Source: Candidatus Gastranaerophilales bacterium (lineage in GTDB: Bacteria > Cyanobacteriota > Vampirovibrionia > Gastranaerophilales > Gastranaerophilaceae). From it: a stretch of DNA of 64,000 bases. Every line of letters begins with the position of its first letter. The first letter of the stretch is position 1. This document shows positions 1 through 64,000 of the stretch, in pieces. The notes below the pieces were generated by a model. That model saw only the letters and a program-made list of their open reading frames with translations. It did no database searches and was not told where the DNA came from. A program made the position numbers and the translations under genes. The stretch is taken from assembly GCA_944324835.1 (NCBI GenBank), contig CALUXV010000003.1:1-64000 (forward strand). Reading direction: 5' to 3'.

Positions 1-295
1 TCCTCTCAAACCAGCTACTGATCGTCGCCTTGGTAGTCCATTACACCACCAACTAGCTAATCAGATGCAGGCTCATCCTAGAGCACCGGAGTTTTCAAGA
101 ATACCATTTCAGGTACGCTCATATGGGGTATTAGCAGAAGTTTCCCTCTGTTGTCCCCCTCTCTAGGGCAGATTTCCTACATATTACTCACCCGTCCGCC
201 ACTTTCCACTGACCGAAGTCAGCTTCTCGTTCGACTTGCATGTATGAAGCACGCCGCCAGCGTTCGTCCTGAGCCAGGATCAAACTCTCCATTGT
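1..295 (-). rRNA. rrs: 16S ribosomal RNA, 5' portion (truncated by window edge)
   Basis: The reverse complement carries the universal bacterial 27F site (269-288 on the plus strand), followed by the conserved helix sequences GGACGAACGCTGGCGGCGTG and GGCGGACGGGTGAGTAA. The gene runs leftward, so only about the first 290 nt are present. The exact mature 5' end is not marked in the sequence; I placed it a few bases before the GAGTTTGATC block. The rest of the operon lies outside the window. This fragment is the best taxonomic marker here. Confidence 0.97.
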
Positions 296-533
296 CAGAA
301 AGTTTATGTCCATCGTCTATCGAGGGCTAACTCGATAAACTGCTCGACTTCGTTTTATTGCGTTGTCTGTCATTTTCAATGAATCAACAAGTATATTAGT
401 CGTTTTCAGCTATTCTATTTTCAATGTTCAAACAAACATCGTTTTGAGATAGTTGTGTAAACTATTTATATTTACCAGTATCTCTGCCTTTCGGCGGTCG
501 GCAACTTGACTCCTTTGAATCAGCGCCTTTATT
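296..533 (-). other. 16S rRNA leader (transcribed spacer upstream of 16S)
   Basis: This stretch has no ORF and lies between the 16S 5' end and a sigma70-like promoter on the same strand. It contains a hairpin TATCGAG-TTAGCC-CTCGATA (plus-strand 318-337) close to the mature 16S end, of the kind that can take part in rRNA leader folding or processing. That role is inferred; the matching 3' spacer is outside the window. Confidence 0.5.
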
Positions 534-561
534 ATCTTATTCCTTAAATTTATTTTGTCAA
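534..561 (-). promoter_or_regulatory. rRNA operon promoter, sigma70-like
   Basis: Read on the minus strand there is a perfect -35 TTGACA (556-561), a 16-nt spacer and a -10-like TAAGAT (534-539), with an alternative GATAAT three bases further on. It points at the 16S gene about 240 nt away, a normal leader length. The match is by eye; no start site was measured. Confidence 0.55.
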
Positions 562-937
562 GCGATTGTGTTTATTTTAATTTACAATTCTTAAAGCTTA
601 ACTTCCTTAAAATTTCGGCTGTGTTTAACTTTTAAAGTTCGCTTGCCTGTCAGGCAGATATTGCTTAGTCATAATGACTATTTTTATCCTTCCCTTTATC
701 ACATCTCTGTGTCCCAGGCACATTACTTATATTAGTACATCAATTTTTAATTGCAACCATTATTTTTTATGTTTTTCTTAAAAATTTAAAAAAATCAAGA
801 TATAATTGAACTTTAGAGGTTTACAAAACTTAAAAATTATTTCACTTTTTTAAAGAATATTTCCCTTAACTACATGCTCTGAGCATGTTTCACCTGTCAA
901 GCCCCATGACTTTTCTATTTTTTTTATTAAATAAATC
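562..937. other. Intergenic region between rRNA promoter and GGDEF gene
   Basis: AT-rich with no convincing ORF. Two short inverted repeats stand out: TGCCTG-T-CAGGCA (644-656) and ACATGCT-CTG-AGCATGT (872-888). The second lies about 50 bp before the diguanylate cyclase start and could be an operator. It has no T-run after it, so it does not look like a terminator. I see no RNA gene here. Confidence 0.4.
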
Positions 938-1930
938 ATGTACGGGTATGTAAAAATGATGAATTATGCAGTAAATACAAAATATATTGACATAATAAAT
1001 GAATTCAGAGGTTTAATTGACTTCATCAATTATAAAGACGTTCTGATTGAAAAAATGTTCCAGATAATTGATAAACATTTTAATTTCGCTGCGGCCGGAA
1101 TATTTTTTAACAGTCCTGACAATCTGGAAGTAAATTCTCTTGAACTTTTTACCGAAAATATTTCTCTTAATATAAACAATTTAGAACAAAAGTTTTTTAG
1201 CAGCATGGAGAAATACAAACAAATTCTTAAACATAAAACAAACCTGCACATTTTAAAAAGAGATAGTAAAAATATAATTTTAAATAATGAACTTATACTG
1301 CCGTTTATGTTTGATGAAAAGCTAATCGGCGGAATATGTATTTTTTCTGATAAGGATATTTTAAAAGATGAAATTGAAGTATTCAATTTTATAATCAACG
1401 AATTTTTAAGTATTTTCAAACTCAAATATATTTACTCAGAGCAGGTTTTTAAATCATCAATTGACGGATTAACCGGACTCTATAACAGACATCAATTTGA
1501 TATCAGCCTTAATCATGAATTTAACCGCTCTCAAAGATATAAAACGCCATTTAGCCTTGCGATGATAGATATAGACCATTTTAAAAATATAAACGATACA
1601 CTGGGGCATCAATTCGGCGATTTTGTTTTAAAAGAAATATCCCAAATCATACAGCAAGCTTTCAGAAAAACTGATATTGTATACCGTTATGGAGGAGAAG
1701 AGATAGCAATACTCATGCCGGAAACCGATTCGGAACATGCATTTTTGCCGTTAGAAAGGTTAAGGCAGAAAATATCAAGCCATGATTTTGGCGGGGAAAA
1801 TGTTACAGTCAGTATAGGAGTCGCCGGTTACAAGAATAACAACAGTGCATCCGAGATATTAAAAAGTGCGGATAATATGTTATATAAGGCAAAAAATTCA
1901 GGACGTAATAAGGTAGTTGCTAACCAGTGA
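938..1930 (+). CDS. Diguanylate cyclase (GGDEF domain) with N-terminal sensor-like domain
   Basis: Predicted to make cyclic di-GMP from two GTP. The C-terminal half is a complete GGDEF domain. It opens with DGLTGLYNRHQF near residue 175 and has the metal/GTP motif DIDHFKNIND. The active-site loop is GGEEI at residues 252-256, a functional variant of GGDEF. RKTD five residues before it matches the RxxD inhibitory I-site, so product feedback is likely. The first ~165 residues look GAF-like, with no transmembrane segment, so the protein should be cytosolic. There is no good ribosome-binding site at the first ATG; internal ATGs at 956 and 959, preceded by GGG, are possible starts. In a flagellated organism a role in the motile/sessile switch is plausible but inferred. 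Confidence 0.9.
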   Translation: MYGYVKMMNYAVNTKYIDIINEFRGLIDFINYKDVLIEKMFQIIDKHFNFAAAGIFFNSPDNLEVNSLELFTENISLNINNLEQKFFSSMEKYKQILKHKTNLHILKRDSKNIILNNELILPFMFDEKLIGGICIFSDKDILKDEIEVFNFIINEFLSIFKLKYIYSEQVFKSSIDGLTGLYNRHQFDISLNHEFNRSQRYKTPFSLAMIDIDHFKNINDTLGHQFGDFVLKEISQIIQQAFRKTDIVYRYGGEEIAILMPETDSEHAFLPLERLRQKISSHDFGGENVTVSIGVAGYKNNNSASEILKSADNMLYKAKNSGRNKVVANQ

Positions 1931-2019
1931 TTAGTGACAGACTATTAGTAAATCGTGAACAGTACAGCAGGGAAAAGTCGAGCTTTAGCCTGACCTATTG
2001 ACTACTTGCATAACTCTGA

Positions 2020-2066
2020 CAAAAAGAATAATTTGGTGGGCACGCTAACGCTTTGCCCACCCTACA
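2020..2066. repeat. 47-bp dispersed repeat, type A, copy 1
   Basis: Matches 2918-2964 over 47 bp with one mismatch. The right part is palindromic, with arms GGTGGGCA and TGCCCACC around CGCTAACGCTT. A partial third relative (GTAGGGTGGGCACGCTAA) starts at 9081. No coding potential and no transposase; it resembles a REP/MITE-type element. Confidence 0.75.
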
Positions 2067-2077
2067 ACTGAATATTT

Positions 2078-2106
2078 GATGTGGTAAACCTATGGTTTAG
2101 CGCATC
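2078..2106. repeat. Palindromic repeat, type B, copy 1
   Basis: Imperfect hairpin: GATGTGGTAAACC, loop TAT, GGTTTAGCGCATC. A close relative at 2877-2905 keeps the stem through paired changes. In this copy the hairpin follows the type A repeat; in the second locus it precedes it. Confidence 0.6.
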
Positions 2107-2112
2107 TTACCG

Positions 2113-2138
2113 TTTGTATATGTTACGTAATTCGATGA
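2113..2138. repeat. 26-bp dispersed repeat, type C, copy 1
   Basis: TTTGTATATGTTACGTAATT followed by CGATGA. It recurs at 9025-9050 with one difference (CGGTGA). Both copies sit next to other repeats and have no coding potential. Confidence 0.6.
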
Positions 2139-2219
2139 GAAAACCTAAAAAGAAACACAATATCATACCGCAGAATTTAAACATAATTATATTTACTCCT
2201 GTTCCTATCCCATTTTAGA

Positions 2220-2237
2220 ATTAGGCAAATGCCTAAT
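2220..2237. promoter_or_regulatory. 18-bp inverted repeat, candidate operator
   Basis: A perfect palindrome with 8-bp arms (ATTAGGCA and TGCCTAAT) and a 2-bp AA spacer, immediately before the LuxR-type gene. LuxR/FixJ-type HTH proteins bind short dyad sites, so autoregulation is a reasonable inference. The site has no U-run, so it is not a terminator. Confidence 0.45.
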
Positions 2238-2244
2238 ACAAAAT

Positions 2245-2610
2245 TTGCTCCATAATTTATATGATAGAAGAATGAATCGTACAGCCCACATACCATTAAC
2301 CGACAAAGAGAACGACAATAAAAGTATTATCTTAACTAGTAGGGAAATAGAATATTTATCGTTAGTAGCACTGGGATACAAAAACTTGCAAATAGCACAA
2401 ATATTATCGGTTTCTAAAAGTACGGTAAAAAAGACTCTAGAAAAAATTTTCGTTAAACTAAAAGCTAAGGATAGGGCTCATGCTGTTGCTATAGCTTTTG
2501 TTCATAATATTATCTCTGAAAAAATCATAACTAACAATATCGCAATATTCAAAGAAAAAATTAATACTATAAATAGAAATGAAATAGTTAAATCCTATTA
2601 TATAGTATAG
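2245..2610 (+). CDS. Small LuxR/FixJ-type HTH transcriptional regulator
   Basis: A DNA-binding protein consisting almost only of a LuxR C-terminal HTH domain. LTSREIEYLSLVALGYKNLQ (about residues 30-49) is followed by IAQILSVSKSTVKKTLEKIF and KLKAKDRAHAVAIA, the usual four-helix order and spacing. There is no receiver or ligand-binding domain, so it is either a stand-alone regulator or one whose partner is elsewhere. The longest frame starts at TTG 2245; the first ATG is at 2272 (113 aa) and is my preferred start, although neither has a clear ribosome-binding site. A perfect 18-bp palindrome sits just upstream. The ~25 C-terminal residues are basic and unassigned. Confidence 0.82.
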   Translation: MLHNLYDRRMNRTAHIPLTDKENDNKSIILTSREIEYLSLVALGYKNLQIAQILSVSKSTVKKTLEKIFVKLKAKDRAHAVAIAFVHNIISEKIITNNIAIFKEKINTINRNEIVKSYYIV

Positions 2611-2685
2611 TAGGTCAGACTTGTCAATCTAACAATAAATAATATAAGAATGATTGGTAATATTGGATTGATGAAGCCAACCTAC
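2610..2685. repeat. MITE-like imperfect palindrome of 76 bp
   Basis: The ends form an imperfect terminal inverted repeat: GTAGGTCAGACTTGTCAATC on the left, against GTAGGTTGGCTTCATCAATC read inward from the right end. The middle is AT-rich. It starts on the last base of the LuxR-type gene's stop codon and could act as its transcript end. Confidence 0.5.
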
Positions 2686-2876
2686 TTTGCTGTTTTAACC
2701 ACCTTGAGAATTTATCCAGAAGGATTGCATGATTAAACACTTCAGAATTTCCCTGTCACTTAATCACCTATCAAAAGAATTACCCTTCTAACAATTGACT
2801 ATTCACAAGTTCGTAGATTGTAGTAAATTTTAATTGACCGTAACAAAAAAATTTCGGCAATTAAAAGTATTTAAAT

Positions 2877-2905
2877 GATGCGGTAAATCACAGATTTACC
2901 ACATC
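2877..2905. repeat. Palindromic repeat, type B, copy 2
   Basis: Hairpin GATGCGGTAAATC, loop ACA, GATTTACCACATC, nearly perfect. Related to 2078-2106 with compensating stem changes. Confidence 0.6.
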
Positions 2906-2917
2906 CTACTACTCCAA

Positions 2918-2964
2918 CAAAAAGAATAATTTGGTGGGCACGCTAACGCTTTGCCTACCCTACA
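2918..2964. repeat. 47-bp dispersed repeat, type A, copy 2
   Basis: Same 47 bp as 2020-2066 with one C-to-T change, which weakens the palindrome (TGCCTACC instead of TGCCCACC). Confidence 0.75.
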
Positions 2965-3042
2965 CTTATTATACAAAACAGGGGAGGATAGATTTAAACC
3001 AATACAAATATTTACCCCTTTACCCCTTTACCTCTTTACCTC

Positions 3043-3549
3043 TTATTGGTCGGATTCACGGTGTTTATCAATAAGTTTTTCAAAATCGGACGGTTTCACA
3101 CTCTGTATGAACTCTTTAAACTCTTCTGCTTCTTCTTCATCTCTTGCGGAATCCGTAGATACAGAACCGTTCATAAGTACATTAGCTGTTACAAAAATCG
3201 GAGCTTCCGCACGCATTGCAACAGCAATAGCATCAGAAGGACGTGAATCAATTTCTAACGTTTCATCGCCTTTTGTAAGGAATAAAGTTGCGTAATACGT
3301 TTCTTTTTCAACATCATTGATTTCAATTCTGTCGAGTTTATACCCGGTTTTATCAATAATAGAAATAATCAAGTCATGGGTCATCGGGCGTGCAACAGAG
3401 AGTTTTTCAATTTTTCTTATGATTGCACTTGCTTCTGCAGAACCAATCCAGATAGGCAATGCTTTTCTGTTATCCAAATCGTGAAGTACTACAATAGGTG
3501 ATCCTGTTCTTGTATCAAGGGCTATACCCATAACTTTCATTTCTATCAT
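3043..3549 (-). CDS. Bifunctional nuclease family protein (BFN/DUF151)
   Basis: A 168-aa cytosolic protein with the BFN (DUF151) fold over residues 1-135. Family signatures are visible: VVLHDLDNRKALPIWIGSAE near the N-terminus, RPMTHDLI in the middle and SRPSDAIAVAMRAEAPIFV near residue 105. Plant and bacterial members have RNase/DNase activity, but the role in bacteria is poorly defined. The C-terminal ~30 residues form an acidic helix (RDEEEAEEFKEFIQS), common in family members of this length. The gene starts with ATG 40 bp downstream of the stop of the phosphohexomutase gene and may be co-transcribed with it. Confidence 0.85.
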   Translation of the reverse strand: MIEMKVMGIALDTRTGSPIVVLHDLDNRKALPIWIGSAEASAIIRKIEKLSVARPMTHDLIISIIDKTGYKLDRIEINDVEKETYYATLFLTKGDETLEIDSRPSDAIAVAMRAEAPIFVTANVLMNGSVSTDSARDEEEAEEFKEFIQSVKPSDFEKLIDKHRESDQ

Positions 3550-3589
3550 TATTTATATTCCTTATGCTAATTGTAATTTAATAAACTTA

Positions 3590-4978
3590 TTATACACCAA
3601 CTTTTGACATTATATCATCCTGGAGTTTTTTAAGATTTTCTTGAGTATCAGATTCAAAATAAATCCTTAACAGAGGTTCTGTGCCGGAAGGTCTTGCAAG
3701 TATCCAACTCGAATCACCGACATAGATTTTGACACCGTCCAGAGTATTCTTTTCTTTTACCTTCATGCCGGCAACCTCATCAAGGTTAGATACGATATCA
3801 AGAACGGATTTTATTTTGTCCCTGTTATCCAGTTTTAAATCAATTCTGTCATTTACAAAAGAGCATCCGGCAAGCGATTTTATTTCTTTTTGCAAATCAA
3901 CCAAAGATTTTCCGGAATAAGCCATAGCCTCCAAAACCAGAAGATTCGCTAAAATACCGTCTTTTTCCGGAATATGGCCTTTAATACTTAATCCGCCGGA
4001 TTCTTCACCGCCGATGATACAGTCATTATCACGCATTGCCTGTCCGACGTGCTTAAACCCGACTGCGGTTTCTATAACAGGAACATTTAATAATTCTGCA
4101 ACTCTATCCAATAACAGGCTTGCACCAACGGTTTTAACCAGTGAGCCTTCCATATCTTTTTCACCTACGAGGTGAAGAAGTAATATAGAAATAATTTCGT
4201 TTGGAGTAACGTATTCACCTTTTTCATTTATAATTCCAAATCTGTCAGAGTCACCGTCATTTGCAAACCCGACAGCATTGCCGTCCGTTTTTACTTTTTC
4301 GATTAATTCTTTTAAAAATTTTGGTTTAGGTTCAGGCATTCCGCCGCCAAAATTAGGGTCGTGTTCCATATGGAGTGTTGAATACTTGATTCCGTGTCTA
4401 TCAAGTAGTTTATCAAAATAACCGATACTTGCAGCATAAAGCCCGTCAAAAATAATATGCGTATCCAACTCTTTTATGAATTCAAAATCAATGATTGATT
4501 CTATATGTTTATAATATTCTTCTTCAAAGTTTTCCTTTATAACCTCTTTTGATGGAGCATTTGTTTCAAAATCTTTCTCAAGATTTTCAACTAATTTGTC
4601 CGTAATCTCCTGCGTTGCAGGGCCTGCATAATCGGGAATGAATTTTATTCCTAAGTACTCAGGCGGATTGTGTGATGCCGTAAACATAACGGCACATGCG
4701 TTTCTGTCTTTGGCACAAAATGCAAGAACAGGAGTCGGGATAATACGTTCTGAATAATAAACAGTAAATCCTTTCCCCGCAAGAATTTCTGCACATTTCT
4801 GAGAAAATACATCTGCCATATTTCTCGGATCATATCCGATAATTATTTTTTTATCGATTCCATACTCATCAAATACGTATTTACCTATTGCATTTGTAAC
4901 TTTTATAACGTTTTCTTCGTTGAAATCTTTTCCGACAACAGCTCTCCAGCCGTCTGTACCAAATTTTATTTCGCTCAT
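3590..4978 (-). CDS. Alpha-D-phosphohexomutase (phosphoglucomutase/phosphomannomutase family)
   Basis: Interconverts hexose-1-phosphate and hexose-6-phosphate, feeding glycan and cell-envelope synthesis. All four family motifs are present. The phosphoserine loop is TASHNP (Ser102), the Mg2+ loop is DGDSDRFG (241-248), the sugar-specificity loop is GGEESGG (about 323-329), and the phosphate-binding loop is RPSGTEP near residue 430. The length of 462 aa is typical of the PGM/PMM branch; the sugar-loop wording (GEESGG) suggests glucose/mannose rather than glucosamine substrates, but this is not decisive. The start ATG directly follows the upstream cysteine-cluster gene (6 bp gap), so the two form one transcription unit. 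Confidence 0.93.
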   Translation of the reverse strand: MSEIKFGTDGWRAVVGKDFNEENVIKVTNAIGKYVFDEYGIDKKIIIGYDPRNMADVFSQKCAEILAGKGFTVYYSERIIPTPVLAFCAKDRNACAVMFTASHNPPEYLGIKFIPDYAGPATQEITDKLVENLEKDFETNAPSKEVIKENFEEEYYKHIESIIDFEFIKELDTHIIFDGLYAASIGYFDKLLDRHGIKYSTLHMEHDPNFGGGMPEPKPKFLKELIEKVKTDGNAVGFANDGDSDRFGIINEKGEYVTPNEIISILLLHLVGEKDMEGSLVKTVGASLLLDRVAELLNVPVIETAVGFKHVGQAMRDNDCIIGGEESGGLSIKGHIPEKDGILANLLVLEAMAYSGKSLVDLQKEIKSLAGCSFVNDRIDLKLDNRDKIKSVLDIVSNLDEVAGMKVKEKNTLDGVKIYVGDSSWILARPSGTEPLLRIYFESDTQENLKKLQDDIMSKVGV

Positions 4979-4984
4979 ATATTC

Positions 4985-5698
4985 CTATCCCAGTTTCTTT
5001 TTATAAAACGCAATTATATCTTCTCTGGCCTTAATAGACATCGCAAGCTTATTCGCCCCTGTTCTCCACGGCAGATACCCGCATGTTGAAGGCAGAAGTT
5101 TCAGCGGGCTCATAGGGAAATCCCTGCAAAGCAAAGGTCTGTTCTCATAATCAGAACATTTGTTATCCGGAGTGAGTTTTGGACAATAGTAATAATAAAC
5201 TCTCTCATTCGGGTCAAGAAGTTCGCTGGATAATGCAAAATATTCCGGAACAGCCTTTTCTGCTTCTTCTTCCGACTCATATGGAACAAAACAGCTTGTA
5301 AACATTGTTGCAAACTTGTCCCCTCTCATAGCTTTTTGTTTTAATTGTGTATACGAAAACTCACTCACTGCGAGCTTGCAGCATGCACCGCACATATTGC
5401 AGGAGCATTTTGCTTTTCCTTCATTAATCTTTTCTTTCGCTTTCTTTAGTTTTTCTGCGTAAGTTGTTGTAAGATAGGTCAAAGCCTGCATTTGCCAGTT
5501 ATAATAAGGACATCCGCCCGGAAAATCCGAAAAAATATCCGGGTTTTGTATATTACACTTAATACGGCAGGATTTGCAGCTTACATCAGGCTTGAATTTG
5601 TCAATTGCACTTCTTATCATTTCGGCCGCTTCTATAAAGATTTCTTTATAGTTAGCTTCCATTTCTTCATATTGAGTACTTATATCTGCCATACCCAC
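4985..5698 (-). CDS. YkgJ-type cysteine-cluster protein (putative zinc/iron-chelating)
   Basis: Belongs to the CxxCxxCC-type cluster proteins (YkgJ/UPF0153-like). The visible cysteines are CKSCRIKC near residue 40, CSCNMCGACC near 100, then YYCPKLTPDNKCSDYENRPLLCRDFP near 170-195, in the family order. The family is thought to bind Zn or an Fe-S cluster, but its function is unknown. The longest frame starts at GTG 5698; ATG 5692 (MADIST) is an equally good start, and no strong ribosome-binding site separates them. It is followed 6 bp later by the phosphohexomutase gene. A second, shorter family member is encoded at 31996-32541. Confidence 0.8.
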   Translation of the reverse strand: MGMADISTQYEEMEANYKEIFIEAAEMIRSAIDKFKPDVSCKSCRIKCNIQNPDIFSDFPGGCPYYNWQMQALTYLTTTYAEKLKKAKEKINEGKAKCSCNMCGACCKLAVSEFSYTQLKQKAMRGDKFATMFTSCFVPYESEEEAEKAVPEYFALSSELLDPNERVYYYYCPKLTPDNKCSDYENRPLLCRDFPMSPLKLLPSTCGYLPWRTGANKLAMSIKAREDIIAFYKKKLG

Positions 5699-5778
5699 AG
5701 GATAGCATAAATAGCCCCGTACGGCAATGATATTTTCTGTTTGTGATTTTTATAATCCAATATGAAAGGCGGTTAATT

Positions 5779-6159
5779 ATGACGAAAAAATTAGAATTAT
5801 ACAAATGCAATATTTGCGGGAATATAGTGGAAGTCCTTGTATCCGGCATTGGTGATTTGGTTTGCTGCGGAGAAAAAATGGAGCATCTTACACCTAAAAA
5901 TACAGACGATATGACAACAGAAAAACATACTCCGGAAATTGATAATTATAACGAAGGAACTGTTATCAGAATTACCAATCATCCAATGGAAAACGAACAC
6001 TACATAATGTTTCTTCAAGGACAAACGGAAGATAAAAACGAACTGCATATAAAATTCTTTTACCCGAATGAAACTCCCGAAATGAGTCTTGCAGATATTC
6101 ACAACATACGTGAATCAATATCATACTGCAATATCCACGGATTATATGAAAAGAAATAA
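5779..6159 (+). CDS. dfx: Superoxide reductase, desulfoferrodoxin type (two-iron)
   Basis: Reduces superoxide to hydrogen peroxide without producing oxygen, a hallmark of anaerobes. The N-terminal desulforedoxin domain has the four Cys of centre I (CNIC near residues 10-13 and a CC pair near 29-30). The C-terminal domain keeps the centre II ligands: EKHTP, HPMENEHYI and the Cys-His pair CNIHGLY. I start the gene at ATG 5779, preceded by AAAGGCGG. The open frame extends to 5743, but those 12 residues lie before the ribosome-binding site and are absent from the family. At 126 aa it has normal length. A ferritin gene follows after 12 bp, suggesting one oxidative-stress/iron operon. Confidence 0.93.
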   Translation: MTKKLELYKCNICGNIVEVLVSGIGDLVCCGEKMEHLTPKNTDDMTTEKHTPEIDNYNEGTVIRITNHPMENEHYIMFLQGQTEDKNELHIKFFYPNETPEMSLADIHNIRESISYCNIHGLYEKK

Positions 6160-6171
6160 AAGAGGAGAATT

Positions 6172-6654
6172 ATGTTTGACGAAAATATTAACAACTATTT
6201 GAACAATCAAATAAACAAAGAGTTTTATTCAGGCTATCTTTATCTTTCAATGTCAGGATATTTTTATAAAGAAGGCTGCTGCGGTTTTGCACACTGGGCA
6301 AAAAGGAAAGCAGAAGAAAAAATTGAGTCAGGGCTGAAAATTTTTAACTATATACTAGAACGAGGCGGACAGGTAGAACTGAAACAAATCAAAACTCCGG
6401 AAAAAGATTTTAGCGGGCATCTTGATACTCTGGAGAAAATGTATATCAATGAATCCGGGAACTTAAAATCGATTCTTGAAATATACAAAAACATAAAACA
6501 AAATGAAGACAGAGCAACGATGTTATTCATAGATAAGTTTATAAAGAAACAAACAAAACTGAAAGATTCTATAAGACAGCTTATTGATAAAGTCAAAAAA
6601 TACGGCGATGATTATATTAGTATAATGCTGATAAATAAGGAACTACAGAACTAA
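6172..6654 (+). CDS. Ferritin-like protein with an altered ferroxidase centre
   Basis: A 160-aa four-helix-bundle protein that aligns without gaps with E. coli FtnA over most of its length (for example NKEFYSGYLYLSMS and KIFNYI). Iron ligands Glu17, Glu94 and Gln127 are kept. Glu50 is Lys, His53 is Ser and Glu130 is Leu, so the di-iron oxidation site appears broken. It could be an iron-storage shell protein without ferroxidase activity, or a subunit partner of another ferritin. It has a good ribosome-binding site (AGAGGAG) and lies 12 bp after superoxide reductase. Family assignment is firm; the activity is doubtful. Confidence 0.85.
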   Translation: MFDENINNYLNNQINKEFYSGYLYLSMSGYFYKEGCCGFAHWAKRKAEEKIESGLKIFNYILERGGQVELKQIKTPEKDFSGHLDTLEKMYINESGNLKSILEIYKNIKQNEDRATMLFIDKFIKKQTKLKDSIRQLIDKVKKYGDDYISIMLINKELQN

Positions 6655-6730
6655 GAAAAATTTTTCCTTCAATTGAATGATGATAAATAAAACAACATGG
6701 CTCATAATAATCTAGGATGAGGTTATAATT

Positions 6731-7240
6731 ATGAGTGAACCGGTATTATCAAGTATAAATTCGTTATTTCAAGTCGATGGTGCACAAAAGACCAACGGCA
6801 TTGAAGCTTTTGACTTGAATGACGACCGATTCTCAAATATCCTTGACGGAGAACTTGATAAACTTCAAGATGACGATTCAAAACAAAATAATCTGATTGG
6901 GCAGCTTGGTGTTCCTGCAGGACTTAATATTGAAGGTTTTGATTATAACTCGTTTATAGATAATTTAGACCCTTCAGATGCTGTTGATGGCATTGATACT
7001 GATTCTAACATCAAAGATGATAACAAATTTGATTTAGGTTCGCTTGTTGATGATGCGAAAGAAGCATTCTCCCCTGTTGTAGATTCTCTTCTAAACGGAC
7101 AATTAAACCTTGAATCCGGAAACAATGCCAATCCTGTTCAAGCAGTTAAAAACTTCTGGGGGAATCAAGCAAGTAATTTTTACAGCCTGATGGATAAAGA
7201 TGCCGTTAATGATATCTCTGATTTAGTAGCTAAGCTTTAG
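6731..7240 (+). CDS. Hypothetical acidic protein, family not recognised
   Basis: A 169-aa, strongly acidic protein (many Asp/Asn-rich stretches such as DPSDAVDGIDTDSN) with no signal peptide, no membrane segment and no motif I know. The start is supported by a TGAGG ribosome-binding site at 6718-6722. Its 3' end overlaps by 11 bp the convergent gene at 7230. Low Cys content and the Asp-rich composition would suit a calcium-binding or secreted structural protein, but this is only an impression. Confidence 0.65.
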   Translation: MSEPVLSSINSLFQVDGAQKTNGIEAFDLNDDRFSNILDGELDKLQDDDSKQNNLIGQLGVPAGLNIEGFDYNSFIDNLDPSDAVDGIDTDSNIKDDNKFDLGSLVDDAKEAFSPVVDSLLNGQLNLESGNNANPVQAVKNFWGNQASNFYSLMDKDAVNDISDLVAKL

Positions 7241-8927
7241 TTGTAGTGGCTTGATTTTGTTGGATTTGTGCCAGATTCTTTTCTGCGTCTTTCTTTTTTA
7301 ATCTATCGTCAACACGTGAACAGATTTGGTTTGTAATAGTACTTGTTACCAGACCTAAAGCCATTGAAGGTCCTGCTGCCAGCATCGCAACTGTACCGAC
7401 CATACTTGTTGCTAAACCAACTAATAAAGGGATACCTAAATTCAATCCAACAGAACGTTTCTTTTCTTTAGTATCTGCCATTGAGATTGCCACCGCAGTC
7501 GAACCTAACGGGAATAAAAGCCCAATACCAACATCAGACAATGCAGAACCGGCTTTCAAATCACGCATCTTGTCAACAAATTTATCTGATTCTGTATCAA
7601 CCGCATTGTTTATTGCTACACGAGATTTTTCAACAGATTTCTTTAATGCGGCATAATCTTCTTTTGAAAGCAGATGTTTATAAATATCTAATAATTCTTC
7701 AACCTTGCCTTTTTTATCTGTACTTATTATGTATCGAATATTACCGAGAGATTTTTTAATTTTTTTAGATGTAATAGAACTATATTTTGCCTCAGAATCA
7801 TTAAGAATATTTGCAGAATCTTGGATAATAGCATTGATTTGTTCAAGAATTGTTTCTTTTGGCTGCGGCTTATCTTTTGAAGTAAATCCAGATATAGTCT
7901 TTTTCAACTGTTTTAATAAATCAACAGAACCTTTATGAGTCATATCAATACTTGATTCTATATCAGATACAACTCTATTTAATTCTTTTGCTGTATCAGT
8001 ACGATTACTGGTTATTATACGTTTTTTGTTTGAAATATTGCGTGCAAATTTGATTTTAGTTGGCGCAGCTAAATCTTCTGTTATGAAAGAAGTCCAGCTT
8101 CTAGGGGATGTAAGGAATTTTTTTAAATTCCCGTAAGTTTTATCAAATACTACATCACCCAAGCCATTAAACTGTTTCCGCAGCCATTTATAACGTTTTG
8201 AAACTGCTTGCGGTCTGAATGCATCATAAGCAGTATCTATTTCGGATAATTTTTGACCGGCAGTACCCAGCCATTCCGCAACGGTTTTTGAAACCCCGTT
8301 TATCGTAACTACTTTTGAATGATCCAAAGATGATAATAAATTCTTATTTACCTGAGCAAAATTATCTTTCATCAAAACAAAAGCATTATTAGATTTTTTA
8401 TAAGCGATTGAAGTCATCTTAACCGCCATTTTTTCAAAAAATCCGGTTACTTTGTTGCATACTTTGCCTAAACCGATTTTTCTTAATAATTTTTCAAAAA
8501 GCACATCTTTTAACGGCCCTGTATTCAGTAAGAAACCTTTTGCGGAATTTAGAGTTTTGTTAGTTTTTTGTAATGAATTAAGATATGCCATCTCAACTCT
8601 TGTCATCTGAGGTTTTGCTTTTAGTTCTTGAATCTTAGTTGAAATTTTATTTAAGCGTTTTGTTAAATAATTAGATATTTTAGGGAATTTCCCTTTAGAT
8701 ACAAGGATAACTGCAGGAGCAAGCAGTAAAACACCTATTCCGGCAGCAATACCTGAATTCCTCAGAATATGGTTAACGGACTTTTCTTTCACTTCTGTTG
8801 TAATGGAAGGTTTTACAGCAGTATTATCTTGGAAATTAGTTTGATTAGAAGGCGCTGAAGGGTACCTGTTATTTCTAACAGCATAACGAAATTGTGTTTC
8901 AAATACATTACCTACTTTGCCTTCCAT
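7230..8927 (-). CDS. Large hypothetical membrane protein, lineage-specific
   Basis: I do not recognise the family. I start at ATG 8927 (MEGKVGNVFETQF, 565 aa); the frame is open back to 8996 but the added residues look like read-through. Hydrophobic segments lie near residues 60-80 (SGIAAGIGVLLLAPAVILVS) and in the last 100 residues, which contain two or three (SDVGIGLLFPLGSTAVAISM, LGIPLLVGLATSMVG, AMLAAGPSMALGLV). Between them is a long Lys-rich helical region. The topology suggests a large soluble loop anchored at both ends. It lies downstream of the flagellar operon, separated by repeats, and overlaps the convergent gene by 11 bp. Confidence 0.6.
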   Translation of the reverse strand: MEGKVGNVFETQFRYAVRNNRYPSAPSNQTNFQDNTAVKPSITTEVKEKSVNHILRNSGIAAGIGVLLLAPAVILVSKGKFPKISNYLTKRLNKISTKIQELKAKPQMTRVEMAYLNSLQKTNKTLNSAKGFLLNTGPLKDVLFEKLLRKIGLGKVCNKVTGFFEKMAVKMTSIAYKKSNNAFVLMKDNFAQVNKNLLSSLDHSKVVTINGVSKTVAEWLGTAGQKLSEIDTAYDAFRPQAVSKRYKWLRKQFNGLGDVVFDKTYGNLKKFLTSPRSWTSFITEDLAAPTKIKFARNISNKKRIITSNRTDTAKELNRVVSDIESSIDMTHKGSVDLLKQLKKTISGFTSKDKPQPKETILEQINAIIQDSANILNDSEAKYSSITSKKIKKSLGNIRYIISTDKKGKVEELLDIYKHLLSKEDYAALKKSVEKSRVAINNAVDTESDKFVDKMRDLKAGSALSDVGIGLLFPLGSTAVAISMADTKEKKRSVGLNLGIPLLVGLATSMVGTVAMLAAGPSMALGLVTSTITNQICSRVDDRLKKKDAEKNLAQIQQNQATTTKA

Positions 8928-9024
8928 ACATATATTAAAACACTTTTTAAAGAATATTTGCCTATTATAGGTGTTATTTAAACAAATATTAAGCAAAATA
9001 CAGGATAAAAAAAATTACGTCATT

Positions 9025-9050
9025 TTTGTATATGTTACGTAATTCGGTGA
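9025..9050. repeat. 26-bp dispersed repeat, type C, copy 2
   Basis: Same as 2113-2138 except one base (CGGTGA versus CGATGA). It stands next to the palindromic element at 9079-9143, as copy 1 stands next to repeats A and B. Confidence 0.6.
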
Positions 9051-9078
9051 CAAAAATTATTTTTTCTTAACATTAGAA

Positions 9079-9143
9079 CTGTAGGGTGGGCACGCTAAAT
9101 TCGTTAACGGTAGACTAAAGTCTACCCTACTACTACCCTACAG
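9079..9143. repeat. Palindromic intergenic element related to repeat A
   Basis: Bounded by CTGTAGGG (9079-9086) and its inverse CCCTACAG (9136-9143). The left side shares GTAGGGTGGGCACGCTAA with repeat A, and the interior holds a perfect hairpin GGTAGACT-AA-AGTCTACC (9109-9126). Located downstream of yidD on the flagellar transcript, so it might also serve as transcript-end structure. Confidence 0.55.
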
Positions 9144-9188
9144 CTGGGTAATCTTAAATCATCATCATTATCCGTACTATATGTACGA

Positions 9189-9398
9189 CTATGGAACAGG
9201 GTCATATCCGCCTTCGTTCAATGGATGGCATCTGCAAATCCGCTTTATCCCGAGCCAGCCGCCTTTTAATATCCCGTATTTTATTATTGCCTGTTTCATA
9301 TATTCAGAACATGTAGGATAAAAACGACATCTTGACGGTGTCAAAGATGAAATCTTTTGATAAATTTTAATTAACCACAAAATAATCTTTTTAAGCAT
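9189..9398 (-). CDS. yidD: Membrane protein insertion efficiency factor YidD
   Basis: A 69-aa YidD/UPF0161 protein, membrane-associated, that assists YidC-dependent insertion. The family core is clear: [20 protein letters not shown], then [13 protein letters not shown] and [24 protein letters not shown], including the conserved Cys residues. Elsewhere it usually sits with rnpA, yidC and rpmH. Here it is the last gene of the flagellar operon, 3 bp after flhA, an unusual location that would coordinate membrane insertion with flagellar assembly if meaningful. Confidence 0.95.
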
Positions 9399-9401
9399 TT
9401 A

Positions 9402-11486
9402 TTATGCTGCACTTTCACCAATTGTATCAACAGCTTCAACCTTGATATCAGTAATCAATTCTGAATAAGAAATTACAACAATTGTCGGAATATGACGTTC
9501 AAGCAGCTGGAACAGAGGAAGTCTAATTCTTGGAGAACAAAGTATTACTGGCTGCTTACCAATATTTTGGTGCGCCCTCATCAAAGTCATTGCGGTAGAT
9601 TCAATCAAATCCTGTACCTGCATCGGATTCAACAAGAACATTGTACCCAATTCCGTTCTCTGGCAACTGTCATCAAGAACTTTTTCCCATTCAGGAGAAA
9701 GAGTCAATGCGTACAATACATTGTCATCCTGAACATTTGTCAAACAGATTTGACGTCCTAAAGCAGCTCTTAAACGTTCTGATAAAATATCCGGCTCTTT
9801 TGAAAATCTTGCATAGTCACAAAGACGCTCAAATACAAATATAATATCCTTGATAGAAACTTTTTCTCGAATCAGGTTAACAAATATTTTTCTCAAATCT
9901 GATGTAGAAATAATTGCAGGAACCAAATCGTTTACCAGTGTAGGGTCTTGAGAACGAACAAGTTCCATCAACTTCAATACATCTGTCTTTGTCATAACTT
10001 CGTCTACGTGTTTACGTACGCATTCTTGTAAGTGAGTAACAAGAACATCTGTTGCATCAACCGCCGTAACATTACTTGCAGATTGTGCATCTTCAGAATT
10101 AACCCAATAAGCCTGAGTTTGATATGTCGGGTCAACAGCAATAATCGCATCATCAGGAACAGATTTTTTAACCGCATCCCATTGATCCGCAATAACCATG
10201 TATTTGCCCGGATATACGTAACCCGTTGCTACTGTATTACCACGAATAGAAATCATATATTCGTTAGCCTCAAGCGCAGATGAATCCATAATACGAATAT
10301 TCGGCAAAATATAACCTAATTCATCCGTAACTCTTTGACGTAATGCAGCAATCTTAGCAAGCAGCTGACCTTCCTGATCAGGGTCGGCAATTACCAGCAG
10401 ACCTGCACCAACTTGCAGACTCAATACATCAACACCCAAACGCTCGTACATCTTGTTAGGGTTAACAAGGTCTTGCATATTCTGACGGACATTTTCTAAT
10501 TGACCCAATTGAGATTGAACATCAGCGTTAATCAATACTGAGAATCCGGCAATCGCAAGTCCGATTGAAAACATTATAAACGGCAAGAACGGCAGCCCTG
10601 TAATAGGACCTGTTACTGCAATCAAGAATAAGAACACTGATGCAAAGAATAATGAATAAGGTTTATTCATTATTTGTTCTGTCAAATCAGCACCCAATGA
10701 AGCACTTGCTGCTGATGCACGTGTCATAACGATACCTGCAGCGATTGACATTAATAATGACGGAACCTGAGATGCCAAACCGTCACCAATGGTTAAGATT
10801 GTATATTTAGAAACTGCATCCGCAACCGGCATCTGGTTCATCAAACACCCGATTAACAAACCGCCGACAATATTAATGATAACGATAATGATACCTGCCA
10901 TAGTATCACCTTTTACGAACTTCATCGCACCATCCATTGAACCAAATAAACTTGATTCTCTTTGTAAATCTTCACGACGTTTAACCGCTTCTTCCGGAGA
11001 TATAAGACCTGCGTTAAAGTCCGCATCAATTGTCATCTGTTTACCTGGCATAGCGTCCAACGCAAATCTTGCAGAAACTTCTGCAATACGTTCCGCACCT
11101 TTTGTGATAACCATAAACTGTACAACAGTAATAATCAAGAAAATTACACCGCCTACTACCATATTACCACCGGTTACGAACGTTCCAAATGCGTGAATAA
11201 CTTCCCCTGCCTCTCCTTTTGCCAGAATAAGACGGGTAGACGCAATTGACAATACCAAACGGAACATTGTACCCAGTAGAATGATTGACGGAAACGCCGC
11301 AAGTTCCAATGGTTTCTGTACATACAATGAAATCATCAAAAGCACAATACCAAGTGTTATATTCAAACTTATTGAAAAATTGATAACCCAATTTGGCATT
11401 TCTACTAACAAAATCAAGATTAATGTTAGTACGAAAAATGCAAGGAATATTTCACTTATTGGTTTATGTTCTGCTTCCGCTGCCAT
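9402..11486 (-). CDS. flhA: Flagellar export apparatus protein FlhA
   Basis: Central membrane component of the flagellar type III export gate. The 694-aa length is canonical. The N-terminal third has about eight membrane helices (FLAFFVLTLILILLV, ISLNITLGIVLLMISL and so on). The FHIPEP-type loop region SARFALDAMPGKQMTIDADF and the PSLLMSIAAGIVMTR segment are typical. The cytoplasmic half (about 340-694) shows FlhAC features such as GVDVLSLQVGAGLL and PVILCSPRIRLPLFQLLERH. The ATG overlaps the fliH stop (TAATG), implying translational coupling. Confidence 0.97.
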   Translation of the reverse strand: MAAEAEHKPISEIFLAFFVLTLILILLVEMPNWVINFSISLNITLGIVLLMISLYVQKPLELAAFPSIILLGTMFRLVLSIASTRLILAKGEAGEVIHAFGTFVTGGNMVVGGVIFLIITVVQFMVITKGAERIAEVSARFALDAMPGKQMTIDADFNAGLISPEEAVKRREDLQRESSLFGSMDGAMKFVKGDTMAGIIIVIINIVGGLLIGCLMNQMPVADAVSKYTILTIGDGLASQVPSLLMSIAAGIVMTRASAASASLGADLTEQIMNKPYSLFFASVFLFLIAVTGPITGLPFLPFIMFSIGLAIAGFSVLINADVQSQLGQLENVRQNMQDLVNPNKMYERLGVDVLSLQVGAGLLVIADPDQEGQLLAKIAALRQRVTDELGYILPNIRIMDSSALEANEYMISIRGNTVATGYVYPGKYMVIADQWDAVKKSVPDDAIIAVDPTYQTQAYWVNSEDAQSASNVTAVDATDVLVTHLQECVRKHVDEVMTKTDVLKLMELVRSQDPTLVNDLVPAIISTSDLRKIFVNLIREKVSIKDIIFVFERLCDYARFSKEPDILSERLRAALGRQICLTNVQDDNVLYALTLSPEWEKVLDDSCQRTELGTMFLLNPMQVQDLIESTAMTLMRAHQNIGKQPVILCSPRIRLPLFQLLERHIPTIVVISYSELITDIKVEAVDTIGESAA

Positions 11487-12226
11487 TAAGCACTCCTCAA
11501 TGCATTTTGAACGATTTCTAACTGAGCTTCAATACTGGCATCTACTACACCATTATTTGTTTGTACTATACAGCTTCCTTCTGAAATATTATCATCAGAA
11601 ACTATACTTAACTTAGATTCTACACCCAACAAAGTTAATTGTTCAGGCAAGTTATCCTTCACATACTGTGACTGAACCGGATTAACTTTAATAATTATCT
11701 TCGGTTCATTTTTAGGAATATTCTTCATTATATCCATCACCGTATCAATAACGATTTGCGGATCAATTTGTACCTCATGTTTAATAATTTTTTTAGCAAT
11801 CTCCAGACTTATTTCTATCAAATCCGGAGCAATCGCATCAAATACCCGTTTTTCAGAACTCATAAACGCACCGATATTGGACTTAAAAGCAACTAAATCT
11901 GCCTGCGCACGCTCTAAACCTTGATTATATCCTTCCTGATATGCTGCTTCTTTTATTTGTACAGCCTCTTCCTGCGCTCTTGATATAAGATTTCTGTCAT
12001 CAATTCGGCGATAACCGCGTCGTCTGTTTCCGGTTCGTCTTTCTTCTCTCTGGGTAAAATCTATGTTATCAATATCAAAAACTGCCTGTTCTAAATCTTC
12101 TTCTTTAGGCGGTTCCGGATTTTGCGCAGCTTCAACCTCAGCGGCTCTTTGCGCTTCCTCCTCCGCTCTTTTCTTTGCTTCTGTAGCTTCTAATCTTTTT
12201 TGATAATTTTTTTTCTTTATTATCAT
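11486..12226 (-). CDS. fliH: Flagellar assembly protein FliH
   Basis: A FliH/SctL-type regulator of the flagellar export ATPase. It has the usual layout: a charged, coiled-coil N-terminal half (EATEAKKRAEEEAQRAAEVE, QEEAVQIKEAAYQEGYNQGL) and a C-terminal FliH domain (LIEISLEIAKKIIKHEVQ, IIIKVNPVQSQYVKDNL, EGSCIVQTNNGVVDASIEAQ). The position between the fliG-like gene (8-bp gap) and flhA (1-bp overlap) supports the call. The ATPase FliI, normally adjacent, is not in this window. Confidence 0.9.
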   Translation of the reverse strand: MIIKKKNYQKRLEATEAKKRAEEEAQRAAEVEAAQNPEPPKEEDLEQAVFDIDNIDFTQREERRTGNRRRGYRRIDDRNLISRAQEEAVQIKEAAYQEGYNQGLERAQADLVAFKSNIGAFMSSEKRVFDAIAPDLIEISLEIAKKIIKHEVQIDPQIVIDTVMDIMKNIPKNEPKIIIKVNPVQSQYVKDNLPEQLTLLGVESKLSIVSDDNISEGSCIVQTNNGVVDASIEAQLEIVQNALRSA

Positions 12227-12234
12227 AGCATTTA

Positions 12235-13266
12235 TTATACACTATCCCTGACATACTGAACAACTATTTGAGCAACCTTTACAGGTATCGGATAATAATC
12301 TCCTTCATAAGCTTTTGAAATGAAACGCTTTAAGAACGGGCGTTCTGATTTGAATAATTTTTCAATATCTTCCATTGGATGCTGATCAAATATTTTGTTT
12401 AATTGACGTAATATGGATTCTTGACTTGGCGTTTTACGACGAGGTAAAAACTCTTTTATACTTTCAAGGCATTTCAATGTATAATTTATATCCAAGCCTG
12501 CTTCAAGATTTTCAACCTTCATATAATTTCTTATAGTTTCTACATCTTGAGGCGCAAATTTGTCTAAAATTGCTTCAACTCTATCCTCTGGTAATATCTT
12601 TAATACAAGAGCTACAGACATAAGTTTCAAAGATTTATCAAGAGGCCCTGCAGGTACGGAAACAGGTGCAGCAGCCGGAAGAGCCTGAGAATCTCCTGCT
12701 GTTGGCTGGTTTGCTTGCTGTTCTGCAGCAGCAGCTTCCATTGCGGCTTTTTGTTCCGCTTCCGCTTGTGCAGCTTGAGCCGCCATATCATCAATATTTG
12801 ATTGACTCATCGCTTTCTGAGAAATTTCTGCAGTAATTACACCGCGCTTTTCCAGATTATCAATTGCATCTTTAAAACTCTTGTTAACGTGATGTTCTAT
12901 TAATTGCAATATTTGATCTTGTGGAACATTTTTCTTGATTGCTTGTTTCGCAACTTCAAAAATGGTAAAAGCAATCTTTTGCATAATACCGTCCCAATGC
13001 TCCGGCATAATTCCCGAATGAACAAGGTCAATAGACTTATGGAATGCCCATTCCGCAATAATCTGAGTAACAAATATTGCCTGGTCTGCATTAAATCCTA
13101 AAGACTCATCATTAGCAATAGCTTCTCCGGCAAGAAGTGTAAAATTAGAAAGAGTTTTGACAACATAGTTTCTTTGCATGTCATTAAACTCTTTCGGGAT
13201 TAATTCACCCGCTTGAGATGACATCAACTGCGCAAACTCTTTATAATCAAATCCTTCTATTGCCAT
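12235..13266 (-). CDS. fliG: FliG-like motor switch protein, highly divergent
   Basis: Named by position (between fliF and fliH) and by a FliG-like segment around residues 210-300 (MSVALVLKILPEDRVEAILD, then FAPQDVETIRNYM), which resembles the LPPE...VLxxLP helices of FliG armadillo modules. The rest is unlike canonical FliG: residues 1-150 form an unfamiliar helical domain (YKEFAQLMSSQAGELIPKEF), followed by an Ala/Gln linker (about 155-200). I cannot find the EHPQ motif or the charged torque helix of the C-terminal domain. It may be a rewired C-ring protein or a fusion. The FliG identity is moderate and the symbol is provisional. Confidence 0.6.
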   Translation of the reverse strand: MAIEGFDYKEFAQLMSSQAGELIPKEFNDMQRNYVVKTLSNFTLLAGEAIANDESLGFNADQAIFVTQIIAEWAFHKSIDLVHSGIMPEHWDGIMQKIAFTIFEVAKQAIKKNVPQDQILQLIEHHVNKSFKDAIDNLEKRGVITAEISQKAMSQSNIDDMAAQAAQAEAEQKAAMEAAAAEQQANQPTAGDSQALPAAAPVSVPAGPLDKSLKLMSVALVLKILPEDRVEAILDKFAPQDVETIRNYMKVENLEAGLDINYTLKCLESIKEFLPRRKTPSQESILRQLNKIFDQHPMEDIEKLFKSERPFLKRFISKAYEGDYYPIPVKVAQIVVQYVRDSV

Positions 13267-13316
13267 ATTCCCATTCCCTTATTATTTAATCAACGGGGGC
13301 AAAGTCCCCTTTACCC

Positions 13317-14975
13317 CTAGCCTTGTTCAATCCAGCTTTTGATTTTTTCTCCTGCCATATCTTCATCTGCAATATCAAAATCATTTTTGATTTCTGCCAA
13401 TGCATTCTTTAACGGAGTATAATCAACAGGCATTCTGGATTGTTGTATTTGAAGTGCGGTTTGTTCTCTTTGTTCTACTAAACCTTTTTGTAATTGTTGT
13501 TGTTGTTGAACAAGAGCTTCTGCCTTTTGACTTACATCCCTCAACTGTTGTTCTTGTTCTGTAGTTTTTTCTCGTAAAACTTCCATTTCTGATTCTTGTT
13601 TTTCTCTCATTTTCTTCAATCTTTGAGTAACTGCTCTGTGGCCCAAGAATAAACTTGCTGCTACCATTGCGATTGCTAACCACCAAGGGTTGCCTGTTTC
13701 ATCAGGTTTTGGAAGTTTTTCCGGATTATCTGATGCAAGATAAGGATCATTTGAATCATTAAATGCGATTGAAACATTTTCCGGTCTTGCCTTCGGGCTT
13801 GCAGCATGTGCAATCAGTTCTTTCAAATCGTCAATTGTCACATCAGGCGGCAATGCTGCCTTATCCATTGTTACTGCGATTGAAATATCTTCAATTACAC
13901 CCGGATTCATATATTCATTGGTTTGAATCTTAGATACCCCGTATTGAGTTTCTTTTGCTGTTCTTGAATAATTTCTGTTTTGGCTCGAATCTCCGCCTCC
14001 GCCAGGTAACCCGTTTGGAAGATATACACTGACTGCGTTAGTATTCTTGTTTTTGTCGCTGGTTTGGTCTCCTAAACCTTCTGAGAATGTTTGCTCTGTA
14101 ATAGATGCTTTTTGATTAGGATCATACCAGGTTGTAAATTTTTCAGTCGGAGATTGTTTCAAGAAAGTACTAACTGTTGCGGTATAATTACCTTTACCAA
14201 CTAATCTATCCAACTGAGTATTAACTTTTTGGAGCATATACTTATCTTTTTCATGAAGTTTTTCTTCATCTTGAGATGTTGCATCCAAAATATTGTTGTA
14301 TACATTACCGTTTGTATCTGTTATAGAAACATTCTCAGGAACCAACCCTGAAACAGAACCGACCAAAAGGTTAGTAATAGCTTTAACCTTAAAGTTATCC
14401 AACTTTTCACCTGACGGCATATCAAGTTGAACTGTTGCCGTAACCGGTTTTTGGTTTTGTGAGAACATAGTTTGTTCAGGGATAGACACAAATACCGAAG
14501 CATTTTGAATAGGCGGAATCTTACGGATTAACCTTGCAAGTTCACCATCTATTGCTCTTATCAAACGTATTCTTTTATCTTCTTTAGTCGATGTGAAATC
14601 GCCTTTATCAAACATTTCGAGTCCAACATTTTGATCCATCAAACCGCTTTTTACAATAGCTAATAAGGCTCTGTCACGTTGTGTTTGAGTATAATCTTTT
14701 AAGAAAATTGTTGATTTTGTACCATCCAGTTTACGATTTGCCGTAATACCTTCTCTAGCAAGTAACGCCTGAATTTCTATTGCTTTACCAAGATTATCCG
14801 TAGTTAACAAATCTAGAGGTTCTTTGATAACCTTTTCTGAAACAACTTTTGCACCAGGACCTCTATGAGAGGATGAAACAATTGCAGCCGTTACAATCAA
14901 TGCTAAAAGAATAACCGCAACAGCAACTGCTCCTATTATAAAATTTTTATTCTGTAATAACTGCTTAAAATCCAT
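13317..14975 (-). CDS. fliF: Flagellar MS-ring protein FliF
   Basis: Forms the MS ring in the inner membrane. It has two transmembrane segments (about residues 13-33 and 430-448, NPWWLAIAMVAASLFLGH), with the periplasmic ring domains between them: the YscJ/FliF domain (EIQALLAREGITANRKLDGT to SVFVSIPEQTMFSQNQKPVT) and the FliF C-domain region. The cytosolic tail is long, with a Gln-rich coiled coil (460-515) before the extreme C-terminus that normally binds FliG. An extended tail pairs well with the unusual FliG-like partner encoded next. The 552-aa length is normal. Confidence 0.95.
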   Translation of the reverse strand: MDFKQLLQNKNFIIGAVAVAVILLALIVTAAIVSSSHRGPGAKVVSEKVIKEPLDLLTTDNLGKAIEIQALLAREGITANRKLDGTKSTIFLKDYTQTQRDRALLAIVKSGLMDQNVGLEMFDKGDFTSTKEDKRIRLIRAIDGELARLIRKIPPIQNASVFVSIPEQTMFSQNQKPVTATVQLDMPSGEKLDNFKVKAITNLLVGSVSGLVPENVSITDTNGNVYNNILDATSQDEEKLHEKDKYMLQKVNTQLDRLVGKGNYTATVSTFLKQSPTEKFTTWYDPNQKASITEQTFSEGLGDQTSDKNKNTNAVSVYLPNGLPGGGGDSSQNRNYSRTAKETQYGVSKIQTNEYMNPGVIEDISIAVTMDKAALPPDVTIDDLKELIAHAASPKARPENVSIAFNDSNDPYLASDNPEKLPKPDETGNPWWLAIAMVAASLFLGHRAVTQRLKKMREKQESEMEVLREKTTEQEQQLRDVSQKAEALVQQQQQLQKGLVEQREQTALQIQQSRMPVDYTPLKNALAEIKNDFDIADEDMAGEKIKSWIEQG

Positions 14976-15039
14976 CTTGATGACACCCTAATGCTTATAA
15001 TTTACATTTTTTGACACACTACTCTGTCACTATAATATA

Positions 15040-15390
15040 CTATACTTGAATTTGCATAATTTTATCATATGTTTGGATGATTTTACCGGTAAATTGCGTT
15101 GCAATATTCACATTAATTTCTGCTTTTGCCATTGCAGTCATTACATCGTGAATATCAACATCATCATTTCCTGCCATAACATCTTTCAACATACCATCCG
15201 GTGCATTCAAATCATCATTGAACTTTTCCATCAAACCGGACATAACAGATTTGAAATCACCGGTTTCCGGAGTTTCTACACGGCTCATACGTGCACTCGG
15301 TAAACATCCGAACCATGGATCCATTTTTGTATGCTGGATTCTTGCCTCTAAATCATATCTTGGATAAAACCCATGTCCGTTTGATAACAT
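15040..15390 (-). CDS. fliE: Flagellar hook-basal body protein FliE
   Basis: Links the MS ring to the rod. The C-terminal FliE domain is recognisable (SGLMEKFNDDLNAPDGMLKD, then MTAMAKAEINVNIATQFTGK and IIQTYDKIMQIQV), ending in the usual short hydrophobic helix. The N-terminal ~45 residues are lineage-specific. It is the first gene of the operon, preceded by GTGAGG before its ATG and followed after 64 bp by fliF. In many bacteria flgB-flgC precede fliE; here they are 23 kb away. Confidence 0.9.
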   Translation of the reverse strand: MLSNGHGFYPRYDLEARIQHTKMDPWFGCLPSARMSRVETPETGDFKSVMSGLMEKFNDDLNAPDGMLKDVMAGNDDVDIHDVMTAMAKAEINVNIATQFTGKIIQTYDKIMQIQV

Positions 15391-15530
15391 TTTTACCTCA
15401 CTCTTTTTAGTTTAGTTAAACTCGTTTACATTTTTGTTTATAGTAATCGGATAAAATTCTTAAAAAATTAATCAGATACATAACAAATCCTTCATTTGTG
15501 TTAGTCTAATTCTCCAACTCTTTCACTTTT

Positions 15531-15558
15531 GTTTTAATAATTTATTTTAAAAAGTCAA
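15531..15558 (-). promoter_or_regulatory. Candidate promoter of the fliE-fliF-fliG-fliH-flhA-yidD operon
   Basis: On the minus strand there is a -35-like TTGACT (15553-15558), a 16-nt spacer and a weak -10 TAAAAC (15531-15536), about 140 nt before the fliE start. I see no sigma28 (TAAA/GCCGATAA) or sigma54 (GG/GC) signature, so the operon may depend on the housekeeping sigma factor. Confidence 0.35.
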
Positions 15559-15652
15559 CAAAAAGTTAGACTATGACATGATTTTAACCCGCAAGAAATT
15601 GTTATCAAATATTATCACTTTATAAATCTTATATTTTTTATATAATAAACTT

Positions 15653-16222
15653 ATGAAACAAATAGTATTTGCAACAGCCAATCCGCATAAACTTCAAGAA
15701 GTTAATGATATTGCCAAAAGTGCAGGTATAGAATTTATTCTGCCCGGTGAAGGATTCAATCCTGTTGAAAACGGTTCTACATTTGCTCAAAATTCATTAA
15801 TAAAAGCGAAAGAAGCATACAGAGTTTCCAAAAGAATGTGCCTTGCAGACGATACAGGTCTATGCGTTGAAGCATTAAACGGTGCTCCGGGATTATATTC
15901 CGCAAGATATGCAGGAACACAGCAGGAAAAAATTACCAAACTGTTAGACGAACTTGAAGGTGTTGAAAACAGAAACGCCAAATTTGTATGCTGTATGACT
16001 CTTTTAGGTGATGATGGAAATTTACTCTATCAAACTACAGGTGTCTGTCACGGCTCTATTATAAAAGAGGCAAAAGGCATACATGGCTTTGGATATGACC
16101 CTATATTCAAAGTTGCTGGAATGGATTGCACAATGGCACAAATGAGTGAAACAGAAAAAAATATGATTTCGCATAGAGCTAATGCATTGGGTGATGTAAT
16201 AAATTTTCTGGGATCTCTTTAG
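15653..16222 (+). CDS. rdgB: XTP/dITP diphosphatase (RdgB/HAM1 family)
   Basis: Removes non-canonical purine nucleotides (dITP, XTP) from the pool. Family motifs are in order: FATANPHKLQEV at the N-terminus, DDTGLCVEALNGAPGLYSAR near 80-100, GFGYDPIF near 145 and HRANAL near 180. The length of 189 aa is normal. There is no ribosome-binding site; a TATAAT box ends 6 nt before the ATG (15641-15646), so the mRNA may be leaderless. The 3' end overlaps the convergent emrB gene by 44 bp. Confidence 0.95.
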   Translation: MKQIVFATANPHKLQEVNDIAKSAGIEFILPGEGFNPVENGSTFAQNSLIKAKEAYRVSKRMCLADDTGLCVEALNGAPGLYSARYAGTQQEKITKLLDELEGVENRNAKFVCCMTLLGDDGNLLYQTTGVCHGSIIKEAKGIHGFGYDPIFKVAGMDCTMAQMSETEKNMISHRANALGDVINFLGSL

Positions 16223-17765
16223 CTTTTTTTGCCTCAAGCATGCGGCTTGTTTTTAGCATATATATCAACGGAATAATCATAACAGCTAAGAATGCAATAA
16301 ATAAAAATACATCATAAAATGCACATAATCTGCATTGATGAAGCATTTCTCTGTACAATGCACCATTTGCTTTCCTTGTTGCGTAGACAGGAGCATAATA
16401 TGTCATAAATTTATGCTGCAAATTTGTTAAATGTATCTGAAACATCGGATTATGCCAGCTTAAGTGGTCAACAAGGTAATTCTGGTGAACCTGTGAAACC
16501 CTTGTAACAAATGTTGATGCCATTGCAGTTGAAAACGCAGTTACAATATTTTTAAACAATGCATGTAATGATGCCGCATCAACCCTTTTGTCTGCCGGTA
16601 ATGTTAAAAATGCCATCGCAGTAATCGGAACAAACGCCGCTGCAACTCCAATACATAAAATTACATTTGGAATAACAACTGCACTTAAAGATGCTGTTGG
16701 GTTTAGTTGACTCATCCACAACAGACACCCTGCCATAATCAAAAAACCGCTTGATGAAAGAACTCTGGGTTCTATGAATTTTGATAATTCACCAAAAACA
16801 ATTAGTCCGATAAAGCAGGCTATTGCTCTCGGAAACATAGCAAAACCTGCCATTGACGGGCTATAGCCAATTAGGCTTTGTACAAACATAGGAACCAACA
16901 ATAAAGTTGAATAAATTATCATATTGATAAATGAACTAACCATTGTTCCATACAAAAAATTTCTGTCTTTAAATACTCTGATATCAATAACCGGATTTTC
17001 TGACTCTAATTCCCAAACATAGAAAAATACGAATGCACAGGCACTAATACTTGACAACCAGCAAATCCAGGTTGTATCAAACCAGTTAAATTGTTCTCCT
17101 TTATCAAGAACTATCTGTAAAGCAGCCATCGCAACACATATCGCAGAAAAACCAACAACATCAAAAGGTTTTCTTTCTTCTTTTGGTATAGGTTTTGTAT
17201 CTGGCAGCATAAACTTTATAAGTATCATTGACAAAATACATAATGGAATATTTATAATAAATACCCACTGCCAGGACATATAGTCAGTCAAATATCCTCC
17301 CATATAAGGCCCGGCCAGTGGAGAAAACATTGCAGCAACTCCGAATAATCCCATTGCAACACCACGCTGTTCAGGCGGAAAAGTATTCAATAAAACAGCT
17401 TGACATATAGGAAGAATACTCCCGCTGCCAACACCTTGAACCAAACGGGCTAATATCAGCATATGCAAATCTTTTGCAAGAATACAAAATAAGCATCCTA
17501 ATGCAAAAAGTATTATACAATATATCAAATACTGTTTTTGTCCAAAAAAATTAGATAAATATGTTGTAACCGGCAGCATTACTCCGCCTGCAATAATATA
17601 GCAGGTAACAACAGTATTTGCTTCATATTGTGTTGCTCCAAAATATCCCGCAATATTGGGCTGGCATACATTAGTTGCAGAACTTGCTGCAAGTGATAAA
17701 AAAGCAGGAAGTAAAACAACAATTGCGATTATATATGGATTGATTTTTTTCTTTACAGTTTCCAT
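16179..17765 (-). CDS. emrB: DHA2-family multidrug efflux transporter (EmrB/QacA type)
   Basis: A 528-aa, 14-helix proton-driven exporter of the major facilitator superfamily. The family motifs GARLVQGVGSGSI-like (ILARLVQGVGSGSILPICQA) and FGVAAMFSPLAGPYMGGYLT are present. It works with the EmrA-type adaptor encoded just upstream (8-bp gap). Together with marR this is the classic three-gene efflux unit. An outer-membrane TolC partner is not in the window. The last 44 bp overlap the 3' end of rdgB on the other strand. Confidence 0.93.
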   Translation of the reverse strand: METVKKKINPYIIAIVVLLPAFLSLAASSATNVCQPNIAGYFGATQYEANTVVTCYIIAGGVMLPVTTYLSNFFGQKQYLIYCIILFALGCLFCILAKDLHMLILARLVQGVGSGSILPICQAVLLNTFPPEQRGVAMGLFGVAAMFSPLAGPYMGGYLTDYMSWQWVFIINIPLCILSMILIKFMLPDTKPIPKEERKPFDVVGFSAICVAMAALQIVLDKGEQFNWFDTTWICWLSSISACAFVFFYVWELESENPVIDIRVFKDRNFLYGTMVSSFINMIIYSTLLLVPMFVQSLIGYSPSMAGFAMFPRAIACFIGLIVFGELSKFIEPRVLSSSGFLIMAGCLLWMSQLNPTASLSAVVIPNVILCIGVAAAFVPITAMAFLTLPADKRVDAASLHALFKNIVTAFSTAMASTFVTRVSQVHQNYLVDHLSWHNPMFQIHLTNLQHKFMTYYAPVYATRKANGALYREMLHQCRLCAFYDVFLFIAFLAVMIIPLIYMLKTSRMLEAKKAKEIPENLLHHPMH

Positions 17766-17772
17766 ATTTTAA

Positions 17773-18852
17773 TTATTTAACCTTTACCTTTGGAACAACT
17801 GACATTCCGGGAACTATATTGTATCCTGTAATATCTTCTTCAAATACAATTTTGACTGGAATACGCTGTACAATTTTCACGTAACTACCAACCGCATTTT
17901 CCGGTGGAAAAAGGCTTGATTTTGCACCTGTTGCTCTTTGAATACTTTCTATTCTGCCTTTAAACTTTTTTCCCGGATAAGTATCGATTTTGATTGATAC
18001 CGGTTGTCCGGGATGCATATGAGTTAATTGAATTTCTTTGAAGTTAGCAACAACCCAAACTCTTTTTGGCACTATCTGCATCAACGGCTGACCTACTTGA
18101 ACATAATTTCCCTTTTCAACACTTCTTGCTGAAACCTTGCCAGCTTGTGGAGCATATATTTTTGTATACGACAAATCCAGTTTAGCTTGTTCAACCTCTG
18201 CTTCTAAGCGCTGTATCTCGGCAGCCACTGCATCTGTTTTAGCCTGATGAGATTCAAGGGCTGATTTTAAAGACTTCGATTTTTCCGTTGCGCCTTTAAA
18301 ATTTGACCTTGCTACTGTTAAACTTGTTTTGCTATTATCATATTCTTGTTTTGAGGCAATTCCAGATTTGTACATTTCTGAGTATCTTTTATAATCTTTT
18401 TGCGCAAAATCAAGTTTTGAATTTGTAGAAGTTACATCTTCATAAGATTGATTCAAATTAGATGTTCCAACTTCCACTTCTTTCTGCGAAACTTTAAGTT
18501 GTGCTTTCGCTTCCGCTAGTTTTGCTTCAGCTTGATGAAGTCTTACCTCATAATCATTTGGATCAATCTCTAACAATAATTGACCTTCTTTAACATCATA
18601 GTTATCATCAACAAGCAATTTTACAACCGGCCCTGAAACACGAGGAGCTACTGATATTAAACGACCTTCAACAAAAGCATCATCCGTTGATTGATAAAAG
18701 GTTGAATGAATTGCTGCAATTATCCCCATTATGAATAAAAATATTGCCAGCGTTACCGGTACAACTACACGTTTTTTAGCCATTTCCGGCCTTGTATCTT
18801 TTTGTGATAATTCTTCTTTTTTATCTTTATTTTCACTATCTTTATCTGTCAT
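17773..18852 (-). CDS. emrA: HlyD/EmrA-family membrane fusion protein
   Basis: A periplasmic adaptor for the EmrB-type pump. It has a charged cytosolic N-terminus (about 30 residues), a single membrane anchor (VVVPVTLAIFLFIMGIIAAI), then a biotinyl-lipoyl half-motif (PRVSGPVVKLLVDDNYDVKE), a long coiled-coil hairpin (110-230), the second lipoyl half (YAPQAGKVSARSVEKGNYVQ) and a beta-barrel region (PVSIKIDTYPGKKFKGRIES). 359 aa is normal. Its presence implies an outer membrane in this organism. Confidence 0.93.
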   Translation of the reverse strand: MTDKDSENKDKKEELSQKDTRPEMAKKRVVVPVTLAIFLFIMGIIAAIHSTFYQSTDDAFVEGRLISVAPRVSGPVVKLLVDDNYDVKEGQLLLEIDPNDYEVRLHQAEAKLAEAKAQLKVSQKEVEVGTSNLNQSYEDVTSTNSKLDFAQKDYKRYSEMYKSGIASKQEYDNSKTSLTVARSNFKGATEKSKSLKSALESHQAKTDAVAAEIQRLEAEVEQAKLDLSYTKIYAPQAGKVSARSVEKGNYVQVGQPLMQIVPKRVWVVANFKEIQLTHMHPGQPVSIKIDTYPGKKFKGRIESIQRATGAKSSLFPPENAVGSYVKIVQRIPVKIVFEEDITGYNIVPGMSVVPKVKVK

Positions 18853-18861
18853 TTTAACCCC

Positions 18862-19320
18862 CTAAGATTGTATTTTTACATATTTTTGAAGATTATTTTT
18901 TATTTTAAAAAGTGTTTTTAAACAGTTATCAACTTCTTCCACCGATACGCCCTCAAGACTTGTTGCCCATACATCAAGTATTGTAGGAAGGACTTTTTCA
19001 TACATTTCTCTGCCTTTATCGGTAATAAATATTTTATAAATCTTTCTTTTATTTACATCAGGTTTTTTGGTTATTAATTCCATCTTTTCAAGGATTTTTA
19101 ATAACCTGGTTATATTCGGCCTATCTTTCAAAGTTAAAGTTGCAATTTGTCTTTGATACATTCCATCATTTTCAACCAGTGCAGACAATATTGTAAATTG
19201 TTCAGGCGTAATTTCAAAATTTTGTGCAGTAAATCGCTGAACAGCAAGTGTTCTGGTCAAACGACCAATCATAACTAATCGCATTCCAATTTTACTTTTG
19301 AATACTTCGGCTAAATCCAT
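18862..19320 (-). CDS. MarR-family transcriptional regulator of the efflux operon
   Basis: A 152-aa winged-helix dimeric regulator. The core is visible: ITPEQFTILSALVENDGMYQ, QRQIATLTLKDRPNITRLLKILEKM and the wing ITKKPDVNKRKIYKIFITDKG. It is the first gene of marR-emrA-emrB (9-bp gap to emrA). It starts at an ATG preceded by AAGGGA, and a 22-bp palindrome overlaps its own promoter. That fits autorepression relieved by a drug-like ligand. Ligand unknown. Confidence 0.93.
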   Translation of the reverse strand: MDLAEVFKSKIGMRLVMIGRLTRTLAVQRFTAQNFEITPEQFTILSALVENDGMYQRQIATLTLKDRPNITRLLKILEKMELITKKPDVNKRKIYKIFITDKGREMYEKVLPTILDVWATSLEGVSVEEVDNCLKTLFKIKNNLQKYVKIQS

Positions 19321-19333
19321 AAAAATTCTTCCC

Positions 19334-19355
19334 TTGTGTTATCATCATAACACAA
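19334..19355. promoter_or_regulatory. MarR operator (22-bp inverted repeat)
   Basis: Perfect arms TTGTGTTAT (19334-19342) and ATAACACAA (19347-19355) with a CATC spacer, 13 bp before the marR start codon. MarR proteins bind just this kind of 16-22 bp dyad. The -10 box of the marR promoter lies inside it, so binding should block RNA polymerase. Confidence 0.7.
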
Positions 19356-19373
19356 AGAAAAATTTGAAATCAA
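19344..19373 (-). promoter_or_regulatory. Promoter of marR-emrA-emrB
   Basis: On the minus strand: -35 TTGATT (19368-19373), 18-nt spacer, -10 TATGAT (19344-19349). It overlaps the MarR operator, which supports both calls. Confidence 0.5.
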
Positions 19374-19410
19374 GTAAAAATTATATTTTAAACTTTAAAA
19401 TTTTAATGAT

Positions 19411-19459
19411 TCACAAAAACAAAAATAGAGCAGCTACATGTAACAACTGCTCTATTTTT
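19411..19459 (-). terminator. Rho-independent terminator of the ribosomal/rpoA operon
   Basis: 13-bp inverted repeat AAAAATAGAGCAG (19421-19433) and CTGCTCTATTTTT (19447-19459), followed on the minus strand by a T-rich tract. It lies 20 bp beyond the rpsI stop codon. Confidence 0.8.
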
Positions 19460-19478
19460 AAAATATAAAAACAAAAGA

Positions 19479-19877
19479 TTAACGTTTTGAGAATTGGAAA
19501 CGTTTTCTTGCTCTTTTTCTACCGTATTTTTTACGTTCTTTAACTCTTGCATCTCTTGTCAATAAGCCTTCTGAACGTAATACGTTTTTGTATTCTTCAT
19601 TAGATTTAACTAATGCTCTTGCAATACCGTGACGGATTGCACCTGATTGAGAAACAACACCACCGCCTACTGCTTTAACTTTTACATCATATTTATCTTG
19701 ATTATCAGTTAAAACAAGCGGTCTATATATCATCATTTCAACAGCAGGTCTGTTGCCGATATAAGCAGCTAAAGTTTTGCCGTTAACAAAAATTCTGCCT
19801 TTACCCTTAACAAGTTTAACTATTGCGATAGAAGTCTTTCTGCGGCCTGTAGCCATAATTTCATTAGATTGTGCCAT
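19479..19877 (-). CDS. rpsI: 30S ribosomal protein S9 (uS9)
   Basis: Ribosomal protein of the 30S head, with its C-terminal tail reaching the P-site tRNA. GRRKTSIAIVKLVKGKGRIF near the start, GGGVVSQSGAIRHGIARALV in the middle and the terminal RKKYGRKRARKRFQFSKR are diagnostic. 132 aa. The ATG overlaps the rplM stop codon (TAATG). Last gene of the operon, followed by a terminator. Confidence 0.98.
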   Translation of the reverse strand: MAQSNEIMATGRRKTSIAIVKLVKGKGRIFVNGKTLAAYIGNRPAVEMMIYRPLVLTDNQDKYDVKVKAVGGGVVSQSGAIRHGIARALVKSNEEYKNVLRSEGLLTRDARVKERKKYGRKRARKRFQFSKR

Positions 19878-20314
19878 TATTTAGCCTCCTTTTCTATCAC
19901 GATAGGTTTTTGTGCTGCATGCGGATGTTCAGGGCCGCAATATACTTTTAATTTAGTGAACTGTTGTGCACCTAAAGTATTGTGTTGTAACATACCCTTA
20001 ACTGCTTTTTCAATTAATTTAGTTGCGTCTTTTTCACGAACTTCTTTAACACTTGCAGCTTTTAATCCGCCAGGATAACCTGTGTGATGATAATAAATCT
20101 TATCAGTTTCTTTATTACCTGAAACAAGAACTTTTTCCGCATTAATAACGATTACAAAGTCACCGGTATCAACGTTTGGAGTGTATTCAGGTTTATTCTT
20201 ACCTCTCAAAATATTAGCAATTCTGGTAGCCAAACGCCCAATGATTTCTCCTTCAGCATCAATTAGATACCATTTTCTTTCAACTTCTAGAGGTTTTGCT
20301 GAATATGTCTTCAT
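19877..20314 (-). CDS. rplM: 50S ribosomal protein L13 (uL13)
   Basis: 145 aa, with the L13 signatures [37 protein letters not shown] and [20 protein letters not shown], then [15 protein letters not shown]. It is paired with rpsI as in nearly all bacteria, one base overlapping, and preceded by truA (23-bp gap). Confidence 0.98.
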
Positions 20315-20337
20315 GCTTTATTCTCCGTATATTAATT

Positions 20338-21111
20338 TTAATAACCTACTTGTATTAGCGTAAGCCCGAATGGACTCACAGTTTTGCCCGCCTTTGAGCG
20401 GTTTTTTGATTCCAAAACCTCAAGCATATACTGAGGTTCCAGATTGTGTCCTTCTATTTCAAGAAGGGTGCCGACGATTGCTCTTACCATATTGTAAAGA
20501 AACCTGTTCCCCACAATATCAATTACAACCTTATCTCCAGAGCGTTTGCACTCTGCTTTTGATATAAAACAAATTTTGCTCGGGTTAAGCGTTCCGGAAC
20601 TTTTGAAACTTGAAAAATCATGCTCACCTAATAAATAATTCAAAGACTTTTGCATCCTCTCAATATCTATCGAAAATTTTACTCTCAACAAATCACCGTC
20701 AAAAGCATTCTTACATCTGCGATTTATAAATTCGTATCTGTAATGTCTTAATTTGGCAGACTTTTGAGCATGAAATGTTTCAGGCACAACCTTCAAGTCT
20801 GATACTGAAATATCAGGCGGCAAAATCTCATTCAGACTATAAACAAAGTTTGAAGCAACAATATCCTTGTCTATATCAAAATGAACCACCTGACCGGTAG
20901 AATTAACTCCGCTATCAGTACGTCCGGAAAAAATTGTTTTTATCGGCCGTTTATTATCTTTGGGGCAATAATTTGCCCCGTATATCAAAGTACTAATTGC
21001 TTTTTCCAGTTCACCCTGTATTGTTGGTTTAATTTCTACACCGTCTTTCAACTGTATTTGACTTCCGGCATAGTTTTTTCCTATATACTGAACCAGAATT
21101 GCGTATCGCAT
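20338..21111 (-). CDS. truA: tRNA pseudouridine(38-40) synthase TruA
   Basis: Converts U38-U40 of the tRNA anticodon arm to pseudouridine. The catalytic Asp is Asp66 in SGRTDSGVNS; most TruA proteins have GRTDAGVHA, so the Ala-to-Ser and His-to-Asn changes are unusual but leave the Asp and Arg intact. GNRFLYNMVRAIVGTLLEIE near residue 205 is the second family block. 257 aa is normal. It follows rplQ after 3 bp. Confidence 0.95.
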   Translation of the reverse strand: MRYAILVQYIGKNYAGSQIQLKDGVEIKPTIQGELEKAISTLIYGANYCPKDNKRPIKTIFSGRTDSGVNSTGQVVHFDIDKDIVASNFVYSLNEILPPDISVSDLKVVPETFHAQKSAKLRHYRYEFINRRCKNAFDGDLLRVKFSIDIERMQKSLNYLLGEHDFSSFKSSGTLNPSKICFISKAECKRSGDKVVIDIVGNRFLYNMVRAIVGTLLEIEGHNLEPQYMLEVLESKNRSKAGKTVSPFGLTLIQVGY

Positions 21112-21114
21112 TAA

Positions 21115-21543
21115 TTATACCAATTGAATTAATGCCATTTCTGTAGCATCACCACGTCTTGGCGGTAAACGATAAATTCTTGTATATCCGCCTTGACGTT
21201 CTGAATACTGTTTAGAAATTATACAGAATAATTTTCTTAAAACTGTTTGAGGTGCTAATTTCTTACCTTCTTCCAGCTTATCAAATACTTCTGCAGTTTC
21301 TAAATCCATGTATTTGCCAGTTTCTTTATCATATATAAACTTAGCAGCTTGTCTTCTTGAGTTCAAATCACCTTTCTTTGCCAGAGTGATAATGCCTTCT
21401 GCGTATGGTCTTAAAGCTTTTGCTCTTGCCATAGTAGTTTTTATTTCACCGTGAACAAAAAGTTCGGTAGCCAATGAACGCAACAAGGCTTTTCTTTGGT
21501 CTTGAGCTTTGCTAAGCGTATGTTTTTTACATTGGTGTCTCAT
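21115..21543 (-). CDS. rplQ: 50S ribosomal protein L17 (bL17)
   Basis: 142 aa. The N-terminal block KKHTLSKAQDQRKALLRSLA and FVHGEIKTTMARAKALRPYA are characteristic, and the C-terminus YTRIYRLPPRRGDATEMALI is the family ending. It follows rpoA after 30 bp, the near-universal bacterial order. Confidence 0.97.
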   Translation of the reverse strand: MRHQCKKHTLSKAQDQRKALLRSLATELFVHGEIKTTMARAKALRPYAEGIITLAKKGDLNSRRQAAKFIYDKETGKYMDLETAEVFDKLEEGKKLAPQTVLRKLFCIISKQYSERQGGYTRIYRLPPRRGDATEMALIQLV

Positions 21544-21573
21544 TTTTTTGTTTCCTTATATTTTAATTTACTA

Positions 21574-22581
21574 TTAATTTTCGTCTCCGATAATAACACC
21601 ATTTTCATCCATTTCAGGACTTGGTGCTAAATCTAATCCGTGTTCGTGTAATCTTTCAATAACTTCATCTGATGATTTTTTACCAAAATTTTTGATATTT
21701 AATAAATCATGTTCAGATTTCTTTAATAATTCAGCCATTGAGTTAATACTTGCACGTTTTAAACAGTTATATGCTCTAACAGATAACTCTAATTCTTCGA
21801 TTGTTATTGATGGAGTTTCTTCTGCTGCAGGAGCATCTTCTTCTACAGATTCTTTTTCTTCTGATGCATATGTTTCAATTATTGGTGCATTACCTGTAAT
21901 TGAAGCAATTTGAACAAAATGTTCAATAAGTAGATTTGCAGCTTGTGACAAAGCAGTTGCAACATCTATTGTACCATTTGACCAAATTTCCAATGTTAAT
22001 TTATCAAAATCAATTGAACCACCAACACGTGTATTTTCAACATCATATTTTACACGTTTAATCGGCATAAATGTTGCATCAATTGGTAGTACATCTATTG
22101 ATGTCATTTCATTTGATACTCTTGGTACATCGTGAGCAACATAACCCTTGCCTGTTTCTACAGTAACATCAGCATGGAAACTACCGCCATCAGCGATTGT
22201 ACAAATTAACCAGTCAGGATTTACAACCTTAACGCCTGCAGGTAATTGAATATCACTTGCAAGAACAGGGCCAGGTTTATCAACATCAATTCTTAAATGT
22301 TGAGGTTCTTTAGAATCAGTTTTAATTGCTAAACCTTTTAAGTTTAACAAAACATCCACAACGTCCTCTAATACACCCGGAATTGCAGTGTATTCATGAG
22401 TGATACCTTCAATTCTAGCGGCTGTAACAGCAGTACCTTCAAGACTTGAAAGTAATACACGTCTAAGAGAATTACCAATTGTTATACCAAAACCTCTTTC
22501 CAATGGTTCGATAACAAATTTACCGTATTGTGAACCGTCTGAACTAGTTGCAGTGTTTACTGTTTTTATTTTTAATTCCAT
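21574..22581 (-). CDS. rpoA: DNA-directed RNA polymerase alpha subunit
   Basis: Assembly platform of RNA polymerase. The N-terminal domain (about 1-225) has FVIEPLERGFGITIGNSLRR and VLLNLKGLAI. An acidic linker (EEKESVEEDAPAAEE) leads to the C-terminal domain (about 255-320: IEELELSVRAYNCLKRASIN and FGKKSSDEVIERL), which contacts UP elements and activators. I start at ATG 22581, which has AGGAGA 8 bases upstream; the open frame to 22662 runs into the end of rpsD and lacks a ribosome-binding site. 335 aa. Confidence 0.97.
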   Translation of the reverse strand: MELKIKTVNTATSSDGSQYGKFVIEPLERGFGITIGNSLRRVLLSSLEGTAVTAARIEGITHEYTAIPGVLEDVVDVLLNLKGLAIKTDSKEPQHLRIDVDKPGPVLASDIQLPAGVKVVNPDWLICTIADGGSFHADVTVETGKGYVAHDVPRVSNEMTSIDVLPIDATFMPIKRVKYDVENTRVGGSIDFDKLTLEIWSNGTIDVATALSQAANLLIEHFVQIASITGNAPIIETYASEEKESVEEDAPAAEETPSITIEELELSVRAYNCLKRASINSMAELLKKSEHDLLNIKNFGKKSSDEVIERLHEHGLDLAPSPEMDENGVIIGDEN

Positions 22582-22606
22582 GTTTAAATTTCTCCTATCA
22601 ATTCTA

Positions 22607-23209
22607 TTATTTAGAATAGTACTCAATAACAAGTTGTTCTTTAAAGTCTGGATCCATTTCATCTCTGTTTGGAAGTCTGTCGAATGTAATTTTTAATTCA
22701 TCTTTATCAACAGTAATCCAGTTTGGAGCACAAGACAAATCAATCATTGCCATAACTGATTTTAAGTATTCAGCACTTTTTGCTTTTACTGCAACAACGT
22801 CACCTGCTTTTAAAAGATATGATGGAATATCAACCTTTTTACCGTTAACGGTAACGTGTCCATGGTTAACAATTTGTCTTGTTTGTTTTCTTGTAACACC
22901 AAAACCAGCTCTGTATAATACGTTATCTAGTCTTGATTCTAATATTTGTAACAAAATAGTACCTGTAACACCTTTTTTACGTGCTGCAGTGTGATAACAT
23001 TTTGCAAATTGTTTTTCACTTACTAAATATGTATGTCTGATTTTTTGTTTTTCTTTTAAGTGAATTGCATATTCAGAAATTTTCTTTCTTACTGCACCAT
23101 GCTGACCTGAAGCATGTTGACGCATAGAAGAAGTTAACTTTCTGTTTGATAAATCTTTTACCCCGAAGTTACGGAATAATTTGTTTGTAGGTCCTGTATA
23201 TCTTGCCAT
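22607..23209 (-). CDS. rpsD: 30S ribosomal protein S4 (uS4)
   Basis: Primary 16S-binding protein and, in other bacteria, an operon autoregulator. MARYTGPTNKLFRNFGVKDL is unusual at the extreme N-terminus, but the S4 domain is typical (LESRLDNVLYRAGFGVTRKQ, TRQIVNHGHVTVNGKKVDIP). 200 aa. It lies between rpsK and rpoA as in most bacteria; in Cyanobacteria rpsD has left this position. The 186-bp gap before it holds large hairpins. Confidence 0.96.
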   Translation of the reverse strand: MARYTGPTNKLFRNFGVKDLSNRKLTSSMRQHASGQHGAVRKKISEYAIHLKEKQKIRHTYLVSEKQFAKCYHTAARKKGVTGTILLQILESRLDNVLYRAGFGVTRKQTRQIVNHGHVTVNGKKVDIPSYLLKAGDVVAVKAKSAEYLKSVMAMIDLSCAPNWITVDKDELKITFDRLPNRDEMDPDFKEQLVIEYYSK

Positions 23210-23280
23210 ACAGTTTATTCTCCTTTATCTTGCGGTGAGGCACCTATGACCCTTGCGGGCTCTCACCAGTGTGTAACTCT
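23210..23280 (-). other. Hairpin in the rpsD upstream region
   Basis: Arms GGTGAG (23234-23239) and CTCACC (23262-23267) enclose a smaller CCC-TTGC-GGG hairpin. It sits in the transcribed leader just before rpsD, which would suit translational feedback or processing. The role is inferred. Confidence 0.35.
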
Positions 23281-23288
23281 TTATGATT

Positions 23289-23406
23289 GTAGAGTAATTT
23301 GCTTTTTACAAATTTTCGGGTAGTCGCAAAAGCGTGGTTTTGCTCCTTCTTACGGGTTAACTCACTTCGTTCGCATCACCCTACCGAAAATTTGTCTATA
23401 CTCTAC
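23289..23406. repeat. Long inverted repeat between rpsK and rpsD
   Basis: Left arm ACAAATTTTCGGGTAG (23308-23323) pairs with CTACCGAAAATTTGT (23381-23395), which abuts the rpsK stop codon. GTAGAGTA (23289-23296) pairs with TACTCTAC inside the last codons of rpsK. A second hairpin (GCAAAAGC-GTG-GTTTTGC) lies within. The whole can fold as one long stem and looks like an inserted palindromic element. Confidence 0.55.
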
Positions 23407-23782
23407 GTTTTTTAGGAGGACGACATCCGTTGTGCGGAATAGGTGTTACGTCCTTAATTAATGTGATTTCAAGTCCTGCTGCTTGGATTGCTCTGATTGC
23501 AGTTTCACGACCTGAACCCGGACCTTTGATATAAACTTCAACTTTTTTCATACCTTGGTCTATTGATTTTTTAGCCACAAGTTCTGCTGCTGATTGTGCT
23601 GCAAACGGAGTTCCTTTTCTTGCACCTTTAAAACCAGTAGCACCTGCTGTAGCCCATGCTATAGCATTACCTTGTGTATCTGTAGAAGTAACAATTGTAT
23701 TGTTAAATGTTGATTGAATATGTACAACACCTTGCAATACATTCTTCTTTTCTTTTTTCTTTGTTTTTTGTGGTCTTGCCAT
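23396..23782 (-). CDS. rpsK: 30S ribosomal protein S11 (uS11)
   Basis: 128 aa. The motifs [40 protein letters not shown] and [20 protein letters not shown] are diagnostic for the platform protein S11. It follows rpsM after 35 bp. An unusual palindromic element starts at its stop codon. Confidence 0.98.
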
Positions 23783-23817
23783 TTTTATTTCCTCTATTTT
23801 AAATTAGTTATATTTTA

Positions 23818-24183
23818 TTATTTCTTTTTAGAAACCGGTCCTGTTTTCTTGCCGCGTCTGGTTCTTGCGTTGGTTTTAGTTCTTTGACCTCTGCAAGGAA
23901 GGTTTCTTTTATGTCTCATACCTCTGTATGAATTGATTTCTTGTAAACGTTTAATATTCATTGTAACTTCACGACGAAGATCACCTTCGATGTGATAGTT
24001 AGCTAATTCGTTTCTTAATAATTTAATATCTTCATCTGTTAAATCATCTGTTCTTAAGTCAGGTGAAATACCTGTTGCTGCTAAGATTTTTTTACTTCTA
24101 GTAGGTCCAATACCATAAATGTATGTTAACGCTACTTCGATTCTTTTATTACGAGGTAAATCAACCCCTGCTAGTCTTGCCAT
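23818..24183 (-). CDS. rpsM: 30S ribosomal protein S13 (uS13)
   Basis: 121 aa. [32 protein letters not shown] and the C-terminal [20 protein letters not shown] identify it. It is preceded by AGGAGA before the ATG. Between it and rpmJ the 119-bp leader contains two CCGGTGG repeats and a GGAGG/CCTCC pairing, of unknown meaning. Confidence 0.98.
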
Positions 24184-24302
24184 TTAATTTCTCCTTTTCT
24201 GTTGTTAGATTTTTTTGTATAGGAGGGATAAATACTTCCTCCCCACCGGGATTTTAAGTCCACCGGTTAGACTCCAAACATTTCACAAATTTCAGATTTA
24301 AA

Positions 24303-24416
24303 TTAACCTTGTCTTTGCTTATGTTTAGGGTTTTCACAGATAACTGCTACTCTGCCTTTTCTTCTGATAACCTTGCATTTATCACACATAGGTTTAACTG
24401 ATGATCTAGTTTTCAT
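24303..24416 (-). CDS. rpmJ: 50S ribosomal protein L36 (bL36)
   Basis: A 37-aa protein. The minus-strand translation gives [20 protein letters not shown] followed by [17 protein letters not shown], the complete L36 sequence with the zinc-binding pattern CxxC...C...H. It lies between infA and rpsM, its standard position. Confidence 0.98.
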
Positions 24417-24453
24417 AATTGTTTCCTTTATATTTGTACTTTGTTATTATTTG

Positions 24454-24669
24454 TTATTTAAGTCTGAAGGTAATTCTGCCTCTTGATAAATCATAAGGAG
24501 TCATTTCTACTTTAACTCTGTCACCAGGCAAAATTCTTATGAAATTTTTTCTTATCTTACCTGATATATGAGCCAGAATTTCATGCCCGTTCTCAAGTTC
24601 AACCCTGAACATAGCATTAGGCATTGATTCTATAATGGTACCTTCTATTTCAATTACATCTTTTGACAT
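24454..24669 (-). CDS. infA: Translation initiation factor IF-1
   Basis: 71-aa OB-fold protein binding the A site of the 30S subunit. [20 protein letters not shown], then [20 protein letters not shown] and [20 protein letters not shown] are fully conserved. It is the first gene of this operon here: secY, adk and map, usually upstream, are replaced by a divergent unrelated gene, so the S10-spc-alpha cluster is split at this point. Confidence 0.98.
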
Positions 24670-25031
24670 TTAGGCCTCTTTACTATTTATATTTGACTAC
24701 ACAAATTGTGCCTTTTCATATCATATTTGCTAAAACTCTGAATGCAAGTAATTTCAAGGATATTGTTAACAAATTTACACAATTTGCCCTAGATTGTTTA
24801 TATAAAAATACAACACTTATCAATTGTTAGAAACATCAAAGAAACTTTTAAATAGTAAGTTTTCGCTATATAAAAGATTTTAATTCGTTATACCTAATTA
24901 TTCTTACATTAATTAAACAAACACATATAAAATGTAACAATTTCTTTACAATAATCCCCATAAAAAAGCAATTTTTCTTTAAATATATACTTTATATATA
25001 TGAGAGATATAAGTATAGGAGAGCATAAAAA
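24670..25031. other. Divergent intergenic region between infA and the 25032 gene
   Basis: AT-rich, no ORF. Besides the candidate infA promoter (24720-24747), a ribosome-binding site (AGGAGAG at about 25017-25023) precedes the rightward gene. I see no riboswitch or RNA gene. Confidence 0.5.
24720..24747 (-). promoter_or_regulatory. Candidate promoter of the infA-rpsI operon
   Basis: On the minus strand: -35 TTGCAT (24742-24747), 16-nt spacer, -10 TATGAT (24720-24725), 50 nt before the infA start codon. Confidence 0.45.
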
Positions 25032-25766
25032 ATGGCATTCGCAATTAAAGGATACCAGGATAATCTTAAAAAACAAATAGAAGATTACTCTTCTTTACTT
25101 AATAATACTCGAGGAATGACTCCTGTACAAATAGGTAATTCTGGAGGAATTCAAGGTAGTGCATTTGGCGGAACAGGTTTGAGTTTATCAAGCATGCAAC
25201 GTGCACAAATGCAAAAAAGCATTTTTAATGTTTCAGAACCGGGACAAGATTTAGCAAAAGCATCTCAGAATAATAATACGCAAACAACAATGGCGAATTC
25301 TACAACTTCGTTCTTAGAAGCAGCAGCACAAATAAAAAATAATGCTGTTAATGCATTAACTACGGCTATTAATGCTCTTCAAAGTCAATTGAACAGTTTA
25401 AATGCTGACACATCTGCATTAACATCACCTCAAACAAGCGGTCAATCATCTAAACCAGAAGAAAATATGCCGTTAGATAACCAAGGAACAGATAACAAGG
25501 CAGGAAATACAAAAGACAGTCAAAGACCGCAAGTCGGTTTTGGAGAAGAAACTGTAGAGGATAAATCTAAAACAGAAGGTGCAAAAGAAAATGAAGGAAC
25601 TAAAAATCCTGACAAAGCAGAACGAGAAGAAAGTACACAACAAGCACAAACAAGTTCTGAACTAGACAAAGCTGCACAAAAAGAATCCCAAAAACAATTA
25701 CAGGAAGCGCAACAAAAATTACAACAAGAAGCTGCAAAACATCGTGAAGAATTAGCACAAGCTTAA
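25032..25766 (+). CDS. Hypothetical low-complexity, Gln/Ala/Ser-rich protein
   Basis: 244 aa, no signal peptide or membrane segment, no recognisable domain. The N-terminus (FAIKGYQDNLKKQIEDYSSL) is helical. The middle is Ser/Asn/Gln-rich, and the last 50 residues form a Gln/Glu/Lys coiled coil (QKESQKQLQEAQQKLQQEAA). It has a strong ribosome-binding site (AGGAGAG). The composition recalls structural or secreted filament-associated proteins such as flagellar hook-length proteins, but I have no specific evidence. Its stop codon touches that of the convergent radical SAM gene. Confidence 0.6.
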   Translation: MAFAIKGYQDNLKKQIEDYSSLLNNTRGMTPVQIGNSGGIQGSAFGGTGLSLSSMQRAQMQKSIFNVSEPGQDLAKASQNNNTQTTMANSTTSFLEAAAQIKNNAVNALTTAINALQSQLNSLNADTSALTSPQTSGQSSKPEENMPLDNQGTDNKAGNTKDSQRPQVGFGEETVEDKSKTEGAKENEGTKNPDKAEREESTQQAQTSSELDKAAQKESQKQLQEAQQKLQQEAAKHREELAQA

Positions 25767-27302
25767 TTAATTATTAATCAATCTCTCATATTCATTTTTT
25801 AAAAACTCCTTACCAGGATTGAGAACAATAAAATCCCAAGGGAGTTTTTGATTTATATCATAAACACCTTCCACAAATTTATCAGTATCAATTGAAAGTT
25901 TTTTAGCTGCAGATTTAAAAGCACCTAATTTACTTCCATTTTTATAAACTTCAATCAAATAATCAGCTAAAGTGGAATCCCCGCGTGACAATAGAGCTTG
26001 GTAATAATCCCATTTTGCACTTGAGAATTTCGGTTTCATCCCCAGTTTACTCAATTCTTTTTTTAGATAATTTTGTTTAATTTCTAAAGATTTTATACTT
26101 TCTTTGGCACACCATTGAAAAGGGGTATGAGGTTTTGGAACAAATGTTGAAAAAGAAAATGTAATATCAAATCCTTTATTGATTGCTTTCAAATCTTTTG
26201 CAAGCCTGATAAACTCATCTATATCTTCCTGAGATTCAGTTGGCAGTCCAATCATAGAATATATTTTTATACCTTTTAAACCTCCTTCTTTTGCAATTTT
26301 TACCGCATTAAATATCTGTTCTTCAGTAAGATTTTTATTAACAACTTTTCTTAACCGTTCGCTTGCAGCTTCTATTGCGATTGTTGTATGTTTTTGACCG
26401 GCGGCCGCCAAAGTTCTTATTACATCAGGTGTAATTGCATCCGCACGTAATGATGAAACACTCATTTCTATTTTTTCTCCTGATTGAATACGTTTATAAA
26501 CATATTCACAAATATCAGAAAATCTAGGATGAGCCGATATTAACGCACCCAAAAGAGCAATTTTATTTGTATGCTTAAGGCCCAATTCTAATTTTTCAAT
26601 AATTGTTTCATAATCAACAAATCTTACAGGCAAATTTAAATATGATGCAATACAAAAGCCGCAGCAATTGAAACATCCTCTTGATACTTCTATAATAAAT
26701 GTATTAGGGAAAAAGCTTTCGTCACTCAAAATCGGAGTATAAACACATTTTGACAAATCATAATGGCTCTTTTTAACAGTTTGTGTAATATTCGGTACAT
26801 ATACACCATCCAAACTCGAAAGTTCATTTAATAATTCTCGTTTTGATTTCCCTGCAAGTTTATATTTTCTACATAGCTTAATTATTTCAAGGTTACAAAT
26901 ATCACCATCGCCTATTATCAAAAAATCAAAAAATTCTTTATATGGTTCCGGGTTGGCAGTAACAACCGGCCCTCCGGCAAATATTAATGGGAAATTATCC
27001 TCTCTATCTTTAGACTTGAATGGAATATTATACTTATCAAGAATTGAAAATATACTTATGAAATCCATATCAAAAGAAAATGAAAAACATATCGCATTAA
27101 CATCTTTAGCGTTTATCTGAGTAATTTTTGTATCAGTGCAAACTCTTTCGACATTTATCCCATCTTCTTCATCTAAAGACTTAAACAGCCACATAAAGCC
27201 TAGAGAGGAAAGAGAGAACCCGGTACATCCCGGAAACCCCATCCATACGTTATAATCCGTATTTTTATTAAATTGTCGGTCATACAAATATATTTCAGAC
27301 AT
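25767..27302 (-). CDS. Radical SAM protein with N-terminal B12-binding-like domain
   Basis: 511 aa. Residues 1-150 look like a cobalamin-binding-type Rossmann domain (PLIFAGGPVVTANPEPYKEF, DFLIIGDGDICNLEIIKL). The radical SAM core has the 4Fe-4S motif CxxxCxxC in SRGCFNCCGFC (about 210-217), then the glycine-rich strand ALLGALISAHPRF, SVSSLRADAITPDV, TIAIEAASERLRKVVNKNLT and KIYSMIGLPTESQEDIDEF. This places it among the large B12-type radical SAM proteins with methylation or C-C bond chemistry, but no substrate can be read from the sequence. It lies 0 bp from the AI-2E-type permease upstream. Confidence 0.85.
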   Translation of the reverse strand: MSEIYLYDRQFNKNTDYNVWMGFPGCTGFSLSSLGFMWLFKSLDEEDGINVERVCTDTKITQINAKDVNAICFSFSFDMDFISIFSILDKYNIPFKSKDREDNFPLIFAGGPVVTANPEPYKEFFDFLIIGDGDICNLEIIKLCRKYKLAGKSKRELLNELSSLDGVYVPNITQTVKKSHYDLSKCVYTPILSDESFFPNTFIIEVSRGCFNCCGFCIASYLNLPVRFVDYETIIEKLELGLKHTNKIALLGALISAHPRFSDICEYVYKRIQSGEKIEMSVSSLRADAITPDVIRTLAAAGQKHTTIAIEAASERLRKVVNKNLTEEQIFNAVKIAKEGGLKGIKIYSMIGLPTESQEDIDEFIRLAKDLKAINKGFDITFSFSTFVPKPHTPFQWCAKESIKSLEIKQNYLKKELSKLGMKPKFSSAKWDYYQALLSRGDSTLADYLIEVYKNGSKLGAFKSAAKKLSIDTDKFVEGVYDINQKLPWDFIVLNPGKEFLKNEYERLINN

Positions 27303-28331
27303 TTATGAATTCTCATTATTTATTGGCTTAATATACAGTTCTTCTATAATTACACACGCAGTAGCTGCCAAAGCCGGAGCAAATATTACACCAATCACTC
27401 CGAGAAATTTTGCAGTCACAAACAGAGAGAAAAATACCAAAAGCGGATGTATATCAAGAAATTTTCCAAATACATACGGTCTTACAAAGTTATTTTCAAC
27501 CCATTGCGCAAAGAAAAATGCAAGTGTCATTAATATTAAAACAAGAGGCCCCATCTGATAACACATTACAAAACATATAATCAGAGCTATTGCAGGACCT
27601 ATTATTGGTACAATATCAAGAATAGTCGCAATTAAGCCTAACAGTACAGCATAATCAACTTTCAAAAGCATTAAACAAATTGTAAACACAATACCTAGAC
27701 TAAGCATCGTAACACCTGTTGCAACAATATAACCGCCGATTTTTTGTGATATTGTTTCAACAATCCTATCAGCCTTTTTCTTCATTGGCTTAGGAAACAA
27801 TAACAAAAATGTTCTACGAATAGACTTTTTATCAACAATAAAATAATATATAATAATACACATTGTGAGCAAATAAACCAATGCAGATGCTACACTTATC
27901 GTTGCATTTATTGATTGATTTACAAGATTGGTTGTAAAATCAGAAACCGGTTGTATAAATGATGGAATATCAATCATTTCTACAATCTTTTGTCCTAAAA
28001 TTTGCTTATTAAAAATAAAACTCTTTAAGCTTTCAATATGTCCAGGTAAAATTTGTATAAACGAATTTATTTGTTTTGAGGCAATTACAATAATTGGAAG
28101 AAAGAATGCAATTGATATTGCAACCATTCCAGATACAACAATTGTTGCCGCAAACGAACGTTTCATTTTCCTTGCCAAAATATCAACAAGCGGATTTAAA
28201 GAACATGCCAGCACATATGATGCAAAGAACATCATAGCAATTCCGCTTATCATTGAAAGAAATTTTATAAATAATATCGCAACAATAAAAAATATAATAT
28301 TTTTAGCAGTTATATAATTTTTAAAAAACAT
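27303..28331 (-). CDS. AI-2E family transporter (PerM/UPF0118)
   Basis: A 342-aa inner-membrane protein with seven to eight hydrophobic helices. The family pattern is clear: two N-terminal helices (FVIF-type and MFFASYVLACSLNPLVDILA), a central amphipathic domain with KMKRSFAATIVVSG, then GGYIVATGVTMLSLGIVFTI, GLIATILDIVPIIGPAIALI and FVRPYVFGKFLDIHPLLVFF. Members move small molecules or Na+/H+; the AI-2 role is proven for only a few. It is directly upstream of the radical SAM gene (same strand, adjacent). Confidence 0.9.
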   Translation of the reverse strand: MFFKNYITAKNIIFFIVAILFIKFLSMISGIAMMFFASYVLACSLNPLVDILARKMKRSFAATIVVSGMVAISIAFFLPIIVIASKQINSFIQILPGHIESLKSFIFNKQILGQKIVEMIDIPSFIQPVSDFTTNLVNQSINATISVASALVYLLTMCIIIYYFIVDKKSIRRTFLLLFPKPMKKKADRIVETISQKIGGYIVATGVTMLSLGIVFTICLMLLKVDYAVLLGLIATILDIVPIIGPAIALIICFVMCYQMGPLVLILMTLAFFFAQWVENNFVRPYVFGKFLDIHPLLVFFSLFVTAKFLGVIGVIFAPALAATACVIIEELYIKPINNENS

Positions 28332-28449
28332 TGATACCTCATTTAATTTAACTTTTGTATCATATCAAAAATCAAACAACACGTAAACCTACCCAAATAT
28401 AGGATTTATTTTCGGTATCAAAACTACATTTCAAATATAAAACTTAATT

Positions 28450-31400
28450 TTAATCAACAGAGAATATATCCCTGATATCATCCATAGTTAAAGACTTAGT
28501 AATATTTCTGTCAACAGAAATTACGCTGTCAACAAGGTCACGTTTTCTGGTCTTAAGTTTTTGAATTTTTTCTTCAACAGTATTTTTAGTAATAATTCTA
28601 TATACAAAAACTTTCTTAGTCTGTCCGATACGATAAGCCCTATCGGTTGCCTGATCTTCAACGGCAGGGTTCCACCATGGGTCATAGTGGATAACATAGT
28701 CTGCACCTGTCAAGTTCAAACCTGTACCGCCTGCTTTCAAACTGATTAAGAATACTTTAACACTTGGATTGTTATTAAAGTTTTCTACTGCTTTTTGTCT
28801 GTCTTTTGTCTTACCTGTCAAGTATTCATATTCAATACCGACTCTATCCATCCATCCTTTTATAATATCAAGCATATCTACAAACTGGCTGAATAAAAGA
28901 ACTCTATGCCCTTCATCAACAATTTGCTCAAGCATACCTTTTAAATACTCAAACTTACCTGACTGCATAACACCTTTAACATGTTCTTTGTCATAAAGTT
29001 TAGGGTGACAACAGATTTGACGTAATCTCAATAATGCAGAGAAGATAGACATTCTGCTCTTTTCAAGCCCGTTCATTTCAATACTCTTGAATAGTTCTTC
29101 CTTAGTACTATCAAGTACTTCAAGATAGAAATCACGTTGTTCAGGTGTCAATTCACAGTATGCCATGTTTTCAACTTTATCCGGCAAGTCTTTTGCAACA
29201 TCACGTTTCATACGGCGCAATATAAACGGATAAATTTGAAGTTTCAAACGTTTTTCAACAGTCTTATCCTGTCTTTCCATAATTGGAGTTACATATCTGG
29301 TATTAAATTCTGCCATAGAGAACAGAAATCCGTTCATCAAAAAGTCAAATACAGACCACAATTCTTCCAATTTGTTTTCAATCGGTGTGCCTGATAAAGC
29401 AAGTCTATGTTTAGAATTAAGTGTTTTAACAGCTTGTGCTGTTTGAGATATTGCATTCTTAATATTTTGAGATTCATCAAGAATAATATATCTAAAATTA
29501 TATTTTCTGAATTTATCAACATCACGTCTTATTAAAGCATAACTTGTAATTACAATATCGTAATTAGGAATTTCATCAAAAAGCTTGCCTCTGTCAACTC
29601 CGGAAAGTTTCAAACAGCTTAAGCCAGGTGTAAATTTCTCAATTTCTGCCTCCCAGTTGAACACAACCGTTGTAGGAGCAATAACAAGTGTTGGCTCAGG
29701 GCCGTCAACTTCTTTGGCTTTTTGAAGAAGAGCCAGAGCCTGTAATGTTTTACCAAGCCCCATATCATCAGCAAGAATTCCGTTAAGCCCGTATTTATAC
29801 ATAAACCAGAGCCAGCTGAACCCCTTAACCTGATAATCACGAAAAGTCGCATTGATATCTTTAGGGAGTTCCGTATGCTCAGTTGTTGAGAAAGAAGAAA
29901 TTTGATCCCAGAATTTTTTAAATTCATCACTCAAAACTAATTCAAAATCAAGGTTTTTAAGTTCCTGAATCAAACCTGCACGATATGTTTTTACTCTAAA
30001 CTTATTTTCATTGTTTCTATATGCATCAAATGAATTAAATGAACGCATCATTTGATAAATATTCTGTGCCGGATACTCAACAAAACCTAAACTTCTTACC
30101 CTTGCATATTTTTCACCGCTTTGAATTGTATCATATATATCATCAAAGTTAATGATTTCTTCTCCTACCTGACCGTATAACTGAATTTCAAATTCATCAG
30201 GAGTATCTTCACAGAAATCAATCTTTGCACACATTCTAAATGGATCTTCCAGAAGCTTGAAGAAATTCATATCATCTTTTTCTTCAAACTTCCAGCCGTC
30301 GCCAGCTTGTTGGATATAATAATTATAAAAGTCAATTGCAGTTTCTTTTTCTAATGCAAGATTATTTGTCTGCATCGGAACAAATTTACATGCCAGCAAC
30401 ATCTGATATGCAGCTTGCTCATGCTGATAGTTACGTTTTATCCAATATACATAATCCTCACCGTCTTTTTTTGTTGTAATCGTGACATAAGGAGATTTAT
30501 CTTTGTTTTTGGAATAAGGAACACGAACCCCGTCATAATCGAATTCCAAAGACGCTTTTAACGATTGGTCATAATCAATCCCTAAAGATACAACATTCAA
30601 AGGCGGTCTTTCTTCAAGCATAAGTTTGCTTATTTGTTCAGAAACATCAACATCAATTACTGATTGAATTTGAGGAAGTTCTTCATAAATAAACTTGCCG
30701 CCGTCTGAGTCTTTTAAATCTGTAAATGTTGATTTAATAATACTTTGCGGAAGTTCATTCATTGCTACATTTATCGGGAATATAATATTTTTGTATCTTC
30801 CCCATTTTAACTGACGTGAAAAATATTTAACTTCTTCAAACGGAATAACTTCATCACTGTTTGGACGGTGCCAGTATAGAGCAAGCATAATGCTTCCTGT
30901 AGGTGAAGATGCAACTTCTAAAGATAATTTCCATTCTTCATCAACAAATTTGATGCGCTGTTTAGTCTTTTCATCTAAAACTTCATCTGCCTGCGCTAAA
31001 AGCGGAAACATCGGCTGAAATTTTGTAATCGGAATATCATACCAGCCTGCTTTTTTATCCTGACGAGCAATTTTAAATATTAATTGAAATATTGCAATTT
31101 CTGCCTTTTGCGATTCATTTAATGCAAAATTTGGCTGCTCTTTCTGGATCTCAATTAACGCACGAAGTACGTTTTCTATTGAACGGATAATCTTACCAGT
31201 TTTTCTGTCACGTATTAATAGTGAAAAGAAATTTTGTTTACGTTTAGGATTGAAATGAAAAATATAATTACCCTGCGGAATATCTATCAAATCAGTATTT
31301 TCATCAGGGAAATCATGTTCTATCCCATATTTAGTTTCAAGCCAGTCTTCATAAGCATGTTCGTTTATTGCCTTTAAAGCAACGGCAACTGAATGCTTGC

Positions 31401-31635
31401 ACCATTCTTCTTTTAATGGGCAATTACAACGTGCTTCAACCGTATTTTTTTTGAAAATCAAATCAGTTGTATATGCATCTTGATAGTTACCTTTTACTTT
31501 TGCCTTATAAAAATTTTTTACAGGTTCAGACTCTATCACCATATCTTTTTGGTAATACTCATAGCCTCTTCGCCAACTACCGGCAGATGCAACATCTTTT
31601 ATATACTTATAGTTAAATTCAAAAACTTTACTCAT
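28450..31635 (-). CDS. SNF2/Rad54-family DNA-dependent ATPase with SWIM zinc finger
   Basis: About 1061 aa. I start at ATG 31635 (MSKVFEFNYK); an in-frame ATG at 31650 adds five residues. The N-terminal SWIM zinc finger is ARCNCPLKEEWCKHS (about residue 70). A middle domain of ~500 residues is bacterial-SNF2-specific. The helicase core starts near residue 600, with Walker A ADDMGLGKT (about 625), box II LDESQNIKN, motif III SGTPIENKLEELWS and the C-terminal lobe LKAGGTGLNLTGADYVIHYD and DQATDRAYRIGQ. It should translocate on or remodel DNA-protein complexes. The gene is monocistronic. Confidence 0.93.
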   Translation of the reverse strand: MSKVFEFNYKYIKDVASAGSWRRGYEYYQKDMVIESEPVKNFYKAKVKGNYQDAYTTDLIFKKNTVEARCNCPLKEEWCKHSVAVALKAINEHAYEDWLETKYGIEHDFPDENTDLIDIPQGNYIFHFNPKRKQNFFSLLIRDRKTGKIIRSIENVLRALIEIQKEQPNFALNESQKAEIAIFQLIFKIARQDKKAGWYDIPITKFQPMFPLLAQADEVLDEKTKQRIKFVDEEWKLSLEVASSPTGSIMLALYWHRPNSDEVIPFEEVKYFSRQLKWGRYKNIIFPINVAMNELPQSIIKSTFTDLKDSDGGKFIYEELPQIQSVIDVDVSEQISKLMLEERPPLNVVSLGIDYDQSLKASLEFDYDGVRVPYSKNKDKSPYVTITTKKDGEDYVYWIKRNYQHEQAAYQMLLACKFVPMQTNNLALEKETAIDFYNYYIQQAGDGWKFEEKDDMNFFKLLEDPFRMCAKIDFCEDTPDEFEIQLYGQVGEEIINFDDIYDTIQSGEKYARVRSLGFVEYPAQNIYQMMRSFNSFDAYRNNENKFRVKTYRAGLIQELKNLDFELVLSDEFKKFWDQISSFSTTEHTELPKDINATFRDYQVKGFSWLWFMYKYGLNGILADDMGLGKTLQALALLQKAKEVDGPEPTLVIAPTTVVFNWEAEIEKFTPGLSCLKLSGVDRGKLFDEIPNYDIVITSYALIRRDVDKFRKYNFRYIILDESQNIKNAISQTAQAVKTLNSKHRLALSGTPIENKLEELWSVFDFLMNGFLFSMAEFNTRYVTPIMERQDKTVEKRLKLQIYPFILRRMKRDVAKDLPDKVENMAYCELTPEQRDFYLEVLDSTKEELFKSIEMNGLEKSRMSIFSALLRLRQICCHPKLYDKEHVKGVMQSGKFEYLKGMLEQIVDEGHRVLLFSQFVDMLDIIKGWMDRVGIEYEYLTGKTKDRQKAVENFNNNPSVKVFLISLKAGGTGLNLTGADYVIHYDPWWNPAVEDQATDRAYRIGQTKKVFVYRIITKNTVEEKIQKLKTRKRDLVDSVISVDRNITKSLTMDDIRDIFSVD

Positions 31636-31995
31636 TGAATAGAGTTTCACATCCTTTTCGGGTTTTGATAAATTAAAAAATTACACGAAAAAATTGATAA
31701 AAGATAACATTAAAATAAAGCTTCCAAATCTGTTATCATATCAATTATGCAATTTGTCAAAACTAGAATCTAAATCGCATAATTTTATTGTACACAAAAA
31801 CTAAAAAAAAACAAGCAGGGGGGGGAGGGATAAATGTATTAGGTTGGAATTAAGCTTACCCATTGGACGTAATAGAGAGTGGGGGTAAATGTATTGGGTT
31901 TACATTGAAACTATTCATTAAAAATGAAATCTTGGCAATAGCAGCCGCCGACAAAATTCATTTACAACATATCTCGTTCAGGTTATCATGTTCAT
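31636..31995. other. Intergenic region with G-tract and imperfect direct repeat
   Basis: No ORF. Contains eight consecutive G residues (31818-31825) followed by AGGG. An imperfect direct repeat has units GGGATAAATGTATTAGGTT (31827-31845) and GGGGGTAAATGTATTGGGTT (31881-31900). In such AT-rich DNA the G-tract is striking; it could be slippage-prone. No function known. Confidence 0.5.
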
Positions 31996-32541
31996 ATGTT
32001 AAAAAAATACGAAAAGTTTTTAAAAGAATTTGATAAAAAATTAAAAAAATATTTTTCACAACAAGCAGAATACATTTGCTGTAAAGAAGGCTGCGCCGGA
32101 TGCTGCGAAGTTGGAGATTATCCGTTTTCACAATTAGAAATGATGTATTTAATGCAAGGATTTAGAACTTTACCTTCTGAAACTCAGGAAATAATAAGAA
32201 ATAATATGGAACATTTAAAAAAAAGAAAAATCCCAAGTCATTTTTTTTATCAATGCCCGTTTCTAATTAATAAAAAATGCTCAGTTTATAAGTATAGGGG
32301 AATAACTTGTAGAACTTTTGGATTAGCATATCTTATCGATAAAAAGAATAAAAAAGTTAAACTTCCAGAATGCGCAAAAGAAGGTATGAATTTTAGTAAA
32401 ATTTATGATGGAAAAGAAATCAAAATCAATCCTATTAAAGAAAACCTTGATTTACCATCAGTTATAAGTTCTAAACTTGCGAAAAATCATAAACTTGAAT
32501 TTGGAGAAATACGTTCACTTATAAATTGGTTTCCAGATTAG
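31996..32541 (+). CDS. YkgJ-type cysteine-cluster protein, second copy
   Basis: 181 aa. The Cys pattern ICCKEGCAGCCEVGDYPFS near residue 30, then QCPFLINKKCSVYKYRGITC near 95-112, matches the YkgJ/UPF0153 zinc- or iron-chelating family. The Lys-rich N-terminus (KKYEKFLKEFDKKLKKYF) is cytosolic. It is shorter and simpler than the homologue at 4985-5698. No clear ribosome-binding site precedes the ATG. Function unknown. Confidence 0.8.
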   Translation: MLKKYEKFLKEFDKKLKKYFSQQAEYICCKEGCAGCCEVGDYPFSQLEMMYLMQGFRTLPSETQEIIRNNMEHLKKRKIPSHFFYQCPFLINKKCSVYKYRGITCRTFGLAYLIDKKNKKVKLPECAKEGMNFSKIYDGKEIKINPIKENLDLPSVISSKLAKNHKLEFGEIRSLINWFPD

Positions 32542-32679
32542 CAGATATGTAGAATAAAGATTATTTAATCCTTTAATATTAAGTTTCGTTTCAATTTTTG
32601 TTAAAATAAATCTTTACATAACCCATGCCTTATTAATTTGATATAAAATTGAATAACAGGGAAATTATGGAGGGATATC

Positions 32680-34668
32680 GTGGTAGTAGAAGAAAAAAGT
32701 AAGGTATGTTTATCCGAAAACGCTATCAAAGTGTTAGAAAAACGTTATTTAAAGAGAGATAAAAATGGTAACTGTGTAGAAACTCCTGCTGATATGTTCA
32801 GACGTGTTGCTGATACAATCGCATCTGGCGATTTAAAATTCGGTAAATCTCAATCTGAAGTAAAAGAACTTGCAGACAGATTCTATGATGCAATTACTCA
32901 TAGATATTTTATGCCAAATTCACCGACATTAATGAATGCCGGCAGAGAATTAGGACAACTGGCAGCATGCTTCGTTTTGCCTGTTGAAGATTCATTAGAA
33001 GGTATTTTTGAAACAGTTAAAAATACCGCATTGATTCATAAATCAGGCGGAGGAACAGGGTTCTCTTTCTCAAGATTAAGACCGAAAAATGATGTTGTAC
33101 GTTCTACAATGGGCGTTTCATCAGGACCTGTTTCATTTATGGAAGTGTTTAATGCAGCAACAGAAGCTGTTAAACAAGGCGGCACAAGACGTGGTGCCAA
33201 TATGGGTATTTTAAGAGTTGACCACCCTGATATTTTAGAATTTATAGATTGCAAAGCTGATAATACAAAGTTGAACAACTTTAATATTTCAGTTGCAATT
33301 ACAGATAAATTTATGGATGCGTATCTAAAAGGTGAAGATTACGATTTAATCCACCCTAATACTAAGCAATCTGTCGGCAAGTTAAATGCTAAAAAAGTAT
33401 TTGATTTGATTATTGACGGAGCCTGGAGAAACGGTGAACCGGGTATTATCTTTATTGATACAATGAATTCTGATAACCCGACTCCTCTTATCGGTGAAAT
33501 TGAATCAACTAACCCTTGCGGTGAAGTTCCGTTATTGGCATATGAAGCTTGTAACCTTGGTTCTATAAACTTAAACCAAATGGTAAAAGAAGATAATGGT
33601 AAAATGGTTGTAGATTGGGATTTACTGGCAAAAACAACAAGAACAGCTATCAGATTCCTTGATAACGTTATTGAAATCAATAATTATCCGTTACCTAAAA
33701 TTTCTGAAATGGTTCAAAACAACAGAAAGATTGGTTTAGGAGTTATGGGCTGGGCTGATATGCTTATGAAAATGGGTATATCTTATGCATCAGAAGAAGG
33801 AACTAAACTTGCAGCACAAGTAATCGAATTTATTGATTATGAATCTAAATGCGAATCTGTTGAACTTTCTAAAGAACGAGGAAGATTCCACAACTTCAAA
33901 GGCAGCATTTATGATCAAGACAATTATTTATATAATAAATTTAAAGGTAAGTCTGCAGGTATCATAACAGATGAACAATGGAAAGAACTTGATGCACAAA
34001 TCAAAGAACACGGTATCAGAAACGCAACTACAACTTGTATTGCACCAACCGGTACTATTTCAATGATTGCATCTGCTTCAGGCGGTATTGAACCATTATT
34101 CGGTCTTGTATTCTCAAGATTAATTATGGACGGTACTGAAATGCTGGAAGTTAATGATATATTCAAAGATTATATGATTAAGCACGGACTTTATTCAGAA
34201 GATTTGATGAAGAAAATTGCAGTTGACGGTTCTGTTGCTCATATCGACGGAATCCCTGAAGATGTTAAGAAAATATTTGTTACAGCACATGACGTTTCAC
34301 CGTACTGGCATGTAAAAATGCAGGCTGCATTCCAGTTACATACAGATAATGCTGTATCAAAAACAGTAAACTTCGTAGAGTCAGCAACTCGTGAAGATAT
34401 TGAAGAAGCTTATGTTCTTGCGTACAAAAACCATTTAAAAGGTATAACAGTATATAGAAACAACTCAAGATTCTTCCAACCAATGAATATCGATAAAAAG
34501 ATAGAAGAAAAGAAAGAAGAAACAAAGGTTGAAGAAACAGCAGCTGAAGAAGAATATAATCCGACCGGAGAAGTCAAGGTTGTTACCTGTCCTGAATGCG
34601 GTAACAAAGTAGAAATGGCGGAAGGATGCTTTATCTGCTTAAATTGCGGTTATTCAGGCTGTTCGTAA
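32680..34668 (+). CDS. nrdJ: Adenosylcobalamin-dependent ribonucleoside reductase (class II)
   Basis: Makes deoxyribonucleotides with B12 instead of oxygen, which suits an anaerobe. The start is GTG 32680, fixed by GGAGGG five bases upstream. The core motifs are GQLAACFVLPVEDSLEGIF (first redox Cys), GGGTGFSFSRLRP, NPCGEVPLLAYEACNLGSIN (catalytic loop with Cys/Glu) and APTGTISMIASASGGIEPLF. The C-terminus has an acidic/Lys linker and a zinc-ribbon tail (CPECGNKVEMAEGCFICLNC then GYSGCS) that supplies the reducing cysteines. At 662 aa it lacks the N-terminal ATP-cone of longer members. I see no cobalamin riboswitch upstream. Confidence 0.95.
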   Translation: MVVEEKSKVCLSENAIKVLEKRYLKRDKNGNCVETPADMFRRVADTIASGDLKFGKSQSEVKELADRFYDAITHRYFMPNSPTLMNAGRELGQLAACFVLPVEDSLEGIFETVKNTALIHKSGGGTGFSFSRLRPKNDVVRSTMGVSSGPVSFMEVFNAATEAVKQGGTRRGANMGILRVDHPDILEFIDCKADNTKLNNFNISVAITDKFMDAYLKGEDYDLIHPNTKQSVGKLNAKKVFDLIIDGAWRNGEPGIIFIDTMNSDNPTPLIGEIESTNPCGEVPLLAYEACNLGSINLNQMVKEDNGKMVVDWDLLAKTTRTAIRFLDNVIEINNYPLPKISEMVQNNRKIGLGVMGWADMLMKMGISYASEEGTKLAAQVIEFIDYESKCESVELSKERGRFHNFKGSIYDQDNYLYNKFKGKSAGIITDEQWKELDAQIKEHGIRNATTTCIAPTGTISMIASASGGIEPLFGLVFSRLIMDGTEMLEVNDIFKDYMIKHGLYSEDLMKKIAVDGSVAHIDGIPEDVKKIFVTAHDVSPYWHVKMQAAFQLHTDNAVSKTVNFVESATREDIEEAYVLAYKNHLKGITVYRNNSRFFQPMNIDKKIEEKKEETKVEETAAEEEYNPTGEVKVVTCPECGNKVEMAEGCFICLNCGYSGCS

Positions 34669-34684
34669 GAATATAAAGAGAGGT

Positions 34685-34722
34685 AAAAAAAGGATGGCTA
34701 AAAAGTCATCCTTTTTTATATT
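34685..34722. terminator. Bidirectional rho-independent terminator
   Basis: AAAAAAGGATG and CATCCTTTTTT form an 11-bp stem around GCTAAAAAGT. The A-run and T-run at the two ends let it work for nrdJ (plus) and for the convergent gene ending at 34721 (minus). Confidence 0.8.
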
Positions 34723-36967
34723 ATTTTTTCTTTTTCATTAAATCATTTCCATTTTCGTCAATAATTGATACTCCTGGCTTTGGAATAAACTCTTTTGTTT
34801 CATTATCCCAAAGATAATGTAAATATTCTGTTTCATTATAATACCAGCCGTAGTCACTTCCGTTTGTATTTCTAAGACCTAATTCTTTAGCTCTTTTTTC
34901 TACAAATTGTTTATCTAAATCTGAAAGTTTTTCAAGTTTATCCAAATTATCATTATCTTTATTGTTTAGATTTATTTTTTGTAATTCATCAAGAACAGGT
35001 TTCCCTATCTGAGAATTAAATCTTATTACATATACTTTGGCAGTATTATAAGAACAATCTCCACCATTCAATTTAAATTTAAGTTTCCCTTTATTATCAT
35101 ATTCTGCTGTTAAGTTTTCCGGCAACTGCGTATCCTCTACAAGTTCAAGAGTATTTATAATTTCATCTCTAAATCTGGTTTCTGTAACAAATTTATCTTT
35201 TGTTTTTAAGATTAATTTTTCTCCTAACTTATAGGAACCGTCCTCTTGCTTATCTACTGCATACAACGAAACATTATTATCTTTATCTTTTATTTCTACA
35301 ATTTGTCGATTTTCTTTTCCATCAACAGTTTTTTCTATAACTTTTGCATTTACTTCTTTTTCTAAATCTTGAATATTTACAAATCGCTTATTAAATATCG
35401 GTAAACGTTTCTTTTGAACAGCTATTTCTTTGTCTGTCGGAATAATTTCAGACGAAGTAATAATTTCTTCTGTAGTATCTTCTTGAATTTCTCCAATGTA
35501 TCGGTCAATATCACCTTGCCCAAGAGTTGTCATACTATTTTTCTTTAAGTCATTTAAAAGATTTTGTAATTCTCCTTTTTGAAGTTTTCCATCAGCTCCG
35601 GCATACTTTTTGAAAACTTGTCCGATATTTGCCAAATCTTTCACATCAATATCTATCTCACCGGCAAATTTTCTGGCGCCGGTTCTATTTTCAACAGATT
35701 GAGCTTCATTTTGAACAGCATTAAGATAAGATATCAATTCCTGCAAGGAAATACTATCATTTAAAATACGTTTAAAATCTGTATTATCTCTATTTCTGGC
35801 AGTATTATCAGAACTTATAGTTCTTAGAAGTATTTCTCCTGTTGTTTCAACAGTTCCTGATTGTTTATCCAGTGTAAGAGTTGAACCATCTGCGTTATTC
35901 ATAAGCATTGATGCAAATGTTTGAGATTGAGAAACAGCAGCTTCATCATTACCATGGTTTATTACTCCGGTTTCTGCGTCATAAGTTGACTGTTCGTTAA
36001 CTTTATCACCATGGTTATGGTACCTATGAACATTATCATCCGGTTCTTTTTTAGCAAGCGCTTGATGTAATGTTTCTTTTGTTGCATCACATTCAAATCT
36101 TAAAATATCTTCCGGATTACCAATTTCACCCCTCATTTTGTAGATTTGACCATCAAATTTAATACCTTCTTGGGTTGCTTCACACCCTTGAGGCAGCGGC
36201 ATGATTTCTCCGTTAACTAATATACCGGTAAAGTTTTTATCCTGTGTAATATACTGAAAAAAACCACTCTTTATACTCTCTTGTGTAAGAGATTTTGATT
36301 TTAGAACAGGCTTTGTTACATTTTCGACAATGCCTTGAACTGTTTTATCTTCGGTTAGCAGACCTTTTTGGGATTTATCTACAGAATCATCAATCACATA
36401 CTTGTCACTTTCCTCTCCGGTATAAATATTTGTTTGAGATTCTAAGATTTCATCCTTTTGTACAATTCGATAAGTATTATCAATATGATAAGTTGTTAGT
36501 CCATCATCTTTTGTAGTTTCGGTATTTTCTGTATAGTGAACCGTAACTTTAGAGTTACCATCATTATCCTCGCTGCCATACTGGATTTCACCTACAGAAT
36601 TTGTACTATTTAATACACTGTCAAACGTATCCATAAAAAATTTGCTGGCTTTATATCCATTATCTGCAAAAATCTGTTGAGTTTCAGAAGCATTTTTACC
36701 TTTTCTGATATCGCGTCTTGATATTGTTCCGTTTTCATTTCTATCAAGAGCTTCAAAAGCAGCTCTAGCCTGAATTTGTTCAGATTCATCAAGGATATTA
36801 GCATCTCCGTTTAATCCTGCAAATCTCGTAAAAATATCCAGTGCTTTTTGTTTATATTTTTCTTGTTTTTTACTACTTAATTTTTCAAGATTAGAGTTAA
36901 GATGTTGTTCAAATTCCTGTCTTGTAATACCTTTTTTACTTACATTATTCTGATAATTGAAACCCAT
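34721..36967 (-). CDS. Large EF-hand-like protein, family not recognised
   Basis: 748 aa, acidic, no signal peptide or membrane segment. Near residue 75 there is a canonical EF-hand loop (DRNENGTISRRD). A weaker one (NGDANILDESEQ) precedes it, and a third EF-like segment lies around residue 450 (KYAGADGKLQKGELQNLLND). The long middle is beta-rich with repeated Asp/Glu/Lys-rich strands (HYTENTETTKDDGLTTYHID). It is transcribed right after the EF-hand/transglycosylase gene (15-bp gap), and the N-terminal organisation is similar. The pair is likely functionally linked, possibly a calcium-dependent secreted structural protein; function inferred only from composition. Confidence 0.6.
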   Translation of the reverse strand: MGFNYQNNVSKKGITRQEFEQHLNSNLEKLSSKKQEKYKQKALDIFTRFAGLNGDANILDESEQIQARAAFEALDRNENGTISRRDIRKGKNASETQQIFADNGYKASKFFMDTFDSVLNSTNSVGEIQYGSEDNDGNSKVTVHYTENTETTKDDGLTTYHIDNTYRIVQKDEILESQTNIYTGEESDKYVIDDSVDKSQKGLLTEDKTVQGIVENVTKPVLKSKSLTQESIKSGFFQYITQDKNFTGILVNGEIMPLPQGCEATQEGIKFDGQIYKMRGEIGNPEDILRFECDATKETLHQALAKKEPDDNVHRYHNHGDKVNEQSTYDAETGVINHGNDEAAVSQSQTFASMLMNNADGSTLTLDKQSGTVETTGEILLRTISSDNTARNRDNTDFKRILNDSISLQELISYLNAVQNEAQSVENRTGARKFAGEIDIDVKDLANIGQVFKKYAGADGKLQKGELQNLLNDLKKNSMTTLGQGDIDRYIGEIQEDTTEEIITSSEIIPTDKEIAVQKKRLPIFNKRFVNIQDLEKEVNAKVIEKTVDGKENRQIVEIKDKDNNVSLYAVDKQEDGSYKLGEKLILKTKDKFVTETRFRDEIINTLELVEDTQLPENLTAEYDNKGKLKFKLNGGDCSYNTAKVYVIRFNSQIGKPVLDELQKINLNNKDNDNLDKLEKLSDLDKQFVEKRAKELGLRNTNGSDYGWYYNETEYLHYLWDNETKEFIPKPGVSIIDENGNDLMKKKK

Positions 36968-36982
36968 ATATACTTTAACTCC

Positions 36983-38518
36983 TTATTTCATATATTTATA
37001 AACTCTTTGAGCAAGATCTTCTTTAGAAATTTTGCCATCTCTGTTAACATCAAGTCCGGCATTAGCATTATAGTATTTGTCACCTTTTGCTGCCAGAATT
37101 TCTCGTTTTGCGAATGCAGGTAAAAATACCAGCGTATACATTGTACCGGCATTAAGTTTATCACCTGATTTGAAACCTGCAGATTTTTTACAATTTGACA
37201 GATATTTTTCAACATATGTTAATTGTTGTTCAGCACTCATTTGTTTTAATGCGGCAGTCGATGTACCTAATGATTTTGCTGTTGACGGCATAAATTGAAT
37301 TAAACCGGTTGCTCCGCTGCTTTTGTTAACAGCAGCAGATTTTAATCCGCTCTCCGACATCATTAGTCCGAGAAGAACATTTGCATCACAACCTAAACGT
37401 TTAGATACTTCGGTTGCCTTATTATAAAATCCATCAGAAAGCCAAGGTGCTTTCTTTTGCCATTTTTCTTTCAATGTTTTTGAATCATAACTAAATGTTT
37501 CCATATCAGAATCAAAATACTCTGACATTACTGGCTCTGATTGTATTTTTTGTACTGTATATTCCTGTATTGCCGTCAAATTATTAATTTGGCTTTGATA
37601 ATTTTCAATATCCTGCTTAGCACTGTTTTCTTCTGTTTCAATGTTTTGTTCCAGTAATTCTATTTTACTTTTTAGGGAATTATCATTTGATTTGATTTTA
37701 TCAAGTATTTTGTCAAGATTAATACTTTGTATCTCTGAATTTATTTCAAACTGCGTTTCAATTGTATTGTTGTATGAAGAATTAAATCGGTTAAGCGTTT
37801 TGTTTAATTTTTTCAATTCTTTATTTTTACTTTTTACTTCGTCACGATTAGTTTCATCTTCGCCGCTTGCTTTAATTTCGCTTTCCAGACAAATAATATT
37901 GTGAGTTATATTTTCAATATTTTCTGAATCTTCTTGAACTTGTATTTCAAGTGTTTTTGATTTTTTCTCAAGTTTTTCTATCTTTTCTCTGGATTCAAGA
38001 TATTTTTCTTTTAATTTTTGGTTAGTGTTATTGTTTTTTAGGACTAAATCATCAATTCGCCCTTGTATTTGTTTTATTATTCTGTCTGAAGAATCTTGCC
38101 TTAGTTTTATTAATCCTTCCAATGTCGTAATTTGAAAGGTTATGCTTGAAAGAAAAGTATTCGCATCCATACCTTCATCCATTGCTTTTTGATACGCTTT
38201 TTCAGGGAATTCGTTGCTGTATTCTTCCATTTTTTTAGAAATGTTGTTGTATAACCCATTCATATCATCTTCTGACAGAATATTACTTCCGTTTTCTCCA
38301 TCTGTTTTATTAATGTTTTTTAGATTATTAAACTCATTTTCATCAATTTTGTTGTCTTTATTGATATCAAGTTCATCAAATATTGCAGCAGGAGTTATTG
38401 AACCATCATATATTGATGCCGGCTCTTTCCTGTCGTTCTTTGTATTTGCGCAGCTGTCAAGAAATTCTTCTTTTGAAATTCCTGCACGAAGTATATTTTT
38501 TAAGCTCTCTATATCCAT
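36983..38518 (-). CDS. Lytic transglycosylase (SLT domain) with EF-hand-like ends and coiled coil
   Basis: 511 aa. N-terminal EF-hand loop (DINKDNKIDENE, about residue 50), long coiled coil (about 110-310), then a lysozyme-like SLT domain (about 350-480): ANVLLGLMMSESGLKSAAVN with the catalytic Glu, SSGATGLIQFMPSTAKSLG, and a terminal EF-hand loop (DVNRDGKISKED). The predicted reaction is cleavage of peptidoglycan glycan strands with formation of anhydro-MurNAc. It has no signal peptide, so it may leave the cell through the flagellar or another secretion route. The gene lies downstream of the rod operon, whose assembly needs such a wall-opening enzyme (the FlgJ role); this link is inferred. 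Confidence 0.8.
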   Translation of the reverse strand: MDIESLKNILRAGISKEEFLDSCANTKNDRKEPASIYDGSITPAAIFDELDINKDNKIDENEFNNLKNINKTDGENGSNILSEDDMNGLYNNISKKMEEYSNEFPEKAYQKAMDEGMDANTFLSSITFQITTLEGLIKLRQDSSDRIIKQIQGRIDDLVLKNNNTNQKLKEKYLESREKIEKLEKKSKTLEIQVQEDSENIENITHNIICLESEIKASGEDETNRDEVKSKNKELKKLNKTLNRFNSSYNNTIETQFEINSEIQSINLDKILDKIKSNDNSLKSKIELLEQNIETEENSAKQDIENYQSQINNLTAIQEYTVQKIQSEPVMSEYFDSDMETFSYDSKTLKEKWQKKAPWLSDGFYNKATEVSKRLGCDANVLLGLMMSESGLKSAAVNKSSGATGLIQFMPSTAKSLGTSTAALKQMSAEQQLTYVEKYLSNCKKSAGFKSGDKLNAGTMYTLVFLPAFAKREILAAKGDKYYNANAGLDVNRDGKISKEDLAQRVYKYMK

Positions 38519-38892
38519 TTATATTCTTTCAAAAAAATATTTTACACTTCATACATCAATAAAGTTTTTCAAAATAATAAAATTTCACAATAAAGATATT
38601 TGTAACATGTTGTAATAATAAAAACGGCAGATGTAGTTGGACATCTGCCAGTCAATAAACGGTTTGATAATTTCCATTATAATAAGGTCTATGTATATCT
38701 TTGAATCATTGCATTTTTTGTTTTTGTAACTTTCTTTTTTAACGGGGTTTAGTGTAACGGGTAAACAGGAATCTAACCGTGTTTATTTACTTATAACGGA
38801 AGAACTGAACTTTAATTCATCTCATTTACCCCTTACCCCTTTACCTCTTACTTATAAACGGGTAGCAGGAGTTTTAACCGAATTCATCCCCC
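38519..38892. other. Intergenic region between rod operon and transglycosylase gene
   Basis: No ORF. Carries the terminator of the rod operon and two imperfect direct repeats of the type ACGGGTAaACAGGaatctAACCG (about 38757-38780) and ACGGGTAGCAGGAGTTTTAACCG (about 38856-38880). A TTACCCCTTTACCTCTTA string near 38825 resembles the tract at 3011-3046. Confidence 0.5.
38621..38650 (-). terminator. Rho-independent terminator downstream of flgC
   Basis: Read on the minus strand, TGGCAGATGT pairs with ACATCTGCCg around CCAACT and is followed by TTTTTATTATT. It lies 240 bp past the flgC stop. Confidence 0.65.
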
Positions 38893-39336
38893 CTATCTAC
38901 CGATATCAACAGCTTTTGTTGCCATTGATTTGGTGATATTGATAACAGCGAGGTTTGCTTCGTAGGCTCTTTGCGCAAGAACTGCGTCAGCCATATCAAC
39001 CATAGCGTTTACGTTAGATGAACGAATATAACCGTTTGCATCAGCATCAGGGTGACCCGGACGATATATTTTATCACCCATTGTAGGGTCTTCTACAACA
39101 CCGTTGAAGGTTACGCCGCCGGATAAATAAGGAAGTGTACCTGTTCCGAATACATCGTTTTTCATCTGGTTAAGAACTCCTCTAAATGAACAATCATCTG
39201 TTGCATTCAAAATAGGAATTTTTCTTACATAGTTTGGAGTATCAATATTTGCGATGTTTTTTGCGTGGATATCCAGTCTTATACCGTGGCATTTTAAGGC
39301 GTGAGAGCCGATATCCATTGATTCCATTATACCCAT
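38893..39336 (-). CDS. flgC: Flagellar basal-body rod protein FlgC
   Basis: 147 aa. Proximal rod subunit. The N-terminal rod motif HAKNIANIDTPNYVRK and the C-terminal block SNVNAMVDMADAVLAQRAYE, then ANLAVINITKSMATKAVDIG, are clear. It is the last gene of the operon, 7 bp after flgB. The loop around residues 45-75 is lineage-specific. Confidence 0.95.
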   Translation of the reverse strand: MGIMESMDIGSHALKCHGIRLDIHAKNIANIDTPNYVRKIPILNATDDCSFRGVLNQMKNDVFGTGTLPYLSGGVTFNGVVEDPTMGDKIYRPGHPDADANGYIRSSNVNAMVDMADAVLAQRAYEANLAVINITKSMATKAVDIGR

Positions 39337-39343
39337 AGTGTGC

Positions 39344-39688
39344 CTACTTTCCTACGTTAATTACTGTTTTCATTTGTGTAATGATATTAGACATTCTTCT
39401 TGATGCCATTGAATAAAGAATTGCATTCTTTTGCATTTCCGTTAATTCATTTGCCGGATTGATTTCTTCCTGTTCATAATCAGGAAATACAGGACAAGGT
39501 CCCATTCTTTGAGATAATTTTGTTTCAAGTTCTCCACATCCCAGATATGAAGCAAAATCAAGATGTTGTCTTACATAGCCCGGAGTATCGACGTTTGCGA
39601 TATTGGCACCTAATGCTCTTTGTTGTTGAGCGATTAAACCGAGTGCCAGAGATGTTTTTCCAATACTGTCTAAACTTGCGTATGACAT
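39344..39688 (-). CDS. flgB: Flagellar basal-body rod protein FlgB
   Basis: 114 aa. Has the rod signature ALGANIANVDTPGYVRQHLD and the FlgB ending NAILYSMASRRMSNIITQMK. It is slightly shorter than usual (about 130). It follows the second rod gene after 12 bp. FlgB joins FliE and FlgC at the base of the rod. Confidence 0.93.
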   Translation of the reverse strand: MSYASLDSIGKTSLALGLIAQQQRALGANIANVDTPGYVRQHLDFASYLGCGELETKLSQRMGPCPVFPDYEQEEINPANELTEMQKNAILYSMASRRMSNIITQMKTVINVGK

Positions 39689-39700
39689 TAGTTAAGCTCC

Positions 39701-40414
39701 TTATTCTCGAATGTTAATACCTTTGTTGTACATGTCATCTGCTACTTTTAATAGACGCATACTTGCAATCATTGATGCATTAAGTCTTAACATATCGTTT
39801 ACTTCCGCATAAATATTAGTATTTGAATTTTCTGAGAAACATTGTTTGAATCTATCGTGAGATAATACAAGTTTTGGTTGTCCGGAAGTTTCAGTTGCAA
39901 CCATTTTGTTATTAACCCCTTGTTCAAGTTCTTCCGGAGCATCAAATGTTACAAGCGGAATTGTTCCGATTTTTTTAGCAGGAGAGCCTGCAAAATCATA
40001 ACTCATAACATCACCGTTAGGTTTAATTTGGAACTTGTAACTATTTGGCGGGAATTTAATACCATCGCCTACAATCCAGTCATCAAGCGTATACAGATAC
40101 CCGTCTGCACCTTGTTTAAATGCCCCATCTCTTGTGTATTGGATTTCTCCGTCAGGAGATGTCACTGGAATGTAACCAGGACCTTCAATTGCAACATCAT
40201 AAGGATTGTCAGTAATTCTTAGAGAACCCTGCTTTGAGTCAGTTCTAATTGCACCTTCAATATAACCGCTTTCTTTCAGCATTTGCTCAAAACGAACGCA
40301 TTTATAACCGGCAGTATTATAGTTTGCCAAGTTGTTTCCAACATATGCAAGTCTGTCAAATTGATTGGTTGCGTTGTTTATGCTTCTTCTAATAATTGCT
40401 TGAGCGTTAAACAT
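39701..40414 (-). CDS. FlgF/FlgG-type flagellar rod protein
   Basis: 237 aa. N-terminal rod motif AYVGNNLANYNTAGYKCVRF, followed by the FlgE/F/G beta domain (NPYDVAIEGPGYIPVTSPDG, QYTRDGAFKQGADGYLYTLD, then PPNSYKFQIKPNGDVMS) and a C-terminal helix (NDMLRLNASMIASMRLLKVA). I cannot decide between FlgF and FlgG. It is followed 12 bp later by flgB and preceded by another family member (14 bp). Confidence 0.88.
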   Translation of the reverse strand: MFNAQAIIRRSINNATNQFDRLAYVGNNLANYNTAGYKCVRFEQMLKESGYIEGAIRTDSKQGSLRITDNPYDVAIEGPGYIPVTSPDGEIQYTRDGAFKQGADGYLYTLDDWIVGDGIKFPPNSYKFQIKPNGDVMSYDFAGSPAKKIGTIPLVTFDAPEELEQGVNNKMVATETSGQPKLVLSHDRFKQCFSENSNTNIYAEVNDMLRLNASMIASMRLLKVADDMYNKGINIRE

Positions 40415-40428
40415 AATTATTTATCTCC

Positions 40429-41127
40429 TTATGATGCAGAACCTAACTGGCTGATTGCTTTTTGCATGTTTGTATTATTCATAATAAACATTTGCCTGTT
40501 TGCTTCAAAGTTTCTGATTGTCGGCATAACTGCTAAAAACTCATTTTGAAGTGATACGTTTGAATATTCGTTGAACCCTTGTTTTACATCCGGATTCATA
40601 ACTGCCATACCGTTGGCATCTACAATTCCAAGAAACGCAACAGGTTCAAGTTTTCTTTTTTCTTTACTAAAGACACTAACAAGTCCTTTTCTATTGATAA
40701 CAACTTCTTTTACATCCTCAGGAACTCTATGGAGTTTTATCGGAACACCGCTGTCAGATAGAACTTTGTTATCCTCCATATTAAGAAGATTACCCTCCTT
40801 ATCAAGTTTAAATCTCCCGTCACGAGTTAGCTGCACTCCGTTCGGGGTTTGAATTTGGAAATATCCTTTGTTTGCTAGAGCAATATCAAGAGGTTTTTCA
40901 GAAGTCATAATACGACCAACTTTGTCATCAACGTTTCTAGAAATCCCATGAACACCAAGAAATTCAGAGAAAGAAGATACAACGGCATCTTTTCTCTGGT
41001 AGCCGATTTTATCAAACCCGTTTACATTCTCGTTTGTTATCCCAAGAAGTTCTGTTGCAACATGCATTGCTCTGATTGAAGATCTGACTCCAAGTTCACA
41101 GTACCTGACTCCACCGTTAATCTTCAT
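40429..41127 (-). CDS. FlgF/FlgG-type flagellar rod protein with altered N-terminal motif
   Basis: 232 aa. The beta domain and C-terminal helix are typical (SEKPLDIALANKGYFQIQTP, QLTRDGRFKLDKEGNLLNME, NEFLAVMPTIRNFEANRQMF). The conserved rod helix motif NxANxxTxGFK is replaced by TNENVNGFDKIGYQRKD, so the N-terminal D0 helix is changed. First gene of the rod operon. It may fill the FlgG (distal rod) or FlgF place; the order FlgF/G, FlgF/G, FlgB, FlgC is itself unusual. Confidence 0.85.
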   Translation of the reverse strand: MKINGGVRYCELGVRSSIRAMHVATELLGITNENVNGFDKIGYQRKDAVVSSFSEFLGVHGISRNVDDKVGRIMTSEKPLDIALANKGYFQIQTPNGVQLTRDGRFKLDKEGNLLNMEDNKVLSDSGVPIKLHRVPEDVKEVVINRKGLVSVFSKEKRKLEPVAFLGIVDANGMAVMNPDVKQGFNEYSNVSLQNEFLAVMPTIRNFEANRQMFIMNNTNMQKAISQLGSAS

Positions 41128-41357
41128 TTTTCTACCTCTCTAATTCGTTAGTTAAACTATTTTTTATATCGGATTATCTACTCGTTTTATTAAATATTAC
41201 GGTTTAAAATCCTCTATATGTACTACCCTGTATTTGTTTATAATAATTATTTTGTATAAGTCAAAATTTTAATTAATAGTGATAAATATTAACTATTTAA
41301 TTAGTAGTATACCCTGCTATCTAATTTTCTAAATTATTTTTATAGTAAAATCTAACT
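41128..41357. other. Divergent intergenic region between rod operon and bioF
   Basis: No ORF. An imperfect dyad (AATAGT at 41275-41280 and ACTATT at 41292-41297, with further partial pairing outside) and a TATAGT box (41341-41346) lie before bioF. I do not see a BirA- or BioR-type operator. Confidence 0.35.
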
Positions 41358-42506
41358 ATGCAAAACATAATCAAAGAATTAAAACATCTAAAAAATAATA
41401 GTATGTTCCGCAAAATACCTCAGATAGAAAAAAAAGAGGGCAAGTATATCTATATAAATGAACAAAAATTACTCAATTTATCATCTAACGATTACCTTAA
41501 TATCAGTACCGATAAAGATTTAGTAAAAGAATTTTGTGATAAATTTGCAAATTCTTCGGACTTCTGTTTTTCATCAGCCTCTGCAAGATTATTAAGCGGA
41601 ACATCAGATATATATAATAAACTTGAAACAACACTTGCAAACCTGTTTCAAAAAGATGCGGCATTAATTTTTAATACCGGATATCAATGCAATCTCGGAG
41701 TAATCTCAACAATTGCATCAAAGGGAGACGTAATTTTTTCGGACAAATTAAACCATGCCAGCATAATAGATGGAATGCGATTATCAGAAGCAAATTTTTA
41801 TAGATACAAACATCTTAATTACGAGCATCTTGAAGAATTATTAATAAAATATCGAGAAAAATATAACCGTGCAATCATTGTTTCTGAGTCGATATTTTCA
41901 ATGGATGGTGACATTGCAAATATTCAGAAGCTTATTGAACTTAAACAAAAATACAATGCTATTTTAATGATTGACGAAGCACACGCATTTTGTGCAATTG
42001 ACGACGAATGTACCGGAATATCAAATTATAGAAATGTAGATATTATAACTGCCACTTTCGGTAAAGCACTCGGTTCATTTGGAGCTTTTACAGTCGGGAA
42101 TAAAGATATTATAGAATATTTGACCAATAAAGCACGTTCTTTTATATTTTCAACTTCAATCCCTCCAATTAATATAATGTGGACAAACTGGCTTTTAACA
42201 GAAAAAAAAGAATATTTAGAACATAAACGAGAAAAACTTGCTCAACTTACAATCAAAACACATAATTATTTATATAACGAAGGAATTGAAACAACTTCAG
42301 AATCTCAAATAATACCGGTTGTACTTAACACTCCTGATAAAGCAGAAATGATTGCAGAGCAATTACAATCTCAAGGATATTTTGTATTACCAATCAGACC
42401 TCCAACTGTACCAATCGGAACTTCCAGGCTGCGATTATCTTTAACAGCAGATATTAGTATTGATGAAATAAAAAATTTGTTTGAGATAATTAAAAATGAA
42501 ATATAA
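41358..42506 (+). CDS. bioF: 8-amino-7-oxononanoate synthase
   Basis: PLP enzyme that condenses pimeloyl-ACP (or -CoA) with L-alanine in biotin synthesis. 382 aa. The motifs are FSSASARLLSGTSDIYNKLE, FNTGYQCNLGVISTIASKGD, DEAHAFC, and the PLP lysine in TATFGKALGSFGAF (Lys236), ending with RPPTVPIGTSRLRLSLTAD. There is no ribosome-binding site; a TATAGT box 11 nt before the ATG suggests a very short leader. First gene of bioF-bioG-bioC; overlaps bioG by 11 bp. Confidence 0.95.
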   Translation: MQNIIKELKHLKNNSMFRKIPQIEKKEGKYIYINEQKLLNLSSNDYLNISTDKDLVKEFCDKFANSSDFCFSSASARLLSGTSDIYNKLETTLANLFQKDAALIFNTGYQCNLGVISTIASKGDVIFSDKLNHASIIDGMRLSEANFYRYKHLNYEHLEELLIKYREKYNRAIIVSESIFSMDGDIANIQKLIELKQKYNAILMIDEAHAFCAIDDECTGISNYRNVDIITATFGKALGSFGAFTVGNKDIIEYLTNKARSFIFSTSIPPINIMWTNWLLTEKKEYLEHKREKLAQLTIKTHNYLYNEGIETTSESQIIPVVLNTPDKAEMIAEQLQSQGYFVLPIRPPTVPIGTSRLRLSLTADISIDEIKNLFEIIKNEI

Positions 42507-43110
42507 ATTCTATAATGAAAATAACAACAAACTAATTATATTTTTTAACGGCTGGGGAATGGATGAATTCATTATTTCGCATTTAGACCGCACCGGCTTT
42601 GATTTACTTGTTATATATAATTATAATGATTTAGATATTGAATATCTTCCATTAGAAAATTACAGTAAAAAATATATTGTAGGTTGGTCAATGGGTGTTA
42701 TGGTGTCCACTATTTTTTATGATTGTTTTGGAAAAATTGATAAATATATCGCAATAAACGGAACACCTAAACCAATAGATAATAAATACGGGATACCCGA
42801 AAAAGTTTATAAACTTACTCTAAGAGGTTTTAATGAAAATACATGTCGGAGATTTATGGAAAACATGTTTGAAACTAAACCTCCAATTGAAAAATTTTCA
42901 AATAGAACATTAGAATCTCAAAAAGAAGAACTAAAAAATCTTATGGGAATTGAAGGGAAATACATATCTTTTGATAAGGTTTTTGTATCAGAAAATGATA
43001 ATATTATTCCGACAAAAAACCAATTGAATTATTGGAAACATCCTGTAATAATAAAAGGCGGACATTGTCCGTTTTATAATTTTAAAAGCTGGTCTGAAAT
43101 AGTATGTTAA
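42496..43110 (+). CDS. bioG: Pimeloyl-ACP methyl ester esterase BioG
   Basis: 204-aa alpha/beta hydrolase (DUF452) that removes the methyl group from pimeloyl-ACP methyl ester. The nucleophile elbow is GWSMG (about residue 58), preceded by IIFFNGWGMDEFIISHL, and the terminal catalytic His lies in KGGHCPFYNF. BioG replaces BioH in genomes such as Haemophilus and Bacteroidetes. It overlaps bioF by 11 bp and bioC by 7 bp, so the three are translated as one coupled unit. Confidence 0.92.
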   Translation: MKYKFYNENNNKLIIFFNGWGMDEFIISHLDRTGFDLLVIYNYNDLDIEYLPLENYSKKYIVGWSMGVMVSTIFYDCFGKIDKYIAINGTPKPIDNKYGIPEKVYKLTLRGFNENTCRRFMENMFETKPPIEKFSNRTLESQKEELKNLMGIEGKYISFDKVFVSENDNIIPTKNQLNYWKHPVIIKGGHCPFYNFKSWSEIVC

Positions 43111-43817
43111 ATAAGCAACTTATAAAACAACGTTTTACAAAAAATTTAAAAACATATAGAGAATATGCTGTCGTACAAAACAAAATGGCAGAAACATTAA
43201 CAGATATGATAGATATTCTGCCTGCATCGGTTTTAGAACTGGGATGCGGTTGCGGAATTTTAACAGAAAAACTTATATCAAAATTTGATATTAAAACTTA
43301 TACTGCAATTGACATTGTTGAAGAATGCGAAAGTTATATTAAAGAAATTTCTTCAAATATAGAGTTTATTCCGGCAGATATTGAAACATATCCGTTTAAG
43401 AATAAGTACGATTTGATAATTTCAAATGCAACATTTCAATGGATTGAGAATTTACCATCATTTATCAAAAAATTAAAACATCTGCTAACACCTTCCGGCA
43501 AACTTTTATTCTCAGCTTTTGGAAAAGAAAACTTAAAAGAGATAAAAAAAATTACAGGTATTGGCTTAGATTACAATATTGTTGATTTGTTAAAAGATTG
43601 TAAATCTAAAGAAGAAATCTTATCCTTAGAATTTAATACCCCCAAAGATGTTCTTAAACACTTAAAATTTACAGGAGTAAATTCAATTGAGAACAAACAT
43701 TGGACAAAAGCTAATTTAAAAAATTTTGAAGAAACTTATAAAAAAATTTCGCCTGATAAAATCATACTTACATATAATCCTATCTATATATCAATAACAA
43801 GCAAACAAGCGGGATAA
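43104..43817 (+). CDS. bioC: Malonyl-ACP O-methyltransferase BioC
   Basis: 237 aa. SAM-binding motif VLELGCGCGILTEKLISKFD (about residue 45), NATFQWIENLPSFIKKLK and LTPSGKLLFSAFGKENLKEI, typical of BioC. It primes fatty-acid synthesis with a disguised malonyl group to make the pimeloyl chain of biotin. bioA, bioD and bioB must be elsewhere. Confidence 0.92.
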   Translation: MLNKQLIKQRFTKNLKTYREYAVVQNKMAETLTDMIDILPASVLELGCGCGILTEKLISKFDIKTYTAIDIVEECESYIKEISSNIEFIPADIETYPFKNKYDLIISNATFQWIENLPSFIKKLKHLLTPSGKLLFSAFGKENLKEIKKITGIGLDYNIVDLLKDCKSKEEILSLEFNTPKDVLKHLKFTGVNSIENKHWTKANLKNFEETYKKISPDKIILTYNPIYISITSKQAG

Positions 43818-43913
43818 AACCTGTTTATAACCTGTATCAATTGATTAACCTTCATTGTTTTCCCACTTGCCGCTCGTTTGGATTGAATATGTACTTAAGA
43901 ATATGAGAAACTT

Positions 43914-44081
43914 TTAAAAGCCCCGTTGCAGCAGTATGTTATTTTCCGGAGCAGACATGAATAATTGATTTAAAACATACGCCTTTGTTTCATAAATGAT
44001 ACTATCATTTTGTTTTCTTCTTAAATCACACAATCCGATAACTGTTGATTCATTGTTAAATAAACTTTTAATAAAACCCAT
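43914..44081 (-). CDS. Hypothetical small protein, 55 aa
   Basis: A small ORF on the minus strand: MGFIKSLFNNESTVIGLCDL at the N-terminus, a charged middle and the end SAPENNILLQRGF. AAAGGA lies 8 nt before the ATG. A promoter-like TTGACT with TAAATA 16 nt later precedes it. No family recognised. It fills the otherwise empty gap between bioC and the DUF1858 gene. Confidence 0.55.
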   Translation of the reverse strand: MGFIKSLFNNESTVIGLCDLRRKQNDSIIYETKAYVLNQLFMSAPENNILLQRGF

Positions 44082-44210
44082 ATTTTAAATCCTTTCTTTT
44101 TGTTGTACAATTTATTTAATGATATTTATTTAAAAGTCAAGGATTTGAAGGAATAAAATTATTTTTTAATCACCTAAATCCTCTAAAATAACAATAATAA
44201 GGAGCAAGTC

Positions 44211-44414
44211 ATGGAAAAGAAAGTTACAAAAGAAATGGGTATAATGGATATAGTTCAACAATATCCTGAAAGTTTAGAAATTTTTGCAAAATACGGTTTA
44301 GGCTGTATCGGATGTGCTGCTGCTCGTTTTGAAAACTTAGAAGCAGGTGCAAAAGTTCATGGTTTTGACCCTGACGAAATGGTTAACGATATTAACGAAC
44401 TAATCAATAAATAG
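44211..44414 (+). CDS. DUF1858 domain protein (ScdA_N-like)
   Basis: 67 aa, a single DUF1858 domain: MGIMDIVQQYPESLEIFAKY, then GLGCIGCAAARFENLEAGAK and HGFDPDEMVNDINELI. The CxxC pair in GCIGCAAA is the conserved redox or metal-binding site. Such proteins accompany hybrid cluster proteins and ScdA/YtfE iron-repair proteins in anaerobes. Good ribosome-binding site (AAGGAG). Stand-alone here. Confidence 0.9.
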   Translation: MEKKVTKEMGIMDIVQQYPESLEIFAKYGLGCIGCAAARFENLEAGAKVHGFDPDEMVNDINELINK

Positions 44415-44456
44415 TTTACCGTTGTTTTTATAAACAACTAATATTAAGGTATATTT

Positions 44457-44882
44457 ATGGTTATGTGGCAATTTTTATTAATTTTAGGCGCAGCATTTCT
44501 AATTTTAGAAATGTTTACTCCTGTTATGTTTTTCTTAAACTTTGCAATTGCAGCATTTTTAACTGCAATGATTTCTATTTTTGTACAAAGTATTTACCCT
44601 ATAATGCTCATATTTGTTGGAACATCTCTTGCCCTGTTGTTATTTGTACGTCCGCTTTTAATCCGGAATAAAACAAATAATGAACAAGTTACCGGCATGA
44701 AGAGTAAATACGTAGGTAAAACAGCCAAAGTAATAGAAACCGTTACCAAAACCTCTGGAACAATCACAATATATGATGAAAGATGGGAGGCCAGATGTTT
44801 AACTGATGGTGAAATACCTGCAGGAGAAATTGTTAAAATAAAAGATTATGATAGTTTAATAATGTTTGTCGAAAGGGAATAA
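44457..44882 (+). CDS. NfeD-family membrane protein (short form)
   Basis: 141 aa: three to four N-terminal hydrophobic segments (FLLILGAAFLILEMFTPVMF, FFLNFAIAAFLTAMIS, PIMLIFVGTSLALLLFV), then a C-terminal OB-fold (residues 85-141: GKTAKVIETVTKTSGTITIY, EARCLTDGEIPAGEIVKIKD). Always paired with SPFH proteins, as here (starts again 4 bp later). Thought to organise membrane microdomains. Confidence 0.88.
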   Translation: MVMWQFLLILGAAFLILEMFTPVMFFLNFAIAAFLTAMISIFVQSIYPIMLIFVGTSLALLLFVRPLLIRNKTNNEQVTGMKSKYVGKTAKVIETVTKTSGTITIYDERWEARCLTDGEIPAGEIVKIKDYDSLIMFVERE

Positions 44883-44886
44883 TGAT

Positions 44887-45870
44887 ATGTTTTTATTAAC
44901 AGTAATATTAATTGCAGCAGCGGTTATATTTGTTGCTAAAGGTGTAATTATTGTAAAACAAGCAGAAGTTGTTATAATTGAACGACTTGGGAAATTTGAG
45001 CGTGTTTTGGAATCCGGATTAAATCTTATTTTCCCGATACTTGAAGCACCGCGTCCTATTTCATGGAAAATTACACAAAAAGGTATTGACGGCAAAACAT
45101 ATTCTTATATTAAAGAAAAAGAAAGAATTGACTTAAGAGAAACTGTTTATGATTTCCCAAGACAAAACGTTATTACAAAAGATAACGTATCTATAAGTAT
45201 AAATGCGTTATTGTATTTTCAAATTGTAGATCCAAAATCTGCAGTCTATGAAATCCAAAACTTACCGGATGCAATTGAAAAACTTACTCAAACAACATTG
45301 AGAAACCTCGTCGGACAGATTGATTTGGATGAAACACTTGTATCCAGAGACAAAATTAATCAGGAATTGAGAGCAATTCTGGATGAAGCAACAAATAAAT
45401 GGGGGGTCAAAGTAAACCGAGTCGAACTTCAAGACATCATTCCTCCTGTTGATATTCAAACCGCTATGGAAAAACAAATGAAAGCAGAACGTGATAGACG
45501 TGCAGCAATCCTTGAAGCCGAAGGAATGAAAAAGGCTGCTATCTTAAAAGCAGAAGGAGAAAAAGAAGCGGCAATTAACAAAGCAGAAGGGGATAAACAA
45601 GCATCTATTCTTCGTGCAGACGGTATTGCTCAAGCTAGAATACTTGAAGCAGACGGTGAAAAACAAGCTATCCAAAAGATTATTGATGCACTTGCAGACA
45701 AAGGACAGCCTGACAAATATCTTATTGCAATGAAGTATCTTGAAACTATGCAAAGCATAACATCAGGCAAAGATAATAAAGTTGTTTATATGCCGTACGA
45801 GGCAACAGGAATCTTAAGTTCTGTAGATGGAATAAAAGAAATGTTTAAAGGAACCAAAATAAATGGCTAA
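44887..45870 (+). CDS. SPFH/band-7 (stomatin-like) membrane protein
   Basis: 327 aa if started at ATG 44887 (MFLLTVILI), which has AAAGGGA upstream; an in-frame ATG at 44866 is inside nfeD. One N-terminal membrane helix, then the SPFH domain (QAEVVIIERLGKFERVLESG, FPRQNVITKDNVSISINALL, LRNLVGQIDLDETLVSRDKI) and an Ala/Glu/Lys coiled coil (AEGMKKAAILKAEGEKEAAI). Oligomerises on the inner membrane face with NfeD. A terminator follows directly. Confidence 0.93.
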   Translation: MFLLTVILIAAAVIFVAKGVIIVKQAEVVIIERLGKFERVLESGLNLIFPILEAPRPISWKITQKGIDGKTYSYIKEKERIDLRETVYDFPRQNVITKDNVSISINALLYFQIVDPKSAVYEIQNLPDAIEKLTQTTLRNLVGQIDLDETLVSRDKINQELRAILDEATNKWGVKVNRVELQDIIPPVDIQTAMEKQMKAERDRRAAILEAEGMKKAAILKAEGEKEAAINKAEGDKQASILRADGIAQARILEADGEKQAIQKIIDALADKGQPDKYLIAMKYLETMQSITSGKDNKVVYMPYEATGILSSVDGIKEMFKGTKING

Positions 45871-45878
45871 TCATTAAT

Positions 45879-45912
45879 AAAAACGGATTGAATAAACAAT
45901 CCGTTTTTATTT
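45879..45912 (+). terminator. Rho-independent terminator after the NfeD-SPFH operon
   Basis: Stem AAAAACGGATT (45879-45889) and AATCCGTTTTT (45898-45908) with an 8-nt loop and T-run. Confidence 0.8.
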
Positions 45913-45928
45913 TATAATTACTCTCTAA

Positions 45929-45956
45929 TTGACGTATATATAGTATCAATGATAAT
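45929..45956 (+). promoter_or_regulatory. Promoter of the TPR-glycosyltransferase-like genes
   Basis: -35 TTGACG (45929-45934), 16-nt spacer, -10 GATAAT (45951-45956). The ATG at 45965 is only 8 nt beyond the -10, so transcription should begin at or next to the start codon: a leaderless mRNA. Confidence 0.6.
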
Positions 45957-45964
45957 ATTAATTT

Positions 45965-47551
45965 ATGGTTAATTTAGGATTAGAAAAAATAGCTGATGAA
46001 TACTTTGAACAAAGAAATTTGTTTGAAGCCGAAAAACTTTATATGCGGGTTCTGGCAGCAGACAAAACAAATAGAAATGCTTTATATAAATTGGCGTATA
46101 TTAATATAGGGAAGCTTGATTATTCAACGGCAGAAATGCTTTTAGATGCGGCACTAAAAATAGGTGCAGATTTAAAAACCCTTATGCTGGCAGCTTATGT
46201 TAAAGAAAAATCGTTCAAGCTTTATGATGCAATTGTAATGTACGAGAAAGCCCTTGAAATAGAGCCTACAGAAGCATTATTTGAAATAATTGGCAATTTG
46301 TATATTCAACTTGAACTATATGATAATGCAATTCATATTTCAAAAGAATATGTTCAAAAATTTCCAACTATACTTGCTTATAGAAGATTATTTTTAATTT
46401 ATTTAAACCTTTCTAAAAAAGAAGAATTAAAAGAACTTTGTGAAGAAATCAAACAAAAATTCCCAAATAAAGGATTAGCATTTAACCTTTTAGGAATGTA
46501 CAAAGAATTTATTGACAGCGATATTAATGAAGCAATAAAATTTTATGAAAAAGCAATAAAACTTGGTGTTTCTATTGCTGCATTTGATTTGGCTCTCTGC
46601 TATAAGAAAAATAAACAGTATAATGAATCTGAAAAATACTGTAAAAAAATATTGAATACTTATCCCAGAAAAAATGATGTACTAAATCTTTTAAAAGATA
46701 TCTATTTTATTGAGAAAAAAATGCGTAAAGGATATAAATATTATCTTGAAAGAGATTTAAATAAAGATATCAAATCTTTGAAAAATAAATGGAACGGAAA
46801 AACTGATGGCAAAAAGATACTAGTAATTTCAGATGTTTCAAATTCAGATTGTTTAAGAAATTTGAGATACTTAAAACCATTAAAAGAACATTTTAAAGAA
46901 GTTGTACTTGCCTGTTCTCCATCTATAGAATCTTTGCTTAAGTTTAATAAAATCAATACAGTTAGTGCCACTGATATTAACAATATAGAATATGATAAAT
47001 ATGTATTATTATCAGAACTTCCATATTATTTAAATTTAACGTTTGAACAAATACCAAAATTCAATTTAATATCCAATAAAATAGATTTGGAAGGAGATTT
47101 TAAAGTTGGTTTATTATGGAAGCCGCAAGGTGACAGTATGAAAGCAGTTAATGAACAAACTGTAAATACAAAATATTTCAAAGATTTATTTGAAATCCCG
47201 GGAATTCAATTTTATTCTTTTCAAAAAAATGATATTTTCAATACTCTTGAAACTTATCCTACAATTAAAGATTTATCAGCAGAATTAAATACACTGGAAG
47301 ATTATGCAAAATATATTAACAGTATGGATTTAATTATTTCAATTGATTCAGACACACTACATTTGGCAGGGTGTTTAAATATCCCTGCATATGCCATTTT
47401 ACCATTCGATACTGAATGGTACTGGTTTGAGAACCAAAATAAAACAGAATGGTATCCTTCCGTTGAATTATTTAGACAACAGAAAGGAAAAGATTGGACT
47501 GAAGTAATGAAACTCATAACTGAAAAAGTAAGGATATTGGCGAATAAATAA
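45965..47551 (+). CDS. TPR protein with C-terminal glycosyltransferase 9-like domain (1)
   Basis: 528 aa, cytosolic. Residues 1-265 are about seven TPR-like helical pairs (NALYKLAYINIGKLDYSTAE, AIKFYEKAIKLGVSIAAFDL). Residues 285-528 resemble the C-terminal half of heptosyltransferase/GT41-like domains: VGLLWKPQGD, FYSFQKNDIF, YINSMDLIISIDSDTLHLAG and the WYWFENQ...TEWYPSVELFRQ ending seen in TPR-glycosyltransferases. The target may be a protein or surface glycan. It is 1 bp from a paralogue of the same layout. Confidence 0.75.
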   Translation: MVNLGLEKIADEYFEQRNLFEAEKLYMRVLAADKTNRNALYKLAYINIGKLDYSTAEMLLDAALKIGADLKTLMLAAYVKEKSFKLYDAIVMYEKALEIEPTEALFEIIGNLYIQLELYDNAIHISKEYVQKFPTILAYRRLFLIYLNLSKKEELKELCEEIKQKFPNKGLAFNLLGMYKEFIDSDINEAIKFYEKAIKLGVSIAAFDLALCYKKNKQYNESEKYCKKILNTYPRKNDVLNLLKDIYFIEKKMRKGYKYYLERDLNKDIKSLKNKWNGKTDGKKILVISDVSNSDCLRNLRYLKPLKEHFKEVVLACSPSIESLLKFNKINTVSATDINNIEYDKYVLLSELPYYLNLTFEQIPKFNLISNKIDLEGDFKVGLLWKPQGDSMKAVNEQTVNTKYFKDLFEIPGIQFYSFQKNDIFNTLETYPTIKDLSAELNTLEDYAKYINSMDLIISIDSDTLHLAGCLNIPAYAILPFDTEWYWFENQNKTEWYPSVELFRQQKGKDWTEVMKLITEKVRILANK

Positions 47552-49179
47552 TGTTGAATATAAAGAAACTAAACAAAGCAATTTTATTTGTTAAAAACAA
47601 GGATTTTGACTCTGCCGAAAAAATTTATTCAGAACTTTTAAGAGAAAATCCAAATAATGATACTGTTCTATCTTTTTGGGGATTATTCAATATAAAAAAA
47701 GGTTTATTTAAAAAAGCAGAAAAAATACTAGAATCTGCTTACAAAATAAAAAAAGCGCCATCAACAATTGCCGGTTTAGCATACACAAAATATAAAATAC
47801 AAAAATATGATGATGCAATAATTTTATATGAAGAATTGTTCCGTTACGACAAAGAAAGTGAAGTTATTTATCAAAAAATTATTGAATGTTTTAGAAAACT
47901 TCATATGTATGATTTTGCAAATGCATATTGCCAAAAATTTCTTGCATCACACCCCAACAGCCGCCACGCATTATCTCTAATAACTCAAAGTTATATGGAT
48001 ATTAAAGATTTTAAAAAAGCCGAAGAATATTGTGCAAAAACTCTGGAATTATACCCAGATAACCCATCCAGCTGGATAAATGCAGGTTTTTTACAAGAAT
48101 TATTTTACAACAATGAAGAAGTTGCACAAGAATGCTACAAAAAAGCAATAGAACATAAAGATAATCAAGGATATTATCATCTGGCAGTTAGTTTGCAAAA
48201 ATCCGGCAAGTATAAAGAAGCAGAGATGAATTATAAAAAAGCATTGGAATATTACCCGGATGATGCAGATACAAAAGCATCTTTAGGAGCACTCTACTGG
48301 ACAATACGAGAATTTAAAAAAGGATATGAGTATTTTACAGAAGGCGTCAGAGAAAAACTTCCGGCTACATTAAGACAATTAAATACTAATTCTGAAGGAA
48401 ATAACTTACTCATTTACTGCGATCAAGGTTTGGGAGATAATATTATGTATTCCAGATATCTTCCTTACTTAAAAGAAAAATATTCAAATATTGAGGTTTA
48501 CACAAGAAAACCTCTCACATCTATTTTTAAGCACAGTTTTCCTGATATTAATTTTATCGACAAAGATTTTGACAAATTATCTTATGATTCTTCTATGTTC
48601 TTATCTTATATTCCATATTTTCTTAATATGGATTTTGAACATATCCCGGCCAAAGAAGGTTATTTAAGTGTTAATGAAACGAAATTGGAGGATTATAGAA
48701 ATAAATATTTTCAAAATAATAAATTAAAAATCGGACTATGCTGGAAATCGGGAGATATGGCCATAAGAGCAGCAATCCATCGGACTATAAATATAGATTA
48801 TTTTAAACCATTATTAGAAATGAAAAATATCGAATTCTACTCATTTCAAAAAGACGATATTTTTAATTCATTAGAAAAATATCCTCAAATAATTGATTTA
48901 GGAAATGAATTTACTGATTTCGACGATACAGCTGCAGCAATGAAAAATTTGGATTTAATGATTAGTGTTGATACTTCAACAATCCATCTTGCGGGCGCAC
49001 TTGGAGTAAAGTCAATATTATTACTGCCATACTGCAATGATTGGCGTTGGTTTGACAATACAGAAACCACCGAATGGTATAATTCAGTTAAAATTATAAA
49101 ACAAAAAGACAGACACGATTGGTATATCGAAATCGATAAACTGGTAAAGGATATTAATAGTTTGTTAAATAACATATAA
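47551..49179 (+). CDS. TPR protein with C-terminal glycosyltransferase 9-like domain (2)
   Basis: 542 aa, paralogue of the preceding gene with which it shares one base. TPR units cover residues 1-270; the C-terminal part has the nucleotide-sugar features CDQGLGDNIMYSRYLPYLKE, KIGLCWKSGD, FYSFQKDDIF and the GT9-type signature NLDLMISVDTSTIHLAGALG, then DWRWFDNTETTEWYNSVKII. Unlike copy 1 it keeps the GLGDN loop, so this copy is more likely to be the active transferase, while copy 1 may be regulatory. Confidence 0.78.
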   Translation: MLNIKKLNKAILFVKNKDFDSAEKIYSELLRENPNNDTVLSFWGLFNIKKGLFKKAEKILESAYKIKKAPSTIAGLAYTKYKIQKYDDAIILYEELFRYDKESEVIYQKIIECFRKLHMYDFANAYCQKFLASHPNSRHALSLITQSYMDIKDFKKAEEYCAKTLELYPDNPSSWINAGFLQELFYNNEEVAQECYKKAIEHKDNQGYYHLAVSLQKSGKYKEAEMNYKKALEYYPDDADTKASLGALYWTIREFKKGYEYFTEGVREKLPATLRQLNTNSEGNNLLIYCDQGLGDNIMYSRYLPYLKEKYSNIEVYTRKPLTSIFKHSFPDINFIDKDFDKLSYDSSMFLSYIPYFLNMDFEHIPAKEGYLSVNETKLEDYRNKYFQNNKLKIGLCWKSGDMAIRAAIHRTINIDYFKPLLEMKNIEFYSFQKDDIFNSLEKYPQIIDLGNEFTDFDDTAAAMKNLDLMISVDTSTIHLAGALGVKSILLLPYCNDWRWFDNTETTEWYNSVKIIKQKDRHDWYIEIDKLVKDINSLLNNI

Positions 49180-49247
49180 TAAAATTGTTATATACTCCAC
49201 AAATTTCATATATATGATATAATACTAATCAAATAGGGGTACAAATA

Positions 49248-49868
49248 ATGTTAAACAGGAAATGTAAAATAACTTATATCGCTCACGGAGCAACAATATA
49301 TACAGAAGATTTCAGATTATGCAATCAGGAAAACTACCCGCCTTTAGAAGATAAAGGGCAAGAAGAAATCCGTAAGATTTGTGAATATATCAAACATCGT
49401 GGAGTTAAAAGTGACAAAATTTATTCAAGCCCCGCAACCCGCTGTATACAATCTGCACAAATGATATGTAAAGTATTTAAACAAGATTTTGAAATATTAC
49501 CGGAATTAAATTCTCGGAATTGGGGAGATTGGAATGGTTTAACATTTGATAATATCGTAAAAAAATATTCTATAGAATATGGCGAAAATGTACCAAGTAT
49601 TATTGCATTGACGCCTGACAACGGTGAACCAATTGTCGACTTTAACAAACGTGTAGATATTGTTGTACAAAAATTAGTAGAAGAAAACCAGGGTAACCGT
49701 GTCATTGTCGTTACCGGACAAAATGTTATTCAGGCGGTAGTTGCAAATACCCTTGGTATTCCACCGGAAAAACAATCAAGAATACTAATAAAAACAGGCA
49801 GCGCAACTCAGATAAGCTACTTTGATGATTGGTCAAGCTTGATTTATTCCGGATATGTCCCCCTATAG
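49248..49868 (+). CDS. Histidine phosphatase-like protein with altered catalytic residues
   Basis: 206 aa of the histidine phosphatase superfamily: the fold marks SSPATRCIQSAQMIC, LNSRNWGDWNGLTFDNIV and RVIVVTGQNVIQAVVANTLG are in order. The signature RHG is AHG (YIAHGAT), losing the first Arg, and the second catalytic His (normally THG) is Gly (VVTGQN). The phosphorylatable His is kept. It is probably not a normal phosphoglycerate mutase or phosphatase; a binding or regulatory role is possible. It starts at an ATG behind a TAGGGG ribosome-binding site and is followed 18 bp later by pheA. Confidence 0.78.
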   Translation: MLNRKCKITYIAHGATIYTEDFRLCNQENYPPLEDKGQEEIRKICEYIKHRGVKSDKIYSSPATRCIQSAQMICKVFKQDFEILPELNSRNWGDWNGLTFDNIVKKYSIEYGENVPSIIALTPDNGEPIVDFNKRVDIVVQKLVEENQGNRVIVVTGQNVIQAVVANTLGIPPEKQSRILIKTGSATQISYFDDWSSLIYSGYVPL

Positions 49869-49886
49869 ATATGGATAAATTATTTT

Positions 49887-50747
49887 ATGGCTAAAATTTT
49901 AAATTCAGAGAATGTAAAAACAGTTGCATATTTAGGAACAAGCGGTTCTTTTACTGAAATGGCAAAAGATTATTTTTGTTCAAAATATGATTTAAAATCT
50001 TACCAAATGCCTTTTAGAGCAATTGAGGAAGTTGTACAGTATATAGAAACAGATGAAGATGCTGTTGGTATAATCCCTTTCGAAAATGCAAAAGAAGGAG
50101 TTATAAGAGAATCAACAGACAACTTGATAAAATCATCCGGTAAAGAAATCTATATACTGGCAGAAACAATTTTGCCGTCAAATAATTGTTTGTTATCAAA
50201 AAACAGCGAAATTTATAATATTTCAGGTCTTATTGCTCCATCACCTGCAATCGCTAAATGCAGTGATTATATAAAAAATGAACTTCCTATGCATTTGAAT
50301 ATTATAAATACATCTAATATCGAAGAAGCTGCCAGACTTTTAAATTCTTACAACTTGACTTATGCAATTATTGGAACAGAAAAAACGGCAGAAATTTATA
50401 ATCTAAATATTTTAAACCCGAATATTAATAATGATAAAAATAATCAAACAAAATTTATTATGATTGGCAGCTTTAAAACACTTCCGACAGAAAATAGTAC
50501 ATCTTCTATAGCAATTTGCATAGAAGACGAACCGGGTAAATTGTTTAGTATTGTTCAAGAATTAGCAAACCGAAAAATTAATATTTCATATATTCATGCA
50601 ACGCCTTCCAAAATGGATGTTAATGAATATATTTTATTCTTAGATATAAAAGGACATATAGATGAAACAAATGTTAAAGACGCATTTGATTCAATAAAAA
50701 ATCATACAACATATTTCAGATTTATGGGTTCTTATGAAAGAATTTAA
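49887..50747 (+). CDS. pheA: Prephenate dehydratase with ACT domain
   Basis: 286 aa. Converts prephenate to phenylpyruvate (phenylalanine synthesis). Catalytic domain 1-195: VAYLGTSGSFTEMAKDYF, GIIPFENAKEGVIRESTDNL. The Thr motif reads TKF (NQTKFIMIG) where most enzymes have TRF. The C-terminal ACT domain (205-286, IAICIEDEPGKLFSIVQELA) senses phenylalanine; its ESRP loop is replaced by HATPSK, so feedback may be weakened. Confidence 0.9.
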   Translation: MAKILNSENVKTVAYLGTSGSFTEMAKDYFCSKYDLKSYQMPFRAIEEVVQYIETDEDAVGIIPFENAKEGVIRESTDNLIKSSGKEIYILAETILPSNNCLLSKNSEIYNISGLIAPSPAIAKCSDYIKNELPMHLNIINTSNIEEAARLLNSYNLTYAIIGTEKTAEIYNLNILNPNINNDKNNQTKFIMIGSFKTLPTENSTSSIAICIEDEPGKLFSIVQELANRKINISYIHATPSKMDVNEYILFLDIKGHIDETNVKDAFDSIKNHTTYFRFMGSYERI

Positions 50748-50775
50748 TTAGTGCCGTTATAAAAGGAGAAATAGC

Positions 50776-51810
50776 ATGAAAGCCGGAAAAAGAATTATTT
50801 TAGCATTAATTTTTATGACTTTTCAATTCCTATTTATTCAAATACTTCCCGGATATTGTGAAGAAAGTATTGATGTTGAAAAATGCCAAAAATTAATTGA
50901 AAAATACTCTTCAATTATTGATAAAAACCCTAACAATTACTCAACATATTTAAAACGTGCGGATTTAGAATACAAATTAGGAATGTATAAAGAAGCAGTA
51001 GAAGATTATACAACCGTTCTTGAAAAATATCCTTCCGTCAGTGAAACTTATTTTTTACGAGGTAATTCCAGATTTGCCGCAAAAGATTACAAAGGAGCAA
51101 TTGCAGATTTTACAAAAACAATAGAATTAGAACCCGATTCCGTAACAGCATATTGCAATAGAGGTACAGCAAAGTTAATAGTACATGATAACCATGGTGC
51201 AATTGTAGATTTCGATAAAGCTATAAGCTTGGATTCTGAAATATATGACTCTTATTGCAACCGAGGAATTGCAAAATTAAATATTAAAGATTACAAAAGT
51301 GCAATAGACGATTTTAATAAAGCAATCAAACTAGACTCATCTATAACTGATGCATATTCAGAAAGAGCACATGCAAAAGCATATATGGGTGATTATAAAG
51401 GTGCACTGGAAGACTTCAATAAAATTATTGATATGAACCCTAAACTTGTCAGCGCATATTACGACAGAGGGCATGTTAAAATTCAAAAAAATGATTTTGA
51501 CGGGGCATTGAAAGATTTTACAAAAACTATTGAACTCGATAAAAAATTTGCACCTGCCTATTTTAACCGTGCAATGATTCAGTATTCAAAGAAAAATTAT
51601 GATAAAGCGATAAGTGATTATTCAGTGTATATTTCTTTAAACTCTAATGACGCAGAAGCATATAACAACCGAGCCTTATCAAGAATGCATATCGGCGGAC
51701 AAACAAAAGAAGCTGTATACGATTGTTTAAAGGCTTTAAAACTTAATCCTGAATATTACCCAAGATATCAGGAGTTACCTTGGCTGAAATATTATTTACC
51801 GAAAAAATAA
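50776..51810 (+). CDS. Secreted TPR-repeat protein (1)
   Basis: 344 aa. Signal peptide (KRIILALIFMTFQFLFIQIL then PGYCEES), then about eight consecutive TPR units (SETYFLRGNSRFAAKDYKGA, DAYSERAHAKAYMGDYKGAL). Good ribosome-binding site (AAAGGAG). Located outside the cytoplasm; likely a protein-protein scaffold. A second member follows 14 bp later. Confidence 0.88.
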   Translation: MKAGKRIILALIFMTFQFLFIQILPGYCEESIDVEKCQKLIEKYSSIIDKNPNNYSTYLKRADLEYKLGMYKEAVEDYTTVLEKYPSVSETYFLRGNSRFAAKDYKGAIADFTKTIELEPDSVTAYCNRGTAKLIVHDNHGAIVDFDKAISLDSEIYDSYCNRGIAKLNIKDYKSAIDDFNKAIKLDSSITDAYSERAHAKAYMGDYKGALEDFNKIIDMNPKLVSAYYDRGHVKIQKNDFDGALKDFTKTIELDKKFAPAYFNRAMIQYSKKNYDKAISDYSVYISLNSNDAEAYNNRALSRMHIGGQTKEAVYDCLKALKLNPEYYPRYQELPWLKYYLPKK

Positions 51811-51824
51811 AATAGGATATTCTA

Positions 51825-52628
51825 ATGAAAAAAATTTTAGCGACAATCGTATTATTAATTTTATGTTCATTTTGTTTACCTTCGTACAGTTATGACCATT
51901 CAGACTTTCAACTAATAAAACAATTAAGAAAGTACAATAAAAAGATAGACCGTAATCCTAATAGTGCAAAATTGTATAATCAGAGAGGATATTTAAATTT
52001 TTTAATAGGGAATTATGATGATGCATTAGATGATTATGATAACGCCAAAAGGTTAGAACCTGATAATTCTGATATATACTACAATATTGCAAGAACGCAG
52101 TATGTTATGCGAAATTATGACAATTCTCTGGAGAATTATACAAAAGTTATTCATTTAAAACCCAAAGACGCCAAATCATATGTCGGACGAGGACTGGTAA
52201 AAGAAACCTGCGGAAATCTGCAAGGCGCCAAAGAAGATTATAATAAAGCTATTAAAATAAATAAACGTTATGCACAGGCTTATATAAATAGAGGCGTTGT
52301 GGAAGATAAAGAAAAAAATTATGATGCCGCAATTGCAGATTACACAAAAGCTTTAAAATTAGATGAATATGCTTCTGACGCTTATTATAATCGTGGATTA
52401 ACCTTGTGTAAATTAAAGAGATATGAAGAAGCAATAAAAGATTATGATGCGGCAATTGCATTGGATGGTTTTTATGAGCTGGCATATTTTCATAGAGGAC
52501 AAACTTATTTTATTTTAAAAAAATATGAGAAATCCCGATTGGATTTTATAAAAGCATTAGACATTAACCCAAAGAATGACGAAGCACGAGAAAAACTAAT
52601 AGAATTGCAGGATTACGTAGTCGAATAG
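51825..52628 (+). CDS. Secreted TPR-repeat protein (2)
   Basis: 267 aa. Signal peptide (KKILATIVLLILCSFCLPSY), then six TPR units (SAKLYNQRGYLNFLIGNYDD, DAYYNRGLTLCKLKRYEEAI). Same architecture as the preceding gene; tandem duplication is likely. Role unknown. Confidence 0.88.
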   Translation: MKKILATIVLLILCSFCLPSYSYDHSDFQLIKQLRKYNKKIDRNPNSAKLYNQRGYLNFLIGNYDDALDDYDNAKRLEPDNSDIYYNIARTQYVMRNYDNSLENYTKVIHLKPKDAKSYVGRGLVKETCGNLQGAKEDYNKAIKINKRYAQAYINRGVVEDKEKNYDAAIADYTKALKLDEYASDAYYNRGLTLCKLKRYEEAIKDYDAAIALDGFYELAYFHRGQTYFILKKYEKSRLDFIKALDINPKNDEAREKLIELQDYVVE

Positions 52629-52661
52629 TATATGCTATAATAATATCAGAGGTGATACTAT

Positions 52662-52919
52662 ATGAAGGTTAGTCCAATATTAGCAGGTATACATTTTCGA
52701 GCAGCGCAAGCCCGCCATCGTTTAATGCATCGTTATTCATGGGTTCCATTGACAGGTTATGCATCATTAGGATGTGGAGTTGCATCATGTGTTCTGGCTC
52801 ACAGACGTCATATACTTGCTCACAAGGTTACTGCAATGATAGCATTGGCAGCGGCTGCGGCTCACATACTTTTATTAAAAACCATGCATGGAATAGGACG
52901 ACATCACCATAGCAAATAA
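52662..52919 (+). CDS. Hypothetical small His/Ala-rich membrane protein
   Basis: 85 aa. One or two hydrophobic segments (LTGYASLGCGVASCVLAH, VTAMIALAAAAAHILLL) and many His/Arg residues (HRRHILAH; GRHHHSK at the end). Strong ribosome-binding site (GAGGTGA) and a TATAAT box at about 52635. Could bind metal through the His clusters; no family recognised. Confidence 0.65.
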   Translation: MKVSPILAGIHFRAAQARHRLMHRYSWVPLTGYASLGCGVASCVLAHRRHILAHKVTAMIALAAAAAHILLLKTMHGIGRHHHSK

Positions 52920-52970
52920 ATAGATTTTTATGTTTTTATAATTAATATATATTGTGATAGGTAAAAATGT

Positions 52971-53144
52971 ATGAATAATAACTCAAATTATAAAAAACTT
53001 TTCCCTGAAACGTATGCAAAACGTGAAAAATTGATGTCATCAATGGCATATATAAATTCAAAGTACAAAAAGTATATTCCCGGTAGCAGCATACTAAATG
53101 ATGAATTCCCAAATGTAGAAACAAAAATTTCTGACGAAGTTTAA
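52971..53144 (+). CDS. Hypothetical small protein, 57 aa
   Basis: Starts at ATG 52971 with TAGGT 10 nt upstream: MNNNSNYKKLFPETYAKREK, then a Lys/Tyr-rich middle and the acidic end SDEV. Same strand as the preceding gene (51-bp gap). No family recognised; it stops 8 bp before the tRNA promoter. Confidence 0.5.
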   Translation: MNNNSNYKKLFPETYAKREKLMSSMAYINSKYKKYIPGSSILNDEFPNVETKISDEV

Positions 53145-53151
53145 TTTATGC

Positions 53152-53180
53152 TTGACCTCAGAAAATGTTTAATATAGAAT
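53152..53180 (+). promoter_or_regulatory. Promoter upstream of the tRNA-Pro region
   Basis: -35 TTGACC (53152-53157), 17-nt spacer, -10 TAGAAT (53175-53180). Reads towards the tRNA-Pro gene; if used, the transcript would also contain the two tRNA-5'-like units at 53206 and 53343. Confidence 0.55.
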
Positions 53181-53205
53181 TTTAATTGCTGATAGTTAAA
53201 TATTT

Positions 53206-53320
53206 CGGGATGTGGCAAGAACTTCGGAGCAACAATTAAGTATTGTTGCGGTGGAGGCAGGCAGAGTCAAAAGCAAAGCTTTTGCGAGCCGTATAAAAAT
53301 ACTACCAAGCTGCATCTAAA
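53206..53320 (+). repeat. tRNA-Pro 5'-end-like unit A with TTAAGTA hairpin
   Basis: Begins with CGGGATGTGGC, the first 11 nt of the tRNA-Pro gene. A hairpin GCAACAA-TTAAGTA-TTGTTGC (53228-53248) follows, then CAAAAGC-AA-AGCTTTTG. It ends in CTACCAAGCTG, the inverse of the tRNA D-arm segment CAGCTTGGTAG. It is no longer a tRNA: the anticodon and T arms are missing. Structure shared with unit B. Confidence 0.6.
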
Positions 53321-53342
53321 AACAAAATTGACAACTTAATAT

Positions 53343-53428
53343 CGGGATGTGGCGCAGCTTGACTCTGCCGAACAAAATGATTAAGTATCATTTTGTGAGA
53401 GGAAGCACCGTAGGTGCGCTACTCCATG
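53343..53428 (+). repeat. tRNA-Pro 5'-end-like unit B with TTAAGTA hairpin
   Basis: The first 18 nt (CGGGATGTGGCGCAGCTT) are identical to the start of tRNA-Pro. They are followed by GACTCTGCC (inverse of GGCAGAGTC in unit A), a hairpin ACAAAATGA-TTAAGTA-TCATTTTGT (53372-53396), and AGGTGCGCTAC, the inverse of the tRNA segment GTAGCGCACCT. The hairpin loop is the same as in unit A while the stem differs. Confidence 0.6.
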
Positions 53429-53443
53429 ACAATTAAATACTTT

Positions 53444-53520
53444 CGGGATGTGGCGCAGCTTGGTAGCGCACCTCGCTTGGGACGAGGGGGTCGCACGTTC
53501 AAATCGTGTCATCCCGACCA
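53444..53520 (+). tRNA. tRNA-Pro (anticodon UGG)
   Basis: 77 nt, full cloverleaf: acceptor stem CGGGATG/CATCCCG, discriminator A and encoded CCA. The D arm is GCGC..GCGC, and the anticodon stem CCTCG/CGAGG encloses the loop CTTGGGA (anticodon TGG). The T arm is CACG-TTCAAAT-CGTG. It is the attachment target of the neighbouring island. Confidence 0.97.
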
Positions 53521-53524
53521 TTTA
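53476..53524 (+). repeat. Attachment site copy 1 (attL-like), 49 bp in the tRNA-Pro 3' half
   Basis: From the anticodon loop (CTTGGGACGAGG) through CCA and 4 bases beyond. Identical over 49 bp to 60458-60506. Typical core of tRNA-integrating elements, which keep the tRNA intact on one side. Confidence 0.85.
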
Positions 53525-53528
53525 AATA

Positions 53529-53562
53529 AAAGAGTTTCAGGAAATTTCTGAAACTCTTTTTT
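53529..53562 (+). terminator. Terminator of tRNA-Pro (island-derived)
   Basis: Stem AAAGAGTTTCAG and CTGAAACTCTTT with loop GAAATTT, ending in a T-run, 8 nt past the tRNA CCA. Being inside the island, it was probably brought by the element. Confidence 0.8.
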
Positions 53563-53658
53563 ATTGTCATTATGTAATTATTATGTAATCAAACCTTCTC
53601 TTCACACTTGCAATAGCATGAAACTTCAGATATAAATGACTTTAATATAGATTTTGAA

Positions 53659-56262
53659 TTATAACCTGCTCATTGCTTCATTAAATTGAGCCTGCCGTTC
53701 GGCTTTATTAAAGAAAGGGAAACCTATTATCTTGTAGTTATTATCATCAATTAATGTTTTCACAGGTATTCCTTCATTTTCAATCTCCAGCAAAAATTGT
53801 TCTTTCCAACTGTCTTTTAATATCAAGTGAGAGCCTTTAGGTTCAATAAAAATCTGGTATTGGTCTGTTATATTGCCATTATGCTTGGTCATAATAAGTA
53901 AGTAATCCGGCTCAAAACGTTCACCGCCATTGAAAGAGAACAATTTTAGCTGTCTTTCATTCCTTATTAAATAAACTTTTTCATACTTATCTTTTAAATC
54001 CTGTACATGGTCTTTAAAGTATGCAACAAATTCTTTTTCTTCACTTGTTCCATAGTTATCTGTAAATACAAACCAATCTTCATCTGGTAAGTTCACTTTT
54101 AAATGTTCAGAAATAGCTCCATGAGATTGAGACACTCCTTGTCCGTCTCCATGAGGGTCTGTGTAGCTTACAGTTTTATCTTTAAACACTTCACATAATT
54201 TTTTAGGCTTAAACTCTTTAGAACCTTCATAAGTTTCTTCAATATCAGAAATTTTATCGGCAATCTTTTCTAATACACGTTTACACGCTATATATAACTG
54301 TTCATTATTTACTTCAGGAATACTTGTTTTAATATTAATTTTAATATTTCCCAGATATTTATGGTCAGTTATAAACTGCCTGATTGATGTTAAATTAGGG
54401 TAGTATTCTTGTAATATATTAAATTTATAAATATTAAATTGACGTAAAGCCTTATGTACTATTGAGTAATTCCTGTCTGCAATCTGTGATATAGTGAAGG
54501 ATTTCGTATACCCTTTTTCTAGTGTATTTGTGTCATCTTCTGAATTTTCCAATAACGTATTTAGAGCTGTTGCTCCAGATGATAAGTCAATATTATAATC
54601 AGCCATTCTTACAGATGGCAACAATTCTGTAATTTTCTTTCTGGATTTTACGACTCGCTCATTTTCAAACACCAAACCTCGTTTATAAATATCATCACGC
54701 TTAAAATCTTCTTTTAATATGTATGAACATTCCGTAATATTATCCGGTAATAAGCCGATACCTTTCATTGCTGTTGTTAATTCAGAAATATACAATGAAT
54801 TATACATGCAGTGGTAATATAATGTTTCACAAATTCTTAATTCATTAGTAATGTCATCATCAAACTTACGTAAAAACCTTTCAGATTTATCGGTTGTTGT
54901 AAAAGGGCAATATCTTGCACCTCTGCCGATTAATTGTGCTTCTTGTATCGTTTGTTTTCCCGGACCACCATGTCTCTCTGCACTACGGGTTTCATATAAT
55001 CTTACAATATCGAAAAGATTTAAAACATCCCAGCCTTCATTTAACTGGTCTACGGCAAATATACAGCGTATTAAATTATTTCTATCTTCCAGAGAATTTA
55101 TTAATAGTTGATAAGTTCCCTTATCTTCTCTACTGTTGACAGAAATACATTTATTATCAGAAAAATCTTCTTTTATCTCTAAAATAAGTTCTTGTAATGA
55201 TAAATGACTGTCATAATACGAAAACATTTTAGCCAAGAGCGGATTTTCTGTCTGGGTTCTTATTCTGTTTAAATCGGTAACTGATAAGTTATCAATCAAT
55301 GGTCTAAATTGTTCCGTATAAAATTTCTTACTCGAATCAATCTTATCACTTTTAAATAAAATTACAGGTTTTATCGTCTTCTTATTGTCTTGAAACAGTT
55401 TTAATCTGTACTGACTCAACAGTATTGCCTGTAGAACTCTGTCAATTAGTGGTACATGGGATTGAAAAGTTTTAACTTCTTTAGAGTATCTATCTTCTCT
55501 AAACTTTTTCAACGGATAATCTATGATAATTTTCTTTTCATACTCGTTCTTAATATATGGATTTTTCAAGTCGCAAGTAGCTGTAAACTCTAATAGAACA
55601 TTATCTCTATCTGCATTAAATATTCTGTTTACAGTTGTTTCCCAACTGTTTTTATCTTCTTTTTCCCCTTTGGATAAGCCTTTTTTCGTTTCAATATTGA
55701 GGTGGTGGGCTTCATCAGCAATTAAAACAATTTTCTTCTCTGAAAAATCATCATCAGTAATGCCGTTTTCCTTAAATTGAGTAAGGCTCGTGTGCAACCC
55801 TTGAATGGTTGTAAAACATATATTAATATCGTCTTTGTTCCAATCCTGAAAGTTATCAACTGTCCTGATTTTAACAGACTGTCCATCAATATTAATCTCG
55901 TCATTAAAAAGGTATTTGCTTGAGGTCTGATTTATAAAGTTATCCTTAGTTTTCTGGACGATATTATCAGTGTTGACGAAAAACAGAAAGTTTCTGTATC
56001 CCTTCTTGTAAAGATACAAAATAAGCCCTGCCATAATCAATGTTTTTCCACTGCCTGTAGCCATGTGAAATAATACCTGTGATGGCTTACGGCATAATCT
56101 TTCATTCTCAAAATAGGTTATGAAATTTCTAAACGCAATTTCTTGATACGGTCTTATTGTATATTTTTGAGTGAGATTTTGTGTAACATATTTTGGAAGC
56201 TCTTTATAAGCTTCCGGAGCATATTCTCTTAATGTCTTTATTTCTTCAAACAAAAAAGTCAT
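53659..56262 (-). CDS. res: Type III restriction endonuclease, Res subunit
   Basis: 867 aa. The N-terminal superfamily 2 helicase has Walker A FHMATGSGKT (67-74), DEAH box LIADEAHH (183-186), and motif VI in QLIGRGARYCPF. The C-terminal PD-(D/E)xK nuclease has EPDYLL (Asp786) and FIEPKG (Glu807, Lys809). It cleaves DNA in complex with Mod when two unmethylated sites are engaged. Res starts directly after the mod stop (TAA-ATG), so they are co-translated. No frameshift or missing motif. Confidence 0.93.
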   Translation of the reverse strand: MTFLFEEIKTLREYAPEAYKELPKYVTQNLTQKYTIRPYQEIAFRNFITYFENERLCRKPSQVLFHMATGSGKTLIMAGLILYLYKKGYRNFLFFVNTDNIVQKTKDNFINQTSSKYLFNDEINIDGQSVKIRTVDNFQDWNKDDINICFTTIQGLHTSLTQFKENGITDDDFSEKKIVLIADEAHHLNIETKKGLSKGEKEDKNSWETTVNRIFNADRDNVLLEFTATCDLKNPYIKNEYEKKIIIDYPLKKFREDRYSKEVKTFQSHVPLIDRVLQAILLSQYRLKLFQDNKKTIKPVILFKSDKIDSSKKFYTEQFRPLIDNLSVTDLNRIRTQTENPLLAKMFSYYDSHLSLQELILEIKEDFSDNKCISVNSREDKGTYQLLINSLEDRNNLIRCIFAVDQLNEGWDVLNLFDIVRLYETRSAERHGGPGKQTIQEAQLIGRGARYCPFTTTDKSERFLRKFDDDITNELRICETLYYHCMYNSLYISELTTAMKGIGLLPDNITECSYILKEDFKRDDIYKRGLVFENERVVKSRKKITELLPSVRMADYNIDLSSGATALNTLLENSEDDTNTLEKGYTKSFTISQIADRNYSIVHKALRQFNIYKFNILQEYYPNLTSIRQFITDHKYLGNIKINIKTSIPEVNNEQLYIACKRVLEKIADKISDIEETYEGSKEFKPKKLCEVFKDKTVSYTDPHGDGQGVSQSHGAISEHLKVNLPDEDWFVFTDNYGTSEEKEFVAYFKDHVQDLKDKYEKVYLIRNERQLKLFSFNGGERFEPDYLLIMTKHNGNITDQYQIFIEPKGSHLILKDSWKEQFLLEIENEGIPVKTLIDDNNYKIIGFPFFNKAERQAQFNEAMSRL

Positions 56263-58203
56263 TTACACATCTCCGTAAAAGCTTTTCGTAAATACTTTTT
56301 CTTCTTCTGTTACAGCAAGTTCTTCATCTTCCATATCACAGTAGTTTACATAAAGCAGATTTTTATCCAATACTTCAATCAAGAACCTGCGTTTATCTTC
56401 TGTTGACAAGTCTTTAAAGTCTTGTTTCGAATTTTTAAGTTTATTTATATCCACCTTATAACTGATAAATTCAGACTCCGTGATTTGAGGATATAATTCA
56501 ACAAGTTTGTCATCATCAGCAACCATTATTTCGTCTATATACTTTTGGTTCAGTTCTTTTAATTCGCAATAAACGAAACTTCCACCGCCTTGCCAGTCTA
56601 CATCTTTAGAAATACCGCCTTGTTCACCATTTAATGTAGCTTTTAATCTTTCAATTGACACATTATTTATGTATGTCATTTGTTCAATCCCAATAAATTG
56701 TCTGTTCAATTTTAATGCAACAGACTGGGTAGTTGCGGCGCCCATGAAAAAGTCTAATATAATATCATTCTCTTTTGTACAAACTTCAAGAATAGATTTT
56801 ATAAGATTTTCTGGCTTAGAATAATTAAATTTTTCATTTCCAAGAGTTTGTTCTATTTGTTCATTACCATCCTTATTTTTTGAATAAAACATAAGGTTAC
56901 TTAAAAAATCTTGGATTTGAAAATCTGAAATTACAGCACTTAATTTCCCACTTTTTTCATCTTCTTCTTTAAATTTGCGAGAATAAGGAACTGATATATT
57001 TAAAAAATCGTAATCATCAGGAAATACAATTGCTCCTTTATCATAATATTCTTGAAAAGTGTCTTTTGTAATTCCCCAAAGCCTTTTAGGATTATATTTA
57101 TAGACCTTTTGAGTTTTCGGGTCAATTAAATCAAACGCTGAATTAGGACGTTGAGATTCAACTTTTTGCGTTGTCAAATCAGAAATACGCCAAGGACGTC
57201 CTGGAAAATCAGGGGTTTCATAATATTTACGTTTTACAACTCTTCCGACAATATCTGTTTTATCTGTAACATTCGTGTAACATAGCAACCAATCAAAATC
57301 CTGTGAAAGATTGAAAGGAACATCAGATTTACCATTACGAGTTCTTCTTGGTAACGTTGCAACAAAATGTTCTTTACCAAAAATGTCATCTGCCATTACT
57401 TTTAAATAGTGCATACCGTCATCGCTTATGCTTATCCATATAGTTCCTCCTTCACATAACATTCTTTTAGACATTTCCAATCTATTCTTCATAAATGATA
57501 GCCAAGTAGACATATGAAAATTAGAATTATACTTAAAGGCATCCGTTTCTGTTGCTTTATTAAAATAATATGGTGGGTCAATGTAGATACATTTAACTCT
57601 GCCTTCATATCTTTTAAGTATAGAAGATAAGGCGAGTAAATTATTACCTTTTATTAGTAGATTGTCAGAATCTTGAAATTCAGTTATGTTTTCCTCTCCA
57701 TCTTTCGTATAGCGTTTAGCATTTGTGAACACTTTAGGATCAAGCAATCTATCTACGTCATCAGGTGCTAATAACTCATTGTAATAGATTTCTTCTCGTT
57801 TCTGGTCTTCTTTTGTTTGACCGCCTTCCAAAACGCAGTCTTTATAAGGAAAGGATAAAACCACATCGTTTTTAGAAGAGATAAATTGTTCCCTACTATC
57901 AATCAATCCAATAGTATTTTTAAACCTTGTGTAAGAGTCTTGCAGAAATGCCTTATTATTTATTGCCCACCCGAAAGCAGTTTTATCAAACACAAGCAAG
58001 CCGTCTATGTCCGTAAAAAACTGTTCTTTAATTCTGTCATTTGATAGCAAGAGTTTAATCAGGTCTTTATCCATTTTCATGGCACATTCATATAATTTAT
58101 TTCTGAGTAGGTCTTTTCCATTTTCTGAATAAAATCTATTTTCAGGGTCTTGTTTCAATAAATCCAACAACTCAAAATAAAACCCTTCTCTCTTTTTCAC
58201 CAT
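56263..58203 (-). CDS. mod: Type III DNA methyltransferase, Mod subunit
   Basis: 646 aa. Beta-class adenine methyltransferase: motif IV DPPY (209-212) comes before the SAM motif FFMGAATT (485-492), with the target-recognition domain between them (about 280-440). Mod methylates one strand of an asymmetric site and provides specificity to Res. Start ATG 58203 has AGGAGAG 6 nt upstream. I see no simple-sequence tract in the gene, so phase variation by slippage is not indicated. The specificity cannot be read from the sequence. Confidence 0.93.
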   Translation of the reverse strand: MVKKREGFYFELLDLLKQDPENRFYSENGKDLLRNKLYECAMKMDKDLIKLLLSNDRIKEQFFTDIDGLLVFDKTAFGWAINNKAFLQDSYTRFKNTIGLIDSREQFISSKNDVVLSFPYKDCVLEGGQTKEDQKREEIYYNELLAPDDVDRLLDPKVFTNAKRYTKDGEENITEFQDSDNLLIKGNNLLALSSILKRYEGRVKCIYIDPPYYFNKATETDAFKYNSNFHMSTWLSFMKNRLEMSKRMLCEGGTIWISISDDGMHYLKVMADDIFGKEHFVATLPRRTRNGKSDVPFNLSQDFDWLLCYTNVTDKTDIVGRVVKRKYYETPDFPGRPWRISDLTTQKVESQRPNSAFDLIDPKTQKVYKYNPKRLWGITKDTFQEYYDKGAIVFPDDYDFLNISVPYSRKFKEEDEKSGKLSAVISDFQIQDFLSNLMFYSKNKDGNEQIEQTLGNEKFNYSKPENLIKSILEVCTKENDIILDFFMGAATTQSVALKLNRQFIGIEQMTYINNVSIERLKATLNGEQGGISKDVDWQGGGSFVYCELKELNQKYIDEIMVADDDKLVELYPQITESEFISYKVDINKLKNSKQDFKDLSTEDKRRFLIEVLDKNLLYVNYCDMEDEELAVTEEEKVFTKSFYGDV

Positions 58204-58526
58204 GCTACAAACTCTCCTATCCTAGCATTATTAAACTATTAATTCGCTTTTACGACATAACCTGTTTAAAGGATTTTTTATAAAACGTTTGAAATAAGTC
58301 GTTAGACTGTACTTTTTTTAATAATGATAACAATTCATTCACGTTTTACAAAACGTACAATTTAGTGAATAATTTCAGTAGGGCATATTATTAGAACTTT
58401 AGCATTTCTTGTTTTTATACCATAATACTTATTAAATCTTTCTCTTTTAAAATTTGACTTTCCCACAAGAAAGTGACAAATTTATAGCAAAATTTAATCC
58501 AAAATACTCAACCTTTTTGAAACTCA
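58204..58526. other. Upstream region of the restriction-modification operon
   Basis: No gene. Two dyads: ACGTTTT-AC-AAAACGT (58341-58356), about 140 bp before mod, and AAATTTGACTTTC / GAAAGTGACAAATTT (58450-58483). They are candidate regulator sites, possibly for a control protein outside the window. Confidence 0.4.
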
Positions 58527-58688
58527 GAAATATATTACAGCAAAAAAATTGTCGATTTCTTTAAATTTGCACCACGCACTGCAAACCGCTTGCTTTTGAA
58601 ATGGACAGAAGCAGGGTTTATTATCGCAGAAGGTGAAGGGAAAAATAGAAAATACAGATTAAATGACAAATATGAAGTTATTTTGTAA
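58527..58688 (+). pseudogene. Remnant of a Fic-type protein C-terminal winged helix
   Basis: In one frame the DNA reads EIYYSKKIVDFFKFAPRTAN, then RLLLKWTEAGFIIAEGEGKN and RKYRLNDKYEVIL, stop. This is the recognition helix and wing typical of the C-terminal HTH in Fic-family proteins. A stop lies just upstream (TGA) and there is no start, so only a 53-residue fragment of an older gene remains, transcribed opposite to its neighbours. The Fic origin is an inference from the pattern. Confidence 0.5.
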
Positions 58689-58753
58689 GCCTGTCAAAAT
58701 GTATAATACAACCCTGCCATTTTGTAAAATATGAGTGTGCTATTTTGTAAAAT
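58689..58753. other. Spacer with a repeated ATTTTGTAAAAT box
   Basis: Two copies of ATTTTGTAAAAT, 23 bp apart, directly downstream of the hipA stop codon. Could be a weak regulatory site or decayed repeat; not a terminator. Confidence 0.3.
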
Positions 58754-59989
58754 TTATTTTGATAACAAAAAAGCATCTTCCATTTTATTAATTTCGGACT
58801 TTGATAATCCCATATTTTTAGCAACCTGCCGCCATTTTGAGGTTTGTTTTTTCATCTCTAAAATAATATTTTTAGCCGTTTCAGGCATGATATCAAAATA
58901 TTCACTTACTTCTAAGGCTAAATCCAAACTTTGTGAGTTATCATGTTCCGTTATGTAAGTGCTTAAAACATTTTTATTGTCATTGCTTGGATTAACGTCA
59001 TACAATGGGGATAATCGCCAACCGCCTTCATTTACATATAAAAATCCGTGGTTTCTAAGGTGGTCGTCTGTGTTTGAAATAAGGATTGAAAATACAATTC
59101 TTTTCCAAAGTTCTGTTAAATCCTCTTTCGGTGCTGCTCCGTATTGTCTTATTGCATCTGCAATATCCATATAACTATGAGTTTGGCTGTCATTATCAAC
59201 AGCATTAAGCATACTCATTGCAGATAAGAACGGAACTCGTTGTTCTCCTTTTCTGTCGAAACGTTTTAAAACAATGACGTCTTTAGTTCCCGCTTTAAGT
59301 AAAGACCATTCCTGAACTTTTAAACCGCAGTTTTTAGCAAGTGTAAGTGCAACTGCTTCCCAAAGTACGTTATTTGTAAAATCGTCTTTTTTAGGAAATT
59401 TCGCAATACATAAGTTGCCCTGTTTATCAATAACACTGGCTTTGGGTCTGGCTCCGCCCAGAGATGAACCCGGTGCTAGCAACAGTTGCAAATCGCTATT
59501 CTTTTCTTCTGAAGCTATAACTTTTTCTGTTGCCGCAAGTAATTTAGTTAGATTTACCAATGGCGGAATAGATTTTAAACTACCCGGGTACAAAAATTCT
59601 TCACTGTCTTCTGTTTTGAATCGTAAAGCACCCTGCCTTGCATAATCATTTACATATAAAAGGTAGTCGATTTCATTTAGGGTTTTGGGGCTTCTGTTTT
59701 CTTCTTTTGCAATTTGATTTTCATATCTTCTCATAAGAATTCTGCCCCAGGTATCAGGTGCAGAGTCTCCAAATGAGCCAAACAAAGGAGTTTGTCGTGG
59801 GTTTACCTGTTTACCGAAACCAAAGAATAAGCCAGGTTCTAAAGAAAATGCTTTATTGTTATTTAACCACTCCTTTGAATACTCGAAATCAGACGTTTCT
59901 TTCCCTCTGTTAAAATGAGACCAGAGAGTTCCGACAAAATGATTTTCATTATTTAATTCTATATAAACTAAAATTTTTTTATCAGACAT
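58754..59989 (-). CDS. hipA: HipA-family toxin kinase
   Basis: 411 aa. Ser/Thr kinase toxin of the HipBA system. N-terminal HipA_N domain (LVYIELNNENHFVGTLW, FGSFGDSAPDTWGRILMRRY), phosphorylation/ATP loop SSLGGARPKASVID (about 175), catalytic FSILISNTDDHLRNHGFLY (Asp in NTDDH, about 300) and metal-site YDVNPSN. In E. coli HipA phosphorylates glutamyl-tRNA synthetase and arrests growth. It follows hipB after 5 bp. All catalytic residues are present. Confidence 0.92.
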   Translation of the reverse strand: MSDKKILVYIELNNENHFVGTLWSHFNRGKETSDFEYSKEWLNNNKAFSLEPGLFFGFGKQVNPRQTPLFGSFGDSAPDTWGRILMRRYENQIAKEENRSPKTLNEIDYLLYVNDYARQGALRFKTEDSEEFLYPGSLKSIPPLVNLTKLLAATEKVIASEEKNSDLQLLLAPGSSLGGARPKASVIDKQGNLCIAKFPKKDDFTNNVLWEAVALTLAKNCGLKVQEWSLLKAGTKDVIVLKRFDRKGEQRVPFLSAMSMLNAVDNDSQTHSYMDIADAIRQYGAAPKEDLTELWKRIVFSILISNTDDHLRNHGFLYVNEGGWRLSPLYDVNPSNDNKNVLSTYITEHDNSQSLDLALEVSEYFDIMPETAKNIILEMKKQTSKWRQVAKNMGLSKSEINKMEDAFLLSK

Positions 59990-59994
59990 AAATT

Positions 59995-60315
59995 TTATCC
60001 TTCGTCTTTTTTATAACGGACTCGTTGAGGAAGATTATTTTTATCATATATCTTGCCTACAGTATCACTATCAGGGTCCGCAAGGTTGTAAAGATTATCT
60101 ATTAAACCGAGTACAAACATGACTTTTGCATAAATACCCATAGAAACACCTGAATCGCCTTTTTCCACTTTAGTTAAGGTAATATGAGTAATCCCGGCAC
60201 GTTCCTCCACAAGTGCCATTGTAAGCCGTCTTTTTATACGGGCTTCTTTTAAATCTGCCCCGAGTTTTTTTAATGCTTTATTAACAGGTATTGGTATTAC
60301 TGATGTTTTTTTCAT
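59995..60315 (-). CDS. hipB: HipB-like antitoxin (Xre-family HTH)
   Basis: 106 aa. Xre-type helix-turn-helix (KKLGADLKEARIKRRLTMAL then VEERAGITHITLTKVEKGDS, about residues 14-55), followed by a basic C-terminal tail (RVRYKKDEG). It neutralises and co-represses with HipA. Palindromic sites lie directly upstream. The start ATG lacks a strong ribosome-binding site. Confidence 0.9.
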   Translation of the reverse strand: MKKTSVIPIPVNKALKKLGADLKEARIKRRLTMALVEERAGITHITLTKVEKGDSGVSMGIYAKVMFVLGLIDNLYNLADPDSDTVGKIYDKNNLPQRVRYKKDEG

Positions 60316-60323
60316 GAGATTAA

Positions 60324-60373
60324 AATATATTATCGTATATATTATACCACTTTAAATATATTATAATATATTT
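60324..60373. promoter_or_regulatory. hipB operators and promoter
   Basis: A perfect 20-bp palindrome (AAATATATTA and TAATATATTT, 60354-60373) and an imperfect one (AATATATTA-TC-GTATATATT, 60324-60343). Between them, on the minus strand, is a TATAAT -10 (60341-60346), so HipB binding would shut the promoter. Sites are 8 to 58 bp before the hipB ATG. Confidence 0.6.
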
Positions 60374-60457
60374 TATTTAAAAATCAAGTAAAATAAAAAG
60401 GTTATGGTAATTGCGTTTAAGGACGTTTAAAATATCGGATGACGCTGGTAAAACTCC

Positions 60458-60506
60458 CTTGGGACGAGGGGGTCGCACGTTCAAATCGTGTCATCCCGAC
60501 CATTTA
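60458..60506 (+). repeat. Attachment site copy 2 (attR-like), duplicate of tRNA-Pro 3' half
   Basis: 49 bp identical to 53476-53524. The upstream sequence (TCGGATGACGCTGGTAAAACTCC) does not form a tRNA 5' half, so this copy is not a functional tRNA gene. Confidence 0.85.
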
Positions 60507-60509
60507 TTT

Positions 60510-60545
60510 AAACGGCTTTCAATAGTTTCTGGAAGCCGTTTTTAG
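60510..60545 (+). terminator. Original tRNA-Pro terminator, displaced by the island
   Basis: Stem AAACGGCTT and AAGCCGTTT followed by TTAGTTTTT, 7 nt beyond the CCA of the tRNA duplicate; same position as the terminator after the intact tRNA. Confidence 0.6.
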
Positions 60546-60604
60546 TTTTTATAAAAATTATAACTACACCCGCAATTTTTTTTATTTTTGGATTTTAATC
60601 AAGT

Positions 60605-61435
60605 ATGAAAATTTCTTTGCTTAGAAAAATTTACCCTTATTTAAACCATAATATGAAAAATATAAAATGGCGTTCATTGACTGATGAAGAAATTTTCCGC
60701 GCGAAGAATGATATACAGGTTATTGCAAACTGTTTTGATGAAGCAACCCGTTATTCTCTTTGGAACTCAGAAAAAGGAAGAGATATTTTAAAGAAACGTA
60801 TAAAAATACAAAAAGATGCCCAAATGGATCCGGCATATAAAATTACGTTGAATATTGACGGAAAGAATAAAACATATAAAGCGTTGCTGAAAGATTATAT
60901 GGGGGCTGATTTTGATTTATATAAAGAATATTCTGACAACTCATTCGGGCTTTCCAGTTTTAATTATTCTAATTCCAAGTTAAGCTTAGGGATGAATATT
61001 GCAATAAGAAAAATGGTAAAACAGCATCCGCTGATGAAACCTTTATTGGCACGTTTATATATGTTCCCTATAATAAAAAACAGAGCTTGTGAATATAATA
61101 AAGCTTCAAATGCTTTTAAATGGTTTACCGGTCAAAATCCTATATCTATTGGAGAAAGTGATTTGAGTTTAAATTTAAAAAAACATAAGGATGAAGTTAT
61201 ATCATTGTTAACAGATTTGGGGAATCATAATTCAAAAGAGTACAGTTTTGTAGGAATGACCTCAAACAAAAAAGTAAAAGGTATTGATAAGTGGCATTGT
61301 TTATCTATAATCGGGGTAAATAATAAAGCAAAAACAGTTAAAATAATTAATAAACGTACTAATTATAAGACAAATATTTCTTTTGATGATTTTGTAAATA
61401 AATTCAAAGCAATCGTCGGAATAAAATGGGAATAA
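60605..61435 (+). CDS. Possible papain/calpain-like cysteine peptidase
   Basis: 276 aa, no signal peptide. No firm family match, but the layout fits a papain-fold peptidase. A Cys near the N-terminus at the head of a helix (VIANCFDEATRYSLW, Cys43) precedes GRDILKKRIKIQKD, which resembles the segment after the catalytic Cys in calpain-like bacterial proteins. A late His in a beta strand (KWHCLSIIGV, His231) and an Asn (KIINKRTNY, Asn249) follow. First gene after the island boundary; a TTTAAT box lies 5 nt before the start. Treat as hypothesis. Confidence 0.5.
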   Translation: MKISLLRKIYPYLNHNMKNIKWRSLTDEEIFRAKNDIQVIANCFDEATRYSLWNSEKGRDILKKRIKIQKDAQMDPAYKITLNIDGKNKTYKALLKDYMGADFDLYKEYSDNSFGLSSFNYSNSKLSLGMNIAIRKMVKQHPLMKPLLARLYMFPIIKNRACEYNKASNAFKWFTGQNPISIGESDLSLNLKKHKDEVISLLTDLGNHNSKEYSFVGMTSNKKVKGIDKWHCLSIIGVNNKAKTVKIINKRTNYKTNISFDDFVNKFKAIVGIKWE

Positions 61436-61471
61436 ATTATTATGATATAATGATTGTGAGAAGGAGAGTAA

Positions 61472-62503
61472 ATGTCGATTATTGATTTAAAAAATTATTT
61501 TGCAGATTGCATTAATAATATAAAAGATAAACAAATAGTATTTTGGGGGTGTAGTAATTTTTTAAGTGAAGTATTAGAAAATTACAGTTTTCAGAATGTC
61601 ACAGGTATAGTAGATGTAGATATTAAAAAACAAAACACTGATTTGTACGGATATAAAATAATCTCACCGGAAGTCTTGAATACAATTAATCCTGATATAG
61701 TTGTATTTTCTGTTTATTCTGAAAACAGAAAAAGGTATTCATCGCTGAAATTGGATTTTGAAAAAAAATATCCATCAATAAAGTTATATGATAATATTTT
61801 TCAACTCTATGATGAAAAATATTCTGTAAAATATTACTGCCCGTACTGTGATAACTTTGATTTTTTTATTAATTTCGGAAACCCTGTACGTTATAATATA
61901 AAATGCCCTAAGTGTGATACATTAGAAAGGCATCGTTTTTTATATTATGTTTATCAAAAATATATTTTAAGTGATGGAAATAAAAAAATAAAGATTCTGC
62001 ATACAGCTCCAGAAAAAAGCATATATAACTTATTTGTTTCCAGCAAAAATGTTGATTATACATCAATAGATTTATTTCCGGAAAAATATTCTTATGCAAA
62101 AAATTGTTTGAAAATGGACGTATTAAATTTAAAATTTGCAGATAATACATTTGATTATATTATAAGTAATCATGTTGTTGAGCATATTAAAAATGAAAAA
62201 TTATTTTTCAAAGAGTTATTGCGAGTCTTGAAACCTGATGGCAAAATGATACTGACAGCGCCTTACTATTCTGAAATGGAATATACCTTTGAGGATGCAT
62301 CAATTGTAACACCTGAAGATTGTTTGAAATATTACGGTCAGTCTGATCATGTTAGAAAATACGGGCGTGATATATATGAGAGATTTTCACAATATGGTAA
62401 AGTAACGGTTGTTAATACTAGAGATTTAATTTCTAAAGATTTAATATCTAAGATGAATTTAACCGGAGTTCAAACAGCAGCGATTATAGAAAGAAATAAT
62501 TAA
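61472..62503 (+). CDS. SAM-dependent methyltransferase with zinc-ribbon and N-terminal Rossmann module
   Basis: 343 aa. Residues 15-110: a nucleotide-sugar-type Rossmann module (IVFWGCSNFLSEVLENYSFQ, GIVDVDIKKQNTDLYGYKII). Residues 115-155: zinc ribbon CPYC...CPKC. Residues 165-340: class I methyltransferase (ILHTAPEKSIYNLFVSSKNV, YIISNHVVEHIKNEKLFFKE, LLRVLKPDGKMILTAPYYSE). It probably methylates a surface glycan or its carrier. AAGGAG ribosome-binding site; the next gene starts immediately after its stop. Confidence 0.8.
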   Translation: MSIIDLKNYFADCINNIKDKQIVFWGCSNFLSEVLENYSFQNVTGIVDVDIKKQNTDLYGYKIISPEVLNTINPDIVVFSVYSENRKRYSSLKLDFEKKYPSIKLYDNIFQLYDEKYSVKYYCPYCDNFDFFINFGNPVRYNIKCPKCDTLERHRFLYYVYQKYILSDGNKKIKILHTAPEKSIYNLFVSSKNVDYTSIDLFPEKYSYAKNCLKMDVLNLKFADNTFDYIISNHVVEHIKNEKLFFKELLRVLKPDGKMILTAPYYSEMEYTFEDASIVTPEDCLKYYGQSDHVRKYGRDIYERFSQYGKVTVVNTRDLISKDLISKMNLTGVQTAAIIERNN

Positions 62504-64000
62504 ATGATAAAGATTTCAATAATAATACCTGTATATAATGTTGAAAAGTATTTACAAGAATGTTTGGATAGTATATTAAATCAAACTTTTGGAGATTATG
62601 AAATTATTTGCGTTGATGACGGTTCAACGGATTTATCAAACAATATTCTTGAAGAGTATAAGAAAAAAGATTCCAGATTTATTGTTGTACATCAAGACAA
62701 TCAGGGTGCAGCAGCTGCACGTAATAAAGGTATTGAACTGGCAAAAGGTGAATATATTCAGTTTTTGGATTCGGATGATTATTTTGAACCGGATATGCTG
62801 GAAAAATTATATTCTGCGGCAAAGAAAAATAACGCTGACTTAGTTGTCTGTTCCGCAAGAAAGGTTGATGAAAATAAAAATGTTATTGAATCAGGGAACC
62901 CTTTGTGGCCGATTAATCTTGACAAAGCCCCTTTTAATAAAGTCTTTTCACCAAAAGATTTAAAAGATGAGATATTGGGTTTATTTTGCGTTGTTCCATG
63001 GAATAAGCTTTATAAAAAAAGTTTAATTACAAATAATTGTTTAAAATTTCAGAATTTATCTTCAAGTAACGATGTTGGGTTTGGACACATATCAAGGATT
63101 TGTGCTGAGAGAATAGTTATAATAAAAGATGAATTAATAAATTACAGATATAATAGGGAAGGCAGTATTGCAAAAGAACGCGCAAATAGTTGTGAAAATA
63201 TTATATCGGCTGCGAATTATGTTAGAAAATTTTTATTGGGTAAAGGGATTTATGCAGAATATAAACATAGTTTTATAAATGCTTTTAGAAATCATATTCG
63301 TGCGGGTATAAGTTTGTGCGATAATGAGCAGTATTTAAAATTAATTCAATATTGTAAAAATATGCTGCCTGATGAATGGAATGAGTTTAAGACTGTATTT
63401 AAACAAACACATATAACATCTGAATATATAAATACTATTGTCGGCACTAAAAAAGTTCTTTTATGGGGTGCAAGTATATTTATAAGGTCTGTCTTGGAAA
63501 AAGATGATGAAATGAACCCAAATATTATAGGGTTTGTTGACAGAAATAAAAGTTTATGGGGTAAAAAAATAGGGTATTATCCAGTTTACTCTCCTGACAA
63601 AATAAAAGAATTACATCCGGATGCGGTTTTATTGACTGTTTTATCAAATAATGAAGATATTTATAATGATTTGAAAAAGAATTTTTCTAAAAATTATCCA
63701 AATATTGAATTATTACCAAATATATTTGAACAAAATAGAGCAAGAGAAATAGATTTAGATACAGAATCTGTAGCCCAATCACCAGAAAGTGTTATAGATA
63801 ATGACACTCGAGATTTAGGTTTTACATTTATAAAATCAACGGATGAGGAAATTTCTGAATACGTAGAACTAGGAGAAGATTATAAACAATATTCTGAGAT
63901 GTCTAATCAAGACAGATTATTTTTAATAACATTAATTAATCGGTATAAACCTAAAAAAATATTAGAATTAGGAGTTTCAAAAGGCGGTTCATCATTTTTA
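62504..64000 (+). CDS. Multidomain glycosyltransferase 2 fusion (3' end outside window)
   Basis: 499 codons without a stop. Residues 1-230: GT2 transferase (ISIIIPVYNVEKYLQECLDS, CVDDGSTDLSNNILEEY, AAAARNKGIELAKGEYIQFL, then DSDDYFEPDML). Residues 310-410: the same Rossmann module as in the preceding gene (KKVLLWGASIFIRSVLEKDD, GFVDRNKSLWGKKIGYYPVY). From 450 on, the start of a third domain (NRYKPKKILELGVSKGGSSF) resembling a class I methyltransferase. A large surface-polysaccharide enzyme is likely. ATG 62504 abuts the upstream stop. Confidence 0.8.
   Translation, partial: MIKISIIIPVYNVEKYLQECLDSILNQTFGDYEIICVDDGSTDLSNNILEEYKKKDSRFIVVHQDNQGAAAARNKGIELAKGEYIQFLDSDDYFEPDMLEKLYSAAKKNNADLVVCSARKVDENKNVIESGNPLWPINLDKAPFNKVFSPKDLKDEILGLFCVVPWNKLYKKSLITNNCLKFQNLSSSNDVGFGHISRICAERIVIIKDELINYRYNREGSIAKERANSCENIISAANYVRKFLLGKGIYAEYKHSFINAFRNHIRAGISLCDNEQYLKLIQYCKNMLPDEWNEFKTVFKQTHITSEYINTIVGTKKVLLWGASIFIRSVLEKDDEMNPNIIGFVDRNKSLWGKKIGYYPVYSPDKIKELHPDAVLLTVLSNNEDIYNDLKKNFSKNYPNIELLPNIFEQNRAREIDLDTESVAQSPESVIDNDTRDLGFTFIKSTDEEISEYVELGEDYKQYSEMSNQDRLFLITLINRYKPKKILELGVSKGGSSFL

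Follow-up and report, generated by a model that had tools for sequence, protein, structure and literature searches.

A family of hairpin repeats at tRNA gene ends in Gastranaerophilales

We identified a family of short non-coding hairpin repeats that lie at the ends of tRNA genes, where they form tandem arrays and are gained and lost at orthologous sites. The family was recognised in a stretch of 64,000 nucleotides from a Candidatus Gastranaerophilales bacterium (positions 1 to 64,000 of contig CALUXV010000003.1, here called the window), in which two units, A and B, precede a tRNA-Pro gene. It is lineage specific, and our searches confirmed that it is real and widespread well beyond the window. 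We consider it probable that units A and B are cassettes of a non-coding mobile hairpin family that arrays at tRNA gene ends, inserted either by an enzyme acting on folded DNA or by template switching. A search of the papers available to us returned no account of the present hairpin family, which is apparently undescribed so far.

Units A and B at the tRNA-Pro gene

tRNA-Pro(TGG), the window's sole tRNA gene, is preceded by two units that each begin with a copy of its 5' end (L). The features of the locus are as follows.

53152 to 53180, + strand: TTGACC-17-TAGAAT, a promoter-like site for tRNA-Pro transcription from a consensus scan, kept in five congeners and upstream of both units
53206 to 53216, + strand: L (stub) of unit A, CGGGATGTGGC, tRNA-Pro bases 1-11, break GGC|GCA (from sequence and alignment)
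53217 to 53257, + strand: type-1 core hairpin (AAGRACT..GGAGG) of unit A, with the loop TTAAGTA at 53236-53242
53258 to 53327, + strand: part of unit A after the core, with the inverted tRNA piece CTACCAAGCTGC (53302-53313)
53328 to 53361, + strand: direct repeat consisting of the leader motif TTGACAACTTAATAT and L of unit B
53343 to 53361, + strand: L of unit B, tRNA-Pro bases 1-19, break TTG|GTA in the D loop
53362 to 53402, + strand: type-2 core hairpin (ACTCTGCCGA-stem-TTAAGTA-stem-GAGAGG) of unit B, matched by a covariance model at 68.5 bits (E 2.8e-11)
53403 to 53426, + strand: part of unit B after the core, with the inverted tRNA piece GGTGCGCTAC (53413-53422)
53427 to 53443, + strand: second copy of the leader motif (TGACAATTAAATACTTT), preceding the intact tRNA
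53444 to 53520, + strand: intact tRNA-Pro(TGG) (ARAGORN, Rfam)

Much of what the first-pass annotation had read here from the sequence stands. Unit A does start with eleven nucleotides of tRNA-Pro, and a stub is likewise present in unit B, with a length of 19 nucleotides rather than the 18 proposed. Both TTAAGTA loops were found on differing stems, each perfectly paired, with the refinement that A and B represent two core types. The pieces CTACCAAGCTGC and GGTGCGCTAC are, as had been noted, inverted copies of tRNA-Pro, namely the reverse complements of the bases just past each unit's break, and the two breaks fall at two different GNA sites of one gene. The promoter-like site agrees with the single upstream promoter that had been postulated. 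A similar AT-rich lead was correctly described for the units; as a refinement, these leads have a TTGACAATTAAATA-like motif in common, which is also found before tRNA genes that lack any unit. As a separate observation, the motif TTGAMAAYTWAATA stands directly before many tRNA genes of family f1 of the Gastranaerophilales, with or without units (53328-53341 and 53427-53439 in the window), and is possibly a processing or promoter-related signal.

The stretch carrying the units folds as RNA with a z-score of -5.2 relative to shuffled sequences. In the minimum-energy fold GGCAGAGTC (53260-53268, unit A) pairs with GACTCTGCC, which is the interaction between A and B that had been suggested earlier. 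However, four congeners carry A without B, and we rejected this pairing as a conserved structure.

The orthologous tRNA-Pro locus, with the same promoter and the same upstream gene, was aligned in five congeners. In four of them the leader motif and the tRNA come immediately after unit A, which constitutes an empty site for unit B, and the fifth has a B-like unit only. The surplus in the window is 101 bases and corresponds to unit B: ~66 new non-coding bases, with no integrase gene between the repeats, together with the repeated leader motif and 19 tRNA bases. Judged by this alignment, unit B is a gain in the window genome. Homologues of unit A are present in G002, G003, G005 and G007, and also at tRNA-Pro(CGG) on contig C54 of the window's own genome (G000). 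Unit A is conserved at the orthologous locus, but its stem in the window genome is unlike those of the orthologues and resembles that of the tRNA-Pro(CGG) copies in the same genome, which suggests that the stem was acquired through ectopic conversion.

Two further features of the window lie outside the units. A genomic island (53473-60506) adjoins this tRNA-Pro at its 3' end. It carries type III restriction-modification genes (53659-56262 and 56263-58203) and a HipA-like kinase (58754-59989) with an HTH partner (59995-60315), and is closed by an exact ~50 bp copy of the part of the tRNA between the anticodon and the 3' end; no integrase was seen. Positions 1-295 hold the beginning of a minus-strand 16S rRNA gene, which the window edge truncates.

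The core hairpin and its distribution

The core is a non-coding hairpin of ~41 bases (mostly 39-45 bp in the main type) that occurs in two main types with a common loop, represented by unit A (type 1, AAGRACT..GGAGG) and unit B (type 2, ACTCTGCCGA..GAGAGG). The type-2 foot is fixed, and the stem above it varies freely yet is almost always paired, usually with the loop TTAAGTA. In a gapless alignment of 33 distinct 41-nt cores the foot is fully or nearly invariant, 95.1% of the cells in paired positions are paired, and two-sided changes occur in 10 of 13 pairs, comprising all ten pairs of the upper stem. The covariation score is 0.497, compared to 0.155 in shuffled alignments, none of which reached it in 500 trials. 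Changes of the stem with retention of pairing, which had been surmised from units A and B, are a property of the family, whose stems vary with compensation. The loop is mostly TTAAGTA, with others that include ACTAAAT and TTGATAA, and the 5' side of the stem is rich in A (358 A-T pairs versus 11 T-A). Conservation drops sharply outside the edges of the core, with the exception that the base preceding it is never A. When compared to Rfam the units match tRNA models only, all other matches being under the gathering score. Most cores (99 of 117) lie outside open reading frames, in loci that are ~76% covered by them.

A search of the genome and its relatives for the hairpin motif, as recommended with the first-pass annotation, clearly yielded many other copies, and the controls rule out chance. 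In the window's own genome (1.98 Mb in 97 contigs, a draft that is 97% complete), related stretches were found on other contigs, and GATTAAGTATC occurs 15 times versus 0 for a reversed control. These copies lie at tRNA-Pro(CGG), -Arg, -Met, -Lys, -Leu, -Tyr and -Thr genes, the exceptions being a few stemless chance matches. Within a set of 58 relatives, the type-2 core pattern is present in 20 genomes, with 0 control matches, and a covariance model finds the core in 37. The GTDB collection contains at least 115 such stretches, mostly in MAGs of Gastranaerophilales or Melainabacteria, and the few unpaired ones are due to chance. When the covariance model was applied to a sample of the phylum, 61 of 62 f1 genomes were positive, as compared to 0 of 84 others. 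The repeat family is confined to Gastranaerophilales family f1 and near relatives. Copy number per f1 genome ranges from 1 to 57 (the maximum being in G012); the genomes are mostly fragmented MAGs, in which tandem arrays are often located at contig ends. Phage and plasmid collections searched for the core gave no match, and 15 exact-pattern matches in viral contigs have no stems and were rejected as chance-like.

Cores are also carried by dispersed palindromes away from tRNA genes. One of these, CCCTCCC..core..GGGTGGGG, is amplified in G078, where 16 cores share an identical top score and are read as one repeated sequence that was recently amplified. A larger non-coding repeat, TGTCTGAG...TATGAAA, is structured, dispersed, 150-350 bp in length, and often core-bearing, with copies that include a core (L117 and L130) and one of 177 bp that does not (L079). 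We rejected it as an autonomous element because it is too short to encode a transposase. This highly structured repeat, in the form TGTCTGAG...GTTGACWATATGAAA, was observed at L117, L121, L130, L158, L048, L079 and other loci, with no obvious terminal inverted repeats.

Architecture and turnover of units at tRNA genes

Units at tRNA genes consist of flank and tRNA end (L), core, and a variable part in which direct or inverted pieces of the tRNA are often found, followed by flank, L and the remaining tRNA. Since the gene end and its flank are directly repeated with each insertion, an intact tRNA gene stays. Of the 109 non-redundant units, 5' ends hold 89; the other 20 lie at 3' ends and are antisense to the tRNA over their whole length. 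A tmRNA gene shows the same arrangement at its 3' end. Tandem arrays are formed by units of ~80-140 bp.

The break site lies ~8-26 bases inside the gene at either end, within the D stem, the D loop, past the D arm, or in the T arm. In 54 of 73 scorable 5' units it is 11-12 bases in, and in the rest at 8, 18-20 or 26. The target B|GNA (the bar marking the break) is present at 89 of 90 scorable junctions versus 14% of the positions within those tRNA ends, a difference whose P value is not literal because the motif was recognised and tested on the one data set in which it was counted and the conserved D and T arms make the sites partly dependent. The junction triplets are GGA (51), GCA (25), GTA (11) and GAA (2).

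Inverted tRNA pieces after the core exceed those in shuffled sequences in 35 of 86 5' units and 12 of 20 3' units, and direct pieces do so in 43 of 86 and 3 of 20, respectively. We examined a closing stem (P1) between L and the inverted piece, which would form a three-way junction. This pairing is striking in some units, and several in which L has diverged retain it, such as L035 (TTTATGGC/GCCATAAA) and L057. When the stem is anchored at the core, however, it is above shuffles (P<=0.05) in 10 of 86 units, and we therefore do not claim P1 as a general rule. Complementarity to the unit's own tRNA as opposed to other tRNAs failed as a discriminator, because tRNA arms resemble one another.

The turnover seen at tRNA-Pro has a counterpart at tRNA-Leu(gag), where about half of ~48 genomes have units and the others have none. 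The units there are of type 2, type 1, both types in tandem, or coreless palindromes, and they turn over even within a genus (g10 and g16). The coreless units of L322, L325, L334 and L335 have a layout of tRNA 5' end, 35-55 nt, inverted tRNA bases ~8-21, leader and intact tRNA. In a separate locus of the window's own genome (L357, G000:C14:10500-20500), a tRNA-Met at 573-644 has a 5' unit, the relic of a tRNA-Met 3' end lies ~8 kb off and has a 3' unit, and a 366-aa integrase is encoded close to the far end. It seems that a tRNA gene with a unit at each end was divided by an integrative element, a situation paralleled in G004 (L039).

Possible origins and comparison with known systems

The first-pass annotation had offered two readings. 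One of them, small palindromic elements that insert in tRNA genes and leave 5' stubs, has good support from the dispersed family, its presence at both tRNA ends and at tmRNA, the empty and filled orthologous sites, and the B|GNA junction. We propose that the hairpin is recognised as a folded single strand and would be inserted at B|GNA, within or next to hairpins, either by an enzyme in trans or by template switching from hairpin to hairpin during replication. The inverted tRNA pieces would be templated from the target, and repeated insertion events would produce tandem arrays. Insertions into tRNA genes should persist only where an intact gene is kept, and this would account for the direct repeat, be it a product of the insertion itself or retained by selection. 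A counterpoint to a mobile hairpin is that 40-140 bp, the size of a unit, is less than an ordinary double-stranded circle requires. A more specific version, which we advance tentatively, holds that the folded hairpin of ~41 nt is the whole element, that structure together with the B|GNA sequence directs it into tRNA arms in integron-like arrays, and that the target is copied forwards and backwards.

Several candidate engines were considered, and neither RAYT, IS110, reverse transcriptase, integrase nor tyrosine recombinase could be tied to the hairpin. No core was found in the flanks of the RAYT loci looked at; RAYT genes are present in 10 of 20 core-positive versus 11 of 38 core-negative genomes of the relatives set, and within f1 their presence is weakly associated with copy number (P=0.056). 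There is no Transposase_20 (IS110) match in G000, and 8 of the 58 relatives have one; RVT_1 is also without a match in the 97% complete G000 draft. The most core-rich genome, G012, has just two tyrosine recombinases. The attC R boxes (RYYYAAC / GTTRRRY) are absent from the aligned cores, which end ACTCTGCC / GAGAGG. Several short tyrosine recombinases (~180-210 aa) were observed on contigs C29, C39 and C42 of G000 and in other f1 genomes; the usual N-terminal part is seemingly missing, and they are many in G078 and none in G012.

Template switching, one of the two mechanisms kept within our preferred explanation, might also act without any dedicated enzyme. Replication would stall at tRNA arms or palindromes, and switching would generate quasi-palindromes and partial tandem duplications, with the hairpin as a favoured donor template and with added gene conversion. 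Switching between hairpins would explain the coreless units, which have the same tRNA 5'-end palindrome, and the inverted pieces; direct pieces, the absence of any correlated enzyme, and the resemblance of the unit A stem to the tRNA-Pro(CGG) copies, as in ectopic conversion, are also consistent with it. However, one 41-nt foot sequence shared across many tRNA types and the precise B|GNA junction suggest specific recognition, and none of the other genomes in the phylum sample has the hairpin. We regard a wholly enzyme-free origin as a minority possibility, though a serious alternative to an enzyme.

The other reading of the first-pass annotation was a structured RNA processed with the tRNA, and in this form the hairpin, with its tRNA-like 5' strand and the complement of that strand, would serve the tRNA transcript as a switch, processing signal or antitermination element. 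The inspected tRNA-Pro units do sit between a promoter-like site and the tRNA, the core covaries strongly, and inverted pieces exceed chance in many 5' units. In 5' units the sense strand gives the better fold (mean z -1.67, versus -1.06 for its complement), which leans towards RNA, as does the closing stem kept in some units with diverged L. Such a role is possible for 5' units, but it leaves the 3'-end units, which are antisense and in some cases past a terminator, unexplained. Neither these nor the copy at tmRNA can be leaders, and the dispersed palindromes, the absence of units from about half of orthologous tRNA-Leu(gag) genes, the turnover at tRNA-Pro, and the low yield of the anchored closing-stem test all argue against it. 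The ratio of G-T to A-C mismatches in the cores (8 to 4) is not decisive. We consider a leader RNA unlikely as an account of the family. That the stubs are att sites left after the loss of large tRNA-targeted integrative elements is highly improbable: tyrosine integrases do leave direct repeats of tRNA ends, and the window has such an island at the same tRNA-Pro, but the units are small, form tandem arrays, share one hairpin at unrelated tRNAs, and break at B|GNA in D and T arms, whereas the repeat of the island covers the tRNA between its anticodon and its 3' end.

If the hairpin is mobile, it would be among the smallest mobile DNA elements known, with a clear target rule and a means of invading essential tRNA genes harmlessly. 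Its mechanism can be tested through pairs of empty and filled sites, the junction motif, and differences in copy number. Since it is nearly universal in one family, it provides a genomic marker for the f1 gut lineage. Annotation should be cautious, as tRNA stubs and leaders in these genomes may be mobile-element debris and not functional tRNA parts.

The family shares features with several known systems. Structured leader RNAs such as riboswitch-like or antitermination elements also place a covarying hairpin between promoter and gene, but here the hairpin is also found antisense at 3' ends and in palindromes, and is freely gained and lost. Integrative elements that target tRNA genes likewise duplicate the gene end as a direct repeat and keep the gene intact; the present units, in contrast, are ~100 bp, have no integrase and other break positions, and use one hairpin for many tRNAs and for both ends. 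Integron cassettes resemble them in having structured hairpins (attC) and short units in tandem at a fixed place. However, the core has no attC R boxes, the unit has no gene, there are many target sites, and no integron integrase was identified here, the tyrosine recombinases present being of unsorted types. REP/BIME sequences mobilised by RAYT (Y1) transposases are also short, non-autonomous intergenic hairpins with dozens of copies. REP stems are conserved, whereas here the stem is free and the foot fixed, the targets are tRNA ends, and no RAYT is located beside the cores looked at. Rickettsia palindromic elements are small palindromes that invaded a compact genome. The repetitive hairpin elements of sponge mitochondria are described in similar terms (PMC2800124). 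Relative to both, the present family differs in the restoration of the tRNA gene by duplication, the cassette arrays, and the B|GNA break. The family is best filed with the small non-coding mobile elements of palindromic type, among which its link to tRNA gene ends is unusual.
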